The notes under the pieces: generated by a model
The model's database searches: none
The model's input: the letters and a program-made list of their open reading frames with translations, nothing else
What the model was told of the DNA's origin: nothing
Part shown: piece after piece, positions 1-37,813 of the stretch
Position numbering within the stretch: the stretch's first letter is position 1
How the letters are laid out: each line of letters starts with the position of its first letter
Made by a program: the position numbers and the translations under genes
From: Candidatus Kaiserbacteria bacterium RIFCSPHIGHO2_01_FULL_46_22
GTDB taxonomy: Bacteria > Patescibacteriota > Minisyncoccia > Phycocordibacterales > UBA918
Reading direction: 5' to 3'
DNA length: 37,813 nucleotides
Assembly: GCA_001779595.1 (NCBI GenBank)
Contig: MFKO01000008.1
Location: forward strand, 153,139-190,951

Positions 1-11
1 TTTCTGACGTT

Positions 12-275
12 ATGGCAATTACTAAAGGCGCCAAAAAGGCCAATCGATCAAGCTTGCGCAAGCGTGTATTTAACTTGCGTCGCAAGAACGCTTTGACTGA
101 TTCAGTCAAAGAGGTACGCAAACTAATTGCTACCGGAGCCAAGGCAGAAGCAGAGAAAAATTTGGCAGCTGCCTACCAGGCTATCGATAAAGCCGCCAAG
201 CGAGGTGTTATCAAGTCCAATACCGCCGCTCGCAAGAAGTCACGATTGGTTGCAGCAATCAATAAGATCAAATAA
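12..275 (+). CDS. rpsT: 30S ribosomal protein S20
   Basis: 87 aa, Lys/Arg-rich; MAITKGAKKANRSSLRKRVFN...AARKKSRLVAAINK is typical of S20. Confidence 0.95.
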   Translation: MAITKGAKKANRSSLRKRVFNLRRKNALTDSVKEVRKLIATGAKAEAEKNLAAAYQAIDKAAKRGVIKSNTAARKKSRLVAAINKIK

Positions 276-308
276 CAAAAACATCGCGTCAGACGCGATG
301 TTTTTGTT
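274..308 (+). terminator. Rho-independent terminator after rpsT
   Basis: aacaaaaacatcgcgtc/gacgcgatgtttttgtt, 17-bp arms followed by a T-rich run. Confidence 0.85.
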
Positions 309-340
309 TGTGTAAACAACGGGGGTGTTAGAATAATGGA

Positions 341-814
341 ATGCCAGAAGACCGAACACGCGCCATTGTTTGGGAAGCACCTGAACATCGCCACTTTAAC
401 AAAAATGCAGATTGGTATTGGGCGCTTTGTATAATTGCGCTCTGCGCTGCAGTGGCGGCCTTCTTTTTTGGCAACTTTATGTTCGCCGTATTGATACTGG
501 TTGGTGCGGCAGTAATGGCGATTCAGTCTGCAAAACCACCGCGCACGGTCCCTTTTATGGTTGGAACCCGCGGTGTGCGTGCCGGGAATCAACTCTTTAC
601 TTACGGCTCGTTAGAGGCCTATCACATAGACGAAGAAGACTCTTGGGGACCACAACTACTCTTGCGCTCCAAACGACTCTATATGCCACTCATCGTGATA
701 CCGATTCCGGAAGAGTATATGTACGAGATTGAAGATCTTTTGCGTGAGCGACTAAAGGAAGAAGAATTGGAAGAACCTTTGGCACACAAAGTGTTGGAAA
801 TGGTTGGTTTCTAG
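341..814 (+). CDS. hypothetical membrane protein (two hydrophobic segments plus cytosolic domain)
   Basis: 157 aa ORF; hydrophobic stretch WALCIIALCAAVAAFFFGNFMFAVLILVGAAVMAI. Confidence 0.75.
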   Translation: MPEDRTRAIVWEAPEHRHFNKNADWYWALCIIALCAAVAAFFFGNFMFAVLILVGAAVMAIQSAKPPRTVPFMVGTRGVRAGNQLFTYGSLEAYHIDEEDSWGPQLLLRSKRLYMPLIVIPIPEEYMYEIEDLLRERLKEEELEEPLAHKVLEMVGF

Positions 815-853
815 TGTATATTTGCTCGGTCTGGACCCAGACTAAGATCAAAT

Positions 854-925
854 GCTCCCGTAGTTTAATGGATAGAATTTAGGTTTGCGGTACCTGAGAT
901 CCAAGTTCGATTCTTGGCGGGAGCA
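854..925 (+). tRNA. tRNA-Arg(GCG)
   Basis: GCTCCCG/CGGGAGC acceptor, T-arm CCAAGTTCGATTCTTGG, anticodon loop TTGCGGT; no encoded CCA. Confidence 0.85.
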
Positions 926-930
926 CATAA

Positions 931-960
931 ACAAAAAGCGGCCATTGGGCCGCTTTTTGT
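931..960 (+). terminator. terminator after tRNA-Arg(GCG)
   Basis: acaaaaagcggcc attg ggccgctttttgt. Confidence 0.85.
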
Positions 961-997
961 GTGTCTGTCGTTTAGTTAAGGTTGCGCGGGATTAAGT

Positions 998-1477
998 TCA
1001 AAACCAGCTCATTAATGCTAGCCACAAACGGGAGAATATCCCGAGTGGGGAAGTGGGCGTCGACGGATTGGTGTCCGTAGCAGTTTCGAATTGAGCGCTG
1101 GCAGGTGCTGGTTCTATATTTTTGATCTCACCATCCAATGGTTGGTATTTCTTTTCAGAACCTACTTGAGGCGGGGATACAGGGTCTTTAGAGTCTTTGC
1201 CGAGTTCTTCGTCGGTACACAAACCTTCGTGAACGAAAGTCGCGCCTTCGCTCTCCAGTACACAACGATTGCCGTAAGTCGCATACTCGGTGCAGACTGC
1301 GTCCCGTTCGCCTAGGCCGTAGGTCATATCAGGTCTGATACAGCTTACCTGTCTGGTGCCGCAAACCGGACGATATTCCATTGTGCACATTCCAGCCGCC
1401 TGCGTTGGCACACTGAATGCTGTCATATGGACAGTAAGGGTGAGCAATAGAACTGCTCCCAAAAGAAGGTATTTCAT
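998..1477 (-). CDS. secreted Cys-rich protein with Kazal-like protease-inhibitor motif
   Basis: signal peptide MKYLLLGAVLLLTLTVHMTAFSVPTQA; CTMEYRPVCG...TYGNRCVLESEGATFVHEGLC matches Kazal spacing; hydrophobic C-terminus. Confidence 0.7.
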   Translation of the reverse strand: MKYLLLGAVLLLTLTVHMTAFSVPTQAAGMCTMEYRPVCGTRQVSCIRPDMTYGLGERDAVCTEYATYGNRCVLESEGATFVHEGLCTDEELGKDSKDPVSPPQVGSEKKYQPLDGEIKNIEPAPASAQFETATDTNPSTPTSPLGIFSRLWLALMSWF

Positions 1478-1535
1478 ATACTTAGCTATGACGTAGAACT
1501 CTGGTTTGTATTACGCCAGTGCTAAGTATGTTTTG

Positions 1536-1622
1536 CGGAAGCGGTGAGATTCGAACTCACGGTCCCCGTTAAGAGACTCCTGTTTTCAAGACAGGTGCAA
1601 TCGACCACTCTGCCACGCTTCC
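1536..1622 (-). tRNA. tRNA-Ser(TGA)
   Basis: GGAAGCG/CGCTTCC acceptor, G73, long variable arm, anticodon loop CTTGAAA. Confidence 0.92.
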
Positions 1623-1678
1623 GTGACATCGATACTAGCAAAAAATATCAATTATCCAAAATGTGATAATCTAACCGG

Positions 1679-2059
1679 ATGCGAATTATGGGAATTGATT
1701 ATGGCACCAAGCGGGTCGGCGTGGCACTTACTGACGAGAGTGGCCGGATGGCTTTTCCGCATATTGTCCTTAATAATGACAACAAACTTCTTGAAAGTTT
1801 GGAGAAAATCATTGAAGAAAGGGGTGTAAAGGAGATTGTGATCGGGCACTCACTCGACCGGTCGGGGCAACCAAACATTGTTCATAGTGAAGTGGAAGAA
1901 TTGATTGGCGACCTCACTTTGCAGGTTGGTTTGCCGATCCATCTAGAACCGGAACAGTATTCCACTCAAGAAGCGTTACGTGATCAGGGTCGCACTTCAC
2001 AGACTGACGCGTCGGCTGCTGCCATCATACTGAATAGTTTTATAACCAAGAAAAAATGA
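1679..2059 (+). CDS. ruvX: Holliday junction resolvase-like YqgF/RuvX
   Basis: MRIMGIDYGTKRVGVALTDESG...IVIGHSLDRSGQPN...Q.GRTSQTDASAAAIILNSF. Confidence 0.92.
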   Translation: MRIMGIDYGTKRVGVALTDESGRMAFPHIVLNNDNKLLESLEKIIEERGVKEIVIGHSLDRSGQPNIVHSEVEELIGDLTLQVGLPIHLEPEQYSTQEALRDQGRTSQTDASAAAIILNSFITKKK

Positions 2060-2400
2060 TAAGTTACGAAGATTTTGCGAAGCTTGAGATTAAAATCGGC
2101 ACGATCATTGCTGTTGAGGTAGTTGAGGATGCTGACAAACTTTTGAAATTAACAGTTGATTTGGGTGAAGTTGATGAGGAGGGTAATTCAAAACCTCGTC
2201 AAATCGTTTCTGGTATTCGTCAGTATTTTGAAGACTCGCAAGAGTTGGTGGGAAAACAGTGTCCTTTCCTGACCAATCTCGAGCCGCGGGTGATACGAGG
2301 TTTTGAAAGCCAGGGAATGATCTTGGCGGCCAGTGCTGATGATAGTTTTGCGTTACTACACCCAAGTACACAGTTGTCGGCTGGCTCTAAGGTAAAATAG
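2056..2400 (+). CDS. stand-alone tRNA-binding OB-fold protein (MetRS C-terminal / CsaA type)
   Basis: FAKLEIKIGTIIAVEVVEDADKLLKLTVDLGE...RQIVSGIRQYF...SQGMILAASAD. Confidence 0.9.
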   Translation: MISYEDFAKLEIKIGTIIAVEVVEDADKLLKLTVDLGEVDEEGNSKPRQIVSGIRQYFEDSQELVGKQCPFLTNLEPRVIRGFESQGMILAASADDSFALLHPSTQLSAGSKVK

Positions 2401-2404
2401 CAAG

Positions 2405-3103
2405 ATGGAAGTGGAAACTAATAAGCGGTCTCCTACCAAGGCCGAATTCTATTCGGCCTTGGTTTGGATATTGGCCGGCGCTTCACTGGTAATTTTCTGT
2501 GTTTTAGGATTGTTAAACACTTCGGTTCCTGGAGTCAGGGAACTGATTGGTATCTTATCTTCAATTGACGGCAAGTATGTTTATTTAGCTGCCTTCGTTT
2601 CTATTTTTATTGAAGGGCTTTATTTCGTCGGTAGTTTTTTTCCGGGGTCAACTCTCATTGTGATTCTGGCGTTACTCTCACAGTTGTCCGGTCCGGCAGT
2701 TTTTGTCGGTACTATACTGTCGATATTCTCTGGTTGGTGCTTGGCGAGCTTGGTTAACATTTGGCTCGCTAAAACCTACCATCTCAAAGTCGCCCGCTTG
2801 GAAGAAAAGATTGACTACAAGATTGAGGATCGGCTTTTGATTACTTGGTTTCCAGCATTTAGAGCCAACTATGAAGTGGCCCAAGTCACAGAAGGAGGTA
2901 ATCCCACCAAAGTTTTTTGGTCCTCGGTTCGAGTGAAGTTTTGGGCTAGTGGAGCGGCGGCGATGGTAATGTTAATTGTTCCGCTTTTTATTGACATCAA
3001 TGAAGTAAGTAACGAGGAGGGATTCCTATCTGTCGCAGCGGTAGCAGTAATTAGTTTCGGGGTGGGGTTTTGGAAGTTACGTAGGTATTTTAAACAAGCG
3101 TAG
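2405..3103 (+). CDS. DedA/SNARE-associated-like membrane protein
   Basis: FIEGLYFVGSFFPGSTLIVILALLSQL and multiple TM segments. Confidence 0.65.
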   Translation: MEVETNKRSPTKAEFYSALVWILAGASLVIFCVLGLLNTSVPGVRELIGILSSIDGKYVYLAAFVSIFIEGLYFVGSFFPGSTLIVILALLSQLSGPAVFVGTILSIFSGWCLASLVNIWLAKTYHLKVARLEEKIDYKIEDRLLITWFPAFRANYEVAQVTEGGNPTKVFWSSVRVKFWASGAAAMVMLIVPLFIDINEVSNEEGFLSVAAVAVISFGVGFWKLRRYFKQA

Positions 3104-3130
3104 CGTAGGTTTTTGAATATAGGCTTCTGC

Positions 3131-3392
3131 AGGAAGTTCGGTCAGGAGTCGGGTGGTTTTATAATCGCTGACAACCGGAGTTTTTTATGTGGGGTCAAGT
3201 TGCTAAGTATAATTCCTCGTTACACTCGAATTCTGCTAAGCACTTCCTCCCCGGGCTCGCCTATTTTTGCTCTAGGAGAGGAGCAAAAATTACGGCTCCG
3301 CTTGGCACCAAGACACGTAAGTGAAGCAGTTCACTTACTATGAAGAAAATCACCCATTAATTAATGGGTGATTTTCTTCATGTCTTGGTGCC
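3131..3392 (+). repeat. hairpin-rich element R1 abutting tRNA-Arg(TCT) 3' end
   Basis: motif GTCAGGAGTCG...TTTTATAATCGCT (3141-3169); stem atttttgctc/gagcaaaaat; outer stem ggcaccaagaca (3304-3315)/tgtcttggtgcc (3381-3392); hairpin gtaagtga/tcacttac (3317-3338); 40-bp palindrome 3341-3380. Left boundary uncertain. Confidence 0.65.
3341..3380 (-). terminator. perfect 40-bp palindrome downstream of tRNA-Arg(TCT), possible bidirectional terminator
   Basis: tgaagaaaatcacccattaa|ttaatgggtgattttcttca. Confidence 0.6.
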
Positions 3393-3460
3393 CCCGCTAG
3401 GAATCGAACCTAGAATAACGGCTTAGAAGTCCGCAGTTATATCCATTTAACTACAGGGGC
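3386..3460 (-). tRNA. tRNA-Arg(TCT) with encoded CCA (tRNA body 3389-3460)
   Basis: GCCCCTG/CGGGGGC acceptor, T-arm CTAGGTTCGATTCCTAG, anticodon loop ACTTCTAA, 3' ACCA encoded. Confidence 0.9.
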
Positions 3461-3511
3461 GAACGAGGAGGTAAATGAAAGTTTACTTGCATTTAAGCTC
3501 CGAGTGAAGAC

Positions 3512-3600
3512 CCTGAAAGAAATTTTGTTAAGCATTAGCGCAAGCAAAACTTTCTTACAGGGGCAATGAAGTCCTTGAATGAATTGTTCATACAAGGGGC
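3512..3600 (-). repeat. hairpin cluster on the 5' side of tRNA-Arg(TCT), possible further copy of the element hairpin
   Basis: imperfect stem cctgaaagaaattttg/caaaactttcttacagg with minus-strand GTTTTGCTTGCGCTAATGCTTAACAAAA; second hairpin ccttgaatgaa/ttcatacaagg. Confidence 0.5.
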
Positions 3601-3673
3601 AGATGAACAGGCAACGGTATTACCCTAACAGATTTTTATGTTTTATAGAATGGCAGCGATGGGGTAGTCTCTA

Positions 3674-3702
3674 TTGACTTTTATGCATAAATATGCTATT
3701 AT
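3674..3702 (+). promoter_or_regulatory. sigma70-type promoter for the 61-aa ORF
   Basis: TTGACT-17 bp-TATTAT. Confidence 0.8.
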
Positions 3703-3741
3703 ATAGAAAGTGTAAATGGCTGATTGTAAGGAGTAAAAGCC

Positions 3742-3927
3742 ATGTTGAAGTCTATACAGAATGCTGTCTTCACAGAGTCCGGCATGATCAGAGTGCGCTG
3801 GTGGTGGTTGGCTCTGCCAGCAGCCTACGCAGCACTCAACGTCGTAGCGGCGTGGATGATCCTGCTTGGGGCTGGAGGAAGACCAGATCCGTTCTGGCAC
3901 GCACCGCTCTACTTGATGTTCGGCTAA
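3742..3927 (+). CDS. small hypothetical membrane protein (61 aa)
   Basis: consensus promoter, RBS taaggagt, ATG, then terminator-like hairpin; WWWLALPAAYAALNVVAAWMILLGAG. Confidence 0.65.
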   Translation: MLKSIQNAVFTESGMIRVRWWWLALPAAYAALNVVAAWMILLGAGGRPDPFWHAPLYLMFG

Positions 3928-3990
3928 GGTTGAACATTCAAAGGCCGACAATCGTAAGATTGCCGGCCTTTTATTTTTGTCGAAAACGCT

Positions 3991-4203
3991 GATGAGGGAT
4001 TTAGTCAGGAGTCGACTAATTTCATAGTCGCTATCGCTCCTTGAAATTATGTCGCTCACGACCCTGACTCGTTTGTGATAAGTCACATAGCTCCGTCCTT
4101 CAAATCCCTCCGCAACAGTGCGCAGGCACTGTTGCTCATCGCCCACAAATAAAAACCACCGCGCATGCGGTGGTTTTTATTTGTGGGCGATGAGGGATTT
4201 GAA
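3991..4203 (+). repeat. hairpin-rich element R2 abutting tRNA-Val 3' end
   Basis: 12-bp direct repeat gatgagggattt (3991-4002 and 4189-4200); motif GTCAGGAGTCG (4004-4014); stem taatttca/tgaaatta; inverted T-arm copy ttcaaatccctc (4099-4110)/gagggatttgaa (4192-4203); hairpin 4112-4135; 28-bp palindrome arms 4135-4162/4167-4194. Confidence 0.75.
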
Positions 4204-4256
4204 CCCCCGACCTTCGCTGTGTAAAAGCGCTGCTCTACCAACTGAGCTAATCGCCC
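4184..4256 (-). tRNA. tRNA-Val(TAC)
   Basis: GGGCGAT/ATCGCCC acceptor, anticodon context CTTTTACACAG, T-arm GGGGGTTCAAATCCC(TC). Confidence 0.93.
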
Positions 4257-4337
4257 GACTTGGACCGCTCCATAGTACAAGTTTTTTGAATTATTTCAAT
4301 AAAGGAGGAAACTCGTATAGTATTTAGGCGAATCGCT

Positions 4338-4613
4338 ATGTTAGAGATACAGTGCATAATCAATGGTAAGGTACAGGGTGTGGCTTATCGTACCTATGTG
4401 CAAGATTCTGCTACGGCGCTTGGGCTGGTTGGTTATACACGAAATTTACCCGACGGTACGGTGGAGGTTGTTGCACAGGGCGACCCTTCAACACTGAAGG
4501 AGTTCATCGAGCATCTGCACGAAGGTTCGTTAACGGCGGTTGTGGAAGGTGTGGCAGTCGAGTGGCGCACGGTAAGAAAAGAATTAGACGACTTTTCCAT
4601 CCGGCACAATTAA
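4338..4613 (+). CDS. acyP: acylphosphatase
   Basis: IINGKVQGVAYRTYVQDSATALGLVGYTRNLPDGTVEVVAQG. Confidence 0.92.
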   Translation: MLEIQCIINGKVQGVAYRTYVQDSATALGLVGYTRNLPDGTVEVVAQGDPSTLKEFIEHLHEGSLTAVVEGVAVEWRTVRKELDDFSIRHN

Positions 4614-4618
4614 AACTT

Positions 4619-5356
4619 ATGAATGAACCACAAGTAATTTCTGAAAACGACGACATCTTGGTAATTAACAAACCAACTGGTTTGGCTGTGCATGGTGAAG
4701 GGGTTGATCCGACAGGTACAGTAGTGGAATGGTTTTTAAGCCGCGTGCCGCAGGCACGCGGCGTCGGCGAGCCACGCATCGGTAAGGATGGCAAAGAAAT
4801 CGAACGTAGTGGCATCGTGCATCGTCTTGATCGCGACACCTCAGGCGTAATGGTTTTAGCCAAGACCCAAACAGCCTTCGATCATTTAAAGAGTGAATTT
4901 TTGGAAAGGCGGGTTAAGAAGGAATATCGCGCGCTCGTTTATGGTGCTATGAAAGAACGGTGGGGAACGATAAATCGTTCGATTGGACGGAGTACCAAGG
5001 ATTGGAAACTTCGTTCTGCAGACCGTGGAGCGAAAGGACACTTGCGCGAAGCGGTGACTGAATGGGAGTGTATTCAAATCGGACAGTATGAGGACAAGTC
5101 GTTTTCGTATTTAAGACTGCGCCCGAAGACTGGTCGAATGCACCAGCTTCGAGTTCATCTCAAAGCTATTGGTCGCCCAATAGTGGGGGATCAACTTTAC
5201 GCAGGTAACCAACTAGGCGAAGGTGGTGACTTAAAACTGGACAGGTTAGCTCTGCACGCTTTCTCTTTGGTATTTGCTTTACCGTCTGGTGAAGTTCAGA
5301 CGTTTGAGTCGCCAGTGCCGGCGGAGCTTAATGCCGCTATTGAACTTCTGGGTTAA
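4619..5356 (+). CDS. RluA-family pseudouridine synthase
   Basis: GIVHRLDRDTSGVMVLAKT motif, RPKTGRMHQLRVHL; start at MNEPQVISEND preferred over the ORF start at 4562. Confidence 0.93.
   Translation: MNEPQVISENDDILVINKPTGLAVHGEGVDPTGTVVEWFLSRVPQARGVGEPRIGKDGKEIERSGIVHRLDRDTSGVMVLAKTQTAFDHLKSEFLERRVKKEYRALVYGAMKERWGTINRSIGRSTKDWKLRSADRGAKGHLREAVTEWECIQIGQYEDKSFSYLRLRPKTGRMHQLRVHLKAIGRPIVGDQLYAGNQLGEGGDLKLDRLALHAFSLVFALPSGEVQTFESPVPAELNAAIELLG
4740..4762. repeat. intragenic palindrome, GCA triloop
   Basis: gccgcgtgcc gca ggcacgcggc inside the rluA-like gene. Confidence 0.8.
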
Positions 5357-5392
5357 TAGTGTTAGAGTACGCCCACTTTTTAAGACAGTATT

Positions 5393-5932
5393 ATGAATTC
5401 TACTTTTCTGACAGGCATTGCCATTTCCCCGGTTAACATGGCCGATCGTAAGGCGCTCGGCATTCGTGCTGGCGACACCGTTCGTGTTCACCAGAAGATT
5501 GAGGAGAAGGGCAAGACTCGTCTACAGATATTCGAAGGTGTTGTATTGGCCCGCAAGCATGGTGATGAACCAGGGGCTACTTTCACTGTACGTAAGGTTG
5601 CTTCGGGTGTAGGTGTAGAAAAAATCTACCCACTTTACTCTCCCTTGATCGACAAGATCGAGATCGTAAAGCGTTCTAAGGTGCGTCGCGCCAAGCTTTA
5701 CTTCATCCGTGATAAGGTAGCCCGCGAGATTAAGCGTCAGATGCGTCGTATGACTATGGTTGTGATGGGTACTGAATCAGAAATGGAAGCATCCGCTCGC
5801 GCCGAACAAGAAGCTAAGATTGCCGCAGAGGCTGCTAAGCAGGCAGAAGAAGAGGCAATGAAGGAAGTTGTTGTAGAAGAGGCTCCTACTGAGGAGACTC
5901 CAGTAGTAGAAGAAGGAGAGAAGAAGGAATAA
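5393..5932 (+). CDS. rplS: 50S ribosomal protein L19 with acidic C-terminal extension
   Basis: [31 protein letters not shown]...[34 protein letters not shown]; tail rich in E/A/V. Confidence 0.95.
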
Positions 5933-5946
5933 TTTTTTTAAAATGA

Positions 5947-5984
5947 AAACAAACCGCGTTGCCTTAGGCATCGCGGTTTGTTTT
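5947..5984 (+). terminator. terminator after rplS
   Basis: aaacaaaccgcg...cgcggtttgttttt. Confidence 0.75.
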
Positions 5985-6037
5985 TGGCTTGAAAATACAA
6001 CGAATGTTGCGTACAATCGGCGGGTCGCTTCTGCATC

Positions 6038-6119
6038 GCCCAGGTGTTGAAATTGGTAGACAAGCTACCTTGAGGTGGTAGTGCCGAAAGGCGTGCTGGT
6101 TCAAGTCCAGTCCTGGGCA
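6038..6119 (+). tRNA. tRNA-Leu(GAG)
   Basis: GCCCAGG/CCTGGGC acceptor, anticodon loop CTTGAGG, class II variable arm. Confidence 0.93.
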
Positions 6120-6122
6120 CAA

Positions 6123-6329
6123 ATGGAAATAGATATAACACCCGCGTTGGTTTGGCCGGCGATTGTTACGTTCGGCGCGCTGGGCCTGACGATTATTGTT
6201 TTGTTGTTGCTTTTAGCAATACCAGCTAGGCATAGAGCTAAAATTAATGACACAACAGTTAACATTGCCAAATTGTTTTTTTGCTTTGTCTTAATCGCAG
6301 TTTGTCTCTGGTTTATTAAACTGAATTAG
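6123..6329 (+). CDS. small membrane protein (68 aa)
   Basis: MEIDITPALVWPAIVTFGALGLTIIVLLLLLAIPARHRAK...; starts 3 nt after the tRNA-Leu 3' end; the listed ORF start at 6075 lies inside the tRNA. Confidence 0.65.
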   Translation: MEIDITPALVWPAIVTFGALGLTIIVLLLLLAIPARHRAKINDTTVNIAKLFFCFVLIAVCLWFIKLN

Positions 6330-6362
6330 TGAGTCTAGATCGTCGCACTAAACGGAGTACAC

Positions 6363-6391
6363 AAAAATCCCGCAACTTGTGCGGGATTTTT
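6363..6391. terminator. bidirectional terminator
   Basis: aaaaatcccgca acttg tgcgggattttt between convergent genes. Confidence 0.8.
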
Positions 6392-6900
6392 TACTTATCA
6401 ACATCAACTAAGTGTTTGAGGTAAGTTGTGAGATGTCCTTCTGAATCGTCACCGTGTCCACTCATACGTCTGATAGCTTCCGGTCCGAGAACGTTCAAAG
6501 CCAAACCAAAGCCTTCTGGGGATTCCTTGATGCGAGGCAAGGCGGTGCGACGGATACCAAAACAAACCAAAGCAGGTTCCTTGGCGTCGCTTTGGCTGCC
6601 GGCATAATGACCGGACAGTGCCAGATCAGCACCTTTTTCAAATGAGTCGATCAACTCTTTCAGTAGGCCAGGCGGCTCTCGGAGTTCTCCGTCGATGATA
6701 ATAAGCACTTCTCCTTTGATACGGTCCAAGTCCTTGGCTACTTCTTTAATTTGAGAACGATCAATTGCCACAATCTCGTAAAGCTCTTCAGTTTCACTGT
6801 CGAAGATGGCGCTCAACGATTTGATTTGGTTATCCAAAACAGACTGGTCTTCGACCCAAGGAATGATTAGAGAATAACGAGGATTTGTAGAAGCTTCCAT
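6391..6900 (-). CDS. glycosyltransferase family 2-like protein
   Basis: YSLIIPWVEDQSVLDNQIKSL...EVLIIIDGELREPPGLLKELI. Confidence 0.6.
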   Translation of the reverse strand: MEASTNPRYSLIIPWVEDQSVLDNQIKSLSAIFDSETEELYEIVAIDRSQIKEVAKDLDRIKGEVLIIIDGELREPPGLLKELIDSFEKGADLALSGHYAGSQSDAKEPALVCFGIRRTALPRIKESPEGFGLALNVLGPEAIRRMSGHGDDSEGHLTTYLKHLVDVDK

Positions 6901-6969
6901 TACTTAAATTATATGTCGAAACGGACAGTGTGGGTTTCGTCGTGGGGGATAAGGGAAAGGGCCTTTGGC

Positions 6970-6997
6970 TTGATAAAAAAATCCTTTGTCGTATAGT
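6970..6997 (+). promoter_or_regulatory. promoter for the E2/E1-like operon
   Basis: TTGATA-16 bp-TATAGT upstream of RBS gggag and ATG 7032. Confidence 0.65.
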
Positions 6998-7031
6998 CCG
7001 TGCTAGACGCTCATTTACAAGGGAGAATGAA

Positions 7032-7583
7032 ATGTCAGCAAACACTGAATCTGAGGACGATATCAAGCTTCAGTATCTCTGCTTCTGCGAGAATCCTCTA
7101 CGAAGCACTGATCAGATCCTGCGCGACTACGAAGTGCTCAAGGCTCACCCTCGTGTGACCGGAATCGCTTTTCATAGCCCGTATGTCCTGATGATAGGAA
7201 CCGACGAAATTGTTGTTACCGAAAATCACAAGAAACGTTTGATCGGTGAATTCATCATATTCCTGATTCGGAAGAAAGTGGAAAGTTACTGGGAAATAGA
7301 CTTTCGCTTCTGGAACGTCACCAACACACTCACCGTATCCGTCGAGGGGAATGAGTCGGTATATGTTCACCCACACATATATGTGACCGACGATGACTTC
7401 ATTGGCTGTCCGAGTGGCCAGCTCTGCATTAATCACGGTCAGTTCGATGTCTATCAGTACATCAGAAGAGGAGAAATGCATTATGCTGCCCCGCGTCTTA
7501 TTGAGATTTTGGAGACGTATCCGACGGGTACTGCGTTTCATGGTGCGGACAATTGGCCATTGTGGAGAAAGAAAGATGCTTGA
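7032..7583 (+). CDS. E2/UBC-like protein (ubiquitin-conjugating-enzyme-like)
   Basis: VYVHPHIYVTDDDFIGCPSGQLCINHG resembles the E2 HPNI...G.ICL signature with a candidate catalytic Cys; overlaps the downstream ThiF-like gene. Confidence 0.6.
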   Translation: MSANTESEDDIKLQYLCFCENPLRSTDQILRDYEVLKAHPRVTGIAFHSPYVLMIGTDEIVVTENHKKRLIGEFIIFLIRKKVESYWEIDFRFWNVTNTLTVSVEGNESVYVHPHIYVTDDDFIGCPSGQLCINHGQFDVYQYIRRGEMHYAAPRLIEILETYPTGTAFHGADNWPLWRKKDA

Positions 7584-8277
7584 TACAAAGAGACATAAGC
7601 AAATCTTTAATCCGGAGTCCTTTTCGATGCCAGTCCACATTGTTGGCTGCGGCGGAATGGGTAGCCGGGTTGCGGAAGGAATGGTGCGCATGGGGGTTGG
7701 CGTTGCTGACAAGAGTCCGATTCATCTCTATGACGCGGACATATTTGAAGCGCACAATCTAACCAACCAGTGGACAACTTCTTCCCGTCTTCATATGAAA
7801 AAAGTGGAAGTCGTTCGTTCTCTGATGTTGGAGGTCAATCCCCAGGCATCGATCATTATTAATCCTGTGCGTTTGCAGGAGGAGACGGCACTGTCTGGAG
7901 TCGTATTCATTTGTGTGGATTCGATGAAAGACCGCCAGGCACTGATTGAGAAGGTTATGAAAAAGCCTTCAGAAGTGCATTGTGTGATCGAAGTGCGTAT
8001 GGATGCCGGAGTAGGGGTAACTCACTGTTTCAACCCAAACAATCAAAAGCAACTGGATTGCTGGCGATTGTACTGGTTTCCTGACAGTGAAGGAGACAAT
8101 ATGCAAGGCTGCGGCGGCGCGCAGTCGATCATATCAGCGATCTACGCGACGACGGCAATGGCGCTCAAGCAGTTTGAGCACTTTGCCCGCAGTAAAAACA
8201 CTATCGATATGCAGAATCGGGTCTATCAAGACTTTGATGCCTGTACTATAAAGTCGGAACAGTGGCCAGCCGCTTGA
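7576..8277 (+). CDS. ThiF/E1-like adenylyltransferase (ubiquitin-activating-like)
   Basis: VHIVGCGGMGSRVAEGMVRMG (Rossmann), IHLYDADIFEAHNLTNQW, VFICVDSMKDRQ, MQGCGGAQSIISAIYATTAMA; start overlaps upstream stop (ATGCTTGA). Confidence 0.85.
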   Translation: MLDTKRHKQIFNPESFSMPVHIVGCGGMGSRVAEGMVRMGVGVADKSPIHLYDADIFEAHNLTNQWTTSSRLHMKKVEVVRSLMLEVNPQASIIINPVRLQEETALSGVVFICVDSMKDRQALIEKVMKKPSEVHCVIEVRMDAGVGVTHCFNPNNQKQLDCWRLYWFPDSEGDNMQGCGGAQSIISAIYATTAMALKQFEHFARSKNTIDMQNRVYQDFDACTIKSEQWPAA

Positions 8278-8302
8278 CGCAACTGTAACTTGCTACTAGA
8301 GT
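8274..8302 (+). promoter_or_regulatory. promoter for the 49-aa peptide
   Basis: TTGACG-17 bp-TAGAGT; the -35 overlaps the E1-like stop codon. Confidence 0.6.
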
Positions 8303-8356
8303 AATGATTGGACCGCAGGTTGTGGTTCATTGTTGAACGCTGAAAGGAGAACAGCA

Positions 8357-8506
8357 ATGCGTATGCAAGAAGCTCTTGCCGCCCGTGCCAGTGGACAGAT
8401 CGTGGACACTCGCTCGATCCCCCGTGCGCCCGCGGATGTCGGCGGTGGAGGATCGTCCGTCACCCAGAACGACGGCACCAAGGAACGGTCCGTCACTCTC
8501 GGCTGA
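8357..8506 (+). CDS. 49-aa peptide MRMQEALAARASGQIVDTRSIPRAPADVGGGGSSVTQNDGTKERSVTLG
   Basis: own promoter, strong RBS gaaaggaga, terminator after; not in the ORF track (below length cutoff). Confidence 0.65.
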   Translation: MRMQEALAARASGQIVDTRSIPRAPADVGGGGSSVTQNDGTKERSVTLG

Positions 8507-8539
8507 GCAGTACTGACTGTCAGTCTCATAAAACAAAAA

Positions 8540-8562
8540 CCCTCGCGATGGTATCGCGAGGG
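8540..8562 (+). terminator. terminator after the 49-aa ORF
   Basis: ccctcgcgat ggt atcgcgaggg then tgttttta. Confidence 0.8.
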
Positions 8563-8589
8563 TGTTTTTATAATTTTGATTGGATTTGT

Positions 8590-8813
8590 AGAATCGACCC
8601 AGAATCGCGGCTGTTTTATTACGCTATTCTTATAAAACAGGCTCGCGTTCTTGGTCGGCGCCTCGGGTTTTGTTCGCTTTGAAAGCTCACAAAACATCCT
8701 GCGGCGCTTCGATTCTCTACGCAAGCAAAATTATTTGCTTGCTCTAGTCGCCCAAAAAATAAAAGGCCCCCCAAAGGGGCCTTTTATTTTTTGGGCGACT
8801 AGAGAGAATCGAA
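8590..8813 (+). repeat. hairpin-rich element R3 abutting tRNA-His 3' end
   Basis: 8-bp direct repeat agaatcga (8590-8597, 8805-8812); stems ctgttttat/ataaaacag and gttttgt/acaaaac; inverted T-arm copy ttcgattct (8708-8716)/agaatcgaa (8805-8813); hairpin 8721-8742; 29-bp palindrome arms 8742-8770/8776-8804. Confidence 0.75.
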
Positions 8814-8865
8814 CTCTCGACACAGGATCCACAAACCTGAGTTTTGCCACTAAACTATAGTCGCC
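8794..8865 (-). tRNA. tRNA-His(GTG)
   Basis: G-1:C73 pair, GCGACTA/TAGTCGC acceptor, anticodon loop TTGTGGA, T-arm GAGAGTTCGATTCTCTC. Confidence 0.88.
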
Positions 8866-8923
8866 ATACGGCATGATTTATAACTGTTTTTGCGAGAATA
8901 GTCTAGTATAATCGTAACTAACT

Positions 8924-9013
8924 ATGGATGAAGAAGGACGCAAACTGGCGATTATAATTCTTTTTGTTTTCGGCGCGGCTGTCGGGTTTTATTTGTCGCG
9001 GCTATTTTTTTAG
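8924..9013 (+). CDS. 29-aa single-TM microprotein
   Basis: MDEEGRKLAIIILFVFGAAVGFYLSRLFF; TATAAT-like box 8907-8912 upstream; no clear RBS. Confidence 0.4.
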   Translation: MDEEGRKLAIIILFVFGAAVGFYLSRLFF

Positions 9014-9813
9014 AGAGGAGCTGAAGCTGCTTCGTCATGATTTTCTTCTTCGTGACCATGTCCAAATGTTTCGTGTGTATAGATGAGTACGCTTGTCATT
9101 AAAGCGAAGCCGACAATCATCGACACAAGAGTGAACCAGAAACTCTGATAATTTTTTAGATTGCCGTGTACACGGGGAAGTAGGTCGGTGGCGGCGATAT
9201 AGAGCAGGTTGCCAGCCGCGATGCCGGTGATTATCCAAACATATTCATCTAGGGTGTTTGCTAATACAACTGTGAGAGCAGTACCTACAACTATTGAAGA
9301 AGCTGAAAGAAGGTTGCGCCAAGCCGCTTCAAAGCGGCTATAGCCACCGCGGACCAAAACGCCGAACTCAACAATCTCTTGCGGAATTTCGTGGAGAGCG
9401 AGACCGATTGCGACCGCCACACCAAGAGTTGGATCAATCAAGAAAGCGCTACCTAAGATAACGCCGTCAGCCAAGTTGTGGATGGCGTCTCCAATAAGGA
9501 GTAGGGTAGCCGCTCCTTTCTTATCACAGTGTGGATCATCACCTTCGCGCTTGTGAAAGTAACGGTGTAGTTCGTAAGAGAGGAGGTAGAACAAAATGAA
9601 GCCGGCAGCAACAGCTACGCCGCCCCATTCTTCGTTGGCTTCTAAAGTCTCTGGAATAAGCTCAAACAGCACCAATGACAGAAACACACCTACTGCGGCT
9701 GGGATGACATAACGCTCTATGCCCTCTAACTTCCGACTATTGCCGAAAAATAACGCACCAATCAAAGAACAAAGCGCCACTGCGCCGGCTGCAAATATCG
9801 CTTCAAACAACAT
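9010..9813 (-). CDS. ZIP-family metal transporter
   Basis: GDAIHNLADGVILGSAFL, ALHEIPQEIVEFGVLVRGGYS motifs. Confidence 0.9.
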   Translation of the reverse strand: MLFEAIFAAGAVALCSLIGALFFGNSRKLEGIERYVIPAAVGVFLSLVLFELIPETLEANEEWGGVAVAAGFILFYLLSYELHRYFHKREGDDPHCDKKGAATLLLIGDAIHNLADGVILGSAFLIDPTLGVAVAIGLALHEIPQEIVEFGVLVRGGYSRFEAAWRNLLSASSIVVGTALTVVLANTLDEYVWIITGIAAGNLLYIAATDLLPRVHGNLKNYQSFWFTLVSMIVGFALMTSVLIYTHETFGHGHEEENHDEAASAPL

Positions 9814-9889
9814 AATTTTGGTGACAATTTATATTAATGCAAATAACTTGCACTAAGAGTAGCATAGGTAGCCATTTTTGCCAGCCCTC

Positions 9890-9917
9890 TTGCATTTTGA
9901 TGGGGAAAAGGTATAGT
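9890..9917 (+). promoter_or_regulatory. promoter of ribosomal protein operon
   Basis: TTGCAT-16 bp-TATAGT. Confidence 0.6.
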
Positions 9918-9986
9918 GTGCCGGTCTTAAAGACCTAAGTTCGATGAGAGGTGGCTTGCTGCCTTGAGAACCAATGGGCACTACAG

Positions 9987-10025
9987 CGCGTTTGCGGGCT
10001 AGTGTCTCCGCAAACGCGTTTTGTG
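9987..10025 (+). promoter_or_regulatory. leader hairpin + U-rich tract (possible attenuator) before rplC
   Basis: cgcgtttgcgg...ccgcaaacgcg followed by ttttgtg. Confidence 0.5.
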
Positions 10026-10062
10026 TTACGGTCCCTAGACATTTATTAACTAACCTAAATAA

Positions 10063-10695
10063 ATGAAGTTTATTTTAGGAACCAAAGATCGAATGACTCA
10101 GGTCTTCGACGAAAAGGGAAAGTGCTTTCCAGTGACTGTGCTCAGAATTGAGCCGCTTACTGTGACAGCTATTAAGGTTACCGAAAAGGATGGCTATGAT
10201 GCCGTTCAGGTGGCTGCCGGTACACAGAAAGAGAATCGTCTGTCTAAGGCAGAATTGGGTCACCAAGGTGGTGCTGTTCGTTACGTGAAAGAATTCCGCG
10301 CTCGCGCTTCGCAGGGTGAGAATTTGGATGGTCTTGAACTTGGTCAGAAGATCGAAGCGTCAACATTTGGCGCTGGAGATACTGTGACCGTAGCAGCTAT
10401 TTCCAAAGGTAAGGGATTCCAGGGCGTGGTGAAGCGTCACGGCTTTGCCGGCGATATGGCTTCTCACGGACGTAAGCACTCTGCTCGTGCGCCAGGATCA
10501 ATCGGCGGCGGCGGACGTGATGGTGGTCGTGTTATTAAGGGTATGCGAATGGGTGGCCGAATGGGTGGCGATCGCATCACTGTTAAGAACCTCACCATTG
10601 TTCAGGTAAACAACGATGAAAATATAATCCTCGTAAAGGGAGCTATCCCTGGTCGAAAGGGGACTTTAGTAGAAGTACGCGGTATCTCCGCCTAA
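10063..10695 (+). CDS. rplC: 50S ribosomal protein L3
   Basis: LGTKDRMTQVFDEKGKCFPVTVLRI...GFQGVVKRHGFAG. Confidence 0.97.
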   Translation: MKFILGTKDRMTQVFDEKGKCFPVTVLRIEPLTVTAIKVTEKDGYDAVQVAAGTQKENRLSKAELGHQGGAVRYVKEFRARASQGENLDGLELGQKIEASTFGAGDTVTVAAISKGKGFQGVVKRHGFAGDMASHGRKHSARAPGSIGGGGRDGGRVIKGMRMGGRMGGDRITVKNLTIVQVNNDENIILVKGAIPGRKGTLVEVRGISA

Positions 10696-10719
10696 GTCTT
10701 AGACTAAAAATACTTAAAT

Positions 10720-11385
10720 ATGAAAACTCAAGTATATAAGCAGGATGGAGGCAAGGGCAGCGAAATTACATTGTCCGAAAAACTTTTTGGGCAGAAGTGG
10801 AACGCTGACTTGGTTCATGAGGTGGTGACCGCAATGACTGGTAACGCCCGCGTTACTATTGCTGATACTAAGGACCGCGGCGAAGTTCGTGGTGGTGGCC
10901 GAAAGCCATGGAAGCAAAAGGGAACTGGTCGTGCTCGTCACGGTTCACGTCGTTCACCGATTTGGACTGGTGGTGGTGTCGCTCACGGTCCTATTTCTGA
11001 AAAAGACTACAGCCGTAAAATCAATAAGAAGGTACGCGCTAAGGCTTTTGCTGTAACCCTATCCAAGAAGTATGCAGATGGAGAAGTTATCTTTGTTGAA
11101 GCGATGTCTTTCGCTGCTCCGAAGACTACTGAAGCCAAGGGTGTTATCAAGGCGCTTGCTACTGCTTCCGGAGAAGCTTCTCTTGCAACTAAGCGCAAAA
11201 ATGCAGGACTGATTGTTCTTGGTGCTCGTGATGCTGCTGCTGAGAAGAGTTTCCAAAACTTCAGCAACTTCGAAGTCATTAACGCAAAGGATGTGAGTCC
11301 AGTCGACCTCCTCACTTATAAGTATGTCATCGTATCCGACGCCGAGGCCTCTTTGGAGATCTGGGATAAGCGGGTCACTAACTAA
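10720..11385 (+). CDS. rplD: 50S ribosomal protein L4
   Basis: GGGRKPWKQKGTGRARHGSRRSPIWTGGGVAHGP. Confidence 0.97.
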   Translation: MKTQVYKQDGGKGSEITLSEKLFGQKWNADLVHEVVTAMTGNARVTIADTKDRGEVRGGGRKPWKQKGTGRARHGSRRSPIWTGGGVAHGPISEKDYSRKINKKVRAKAFAVTLSKKYADGEVIFVEAMSFAAPKTTEAKGVIKALATASGEASLATKRKNAGLIVLGARDAAAEKSFQNFSNFEVINAKDVSPVDLLTYKYVIVSDAEASLEIWDKRVTN

Positions 11386-11390
11386 AACAT

Positions 11391-11750
11391 ATGGCACTCT
11401 TTAATCGAACAACAAAGGCCAAGAAAGCCTCTCCGAAGAGTAAGGCTGTGACTGTTCCTTCGACAGTACGTGATTTGTCTGCGACACTTCTCGCGCCACA
11501 CGTTACCGAGAAGGCAATGCGCGGATCTGAGAAGAACGTTTATGTCTTCGAAGTGGCAGCCAACGCTGATAAGCGCGCTGTCAAAGAGGCAGTCAATCGT
11601 CTCTTCAGCGTCACGCCGGTCAAAGTTAATATCGTTAACAAGACTCCTCGTCAGTACAAATCACGTGCTCGTGGCCGTATGGCTCTCGAACACGGAATGA
11701 AGAAGGCGTATGTCTATCTAAAGGAGGGTGATTCAATCAGCCTTGTCTAG
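11391..11750 (+). CDS. rplW: 50S ribosomal protein L23
   Basis: LLAPHVTEKAM...NVYVFEVAANADKRAVKEAVNRLF. Confidence 0.95.
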   Translation: MALFNRTTKAKKASPKSKAVTVPSTVRDLSATLLAPHVTEKAMRGSEKNVYVFEVAANADKRAVKEAVNRLFSVTPVKVNIVNKTPRQYKSRARGRMALEHGMKKAYVYLKEGDSISLV

Positions 11751-11821
11751 ATCGCAATCTCTTTGAGAGAACAATTAATTACACGTATGGGTTCTAAGGA
11801 CCCGCAAAGTAATCGCAAATT

Positions 11822-12682
11822 ATGAAAAAATATAAACCAACTTCAGCCGGTCGTCGCGGGATGACCGTGATTGAATACAAGAAGAAACTTTCTTCAACCA
11901 GTAGCAAGCCTCATAAGGCGCTGGTGAAAGGCAAGGCTGCGACCGGTGGTCGCAACAGCCAGGGTCGTACCACCATGTGGTATCGCGGCGCTGGCAACAA
12001 GCGTAAGTATCGTGAGATCGATTTCCGTTTCAATAAGAAGGAAGTCCCAGCTAAGATCGAATCGATTGAATACGACCCTTTCCGCACCGGCTTCATTGCT
12101 CTTGCGCTCTATCAGGATGGTGAGCGTCGCTACATCCTAGTGCCGCAGAATATGAAAGTAGGGGACACCTTTACCGTGTCTGAAACAGCGAAAATCAAAA
12201 CCGGCAATCGTTTGCCACTCGGGAAGATCCCAGTTGGTACTTTCGTTTACGCTGTGGAATTGAAACCTGGCGCTGGCGCACGTATCGCTCGCGCTGCTGG
12301 TAACTACGCCGAAGTAGTGGCGCAAGACGCTGGTTACACTCAGGTTCGCCTACCTTCGACTGAAATCCGCAAGGTGATCGCCACCGCTTGGGCTTCAATT
12401 GGTGAAGTTTCAAACGAAGAGAATCGTCTCGTCTCAATTGGTAAGGCTGGTCGCGCTCGCCACATGGGTCTTCGTCCGAAGACTCGTGGTACCGCTAAGA
12501 ATGCCGTCGATCACCCACATGGAGGTGGTGAAGGTGTTCAGCCGCGTGGTCACAAGCGAGCTCGTACTGCTCAGGGCCGTCCGACTGGCAAGGGCCAGAA
12601 GAGCCGTCGCCCAAAGAAGTACTCAAACAAGATGATCGTTTCTCGCCGCAAGCTAGGTCCACGAATGACTTCGAAGAAGTAA
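11822..12682 (+). CDS. rplB: 50S ribosomal protein L2
   Basis: MKKYKPTSAGRRGMTV...AKNAVDHPHGGGEGVQPRGHKRARTAQGRPTGKGQKSRRPKKYS. Confidence 0.97.
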   Translation: MKKYKPTSAGRRGMTVIEYKKKLSSTSSKPHKALVKGKAATGGRNSQGRTTMWYRGAGNKRKYREIDFRFNKKEVPAKIESIEYDPFRTGFIALALYQDGERRYILVPQNMKVGDTFTVSETAKIKTGNRLPLGKIPVGTFVYAVELKPGAGARIARAAGNYAEVVAQDAGYTQVRLPSTEIRKVIATAWASIGEVSNEENRLVSIGKAGRARHMGLRPKTRGTAKNAVDHPHGGGEGVQPRGHKRARTAQGRPTGKGQKSRRPKKYSNKMIVSRRKLGPRMTSKK

Positions 12683-12698
12683 TTCTTCCAAATTCACA

Positions 12699-12737
12699 AA
12701 CAAAAGCCGCCGCGTCTGAGACGCGGCGGCTTTTGTT
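12699..12737. terminator. terminator after rplB
   Basis: aacaaaagccgccgcgtc tga gacgcggcggcttttgtt, 18-bp arms. Confidence 0.9.
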
Positions 12738-12747
12738 AACTGGTCAG

Positions 12748-13302
12748 TTATTTGCTTTTTTCTATTATCTCCTTAATTTGTTCGTTGATTTTCTTTGATT
12801 CTTCTTTTAAGCCGTCTACCATCTCTCTAAACCCTTTACCTTGCCAGTTCTCGCCAAAGAAAAGTTTAATGTTTTCAGTCAGAGAATCTACATCCTTTTG
12901 ACCATCGAAGATATGGTGTGCAACTTCTCGTCTTATGGTGGTGTTGAAACTAGTAAGTGAACTGATTAATGCTGTTTTACCTATAAATTTTTTAAGAACG
13001 CCTATTAGGCTCCCTAGTGGAGCATCCTCTTCGATCTCTATTTTAATCTGTGACTGAGGGTCATTTTCGTTTAAAATCGTCAAGATTTTTCTCTTTACCA
13101 GATGACCTTGAATTATGGTTTTTATATAGTGTTCAATAGTTTGAGAATGAACAAGCACAATCTCTAAATAGAACTCTTCTTTCCATAACCTATTCATTCT
13201 TGGATTAACTAAGCTAAAAGTTTTAAGGATCAAGGCTCTGCGAGCTTCCCACTCCTTCACTTCCCAAGATATTTGTAGCTCCTGTATTTTTGACTGAGTC
13301 AT
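12748..13302 (-). CDS. hypothetical protein, possibly HEPN-like, inserted antisense in the ribosomal cluster
   Basis: 184 aa helical; RREVAHHIFDG contains an R-x4-H motif. Confidence 0.6.
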   Translation of the reverse strand: MTQSKIQELQISWEVKEWEARRALILKTFSLVNPRMNRLWKEEFYLEIVLVHSQTIEHYIKTIIQGHLVKRKILTILNENDPQSQIKIEIEEDAPLGSLIGVLKKFIGKTALISSLTSFNTTIRREVAHHIFDGQKDVDSLTENIKLFFGENWQGKGFREMVDGLKEESKKINEQIKEIIEKSK

Positions 13303-13361
13303 GTCTTTACTTCGTGATACTCGTTTCTTCTTGTCTTGTCAAGAATTTCAAGAATCAAAAG

Positions 13362-13390
13362 TTGACATTTTTCACACACTCCCGTAGTAT
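13362..13390 (+). promoter_or_regulatory. promoter of the rpsS operon
   Basis: TTGACA-17 bp-TAGTAT. Confidence 0.85.
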
Positions 13391-13546
13391 TGGCCCCGTT
13401 CCGAACTGTTGCCCGATTAGCCCCTGGCAGGGCCTTCGGCACAGCACTCTATAGTCGGGGACTTGTGTGGGGTAGGCCGTTACCTTCTTCCACACAGGGT
13501 CCGGACTTTTCTATCAGAAAAGGCTACACCCTAGCGTTTTATCTAT
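13391..13546 (+). promoter_or_regulatory. structured ~155-nt 5' leader of rpsS
   Basis: tgtgtgg...ccacaca, cttttctatcagaaaag, and cccgatta...tagtcggg pairings. Confidence 0.5.
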
Positions 13547-13888
13547 ATGTCACGATCAGTATATAAAGGCCCTTACGTAGACGAACGTCTGCTTAAGAAA
13601 ATTGCCGACAAAAAGCCGAGCACTACTGGTGTCATCAAGACCTGGTCGCGCGACGCTGTGATTTCACCTGAAATGGTGGGATTCACTTTCGGTGTCCACA
13701 ACGGCAAAAGCCACATCGAAGTGCTAGCGACAGAAGAAATGGTTGGTCACAAGTTGGGTGAATTCTCACCGACCACCAAGTTCATCCGTCACGGCGGTAA
13801 GATGCAGAAGGAGCTCGAGCAGAAGAAGAAGGACGCTGAGATCACTGCAGCCAAAGCTGCTAAAACAGCTCCAGCCGCTAAGAAGTAG
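13547..13888 (+). CDS. rpsS: 30S ribosomal protein S19
   Basis: [19 protein letters not shown]...[25 protein letters not shown]. Confidence 0.96.
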
Positions 13889-13898
13889 TTAATTTTTT

Positions 13899-14216
13899 AT
13901 GAAAGCAATTCTAAAAAACTACCGCCAGTCTCCACGTAAGGTTCGCCTGATTGCTGATTTGGTGCGCGGCAAAAAAGTTACTGAAGCATTGCGTCAGCTT
14001 AGCTTCGTTAACAAGCGTTCGGCTGCGCCGTTTGCTAAGGTGATCAACTCCGCGGTAGCCAACGCCAAGAACGCTGGTCGTTCTGTGGAAACTCTCAAGA
14101 TCGCCAAGGTTGCGGTCGACAAGGGGACAACCATTACTCGTTTCATGCCTCGCGCGCGCGGCTCGGCTTCACCGATCAATCGTCGATCGAGCCACATAAC
14201 CGTTGAATTGAAATAA
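13899..14216 (+). CDS. rplV: 50S ribosomal protein L22
   Basis: YRQSPRKVRLIADLVRGKKV...RFMPRARGSASPINRRSSHITV. Confidence 0.96.
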   Translation: MKAILKNYRQSPRKVRLIADLVRGKKVTEALRQLSFVNKRSAAPFAKVINSAVANAKNAGRSVETLKIAKVAVDKGTTITRFMPRARGSASPINRRSSHITVELK

Positions 14217-14217
14217 T

Positions 14218-14976
14218 ATGACTCACGTTGCCCATCCATTCGTTCAGCGCATCGGTATCAACCGAGATTGGCGCAGCCGCTGGTTCGCCACGGACAAGAA
14301 GCGTTTTCGCGAGTATCTTCGTGTTGATGCGGCTGTTCGTCGCATGCTAGCCAAGCGTCTTAAGGGGATGTCAGTCGACGTGATTGAGATTGAGCGTGAT
14401 GAGAAAGCCCTTCGCATCATTGTGAAGAGCGCTCGTCCTGGTCTCGTGATCGGCCGTAGTGGTGAAGGTGCTACTAAGCTCAAGAAAGATGTCGATCAGC
14501 TTTTGCGCACTTTGAAACTAGCTGAAAAGCCAGAAATTAAGATCGATATCGAAGAAATCCGTTCACCAGAACTATCAGCCCAGTTGGTTGGTCAGATGGT
14601 GGCTGAAGGTCTCGAGAAGCGTATGCAATTCCGCCGCGTTTTGAAGCAGACTATCGAGAAGGTAATGGCCAATCGTGATGTGCAGGGTGTGCGTATCATG
14701 ATGTCAGGTCGTCTTGGTGGCGCTGATATGTCTCGCGTTGAAGAACTTAAGAAGGGTCGTATTCCACTACAGACTTTGCGTGCTGATATCGACTTCGCTC
14801 GAGTTCGTGCCAACCTACCATACGGTGTGATTGGTATTAAAGTTTGGATCTATCGAGGTGAGGTATTCGTAGATCGTCGCGCCGGTGCCGCACCACGTGC
14901 TCGTGAGGGTGCAGAAGAGAATACTTCTGCCCGCACTCCGAGTCGATCTGCCGCGCCGCGTGGTCGTAATTCCTAA
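14218..14976 (+). CDS. rpsC: 30S ribosomal protein S3
   Basis: VIGRSGEGATKLKKDV...GVRIMMSGRLGGADMSR. Confidence 0.96.
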   Translation: MTHVAHPFVQRIGINRDWRSRWFATDKKRFREYLRVDAAVRRMLAKRLKGMSVDVIEIERDEKALRIIVKSARPGLVIGRSGEGATKLKKDVDQLLRTLKLAEKPEIKIDIEEIRSPELSAQLVGQMVAEGLEKRMQFRRVLKQTIEKVMANRDVQGVRIMMSGRLGGADMSRVEELKKGRIPLQTLRADIDFARVRANLPYGVIGIKVWIYRGEVFVDRRAGAAPRAREGAEENTSARTPSRSAAPRGRNS

Positions 14977-14981
14977 TTCGT

Positions 14982-15416
14982 ATGTTGTTTCCTAAGAAAG
15001 TAAAACACCGCAAGTGGCAAGTCGGTCGAAAGAGCGAAGCGCAATTACTGCGTCCCGATACTCGTGGCGTTACTGTTGCCTTCGGCGCTTACGGTCTCAA
15101 GGCTACTTCGCCAGCACGTGTGCGTTCTAGTCAGATCGAGGCAGCCCGTCGTGTGATTTCTCGCACACTTGGCAAAACTGGTCGAGTTTGGATTCGTATT
15201 TTCCCTGACCGACCGATGACCAAGAAGGCTGCTGAAACCCCGATGGGTAAGGGTAAGGGTGATCCGGACCACTTCGTTTTCGAGGTTTCTCCAGGGCGCG
15301 TTCTCTTCGAGGTTGATGGTGTTACTGAAACTGTAGCCCGTGAGGCAATGCGCAAGGCGACCGCTAAACTTCCGGTCAAAGGTCGCTTCGTTACTCGTGA
15401 AGACACGCAAGCCTAA
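14982..15416 (+). CDS. rplP: 50S ribosomal protein L16
   Basis: VKHRKWQVGR...RVWIRIFPDRPMTKKAAETPMGKGKG. Confidence 0.96.
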   Translation: MLFPKKVKHRKWQVGRKSEAQLLRPDTRGVTVAFGAYGLKATSPARVRSSQIEAARRVISRTLGKTGRVWIRIFPDRPMTKKAAETPMGKGKGDPDHFVFEVSPGRVLFEVDGVTETVAREAMRKATAKLPVKGRFVTREDTQA

Positions 15417-15425
15417 ACATCGCTT

Positions 15426-15629
15426 ATGAATAAAATGAATGACATCCGAAAAATGAAAGCCGACGAGCTCAACACGCTCGTTAAGGAAAAGCGCGAAACT
15501 GTGCGCGGCTTCCGTTTTGGTACCGGTGGTCGCGATGTGCGTGCCAAACGATCAGCGAAGAAAGAAATCGCCCGCGCTCTTACCGAATTAACAGCCCGCA
15601 CTCACCAGGATAAGCCGGTAGAGGCCTAA
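15426..15629 (+). CDS. rpmC: 50S ribosomal protein L29
   Basis: position and KADELNTLVKEKRETVRGFRFGTGG. Confidence 0.88.
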   Translation: MNKMNDIRKMKADELNTLVKEKRETVRGFRFGTGGRDVRAKRSAKKEIARALTELTARTHQDKPVEA

Positions 15630-15638
15630 CATTGTCTT

Positions 15639-15899
15639 ATGTCAACAGAAATTTCAATGCAGGAAAACGGCAATGGACGCGTACTCAAAGGTACGGTGGT
15701 GGCCTCTAAGATGCAGGACACTATTACGGTTGCCGTCGAACGCTACACAAAGCACAAGAAGTATAAGAAATTCGTCCGCTCAACCAAGAAATATTTGGTG
15801 CACGATCAAGGTAATACCGCCGAAGTAGGTGCTAAGGTCGAAATTATCGAGACTAAACCAATAAGTCGTCGCAAGCGCTTCGTACTTCTAAGCAAATAG
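15639..15899 (+). CDS. rpsQ: 30S ribosomal protein S17
   Basis: LKGTVVASKMQDTITVAVERYTKHKKYKKFVRSTKKYLVHD. Confidence 0.96.
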   Translation: MSTEISMQENGNGRVLKGTVVASKMQDTITVAVERYTKHKKYKKFVRSTKKYLVHDQGNTAEVGAKVEIIETKPISRRKRFVLLSK

Positions 15900-15903
15900 G
15901 CTT

Positions 15904-16275
15904 ATGATCCAACCACAAACTTTAGTTAAGATCACAGACAACTCCGGCGGTAAAGTCGGCCGGGTTTTCAAAGTGCTAGGCGGTTCTAAGAAGCGATACG
16001 CTGAGCTCGGCGAGATGGTGGTTCTTTCTGTGCAGACTGCCGAGCCACGCAAGTTGGTAAAGAAGAAGGATGTTGTGTACGGTGTAGTCGTTCGCCAGAA
16101 GAAGCCTTTCCGTCGCGCTGATGGTTCTTACGTTAGTTTCGATGACAACGCCGTTGTCTTGGTAGACAAGGAAAAAAAGGAACCACGAGCTAACCGCGTG
16201 TTTGGTCCGATTCCACGTGAGCTTTCCGAAGCTGGTTATCAGAAGATCGTATCTCTAGCACCAGAGGTAGTCTAA
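15904..16275 (+). CDS. rplN: 50S ribosomal protein L14
   Basis: MIQPQTLVKITDNSGGKVGRVFKVLGG...VFGPIPREL. Confidence 0.96.
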   Translation: MIQPQTLVKITDNSGGKVGRVFKVLGGSKKRYAELGEMVVLSVQTAEPRKLVKKKDVVYGVVVRQKKPFRRADGSYVSFDDNAVVLVDKEKKEPRANRVFGPIPRELSEAGYQKIVSLAPEVV

Positions 16276-16289
16276 CCTTCTAAATTATT

Positions 16290-16589
16290 ATGAAAATCAA
16301 GAAAGGAGACAACGTGATCGTGATTGCCGGCAAAGATCGCGGCAAGACAGGAAAAGTAGAAAAGGTTTTTACTAAAACCGATATGGTTTTGGTTGAAGGT
16401 GTGAACGTGATCACTAAACACCAGAAGAATCGTCGCTCTGGTTCTCAAGGTCAGGTGGTGAAGAAAGCTGCACCGGTGCATGTTTCTAACGTTGCACTCA
16501 GCGAGGGTGGCAAGCCAGTGCGTGTTGGCTACAAGCAGGAAGGTGAGAAGAAGGCGCGCGTTTCTCGTAAGAGCGGCAAGACGATTTAA
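16290..16589 (+). CDS. rplX: 50S ribosomal protein L24
   Basis: MKIKKGDNVIVIAGKDRGKTGKVEKVF KOW motif. Confidence 0.95.
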   Translation: MKIKKGDNVIVIAGKDRGKTGKVEKVFTKTDMVLVEGVNVITKHQKNRRSGSQGQVVKKAAPVHVSNVALSEGGKPVRVGYKQEGEKKARVSRKSGKTI

Positions 16590-16616
16590 TCTCTCACCTA
16601 ATTCACTTTATTTATT

Positions 16617-17165
16617 ATGGAAAATATCAAGACAAAAATCACCAAAGCTTTCGATGCCCTCAGCGGCACGTTTGGCTACAAGAACGTGATGCAAGCGCCT
16701 CGACTCGATAAGGTGGTGGTGTCGGTTGGTATCGGCAAGATCGATGATAAGGCTAAGCGCGAAAAAATTTCACAGCGTCTAGCACTCATCACTGGCCAGA
16801 GACCATCTCCGCGTCCTGCAAAGCAGTCAATCGCATCGTTCAAGCTTCGTCAGGGAGACATCGTTGGCTATCAGGTGACTTTGCGAGGTGCTCGCATGCA
16901 CGCTTTCTTGGATAAGCTGATCAACGTTGCATTGCCGCAAACTCGCGACTTCCGTGGTCTTAAAGCTACGGCAATCGATGAGATGGGTAATATCACTCTT
17001 GGTATTAAGGAGCATACAATTTTCCCAGAAACAGCCGATGAAGATATTCGCGACGTATTTTCTCTCGCGATTACCATCGTAACTACCGCTAAGACCAAGG
17101 CAGAAGCCGAAGCTTTCCTCAGACACCTAGGACTACCTTTGAAGAAAGACGAAGTAGAAGCATAG
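16617..17165 (+). CDS. rplE: 50S ribosomal protein L5
   Basis: KNVMQAPRLDKVVVSVGIG...ITGQRPSPRPAKQSIASFKLRQG. Confidence 0.96.
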   Translation: MENIKTKITKAFDALSGTFGYKNVMQAPRLDKVVVSVGIGKIDDKAKREKISQRLALITGQRPSPRPAKQSIASFKLRQGDIVGYQVTLRGARMHAFLDKLINVALPQTRDFRGLKATAIDEMGNITLGIKEHTIFPETADEDIRDVFSLAITIVTTAKTKAEAEAFLRHLGLPLKKDEVEA

Positions 17166-17174
17166 GTTTGGAGC

Positions 17175-17220
17175 AAAAAACACAAGGGGCGGGCCCGAAG
17201 GCCCGCCCCTTGTGTTTTTT
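17175..17220 (+). terminator. terminator after rplE
   Basis: aaaaaacacaaggggcgggcc cgaa ggcccgccccttgtgtttttt, 21-bp arms. Confidence 0.92.
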
Positions 17221-17301
17221 GTAGTTCAGTGGTATTTTACGGAGTAAGTAAGCCGCCCGAAAGGGCGTTTTAATTTAAGTTAATGTTATATTATTCGCAA
17301 T

Positions 17302-17481
17302 ATGGAAAGACTATCTAGATACCTGCGTGACACTGTGGCTGAGATGAAGCATGTTAAGTGGCCTACTACTAGCCAAGCTGCAACTTATACTGTTTTGGTT
17401 GTAGTGATCTCTGCCGTTGTAGCTCTAACTCTGTCCGGTTTTGACTATCTGTTCACCAACCTTCTTGAAGTAGCAATCTAA
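17302..17481 (+). CDS. secE: preprotein translocase subunit SecE (59 aa)
   Basis: MERLSRYLRDTVAEMKHVKWPTTSQAATYTVLVVVISAVVALTLSGFDYLFTNLLEVAI immediately upstream of nusG; absent from the ORF track. Confidence 0.93.
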   Translation: MERLSRYLRDTVAEMKHVKWPTTSQAATYTVLVVVISAVVALTLSGFDYLFTNLLEVAI

Positions 17482-17531
17482 TAGTTGCGCGCTTTTCGTT
17501 CAATCTTTACCAATTTTCAATTTATTAAACT

Positions 17532-18077
17532 ATGGCTAAACAACATTCAACTGGTGAGCGTCGTTGGTATGCTATTCATACCTACTCTGGATACGAAAAT
17601 GCTGTGTCTCGTAACCTCAAGCAGCGTATCGACTCACTCAACATGAACGATCAGATCTTCAATGTGATCGTGCCGACCGAAAAGAAAATTCGTGTCAAAG
17701 GCGGAAAGCGCGTGACTGAGGAAGAGCGCATTTACCCGGGCTACGTTTTGGTAGAGATGATCGTAAATGACGAGTCTTGGTATGTGGTGCGTAATACACC
17801 GCGTGTGACTGGTTTCGTTGGTAGCGGTACTCAGCCTGTCCCGCTTTCTGAAACAGAGTTGCAGGCTTTGATGGGAAGAATGACCGATGACACTCCGAAG
17901 CACAAGGTGGACCTTTCTGTTGACGATATCGTAGTTATCACTGATGGTCCGTTCAAGGAGCTTGAAGGTAAAGTGGCCGAGACTGACGAGGAACGCGGAA
18001 AGGTAAAGGTTCTAGTTTCGATGTTTGGTCGCGAGACTCCAGTCGAGTTGGACTTCCTCCAGATTAAAAAAATATAA
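17532..18077 (+). CDS. nusG: transcription termination/antitermination protein NusG
   Basis: RRWYAIHTYSGYENAVSRNLKQRI...YPGYVLVEM...VRNTPRVTGFVG + KOW. Confidence 0.97.
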   Translation: MAKQHSTGERRWYAIHTYSGYENAVSRNLKQRIDSLNMNDQIFNVIVPTEKKIRVKGGKRVTEEERIYPGYVLVEMIVNDESWYVVRNTPRVTGFVGSGTQPVPLSETELQALMGRMTDDTPKHKVDLSVDDIVVITDGPFKELEGKVAETDEERGKVKVLVSMFGRETPVELDFLQIKKI

Positions 18078-18282
18078 AACTCCCAAAATTGGCGCATACG
18101 CACCAGTTTCGGAAATTTTTCTCGGTCAATGTAGGACATCTACATCTCTCTCGCAAAGTTTCCTCCAACCGGCACGTCTGCATCCAATTTTGAAAGTTTT
18201 CTGACGCAGGTTGATTTTATCCATAATTCTTGTAAAGTAACGCCACTGTTACGCGAGAGAAGCTTCAAATTAAATTCTCAAA

Positions 18283-18708
18283 ATGGCAAAAAAATTAGTA
18301 AAACAAATCAAGGTACAAGCTCCAGGTGGTAAAGCCACCCCAGCTCCACCTCTAGGTCCGGTACTCGGCCAGGCTGGTATCAACATCGGCGAGTTCGTGA
18401 ATCAGTTCAACGAACAGACTCGTGATCAGATGGGGGAGATCGTTCCAGCAGTGATCAGTGTCTTTGACGATCGATCATTTAGCTTCGTTCTCAAGACTTC
18501 ACCAGCATCTCGTCTTATTCTTAAGGCGATTGGTAAGGACAAGGGTTCTGGAAAGAACCTGACTGCCAAGGCTGGTACTATCACTCGTGCCCAGGTACGT
18601 GAAGTAGCTGAAAAGAAGATGGTAGATCTAAACGCTGCTTCAATCGAAGCTGCAATGAAGACTATCGAGGGTACTTGTCGCTCTATGGGGGTAACCGTAG
18701 TGGACTAA
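18283..18708 (+). CDS. rplK: 50S ribosomal protein L11
   Basis: [37 protein letters not shown]. Confidence 0.97.
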
Positions 18709-18724
18709 GACAAAATTTTTAAAG

Positions 18725-18764
18725 AAAAGCAAAGGGCAGGCCATATGGCCTGCCCTTTGCTTTT
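18725..18764. terminator. terminator after rplK (40-bp perfect palindrome)
   Basis: aaaagcaaagggcaggccat|atggcctgccctttgctttt. Confidence 0.9.
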
Positions 18765-18830
18765 TCTGTTTTCTGTGTTACAATCCCGGCAATCTGGTCA
18801 ATTTCGGTCAGATAAGCAAGGAGCGGCTTA

Positions 18831-19439
18831 ATGCCTTCAAAAGAGTTCTTTACAGGAAATACGGCGACTTTTGCCGACAGTCGCGTGACTGCTGAAAAAA
18901 TGATCAGCATGAAAACGAGACAGGTGGTAGCAGTTATTCTGCTGGCACCAGACGGCAAGCGGTTGTGTCTGATTATGCCGGAGGCTGCCAAGGAGGATGG
19001 CAAACTCAATCTGTCCTCACCGCAAGGTGAGATCGAAGATTACGAGTCCATCTGGTCTGCCGCCAGTCGACACCTCTACAACGAACTTGGTGTGGACATG
19101 TGCGGTCCTGTTGTATATCTGGGCAGCAGCCATCGCCGGCTGCCGACAGACCACCATCGAGCCCAGCAGTACCGACACTATCGGTATCACTGGGTTTCGG
19201 CTTACGCGTCTGGTCACACATTGCACCCGAAAGTCCAGCTGGCTAAGGCCAACTGGTATGACATCGGTGCGGTTGACTACCTGAGTAAATGCATGTCGGA
19301 CCAAAAGGGAGCGATGTTCAAGGGCGCCGTGACTACCTTGCAGAAAAAAGTCAGTAACAACCATCTGATCAGGAAATCGATTCTGGAAAATGATCCAGAT
19401 CGTCTGCTGGGTACCGACACGATGCAGGCTGTCGCCTGA
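18831..19439 (+). CDS. Nudix-fold hydrolase-like protein with divergent Nudix box
   Basis: GEIEDYESIWSAASRHLYNELGV vs GX5EX7REUXEEXGU. Confidence 0.75.
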   Translation: MPSKEFFTGNTATFADSRVTAEKMISMKTRQVVAVILLAPDGKRLCLIMPEAAKEDGKLNLSSPQGEIEDYESIWSAASRHLYNELGVDMCGPVVYLGSSHRRLPTDHHRAQQYRHYRYHWVSAYASGHTLHPKVQLAKANWYDIGAVDYLSKCMSDQKGAMFKGAVTTLQKKVSNNHLIRKSILENDPDRLLGTDTMQAVA

Positions 19440-19504
19440 CCACAATTGTTCTTCGCCGGCGGGAATTCGCCCGCCGGCTCAATCACCACTACTAGTTAGT
19501 GGTT

Positions 19505-20029
19505 TTATTTTGTCCGCTCGAAGTCCGCCCATTCGTATTTAAGGCCTTCGTGTTCGCGTACGCCGTGGCGGACGACTTCTTTGAAGCCGTCCGCATATTC
19601 AGGAAACACGGTATCTCCAGCCCGATCATCATCGAAGAGTGTTAGATACAGATTGTCCACATAAGGCAGGGCCATTTTATACATTTCTGCACCACCGCCG
19701 ATATGGATTTCTTTGGGGTTTTCATTGGCAGCTAAGTCAAAAGCCTCTTCAAGAGAGTGGGCGGCAAATGCTCCCTCGTGAACATAGTTAGTATCGCGAG
19801 TGACCACGATATTAGTACGTCCGGGCAAGGGTTTGCCTAGCATCGCTACGATAGATTCAAAGGTCTTGCGGCCCATAATGACCGGATGGCCCATTGATAA
19901 CTCCTTAAAGCGCTTTAAGTCGTCAGGGACGTGAAAGAGAATCTGATTGCCTTTACCGATAGCACGGGTGCGTTCACCGATGCCAGCCACTATCACTACA
20001 GGGATGCCTTTATAACTCATTTCGGTCAA
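19505..20029 (-). CDS. folA: dihydrofolate reductase
   Basis: LFHVPDDLKRFKELSMGHPVIMGRKTFESI...GRTNIVVTRD...IHIGGGAEMY. Confidence 0.95.
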   Translation of the reverse strand: MTEMSYKGIPVVIVAGIGERTRAIGKGNQILFHVPDDLKRFKELSMGHPVIMGRKTFESIVAMLGKPLPGRTNIVVTRDTNYVHEGAFAAHSLEEAFDLAANENPKEIHIGGGAEMYKMALPYVDNLYLTLFDDDRAGDTVFPEYADGFKEVVRHGVREHEGLKYEWADFERTK

Positions 20030-20067
20030 TTCTATACTAAAAGACCGCCTGAGGTATAATTCTCTCG

Positions 20068-20742
20068 ATGAATACTTTTGAGATAGAGGTGAAAAGCTTA
20101 CTGGGGGAGGAAAGTAAGGCTAAAGAATTGCTAGATAGAATGGCTGCGCAAGATCCTGATTTTAAAAAAACTAGCGCCAATAAACAGCTCAATCACTATT
20201 TCGAAGGGGGAGATATGAGGAAGTTAATTGAGAGTGTTTCTTCTCACTTGAACGAAGAGCAGTTTGCAAAATTGCAGCATATCGTTGAGACAGGAAAAGA
20301 TTTTTCAATTCGCACCAGACAGAAAAACGATGAAGTGTTGTTAGTGGTTAAGGCGTCAGTGGATGAAGGTACCAGCGCCAATACTGTTTCTAGATTAGAG
20401 TTTGAAGAGAAGGTCAATCTATCTCTTGATGCGCTTGATGGATTGGTACAAAGTGCTGGCTTTAAATACCAGGCCAAATGGTCTCGTGAAAGAGAAGAGT
20501 ATAAGTACAAAGGTATGACGGTTTGCCTTGATAAAAATGCCGGTTACGGTTACTTGGCGGAATTTGAAAAGGTCATTACCGATGAGGGAGCGCTCGCTGA
20601 CGCTCGCGCCGAGATAGACACTGTTATGAAAGAATTGGGTGTAGACGAATTGCCGCAAGATCGACTAGAACGGATGTTTTCGCACTACAATCAAAATTGG
20701 CCCGATTATTACGGCACTGACAAAGTTTTTGTAATTGAATAA
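20068..20742 (+). CDS. CYTH-domain protein (class IV adenylate cyclase/thiamine triphosphatase-like)
   Basis: FEIEVKSLL, FSIRTRQKNDEVLLVVKAS, RLEFEEKV, YLAEFEKVI. Confidence 0.8.
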   Translation: MNTFEIEVKSLLGEESKAKELLDRMAAQDPDFKKTSANKQLNHYFEGGDMRKLIESVSSHLNEEQFAKLQHIVETGKDFSIRTRQKNDEVLLVVKASVDEGTSANTVSRLEFEEKVNLSLDALDGLVQSAGFKYQAKWSREREEYKYKGMTVCLDKNAGYGYLAEFEKVITDEGALADARAEIDTVMKELGVDELPQDRLERMFSHYNQNWPDYYGTDKVFVIE

Positions 20743-20745
20743 ATT

Positions 20746-21327
20746 ATGTTTCTCTCCGATAAAGATATTCATGCTGCGGTAAAGAAAGGTGAGATCACTC
20801 TCGAGCCGTTCAACCCTAAGCAGTTGCAACCAGCTACTTACGACATTCGTCTCGGTAATACTTTTATCGTTAACGATGCGCATTCCACGAAGGCCATTGA
20901 TCCAGTCAAAGGTATTTACCCGAAGACGCAGAATGTTGAGGTGAAGGACGGCGAGGAATTCGTACTCCATCCCGGCGTTTCTATTCTCGGTTATTCCAAG
21001 GAAAAATTCGGCAGTGAACAGTATTTGATCGAGGTGAATGGTAAATCGAGTTTGGCGCGAATCGGTCTGATTGTGCACAATTCAGCCAGCATCGTGAACC
21101 CTGGACACTTCCTCAATATTGCGCTGGAGCTTTGCAATCTAAACAACGTGCCGATTGTGCTCCGGCCAGGAATGGAGATTGCTCAACTTACTTTCTCAAC
21201 CTTGTCTTCTCACACGAAACGAAGTTATCAGCAAACCGGCCGGTACAACCACAATAATTTTGCTTCGTACATCCCACCCAAGACTGGCCCGTTAGCTAGA
21301 AAACGTTCAAAATCTAAAAAGAAATAG
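20746..21327 (+). CDS. dcd: dCTP deaminase
   Basis: MFLSDKDI...LQPATYDIRLGN...EVNGKSSLARIGLIVHNSASIVNPGH. Confidence 0.93.
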   Translation: MFLSDKDIHAAVKKGEITLEPFNPKQLQPATYDIRLGNTFIVNDAHSTKAIDPVKGIYPKTQNVEVKDGEEFVLHPGVSILGYSKEKFGSEQYLIEVNGKSSLARIGLIVHNSASIVNPGHFLNIALELCNLNNVPIVLRPGMEIAQLTFSTLSSHTKRSYQQTGRYNHNNFASYIPPKTGPLARKRSKSKKK

Positions 21328-21329
21328 CT

Positions 21330-22292
21330 ATGAATAACACACACCCTGAACACCAATATCTCAAGTTGATGCAGAAGTTGATCGACTCTGGCGATAAGCA
21401 GACCGATAAAGGAACGGGTGTGGTTACGTACAGCTTGTTTGGCGAACAGATGCGCTTTGACCTTTCGGCTGGCTTGCCACTTTTGACCACCAAGAAAGTT
21501 TACTGGAAGGGAGTACTGCAGGAACTCTATTGGTTTATGTCCGGCCAGAGCAATATTAAATATTTGGTGGATAACAACGTGCACATTTGGGACGATTACC
21601 CATACAAAATCTACAACGAAAAGGTAGAGAAGGGCGAAGTACCAGCTTTAACCAAGGATGAATTTATTGCCAAGATTGGAGGCGATGAAAATTTTGCCAA
21701 AGAACACGGAGAACTCCCACACATTTACGGTGAACACTGGCGTCGTTGGCAAGCACACGATGGCAGGGAAGTAGACCAGCTCGGCTGGGTGATTAGTGAG
21801 CTAACTAAAGACCCTGATGCGCACAATACCTTAGTGAACAGCTGGAATCCGGAATATATGTATGCGATGGCCGCTCCAGGTCAGGCCGCGCGTTTTCCGA
21901 TCTGTCACAATATGTATCAGGTCAATATTAAGCACGGTAAAGTCTGTCTGCATCTCTACCAGCGCTCAGCCGACATCTTCCTCGGCGTGCCTTTCAATAT
22001 CGGAAGCTACGCGCTTTTAACTTGCGTGATTGCAAAGATACTAGGTCGCGAACCGGGCGAATTCATCCACACCTTCGGTGACGTGCATATTTATGAAAAC
22101 CATATTGAACAGGCTAAGGAGCAGCTGACCCGTGAGCCGTTGCCATTCCCACAAGTGAAGATTAGTGACGAAGTCACCTCGCTAGACAACTTCCGTCCTG
22201 AACACGTTGAATTGATCGATTACCAGTCGCACGACGCCATCAAGGCCGAGCTGACGGTGGCAGGTGGATATAACAAAAACCTCCATTCCTAA
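21330..22292 (+). CDS. thyA: thymidylate synthase
   Basis: GTGVVTYSLFGEQMRFDLSAGLPLLTTKKV...FPICHNMYQV...LHLYQRSADIFLGVPFNI. Confidence 0.97.
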   Translation: MNNTHPEHQYLKLMQKLIDSGDKQTDKGTGVVTYSLFGEQMRFDLSAGLPLLTTKKVYWKGVLQELYWFMSGQSNIKYLVDNNVHIWDDYPYKIYNEKVEKGEVPALTKDEFIAKIGGDENFAKEHGELPHIYGEHWRRWQAHDGREVDQLGWVISELTKDPDAHNTLVNSWNPEYMYAMAAPGQAARFPICHNMYQVNIKHGKVCLHLYQRSADIFLGVPFNIGSYALLTCVIAKILGREPGEFIHTFGDVHIYENHIEQAKEQLTREPLPFPQVKISDEVTSLDNFRPEHVELIDYQSHDAIKAELTVAGGYNKNLHS

Positions 22293-22374
22293 TTTTGCCC
22301 GTAAGAGTATAATTACCCGTATGATCTGATGTAGTTAAAAACCAGCGGTTATCAGAAAGTAATGATTTTTAACT

Positions 22375-23637
22375 ATGTACGACTACATCAAGAAGCAAGA
22401 CGAGGAAATTTTTAAAGCGATTGAAGGAGAAGAAGAGAGACAATCAAGTGGAATTGAGCTGATTCCAAGTGAGAATTATGTCTCAAGAGCCGTTCGCGAA
22501 GCGAACGGCTCTATCCTGACCAATAAATATTCAGAGGGCTATCCGGGCAAGCGCTACTACGGAGGACAGGAATTTACAGACGTGGTAGAAACGATCGCAA
22601 TCGAGCGTGCCAAAAAGCTTTTTAATTGTCAATTTGCCAATGTGCAGTCGCTATCTGGTGCACCTGCCAATGTGGCAATGTATTTCGCATTGATGGAACC
22701 GGGCGATACCGTGCTTGGTATGGACCTTGGCCATGGCGGTCACTTAACTCACGGTCATCCGACCACTTCGATCAATAAAGTTTTCAACTTTGTTCGATAC
22801 AAGATGAAGGATCCGGACACAGGTGAGATTGATTACGATGAGTTGCGCCGCGTGGCTCTGGAACATAAACCAAAGATTATTCTGGCGGGCTTCTCTGCTT
22901 ATAGTCGCGAATTAGACTATGCAAAATTTACCGAGATCGCAAAAGAGGTGGGTGCATACACAGTAGCTGATATGGCGCACATTGCAGGATTGATTGCTGG
23001 TAAGGCAGCACGTAATCCTTTTGATGACGGCTTTGATGTAATTACCACCACTACCCATAAGACATTGCGTGGTCCACGCGGCGGTATGATCCTTACCCGT
23101 GAGAGCGAAGAGATTGCGACCAAAATAAACAAGGCGGTGTTCCCAGGGCTACAAGGTGGTCCTCATATGAATGTGGTGGCAGCAAAAGCTGTCTGTTTCG
23201 GTGAGGCACTCACACCTGCCTTCCAAGAGTATGCTGGACAGATACTAAAAAACGCCAAAGCAATGGAGGCGGTACTACATCGTGAAAATGTGCGAATGTT
23301 AGGTGGCGGAACTTCCAACCACCTGATTCTTGCTGATGTATTTGACAGTTTGGGTGTGCCAGGTAAAGAAGCCGAGACCGTACTTGATGAGGTTGGTATC
23401 ACGCTCAATAAAAATATGATCGCAGATGAGCCACGCACAGCGATGGATCCTTCTGGTATTCGTTTTGGTACACCGGCCATGACAACACGTGGAATGAAAG
23501 AAACCGAGGCAACTAGACTGGCTGAAATAATGATTGAAACCCTACGTCACAAGGATGATGTTGCAAAAAAACAAACACTTCGCGAGGAGGTTCGGGCAAT
23601 GTGTGAGAAGTTTCCAATTCCAGAGAGTTTCGTATAA
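22375..23637 (+). CDS. glyA: serine hydroxymethyltransferase
   Basis: GIELIPSENYVS...LTNKYSEGYPGKRYYGG...TTTTHKTLRGPRGGMIL. Confidence 0.97.
   Translation: MYDYIKKQDEEIFKAIEGEEERQSSGIELIPSENYVSRAVREANGSILTNKYSEGYPGKRYYGGQEFTDVVETIAIERAKKLFNCQFANVQSLSGAPANVAMYFALMEPGDTVLGMDLGHGGHLTHGHPTTSINKVFNFVRYKMKDPDTGEIDYDELRRVALEHKPKIILAGFSAYSRELDYAKFTEIAKEVGAYTVADMAHIAGLIAGKAARNPFDDGFDVITTTTHKTLRGPRGGMILTRESEEIATKINKAVFPGLQGGPHMNVVAAKAVCFGEALTPAFQEYAGQILKNAKAMEAVLHRENVRMLGGGTSNHLILADVFDSLGVPGKEAETVLDEVGITLNKNMIADEPRTAMDPSGIRFGTPAMTTRGMKETEATRLAEIMIETLRHKDDVAKKQTLREEVRAMCEKFPIPESFV
22486..22512. repeat. intragenic palindrome, GAA triloop
   Basis: agagccgttcgc gaa gcgaacggctct inside glyA. Confidence 0.85.
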
Positions 23638-23641
23638 AAGG

Positions 23642-23670
23642 TTGACACTAGCCGCTTCAGTGACTACTAT
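23642..23670 (+). promoter_or_regulatory. consensus promoter for the 59-aa ORF
   Basis: TTGACA-17 bp-TACTAT. Confidence 0.8.
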
Positions 23671-23697
23671 TCCCGACGGTAATAGGAGATCTTACTG

Positions 23698-23877
23698 ATG
23701 TCAAAAGAATACCGTGACGTGCGCTTCAAGAATGATGATGAATTCGAGAAGTATCACAAAGAAGAGGCGAAGAAGGGCAGTGAAAAGTCACAAGCCATTC
23801 TCAGCACTCGTTCACGTATTTTGTTAGCGGAGAAGTTCAGAGCTTCGCAAACCGTTATCAAGCGATCACGCAAGTGA
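23698..23877 (+). CDS. small charged protein (59 aa)
   Basis: MSKEYRDVRFKNDDEFEKYHKEEAKKGSEKSQAILSTRSRILLAEKFRASQTVIKRSRK; promoter, RBS taggag, terminator; not in ORF track. Confidence 0.7.
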   Translation: MSKEYRDVRFKNDDEFEKYHKEEAKKGSEKSQAILSTRSRILLAEKFRASQTVIKRSRK

Positions 23878-23886
23878 TAAGAATTC

Positions 23887-23909
23887 AGGGCACGCCTACG
23901 GCGTGCCCT
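23887..23909 (+). terminator. terminator
   Basis: agggcacgcc tac ggcgtgccct. Confidence 0.75.
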
Positions 23910-23928
23910 TTGATGTTACAATCGATTT

Positions 23929-25029
23929 ATGGGGAACGGCTTAAAAACAATACGAGAATCACGCACCGCTCATCACTTGCGACGGCACTGGCTCACAGTC
24001 GCTTTTGTGGGCGGTTTTATTACAGACTTCCTACTCCTCAACCAAGTTGATAATCTGCTCGATAACTTAGTGTTGCTTTTTTATGTAACACTAGCGATGG
24101 TAAGTATTTTGCTTCTTTACGCCTCTACGGCCGGCAAACTACCAGAGGATTCAAATCCACTTCTTCGCACTTATGCACCTGTCGCGATGCAATATGCTTT
24201 CGGGGGTCTTTTGTCCGGAATGCTAATTTTCTATGGACGCAGTGCATCTCTGCTCGATAGCTGGCCGTTTTTGCTGATCATCGCTACCATCATCTATCTC
24301 AACGAAACAGTGCGCGATCGTTCGGGTCGCTTAGTGTTAACTCTTTCGATGTTTTTTGTTGGCTTGTTTTCGTATGTGGTGTTGGTTGTACCGGTTTTGC
24401 TTGGTCAAATGGGCGCATGGGTTTTTATTGCAAGTGGCCTGCTCGCTCTGGCTGTGATGTATCTCTTTTTAGGCTTGCTTCGTCTCATCATTCCGAACTT
24501 TTTAGCCATGCAGATGAGGGTGATTGTTTTTTCGGTGGGTACGATTTTTGTTGGTTTCAACTTCCTTTATTTTTTAAACATCATTCCGCCGATTCCGCTG
24601 TCTATTCAGGAGGTTGGAATTTATCATTCAGTCGTTCGTTTTGAAAACGGAGACTATCAGTTGAAATATGAAGAAGGGGAGTGGTGGCGGTTTTGGAAGC
24701 AGTCCGATACCGTGTTTCATCCCGAGTCGGGAGGAAATATTTATTGTTTTGCTAGCATCTTTGCTCCGACCCGTCTCGCCACTGAGATATACAATCGTTG
24801 GGAATTCTACGACGAGTCCAAAAAAGAATGGGTGACTTCAGCACGTATAAATTATCCGATACACGGCGGACGGAGCGACGGTTATCGCGGCTACACGCAG
24901 ATTGGTAATTTTAAACCAGGGGAATGGCGTTGTAGTGTAGAGACCGCCAGAGGGCAAATACTTGGCCGTGAACGCTTTAGTGTGGACACCGGAAGTCCTC
25001 CGGCTGGGCTGGTGACGAGAGTTGATTAA
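23929..25029 (+). CDS. polytopic membrane protein with C-terminal DUF2914-like domain
   Basis: multiple TM helices; C-terminus ...YNRWEFYDESKKEWV...GYRGYTQIGNFKPGEWRCSVETARGQILGRERFSV. Confidence 0.7.
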   Translation: MGNGLKTIRESRTAHHLRRHWLTVAFVGGFITDFLLLNQVDNLLDNLVLLFYVTLAMVSILLLYASTAGKLPEDSNPLLRTYAPVAMQYAFGGLLSGMLIFYGRSASLLDSWPFLLIIATIIYLNETVRDRSGRLVLTLSMFFVGLFSYVVLVVPVLLGQMGAWVFIASGLLALAVMYLFLGLLRLIIPNFLAMQMRVIVFSVGTIFVGFNFLYFLNIIPPIPLSIQEVGIYHSVVRFENGDYQLKYEEGEWWRFWKQSDTVFHPESGGNIYCFASIFAPTRLATEIYNRWEFYDESKKEWVTSARINYPIHGGRSDGYRGYTQIGNFKPGEWRCSVETARGQILGRERFSVDTGSPPAGLVTRVD

Positions 25030-25050
25030 TTCTGTATTTTGTGCTATAAT
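25022..25050 (+). promoter_or_regulatory. consensus promoter for the 64-aa ORF
   Basis: TTGATT-17 bp-TATAAT. Confidence 0.8.
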
Positions 25051-25099
25051 GCAAATGCACACCTAAGTCAAGGCGTGTTTAATTCGGAGGACCAAGAAG

Positions 25100-25294
25100 A
25101 TGGAACGTGGGGAAAATACGGCAAATCTGCCGAGAAAGGTCGCGCACTTGGCGGAGCGCCAAGTGCGCGACCATCACAACAACAGTGTCTTCTCGCCGCG
25201 CTGGAAAGGGACAGAGGACACCCTCTTCCGCGTAGCAGAAGCGGATATGTCAAAGGTCAAGGTGGCGACTGCACGGCGCCGTAAGACCAAATAG
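25100..25294 (+). CDS. small basic protein (64 aa)
   Basis: promoter, RBS cggagga, terminator 25318-25341. Confidence 0.6.
   Translation: MERGENTANLPRKVAHLAERQVRDHHNNSVFSPRWKGTEDTLFRVAEADMSKVKVATARRRKTK
25138..25172. repeat. intragenic palindrome, 16-bp arms
   Basis: ggtcgcgcacttggcg gag cgccaagtgcgcgacc. Confidence 0.85.
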
Positions 25295-25317
25295 ATTTTG
25301 TACTTTTGAAATGGGGC

Positions 25318-25341
25318 GGCGCTCGCAATTTAGCGAGCGCC
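25318..25341 (+). terminator. terminator
   Basis: ggcgctcgc aattta gcgagcgcc ttttatttt. Confidence 0.85.
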
Positions 25342-25366
25342 TTTTATTTTGGTATAGTGGGGACGT

Positions 25367-27055
25367 ATGCAGGATGTGATAAGGGCGGCAATAGATGAAT
25401 GTCTTAAAGAGGTGGGATTACCCACGGTGGATTTTGTCGTGGAACATCCGTCTGAACTATCACATGGTGACTATGCCACTAATGTGGCAATGGTAGCGGG
25501 GAAGTTGGCAGAGAAAGCGCCGCGGCAATTTGCGGAGCAAATTGCCGCGGCGCTTGAAGGCCAGATCGAATATGTCGACCGGATTGAAGTGGCTGGTCCA
25601 GGGTTCATCAATTTTCATTTATCGCGTGATTTTTTCGCGCAGGAAGTAGCTCGCGTCGTTACTCTTGGTGACAGTTGGGGTAATAACGACCATTGGCAAG
25701 GCAAGACTGTGTTGGTTGAATATACCGATCCTAATCCATTCAAAGAATTTCATATTGGGCACCTCTTCACTAATGCCGTAGGTGAATCAATTGCGCGACT
25801 TTTTATGGCGCAAGGCGCAGACGTAAAGCGTGTTAATTACCAAGGCGATGTTGGACTACACGTAGCGTGTGCCATTTATGGGATGAAGGAGCTTGGCTTA
25901 ACACCTGAAAAAGATTTCACCGCTAAAGATTTAGGTCGTGCCTACGCACTTGGTGCTACTGCCAACAAAGAAGATGAGACGGCCGCGTTGGAAATCAAAT
26001 CCATTAACAAAGCAGTCTATGAAAGAAGTAATGAAGAAAACAATGCGCTTTACGATCGTGGCCGTCAGATTTCATTAGATTATTTCGAGACCATTTACCA
26101 AATGGTCGACACTAAGTTTGATCACTACTTTTTTGAAAGCGAAGCGGCTCCGAAGGGGAAAGAGTTGGTGATGAATAATTCAGAGGTCTTTCCAGAGAGT
26201 GAAGGCGCACGAATTTTTAAAGGTGAAGATTATGGGCTTCATTCGCGCGTTTTCCTAAATTCGGAAGGTTTACCAACCTATGAAGCGAAGGAATTGGCCT
26301 TGGCAAAGCTCAAAGCAGATTACGTCACTTACGATCACTCCGTCATTTCGACAGCCAAAGAGATAAGTGAATACTTCAAAGTCCTCTTAAAGGCGATGAG
26401 TTTTGTCTACCCAGAGTTGGCGGACAAGACCGAACATATCGGACACGGTATGGTGCGACTTTCAACTGGAAAAATGTCTTCTCGAACAGGGGACGTGATT
26501 GCTGCTTCAGATTTTATTAACGAAATCAGCGAAGCGGCGACCCTGAAGATGAAAGAATCGGGAGTAGTAGAAGTGAATGAAGCTTTAGCAAGAGATATCG
26601 CTATTGGTGCGATTAAATACGCCACCTTGAAGGGGAGTATTTATCAGGACACTGTTTTCAATAAAGAGCAGGCCCTTTCTTTCGAAGGAGCTTCTGGACC
26701 ATATCTTCAGTACACACACGCCCGAATAAATTCGGTGTTGAAAAAAGCTGAGGATATCGGAGTAGTTCCTACGCTAAAAATGGAGTCGCTACCAACAGAG
26801 GCTTACGAGGTAGAAAAACTACTTTATCGTTTTCCTGAGGTTGTAGAAGAGGCCTTTGAAGATCGTGAGCCACACCAGATAGCTACTTTCCTTATAGAGT
26901 TAGCTGCTTCTTTTAACACTTTTTACGCCAATCAACGGATCGCCGATGCTTCTGACTCAAATGCGCCATACAAAGCTTTGATTGCTACTTCTGTAATGCA
27001 GACAATCAAGAATGGTTTATGGTTGCTTGCCATCAAAGCTCCAGACAAGATGTGA
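25367..27055 (+). CDS. argS: arginyl-tRNA synthetase
   Basis: VEYTDPNPFKEFHIGHLFTNAVGESIARL...HGMVRLSTGKMSSRTGDVI. Confidence 0.97.
   Translation: MQDVIRAAIDECLKEVGLPTVDFVVEHPSELSHGDYATNVAMVAGKLAEKAPRQFAEQIAAALEGQIEYVDRIEVAGPGFINFHLSRDFFAQEVARVVTLGDSWGNNDHWQGKTVLVEYTDPNPFKEFHIGHLFTNAVGESIARLFMAQGADVKRVNYQGDVGLHVACAIYGMKELGLTPEKDFTAKDLGRAYALGATANKEDETAALEIKSINKAVYERSNEENNALYDRGRQISLDYFETIYQMVDTKFDHYFFESEAAPKGKELVMNNSEVFPESEGARIFKGEDYGLHSRVFLNSEGLPTYEAKELALAKLKADYVTYDHSVISTAKEISEYFKVLLKAMSFVYPELADKTEHIGHGMVRLSTGKMSSRTGDVIAASDFINEISEAATLKMKESGVVEVNEALARDIAIGAIKYATLKGSIYQDTVFNKEQALSFEGASGPYLQYTHARINSVLKKAEDIGVVPTLKMESLPTEAYEVEKLLYRFPEVVEEAFEDREPHQIATFLIELAASFNTFYANQRIADASDSNAPYKALIATSVMQTIKNGLWLLAIKAPDKM
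25515..25555. repeat. intragenic palindrome, 19-bp arms, GGA triloop
   Basis: aagcgccgcggcaatttgc gga gcaaattgccgcggcgctt inside argS. Confidence 0.9.
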
Positions 27056-27056
27056 T

Positions 27057-27380
27057 ATGAAGACGATAAAATTTACACCTCCTCTGGTTTCGAAAGTTTT
27101 AGATGGTAGCAAGACTGCAACTTGGCGGTTGTTTGATGATAAGGATCTGCAAATTGGTGATTCGGTAGCGTTGGTGAATAAAGACACTTCAGAAACTTTT
27201 GCGAATGCTGAAATCATTAATGTAAAAGAGAAGCCGCTAGGAGAAATAGCCAAGAAGGATTTTGATGGACATGAAACTTTTTCTAGTAGAAACGAAATGC
27301 TAGCAACTTATCGAAGTTACTACGGCGATAAAGTTAATTGGAACACTATTGTGAAAATGATACATTTTAAGCTTTTATAA
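27057..27380 (+). CDS. ASCH-domain protein
   Basis: MKTIKFTPPLVSKVLDGSKTATWRLFDDKDLQIGDSVALVN. Confidence 0.75.
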   Translation: MKTIKFTPPLVSKVLDGSKTATWRLFDDKDLQIGDSVALVNKDTSETFANAEIINVKEKPLGEIAKKDFDGHETFSSRNEMLATYRSYYGDKVNWNTIVKMIHFKLL

Positions 27381-28144
27381 TGTCTTACTGCGAGTTTTCA
27401 AAAACAAATTTGCTACACAAGCAATATCACGATAAGGAATATGGTTTTCCTGTTGGCAGCGACGATGTGCTTTTAGAACGATTGGCACTTGAGATCAATC
27501 AGGCTGGACTGTCGTGGGATCTGATGCTGAAGAAACGAGCGGGTTTCAATAAGGCTTTTGCAAATTTTAAAATAGATAGAGTCGCTAAATTTAGCAAAAG
27601 AGATGTCGGACGCCTTCTTAAAGATGAGGGAATTGTACGCAATCGTCTCAAGGTTGAAGCAGTCATCCACAACGCTAAAGTCATTGTAGATATACAAAAG
27701 AAGCATGGCTCTTTTGTTGGTTGGTTGGCTTTGCAGGCAAAAGATTTAAAAGGTGAAAAGGATTGGGTAAAGCTTTTTAAGAAACAGGGTTTCAAATTTG
27801 TAGGAGGAGAAATAATGAAAGAGTTTTTGCAGAGTATCGGGCATCTGCCGATTCCGCATGACAAAAATTGTCCTGTGACTAAAGAAATTTTTAAAGCAAA
27901 AGTGTTAGCGATAGTGAAAGCAATTCCAAAAGGACAGACGATGACCTATGGTGAAGTGGCCAAGTCGGCCGGCAATGAGGGTGCCTCTAGAGCAGTCGGT
28001 GCTCTGATGAAACAGAATCAGGATAAGCGCATTCCTTGCCATCGTGTGGTAGCTCGCGGCGGTTTAGGAGGATATAACGGTCTTCGAGGAAATAGTAAAG
28101 AGAAACTGTTGTTGTTGGAAAAGAAGGCCGCAGTCCAAAAATAG
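27380..28144 (+). CDS. fusion: DNA-3-methyladenine glycosylase I (Tag) + methylated-DNA-protein cysteine methyltransferase
   Basis: N-term YHDKEYGFPV...LALEINQAGLSWDLMLKKRAGFNKAF...GFKFVGG; C-term IPKGQTMTYGEVAKSAGNEGASRAVGALMKQNQDKRIPCHRVV. Confidence 0.9.
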   Translation: MSYCEFSKTNLLHKQYHDKEYGFPVGSDDVLLERLALEINQAGLSWDLMLKKRAGFNKAFANFKIDRVAKFSKRDVGRLLKDEGIVRNRLKVEAVIHNAKVIVDIQKKHGSFVGWLALQAKDLKGEKDWVKLFKKQGFKFVGGEIMKEFLQSIGHLPIPHDKNCPVTKEIFKAKVLAIVKAIPKGQTMTYGEVAKSAGNEGASRAVGALMKQNQDKRIPCHRVVARGGLGGYNGLRGNSKEKLLLLEKKAAVQK

Positions 28145-28285
28145 CCGATTTCGTACCTGAAACTCCTTTCACACAAGCTTCATCAAGCCCTCTGTAGTAT
28201 TGTCCCTAGGTTTGTTTATGTGTTCGTCGCAACCTTCTTGTTGTTAAAGGGGTTGCAAATAAAAGACAAAAAGAAGGAGTTCTTT

Positions 28286-28474
28286 ATGAGTGGTTTCCAG
28301 GAAACCAGAAACCAACCGGCGGTCAAAACGGTCTTCTATGATCCGTTTCAGGCCCTATCAAGCCGGAACTCGTTTGATAATCGGATTTTCGAAAACGCAT
28401 GGGATGCACCAGCTGCACCCGCGGTCGAAACAACCGTAAAAACGAACGAGTCAAACAAAGACCATGGCGAGTAA
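28286..28474 (+). CDS. small hypothetical protein (62 aa)
   Basis: RBS aagaaggag upstream of ATG 28286; MSGFQETRNQPAVKTVFYDPFQ... Confidence 0.55.
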   Translation: MSGFQETRNQPAVKTVFYDPFQALSSRNSFDNRIFENAWDAPAAPAVETTVKTNESNKDHGE

Positions 28475-28575
28475 CTCTTGCCGTGGTTTTTTCTTTGCAA
28501 AATTAAGGAAAGTGATAGTATGGCAAATGCGGCCTGATACGCTGCGTTTATTGGTCTGATTTACCAAGACAAGTT

Positions 28576-31500
28576 ATGAAAAAAGAGGATTTGCATAAGG
28601 AGGCGGCAGAGTCAAAGGCTCTTCCGCAAAAAGGCGAGGTCGCTCTTCGTGAGGAAGAGATTTTAGCTTTTTGGAACGAGCGCGATATTTTTAATAAATC
28701 CCTGACCAAGGACGCCCCTAACGGAGACTATGTTTTTTACGATGGTCCGCCGTTTGCGACCGGTTTGCCGCACTATGGACACATTTTAGCCGGCACTATC
28801 AAAGACGCTATTCCGCGCTTTTGGACAATGAATGGTTATCGAGTTGCCCGAAAGTGGGGTTGGGATTGTCACGGTCTGCCGCTTGAAAACTTGATCGAAA
28901 AAAAGCTCGGGCTTGCGACTAAGCGCGATATTGAGGATTACGGCGTTAAGAATTTTAATGAAGCGGCTCGCGAAGCGGTACTTGAATATCGTGACGATTG
29001 GAAACGCATTATCCCGCGCCTTGGCCGCTTCGCTGACATGGATAATGACTACCGCACTATGGATTCCACCTATACGGAAAGTGTATGGTGGGTATTTGGA
29101 GAACTCAACCGAAAAGGTTTGGTCTATGAGGGATTTAAGTCGATGCATCTTTGTCCTCGCTGTGGCACGACTCTTTCTAACTTTGAAGTTAATCAAGGTT
29201 ACAAAGACATCAAAGATATTGCGGTGACAGTCAAATTGCCACTGACTGATGAACCTAACACTTCGCTTTTGGTCTGGACAACGACGCCTTGGACGTTGCC
29301 TGGCAATTTTGCCGCGGCTATACACAAAGATATGGTCTATGCCAAAGCCAAAATTGGTGACGATTTTGTCATTCTTGCCAAAGATAGATTGGCTCAACTT
29401 GGTGATACAGACTACGAAATTGTAGAAGAGTTCAAAGGTTCAAAGTTGGTTGGTAAGTCGTATCTTCCACCATTTGATTATTGGCAAAAGAGGGAAGTGC
29501 AGGGAAAGGAAAATGCCTGGAAGATATATCACGCTGATTACGTTGAGGTAGGCAGTGAAGGCACTGGCGCTGTTCATCTAGCTCCCGCCTACGGCGAGGA
29601 AGATATGAGTCTTGCGAAGGAACATAATATTCCTCTTGCACATCACGTTGATGCCGAAGGTAAGTTTATGGACTTCATAAGTGATTTTGAGTGTCGTTTG
29701 GTTAAACCAAAAGACGATGATGATGCCAACATTACTCATTTAGACGCGGACATCGAAGTGGTCCGTGCGCTCGCCGCAAAAGGGGTGCTGTTCAAAAAAG
29801 AAAACATTACACACAGTTACCCGCACTGTTGGCGTTGTGACACACCACTCTTAAACTACGCCACCACTTCTTGGTTTGTGCGCGTGACTGATATTAAAGA
29901 TAAATTGGTAACAGAAAACAACAAGGTGCACTGGGTACCTTCACATGTTGGCGAAAATCGCTTCGGTAAGTGGCTCGAAGGCGCACGTGACTGGGCTATT
30001 TCACGACAGCGTTACTGGGGGGCGCCTTTGCCAATTTGGCGCAATCCTGAAACCAAAGAATATAAAGTGTTCAGCTCACTTGCTGAGCTCACAGCTCACG
30101 CCAAAAAGAGCAATAATACGTATCTGCTGATGCGTCATGCGGAATCAGAAAGTAATTTAAGTGGACTTATCAATGCTCTATCTAGTGGTAATAACCCTTT
30201 AACTGAAAAAGGCAAAGCTCAGTGCGTCGAGGCAGCGGAAAAACTTCGCGATGAGAAGATCGATCTGATTTTTCATTCGGGAATGGAACGTGCTCGTGAC
30301 ACTGCGTTGCTCATAGCGGAAGCTCTTGGAATCAGCGAAGATAACGTAATACTAGACGAGCGATTGACTGAGATTAAAACTGGCGAAGCAATGGAAGGCA
30401 AGACATGGGACGACTATGAAGCTCTCTATGCGAATTATGAAGAAAAATTTACCAAGACTATAAGTGGTGTTGAAAATCGTTTTGATGTGCAAAAGCGTAC
30501 CGGTGAGTTTCTCTATGAAATAGACCAAAAGCATCAAGGAAAAAATATACTAATCATCGGCCACGCCGCGTCAGCATTCGCCCTCCGTTCAGCTGCGGAA
30601 GGTGCTGACATGAAACGTGCGATCGTGATACGTAAGGAGGGTTATCTAAGTAACGCGGAATACATCAATCTGCCGTTTGTACCACTGCCGCATAACGACT
30701 TGTATCAACTCGACTACCACCGCCCTTACATTGATGACTTTGAGGTGTTCGACGAGGATGGAACTAAGCTAGAGCGGGTAAAGGATGTGTTTGATTGCTG
30801 GTTTGAAAGCGGTTCAATGCCATACGCCCAGCATCACTATCCGTTTGAAAACAGAGACCGATTCGATAAGGAATTATTTCCGGCTAACTTTATTGCCGAG
30901 GGTCTCGATCAGACTCGTGGTTGGTTTTATTCGCTAATGGTTCTGGGCGTAGCCCTCTTTGACAAGTCTCCATATCAGAACGTTATTGTGAACGGTCTTA
31001 TTATGGCCGAGGATGGGCGAAAGTTGAGTAAGAAACTACAAAACTATTCTGAACCAACAAACTTGGCTGATCGGGTAGGTGCTGACTCAATGCGATTTTA
31101 CCTATTATCGTCACCAGTAGTCCGTTCAGAAGATATCAATTTTTCTGATAAGGAGGTCGAAGACTTAATGCGTAAAAATATTGGTCGTTTGCACAACGTG
31201 CTCTTAATGTACGAAATGTTTGTTAACGATACAAAGGCCAGTGACGAATCAGACAACGTACTTGACCGCTGGATCGTTGCCCGACTCAACCAGCTCATAA
31301 AAGAATCAACCGAAGGCTTCAAAAATTACGAGCTCGATAAGGCCACTCGTCCGATCACAGACTTTATTGATGACTTGTCAGTCTGGTACTTGCGTCGTTC
31401 CCGGGACCGTCTGAAAGGGGAAGATCAGTCGGATAAAAAACTGGCACTTGGAACTTTACGCCATGTTCTCAAAACGCTCTCTTTGGTGATGGCACCATCG

Positions 31501-32079
31501 ATGCCTTTCTATGCCGATTACTTGTGGGGAAGAGTAAAGGAGGAGGCTGATGAGGAAAGCGTGCATTTGTCTCGTTGGCCAGAAACTGCCATGCCAGACC
31601 CGGTAGTATTGGGTGAAATGAGTTTGGTCCGAGAATTTGTGACCTTAGCGCTTGAGGCGCGAACTCGAGCGGGTGTTAAGGTACGTCAGCCGTTACCGCA
31701 ACTCACCATTAATATCGAGCTGGAACCGGAGTACGCGATCATCGTTGCTGACGAAGTGAATGTAAAAAAGGTGGTTGGCGACGCAGGAATTTCTGAACGT
31801 GCGATTCTTGACACGGCTATAACTCCAGAATTAAAAATGGAAGGGGACGCGCGCGATTTCATCCGTGCGGTACAGGAAATGCGCAAGACACAAGGTTTGG
31901 AACCAAGTGATCGTATTACTCTAACCGTACAAACATCGGATGGGGGAGAAGCAATCTTGCGTGCTTTTGAATCCGAAATCAAACGAGTCACTGGCACGGA
32001 CTCGATCACCTTTGGTGATGCCGATGGGGAAGAGATAAAGGCCGGTGACCACTCGTTTACTGTCGAGGTTAAGCGTTAG
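28576..32079 (+). CDS. ileS: isoleucyl-tRNA synthetase with inserted histidine-phosphatase domain
   Basis: HYGHI, DVFDCWFESGSMPYAQ, GRKLSKKLQNY; insertion LLMRHAESESN...LDERLTEIKTGEAMEGKTW...NILIIGHAASA at ~30118-30650. Confidence 0.95.
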   Translation: MKKEDLHKEAAESKALPQKGEVALREEEILAFWNERDIFNKSLTKDAPNGDYVFYDGPPFATGLPHYGHILAGTIKDAIPRFWTMNGYRVARKWGWDCHGLPLENLIEKKLGLATKRDIEDYGVKNFNEAAREAVLEYRDDWKRIIPRLGRFADMDNDYRTMDSTYTESVWWVFGELNRKGLVYEGFKSMHLCPRCGTTLSNFEVNQGYKDIKDIAVTVKLPLTDEPNTSLLVWTTTPWTLPGNFAAAIHKDMVYAKAKIGDDFVILAKDRLAQLGDTDYEIVEEFKGSKLVGKSYLPPFDYWQKREVQGKENAWKIYHADYVEVGSEGTGAVHLAPAYGEEDMSLAKEHNIPLAHHVDAEGKFMDFISDFECRLVKPKDDDDANITHLDADIEVVRALAAKGVLFKKENITHSYPHCWRCDTPLLNYATTSWFVRVTDIKDKLVTENNKVHWVPSHVGENRFGKWLEGARDWAISRQRYWGAPLPIWRNPETKEYKVFSSLAELTAHAKKSNNTYLLMRHAESESNLSGLINALSSGNNPLTEKGKAQCVEAAEKLRDEKIDLIFHSGMERARDTALLIAEALGISEDNVILDERLTEIKTGEAMEGKTWDDYEALYANYEEKFTKTISGVENRFDVQKRTGEFLYEIDQKHQGKNILIIGHAASAFALRSAAEGADMKRAIVIRKEGYLSNAEYINLPFVPLPHNDLYQLDYHRPYIDDFEVFDEDGTKLERVKDVFDCWFESGSMPYAQHHYPFENRDRFDKELFPANFIAEGLDQTRGWFYSLMVLGVALFDKSPYQNVIVNGLIMAEDGRKLSKKLQNYSEPTNLADRVGADSMRFYLLSSPVVRSEDINFSDKEVEDLMRKNIGRLHNVLLMYEMFVNDTKASDESDNVLDRWIVARLNQLIKESTEGFKNYELDKATRPITDFIDDLSVWYLRRSRDRLKGEDQSDKKLALGTLRHVLKTLSLVMAPSMPFYADYLWGRVKEEADEESVHLSRWPETAMPDPVVLGEMSLVREFVTLALEARTRAGVKVRQPLPQLTINIELEPEYAIIVADEVNVKKVVGDAGISERAILDTAITPELKMEGDARDFIRAVQEMRKTQGLEPSDRITLTVQTSDGGEAILRAFESEIKRVTGTDSITFGDADGEEIKAGDHSFTVEVKR

Positions 32080-32097
32080 GGTGTTTATTGACAAGGG

Positions 32098-32136
32098 AGC
32101 GAAAAGGGCGCGGCCGGAGGCCGCGCCCTTTTCGCT
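32098..32136 (+). terminator. terminator after ileS
   Basis: agcgaaaagggcgcggcc gga ggccgcgcccttttcgct. Confidence 0.9.
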
Positions 32137-32163
32137 TTGAGCTTTCTACTTTAAACTTCTCCT

Positions 32164-32736
32164 GTGTCTCATAAGATTTACACTACCGAAGCGATCGTTT
32201 GCGGCTCGCGAGCGAACAATACCTCCGATAAAGCCTTCCTGCTTTTTACCCGTGACGCCGGAATGTTGTGGGCAACTGCACGCAGTGTGCGTGAAGAAAG
32301 ATCACGGCAACGATATGCGCTGCAGGATTTTTCGCTCATTAAGGTTTCTTTGATACGGGGCAAAAGTGGTTGGCGCATCGGAAGTGCGGAAGGGGAGTTG
32401 AATTACTTTCGAGGAGCTCGAAGTGATACCAGAGAAGCCAGAGCTGCTATCGCTGGTATCGTGCGTCTTTTGCGTCAATTTTTGCACGGCGAAATCTCTC
32501 ACGGAACTCTCTTCGATGACACCAAACTAGCGCTGGAAAAAGCCAAGGAAGAATCTCTGCAGCATTCCGATCTGTTGGATATTTTTAGTTTGCGACTACT
32601 TCACATACTTGGTTATATTGCGGTCACTCCAGAGTTGGAAGGCTACATTACTGCTCAAGAATGGTGGAAACTCCCGTCTTTGTCAGAAACTGCTAGTGCA
32701 GCCATAGAAAAAGCCAAACAAGTCAGTCACCTGTGA
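32164..32736 (+). CDS. recO: DNA repair protein RecO (short form)
   Basis: YTTEAIVCGSRANNTSDKAFLLFTRDAGMLWATARSVREERSRQRYALQDFSLIKVSLIRGKSGWRI. Confidence 0.8.
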   Translation: MSHKIYTTEAIVCGSRANNTSDKAFLLFTRDAGMLWATARSVREERSRQRYALQDFSLIKVSLIRGKSGWRIGSAEGELNYFRGARSDTREARAAIAGIVRLLRQFLHGEISHGTLFDDTKLALEKAKEESLQHSDLLDIFSLRLLHILGYIAVTPELEGYITAQEWWKLPSLSETASAAIEKAKQVSHL

Positions 32737-32751
32737 TGTTATAATAGTCCG

Positions 32752-34677
32752 ATGTCGGACAAGCGCTCCAGTGAAAAATTAGACGCTCTGCGAGAACGCC
32801 TTTACGCGCGTGGTGACGAAGAACGCCCAAAAACGCGCATGAAATTAGACTCGGAACGTTCTAATACGGAAAATGTCGCACAAGTATTCGATGTGCAGCC
32901 GCCGCGTCACGTACCGCCAGCCACTGCGCCGGACACACCTATCGAGCCTGGACCCCCTCTGCCTATCAAAGCGCCGATTTCACGACGTTGGAGAGTTCGT
33001 CTCGTGCTTTTTGCACTCGGTTTTTTTGTGCTGTCCCTACTCGCTTCGAGCGTTTATCTTCTGCTTGGACGCAATAACGTAAGTGGCGAGAACATAGAAC
33101 TTTCGGTCACTGGACCATTCACAGTAGGAGGTGGAGAAGTATTGTCTATTCAAGTGGGAGTAGCCAATCAGAACAATGTACCGGTTGAGTCTGCAACTTT
33201 GATATTGGAATATCCGTCAGGTACACGCTCGGTTGATGATGAAGGGAAAGAACTATTCTCTGAACGTTTTCCATTACCAGAAATCGCACCTGGAGAAATT
33301 CTTAACCAAACATTTCAGGTCCGTGCATTTGGAGAAGAAAATCAGGAGTCAGAAATTCGCGCTTCGATCGAATATCGTGTGAGCGGCAGCAACGCAACCT
33401 TTTTCAAGGAAACAGAACCTTTCAAATTCAAAATCGGCAGCGCTCCAGTGGTCTTAAATATTGATGCTGAAAAAACCATATCATCCGGACAAGAGACAAC
33501 AATCACTATTGAAGTAGTTTCAAACTCGCCATTGCCACTCAATGACTTATTGATTAAGGCCGAGTATCCTTCTGGCTTCGATTACACTAGTTCAGACCCT
33601 TCGCCACACAGTGGTCGTAATATTTGGAAAATCAGTGAGTTACCACCAGAAGGCACAGCAACAATTAAGATAACCGGTATTGTGATTGGCGCAGAGTCAG
33701 AGAAACGCGTGATTAAATTTGCGGCTGGTGTTGCTGGTAGTCGAGACGCCAACACATTAGCCTCAATCCTGGCAGTAGCAGAAACAGAGTTTGTTCTTGA
33801 AGACCCTTTCCTGTCAGTTGATGTTTCTATAGATGGAAAAAAAGACGAGGTTGTCAGTGTGGCACCTGGAATGCAGACAAACGTCATTCTCGACCTCAAA
33901 AACACACTGGACAATTCCGTTTACGATACAGTTGTAGAGGTGGTGCTTTCCGGTAACGCACTGTCTGACACAGAGGTCAGACCAGTGGGTGGACATTACA
34001 ATTCTTCGAGCCGAACTATTCGGTGGGACAGTAGTTCTAGTGACGCTCTTACAGAACTTGGTCCGGATGGAAATGCTCGATTGGCCTTTACATTACTGCC
34101 GCAAACAAACGGTTTGCAGACACCAAACATCACTTTTTCAGTTAAGGTTTCTGGTCGTCGTGTTTCAGAGAATGGCGCGCGGGAAGAAATAGCAGGGACT
34201 ATTGATCGCACTATAAAGGTGGAAAGTAAACCGGTTGTACAAGCGAGTGCAACTCATACCAGCAGCGACCCTGGTCCAGTACCTCCAGTGGTGGGGCAAC
34301 CAACGACTTATACGATCGCTTGGAAGGCACAGAGTTCAGCTAACAATCTATCGAATGTTACTCTAACAACTAGTCTTCCTGCTTATGTCACTTGGACTGG
34401 TGTGACTAGCGGTTCTGGGCAATGGAGTTACAATCCAACCAGTCGAATTGTAGAATGGAAGGTCGGCTCTATGCAGTCTGGGCGGGAAGCGGACGGTACC
34501 TTCCAAGTGTCCTTCTTGCCAAGTGCCTCGCAAATTGATAGAACTCCAGATATCATTGGTGACTCGCATTTGCGAGCGGATGACAGTTTCACTGGGACGG
34601 TACTTCGATCAACGACCGGCGCTTTGACCAGCGAGCTTGATGGTGACCGAGAAAGCGGCGTGGTACAGGCTAATTAA
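32752..34677 (+). CDS. single-TM surface protein with repeated beta-sandwich (DUF11/Ig-like) domains
   Basis: cytoplasmic N-term, TM VRLVLFALGFFVLSLLASSVYLLL, then repeated GEVLSIQVGVANQNNVPVESATLILEYPSG-type units. Confidence 0.7.
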   Translation: MSDKRSSEKLDALRERLYARGDEERPKTRMKLDSERSNTENVAQVFDVQPPRHVPPATAPDTPIEPGPPLPIKAPISRRWRVRLVLFALGFFVLSLLASSVYLLLGRNNVSGENIELSVTGPFTVGGGEVLSIQVGVANQNNVPVESATLILEYPSGTRSVDDEGKELFSERFPLPEIAPGEILNQTFQVRAFGEENQESEIRASIEYRVSGSNATFFKETEPFKFKIGSAPVVLNIDAEKTISSGQETTITIEVVSNSPLPLNDLLIKAEYPSGFDYTSSDPSPHSGRNIWKISELPPEGTATIKITGIVIGAESEKRVIKFAAGVAGSRDANTLASILAVAETEFVLEDPFLSVDVSIDGKKDEVVSVAPGMQTNVILDLKNTLDNSVYDTVVEVVLSGNALSDTEVRPVGGHYNSSSRTIRWDSSSSDALTELGPDGNARLAFTLLPQTNGLQTPNITFSVKVSGRRVSENGAREEIAGTIDRTIKVESKPVVQASATHTSSDPGPVPPVVGQPTTYTIAWKAQSSANNLSNVTLTTSLPAYVTWTGVTSGSGQWSYNPTSRIVEWKVGSMQSGREADGTFQVSFLPSASQIDRTPDIIGDSHLRADDSFTGTVLRSTTGALTSELDGDRESGVVQAN

Positions 34678-34694
34678 AAATCACAAATATCAGA

Positions 34695-36008
34695 ATGACA
34701 GATATGGATAACAAGATGGAAAAAATAGTATCGCTTTGTAAGCGACGTGGTTTTATTTTTCAAGGCAGTGAGATATATGGTGGCTTGGCCGGTACCTGGG
34801 ACTATGGCCCGCTTGGTGTGATGCTCCGTGAAAATATTCTTCGCGAATGGTGGAAGATGTTTGTTACCGATCGAGAAGATATGTATGGCATCAACGCTTC
34901 TATTTTAATGAACGAGCGAGTGTGGGAAGCTAGCGGCCATACTGGCGCTGGATTTTCTGACCCGATAACTGAATGTACTAAGTGCCACCATCGCTTTCGG
35001 GCTGATCATCTCAAAGACGCTGCTGTTTGTCCGGATTGCGGAGGAATCTTGGGAGAAGTACGTAACTTCAACTTGATGTTCGAAACAAAGGTTGGCGCGG
35101 AAGGAAATGTGAAGTCCTACCTGAGGCCAGAGACTGCGCAGGGTATATTTGTGAACTTCAAAAACGTAGTGGACACGATGAGTCCAAAGATGCCTTTTGG
35201 TATCGCTCAGGTTGGCAAGGCATTTCGAAATGAGATCGCGCCGCGAGATTTTCTCTTCCGAGTTCGTGAATTTGAACAAATGGAAATCGAGTATTTCGTG
35301 AAAGAAGATGAATGGGAGCAAAATTTTGAAGTGTGGCTTGAATATATTCGAAAGTGGTTTGATCGACTTGGCTTGTCGCGTGATAACTTGCGCGAATTTG
35401 AAGTTCCACAAAATGACTTGGCGCACTACTCTAAGCGCACAGTTGATTTTGAATACAACTATCCAGGCAAGGGCTTTGACGAAATATCTGGTTTTGCCTA
35501 CCGCACCAACCACGATCTAAAAAGTCATCAAGAGGCCAGCGGCGCCTCGCTTGAATACATCGAACCGGATGGTACACGTTTTATTCCTCACGTACTTGAG
35601 CCATCGTTTGGACTTGGACGCGCTATTACCGCCGTGTTTTCAGAAGCCTACACAGAAGACGAAATGGGTGGCGATGTTCGTACTTACCTAAAACTGCCAG
35701 TTCATTTGGCGCCGTATCGCGTGGCGGTTTCTCCACTTCTCAAGAACAAGCCGGAGTTGGTAGAGAAGGCGAGGGAAGTGTTCTTGTTGCTTAAAAAGGA
35801 GTTTGGAAACGTCGCGTGGGATGACAATGGCAATATCGGCAAGCGGTATCGTCGTCAAGATGAGATCGGCACGCCATATTGTGTTGTGATCGACTTTGAC
35901 ACGCTGGGGGAAACTCCAGAGCTTACAGACACAGTCACCATTCGTGACCGCGACACTGGAGATCAGAAGAGGGTTGCCATTTCTGAATTGGTGGCTACAC
36001 TGAAATAA
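34695..36008 (+). CDS. glyS: glycyl-tRNA synthetase (dimeric class II type)
   Basis: GFIFQGSEIYGGLAGTWDYGPLGVMLRENI...FNLMFETKVG...YLRPETAQGIFVNFKNV. Confidence 0.96.
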   Translation: MTDMDNKMEKIVSLCKRRGFIFQGSEIYGGLAGTWDYGPLGVMLRENILREWWKMFVTDREDMYGINASILMNERVWEASGHTGAGFSDPITECTKCHHRFRADHLKDAAVCPDCGGILGEVRNFNLMFETKVGAEGNVKSYLRPETAQGIFVNFKNVVDTMSPKMPFGIAQVGKAFRNEIAPRDFLFRVREFEQMEIEYFVKEDEWEQNFEVWLEYIRKWFDRLGLSRDNLREFEVPQNDLAHYSKRTVDFEYNYPGKGFDEISGFAYRTNHDLKSHQEASGASLEYIEPDGTRFIPHVLEPSFGLGRAITAVFSEAYTEDEMGGDVRTYLKLPVHLAPYRVAVSPLLKNKPELVEKAREVFLLLKKEFGNVAWDDNGNIGKRYRRQDEIGTPYCVVIDFDTLGETPELTDTVTIRDRDTGDQKRVAISELVATLK

Positions 36009-36010
36009 CT

Positions 36011-37453
36011 ATGTCCGAAAAGAAAGCTCGCTACCTGACGACTACGTTACCTTATGTAAATGCTGACCCTCATGTCGGCTTTGCGGCCGAAGTTCTTAAT
36101 GCTGACGCACTTGCGCGCTACTGGCGATTGATTGGCCACGAGGTATTTTTTAATACCGGTACTGATGAACACGGACAAAAGCTGGCTGATAAAGCGGACG
36201 AAAAAGGCCAGTCACGTCAGGACTATGTAGATCACTTCGCGAATGAGTTTAGAAAATTAGGCGAAGCGCTGAATCTTTCCTACGATCGTTTTATTCGTAC
36301 AACTGATGCAGATCACAAAATAGCCGCTCAGGCTATTTGGAAGAAGTGTCTCCTAAACGGCGACATCTACAAAAAGAAGTACAAAGGTTTGTATTGCGTA
36401 GGTGACGAAATGTTTTTGCGCGATAGTGATTTGGTGGACGGCAAATGTCCTAACCATCCAAATATGGAGCCGCAGATGGTGGAGGAAGAAAACTATTTCT
36501 TTGCGCTTTCGAAGTATCAAGATTATCTAAAAGATTATTTGTCCAAGGAAGGCGTGGTTGAGCCGGAATGGCGACGTCTGGAAGCTCTTAAGTTTGTTGA
36601 GGGAGGTTTGGAAGATTTTTCTATTTCACGTGAGCGCTCACGACTCGATTGGGGTATCGATGTGCCCGACGATGAGAATCAGGTTATGTATGTGTGGTTC
36701 GACGCACTCACCAACTACATTTCTACACTTGGCTGGCCGGAAGATAAAGACGGTAACTTCAAGAAGTTTTGGGAGGAAGGGGAGACGACTCAATTGGCAG
36801 GCAAAGACCAAATTCGCTTTCAGTCGATTATGTGGCAAGCGATGCTTAAGAGTGCCGGAGTGAAGGCGACGGATAAAGTCGTTTATCACGGCTTTATTAC
36901 TTCAGGTGGGCAGAAGATGTCTAAGTCGCTTGGCAATACCCTTAATCCTTTTGATCTAGTAGCACGCTACGGCACCGAGGCCACACGTTACTTACTATTG
37001 CGTCATGTCCATCCTTTCGAAGACTCCGATATAACTATTGAACGCTTGGATGAACTTTACACCGCAGGCCTAGTAAATGGCTTGGGTAACCTTGTAGCGC
37101 GTGTGATGAAAATGGCAGAGACGCATCTTGATGAGCCGATCACAAGGCCTGAAGCAGTCGGGTTCGCTAAGGAATATGTTGAAGCTTTGGATAACTTCAA
37201 TATTCAAGCAGCTGTAGATTATGTGTGGAGTAAAGTAGGTGAGCTTGATGAAAGAATTGCTGAGACAGAACCGTTTAAGCTGGTGAAAACAGACAAAACC
37301 GCGGCGATAAAAATAATCACCGACCTCGTAAGTGATCTCTATATTGTGGCTCGGATGTTGCATCCGTTTATGCCAGACACTTCTCGAATAATCAAAGAAG
37401 CCATTCTCCAAAATAAAAAACCAGAGAATCTCTTTAATCGGCTGGAAGGGTAA
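36011..37453 (+). CDS. metG: methionyl-tRNA synthetase lacking C-terminal tRNA-binding domain
   Basis: TTLPYVNADPHVGFAAE...GFITSGGQKMSKSLGNTLNP; ends after anticodon-binding domain. Confidence 0.96.
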   Translation: MSEKKARYLTTTLPYVNADPHVGFAAEVLNADALARYWRLIGHEVFFNTGTDEHGQKLADKADEKGQSRQDYVDHFANEFRKLGEALNLSYDRFIRTTDADHKIAAQAIWKKCLLNGDIYKKKYKGLYCVGDEMFLRDSDLVDGKCPNHPNMEPQMVEEENYFFALSKYQDYLKDYLSKEGVVEPEWRRLEALKFVEGGLEDFSISRERSRLDWGIDVPDDENQVMYVWFDALTNYISTLGWPEDKDGNFKKFWEEGETTQLAGKDQIRFQSIMWQAMLKSAGVKATDKVVYHGFITSGGQKMSKSLGNTLNPFDLVARYGTEATRYLLLRHVHPFEDSDITIERLDELYTAGLVNGLGNLVARVMKMAETHLDEPITRPEAVGFAKEYVEALDNFNIQAAVDYVWSKVGELDERIAETEPFKLVKTDKTAAIKIITDLVSDLYIVARMLHPFMPDTSRIIKEAILQNKKPENLFNRLEG

Positions 37454-37466
37454 GTTTCAAGTAGTT

Positions 37467-37813
37467 ATGAAAAACGCCATTATTTTGCACGGCATGCCCT
37501 CCAAAGAGGAGTATTATTCTGACGAATATCCTTCGGCTAGTAATTCTCAGTGGGTGCCCTGGTTACAAAAACAATTGCTAATCAGAGATATACCGGCCGT
37601 TACTCCCGAAATGCCAATTTCATACCTGCCAGACTATGAAGTGTGGAAAAGAGAATTTGAACGTTTCGATATAACTCCAGAAACGATTCTGGTGGGTCAT
37701 AGCTGTGGCGCAGGTTTTTTATTGAGATGGTTAACAGAAAATAAAGACGTACATGTCGGCAAAGTAATATTGGTCGCCCCTTGGTTGGATCCCGATAAGG
37801 AGTTGGCAAATGA
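37467..37813 (+). CDS. alpha/beta hydrolase (RBBP9/YdeN-like), truncated by window end
   Basis: MKNAIILHGMPSKEEYYS...ETILVGHSCGAGFLLRWL...KVILVAPWLDP; open at 37813. Confidence 0.8.
   Translation, partial: MKNAIILHGMPSKEEYYSDEYPSASNSQWVPWLQKQLLIRDIPAVTPEMPISYLPDYEVWKREFERFDITPETILVGHSCGAGFLLRWLTENKDVHVGKVILVAPWLDPDKELAN

Follow-up and report, generated by a model that had tools for sequence, protein, structure and literature searches.

A three-gene E2-E1-peptide locus in Patescibacteria as a candidate conjugation system with a short, disordered-looking modifier

To our knowledge, all free-standing modifiers of E1-E2 pairs are beta-grasp proteins. The one well-known disordered modifier is Pup, and its enzymes are unrelated to E1/E2; the Pup ligase PafA is glutamine-synthetase-like, and Pup is joined via its C-terminal Glu. 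In the published descriptions, Pup is a short, intrinsically disordered protein modifier that is joined through its C-terminus (PMC3511204, PMC5286830). Bacterial operons that combine E2, JAB, E1 and Ubl genes were described as type 6d (Iyer et al. 2006, PMC1779556), and Bub and Bil, systems of this operon kind that were named later, are mentioned in PMC13373217. The conjugation performed by CBASS Cap2 uses the C-terminus of a cGAS-like enzyme as substrate (PMC10097602). Enzymes of this kind can therefore work on a protein that is not of the beta-grasp type. In the literature searched, which was largely open-access and included few preprints, no description of a short disordered modifier that works with an E1/E2 pair was found.

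The stretch of DNA analyzed here (the window) comprises 37,813 nucleotides of a contig from Candidatus Kaiserbacteria bacterium RIFCSPHIGHO2_01_FULL_46_22. The genome (647 kb, 97% complete) of this ultra-small bacterium belongs to the Patescibacteria and shares its order with Candidatus Kaiserbacteria CG10_59_10. An earlier note on this DNA had described an E2-like protein overlapping a ThiF-like protein with both glycine-rich motifs, followed by a peptide with a strong ribosome-binding site, a GGGG run, a terminal Gly and a terminator. When the open reading frames and the flanking signals were read again, each of these features was found as described (Table 1). The two enzyme frames overlap in ATGCTTGA, and the sequence of the peptide is MRMQEALAARASGQIVDTRSIPRAPADVGGGGSSVTQNDGTKERSVTLG. 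The arrangement is not due to chance, since it recurs in nine other genomes.

Table 1. Features of the E2-E1-peptide locus (window positions) and the hairpins of four homologous loci (positions of the locus named).
Feature	Position	Strand	Basis or remark
Promoter-like site, E2-E1 pair	6970..6997	+	TTGATA-16-TATAGT, 10/12; consensus match only
E2-like (UBC-type) conjugating enzyme, 183 aa	7032..7583	+	VHPHIY...GQLCI core; homologues, profile, model
E2-like HPH motif	7368-7376	+	sequence motif
E2-like predicted catalytic Cys132	7425-7427	+	conservation among homologues
Minimal E1/ThiF-type activating enzyme, 233 aa	7576..8277	+	Pfam match, homologues, model
E1 GCGGMGS nucleotide-binding loop, residues 24-30	7645-7665	+	sequence motif
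E1 predicted thioester Cys179, within GCGG (residues 178-181)	8110-8112	+	motif and conservation
Promoter-like site, peptide gene	8274..8302	+	TTGACG-17-TAGAGT; overlaps E1 stop codon
Shine-Dalgarno AAGGAG, peptide gene	8344..8349	+	7 nt upstream of ATG
49-aa disordered-looking peptide, predicted modifier	8357..8506	+	C-terminus ...RSVTLG; contains GGGG
Intrinsic terminator, 3' of peptide gene	8539..8563	+	11-bp stem; fold z = -5.6
E1-peptide hairpins	L013 6686-6760; L036 4880-4960; L039 5490-5545; L040 5318-5375	- for L036	

The E1-like protein matches Pfam ThiF with 57 bits against a cut-off of 28.1, and its AlphaFold (AF2) model has a pLDDT of 91.5. The best Foldseek match of this model in the PDB is UBA5/ThiF; UBA5, ThiF, MoeB and Cap2 are found with E-values down to 1e-13, which agrees with the adenylation fold expected by the earlier note, and MccB, PaaA and AclA are also among the structural matches. 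The protein combines a Rossmann-type adenylation domain with the GxGxxG motif and the conserved D, N and K of the superfamily; G24, G26, G29, D53, N61 and K76 are invariant across 26 homologues. Cys179, within GCGG, is kept in 25 of these 26 and is the sole broadly conserved Cys of the protein, which makes it the natural candidate for a thioester Cys. In a seven-row alignment of E1 proteins, divergence was too high for a pattern search. The homologue without the conserved Cys belongs to L050 (4482-6057), an E2-E1-Ubl locus without JAB whose Ubl, of 68 aa, ends in ARNG.

The E2-like protein is divergent. Pfam, NCBIfam, PADLOC and PHROGs contain no family for it or for the peptide. A profile of 21 homologues searched against the PDB matches almost exclusively E2 enzymes with weak E-values (0.029-1), and many of these matches center on the HPN-Cys region. 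The AlphaFold model (pLDDT 86.6) likewise brings mostly E2s, including Cap2, to the top ranks of Foldseek, the best E-value being 0.028 and the TM scores below 0.5. The UBC fold that had been expected is favored by the identity of the matches, whereas their E-values are weak. As in E2/UBC enzymes, an HPH motif is followed by a conserved Cys (C132), which is present in 21 of 21 homologues and is the sole broadly conserved Cys of the protein; its loss among homologues had been named as grounds for abandoning the idea. The E2s of one class, class B (L037, L038 and L054), have a long N-terminal part and lack the HPH histidines. Two individually weak tests agree on the superfamily, and together they point to a divergent UBC-like member.

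The gene order E2, E1, short peptide was found in ten loci from ten genomes of one order. Genome searches gave nine complete loci besides that of the window: L013/L004 (which are the same genome), L036, L037, L038, L039, L040, L043, L045 and L054/L012. L041 was excluded from the peptide count because a contig edge precedes the peptide slot. In each of the ten loci, a scan that was blind to the C-terminus recovered an ORF of 47-63 aa that is preceded by a Shine-Dalgarno sequence and lies 61-138 nt downstream of E1; for L013, the start chosen by the scan lies further upstream in the same frame, and an internal ATG is preceded by AAGGGAG. The co-conservation of the short ORF that the earlier note had looked for therefore holds in all nine further loci with sufficient DNA.

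The peptides end in VTLG, VDLG, VSLG, PTLG, PRLG, YVDG, YLDG, YTG, ESGA and PSLW. Eight of the ten have a terminal Gly, preceded by Leu in five of them, and this frequency has a probability of about 7e-8 at an assumed background of 8%. The ends follow the enzymes: E1/E2 pairs of class A are accompanied by LG-ended peptides (plus the two non-Gly exceptions), and those of class B by peptides ending in DG or TG. Both exceptions, PSLW (L039 5595-5762) and RESGA (L040 5456-5599), are homologous peptides, which a strict Gly-adenylation model leaves unexplained. At the sequence level, the ten short peptides are recognizably homologous. In comparisons against shuffles in which the ends were held fixed, the window and L043 peptides reach a z of 5.3, and those of L037 and L054 reach 5.8; the mean across peptide pairs is just 1.7. 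Their N-terminal segment, M..MQ..L.A, is leader-like and the middle is variable.

A beta-grasp modifier would be about 70-80 aa long, whereas these peptides have 47-63 aa and give no profile match, in line with the earlier statement that the 49-mer is too short for that fold. Order-promoting residues make up 6-20% of the peptides (mean 14%) vs 21-30% of the Ubls of sister loci (mean 26%). The charge-hydropathy index did not separate peptides from Ubls, and for this reason the predicted disorder is based on composition, length and low complexity.

The sister loci provide the best evidence for the role of the peptide. Elsewhere in the order and in the class, the same E1 family has a beta-grasp-like Ubl of 66-111 aa in the peptide's slot, with endings that include RPQGS, TGGR, KNG and LSGG. 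The peptide is predicted to be the modifier because it occupies exactly this slot, which largely supports, as far as gene comparison can, the earlier proposal that the 49-mer is a substrate or modifier. Most sister E1/E2 loci outside the peptide group also have a JAB protease, and the class-level Ubl loci all do. No JAB was found in the locus DNA examined for the ten peptide loci, and a JAB-type search found none in the whole genome of the window.

A single branch of the E1 tree, with a support of 83/81 and recovered in 84% of bootstrap trees, has all ten peptide loci on one side; this is moderate support, below a strict threshold. These loci are placed near the JAB/Ubl loci L006, L009, L011 and L044. 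In the simplest history suggested by these sequences, a short peptide would have taken the place of the Ubl once, and JAB would have been lost. A second JAB-less arrangement was observed in the order. JAB was undetected in six Ubl loci (L042, L046, L047, L049, L053 and L055), in which E1 is followed by a Ubl ending in ..GS or ..SS. In five of them, E1 is preceded by a protein of about 450 aa that has its E2 domain at the C-terminus, behind a further N-terminal part; the contig of L049 is cut upstream of E1.

Compared with the described systems, the locus is closest to type 6d, Bil and Bub. In both, the genes for an E1-like and an E2-like protein form an operon with that for a small protein, which acts through its C-terminal Gly (by prediction in the peptide loci), and the E1s of the peptide loci are directly related to those of such systems within their own order and class. 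In contrast to them, no JAB was found in the DNA examined of the peptide loci, the beta-grasp Ubl gives way to a disordered-looking peptide of 47-63 aa, and E1 and E2 are separate and of minimal size. The likeness to CBASS lies in the E1 and E2 domains of Cap2, which are structural matches of both proteins. Membership in CBASS type II was rejected, as E1 and E2 are separate here vs fused in Cap2 and no CD-NTase is apparent nearby; in the ORFs adjoining the set, no cGAS-like nucleotidyltransferase, effector or JAB protease Cap3 was apparent by eye. The PRTRC ThiF protein is also small and of similar length, and its profile gives a weak match (E 2.4e-7); the score of PRTRC_ThiF is 30.3 bits vs a cut-off of 144.75, and no PRTRC partner genes are apparent, so the set was not assigned to PRTRC. 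The earlier note had likewise held that the set does not match CBASS, Bil or PRTRC and that neither a JAB nor a nucleotidyltransferase is adjacent. Pup, and Pup-like UBact, resemble the proposed modifier in being short, disordered and attached through the C-terminus. The set was not counted as a Pup system, given that a PafA/Dop-type Pup_ligase is absent from the genome of the window and the window peptide ends in Gly, not in Glu/Gln. Finally, MccB, PaaA and AclA are ThiF-fold enzymes that act on short peptides. We know of no E2 in their pathways, whereas an E2 is always present in the peptide loci.

We consider it probable that the locus encodes a minimal E1-E2 cascade, in which a Gly-ended peptide that needs no processing is activated and conjugated. 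E1 would use ATP to adenylate the C-terminal Gly of the peptide, which would pass to a thioester on Cys179 of E1 and then to Cys132 of E2; E2 would finally attach the C-terminus of the peptide to amines of target proteins. A maturation protease would be unneeded, as translation already leaves the terminal Gly of the peptide exposed. On balance, we also lean towards the wider proposal that a disordered, non-beta-grasp modifier of about 50 residues serves a true E1-E2 cascade and replaced a Ubl in evolution. The ancestor would have been an E2-(JAB)-E1-Ubl operon that lost JAB and exchanged its beta-grasp modifier for a short disordered peptide. From gene order, co-conservation, peptide homology, the conservation of Gly and Cys, the predicted E1 fold and the positional replacement, we infer the adenylation, the thioester relay, the conjugation, its targets and its role.

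If this is true, the ubiquitin fold would be separable from ubiquitin-type chemistry, and the peptide would be an E1/E2 counterpart of Pup; if it is really attached to other proteins, it would represent a novel type of protein tag. A clade whose E1/E2 family serves a Ubl in one of its branches but a disordered, Gly-ended peptide in another would offer a natural experiment on what the ubiquitin fold is needed for. With three genes in about 1.5 kb, the set would rank among the smallest conjugation systems, which makes it attractive for reconstitution and protein tagging.

The main rival explanation takes the peptide as a RiPP precursor. Its C-terminus would be adenylated by the ThiF protein as MccB does with MccA, the E2-like protein would be a helper, and the product would be a modified free peptide, such as an antimicrobial or a signal. 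The short length, the leader-like N-terminus and variable middle of the peptide, and the presence of MccB, PaaA and AclA among the structural matches of E1 speak for this reading. This explanation is nevertheless unlikely, as every locus encodes a UBC-type E2 whose Cys is invariant, the closest E1 relatives carry Ubls in the peptide slot, and the conserved feature of the peptide is its Gly end rather than the variable core. Among the adjoining ORFs, none is apparent as an exporter, a peptidase or another enzyme of RiPP pathways. RiPP systems that combine ThiF with an E2 are not known to us.

The expression signals bear on a further alternative. The earlier note had given the peptide gene its own promoter. 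The window site matches the consensus in 9 of 12 positions and is weak on its own, because five such sites occur in the region vs 1.8 expected by chance. The proposal gains from the homologous loci: TTGAC[G/C] is found at promoter distance after E1 in seven of the ten loci, namely the window and L013, L036, L038, L039, L040 and L043, with a spacing of 16-17 nt to a -10-like hexamer. The chance of such a promoter-like site in a single locus is 3-8% (25% in L043). In L013, L036, L039 and L040, a GC hairpin of 13-15 bp with a U-rich tail lies between E1 and the peptide; CTTGA(C) is in or beside its loop, and TTGAC has the spacing of a -35 element to a -10-like hexamer. A terminator of the E2-E1 pair thus seems to overlap the promoter of the peptide gene, an arrangement that would allow the modifier to be produced apart from its enzymes.

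An apparent promoter of its own, at 61-138 nt from E1, and the two peptides without a Gly end could also mean that the E1/E2 pair serves an unlinked Ubl, the peptide being an independent small protein, e.g., a regulator or antitoxin-like partner. This is improbable. The peptide always stands where the sister loci have their Ubl, its C-terminal Gly is conserved, its phyletic range is that of the E1 clade, and no beta-grasp-like Ubl ORF was seen near any of the ten loci; separate transcription would also be needed by an abundant modifier. That the set is a functionless, degenerate remnant of an E2-JAB-E1-Ubl operon would agree with the missing JAB and Ubl and with the very divergent sequences, but is very unlikely given the intact reading frames and conserved catalytic motifs of ten loci from several families, the peptides, which have kept a Shine-Dalgarno sequence, their homology and in most cases a terminal Gly, and the promoter-like site retained in most loci.

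In the family of the window, the peptide type occurs in two genomes out of 49, that of the window and G1046 (L045), and in the family of G072, it occurs in seven of 70, with G992 (L041) outside the count owing to its contig edge. Six of the seven loci of the G072 family are situated directly before comEC, in the neighborhood recJ-rnhA-mscL-comEC, and the pre-comEC interval of 20 relatives in this family without the peptide type (L106-L125) contains no E1 or E2. The E2-E1-peptide set is an accessory cassette, and a role in defense or stress is possible. The pre-comEC interval behaves as a cassette site, with other gene sets nearby in some relatives; L113, for instance, has a possible radical-SAM protein.

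No relatives were found when plasmids, phages and IMG/VR were searched with single proteins of this type. Two phage-like contigs found by a two-row E1 profile proved to be JAB-type systems. The contig scan gave one true relative, L013; its other candidate, L014, was discarded as a TcdA-like ThiF. A further E1 match, in the genus of the window (G1181, L128), is likewise of the JAB type and lies on a phage-like contig. In L128 (1480-3085), the JAB gene is apparently split by a homing-endonuclease-like ORF, perhaps as an intein or intron.
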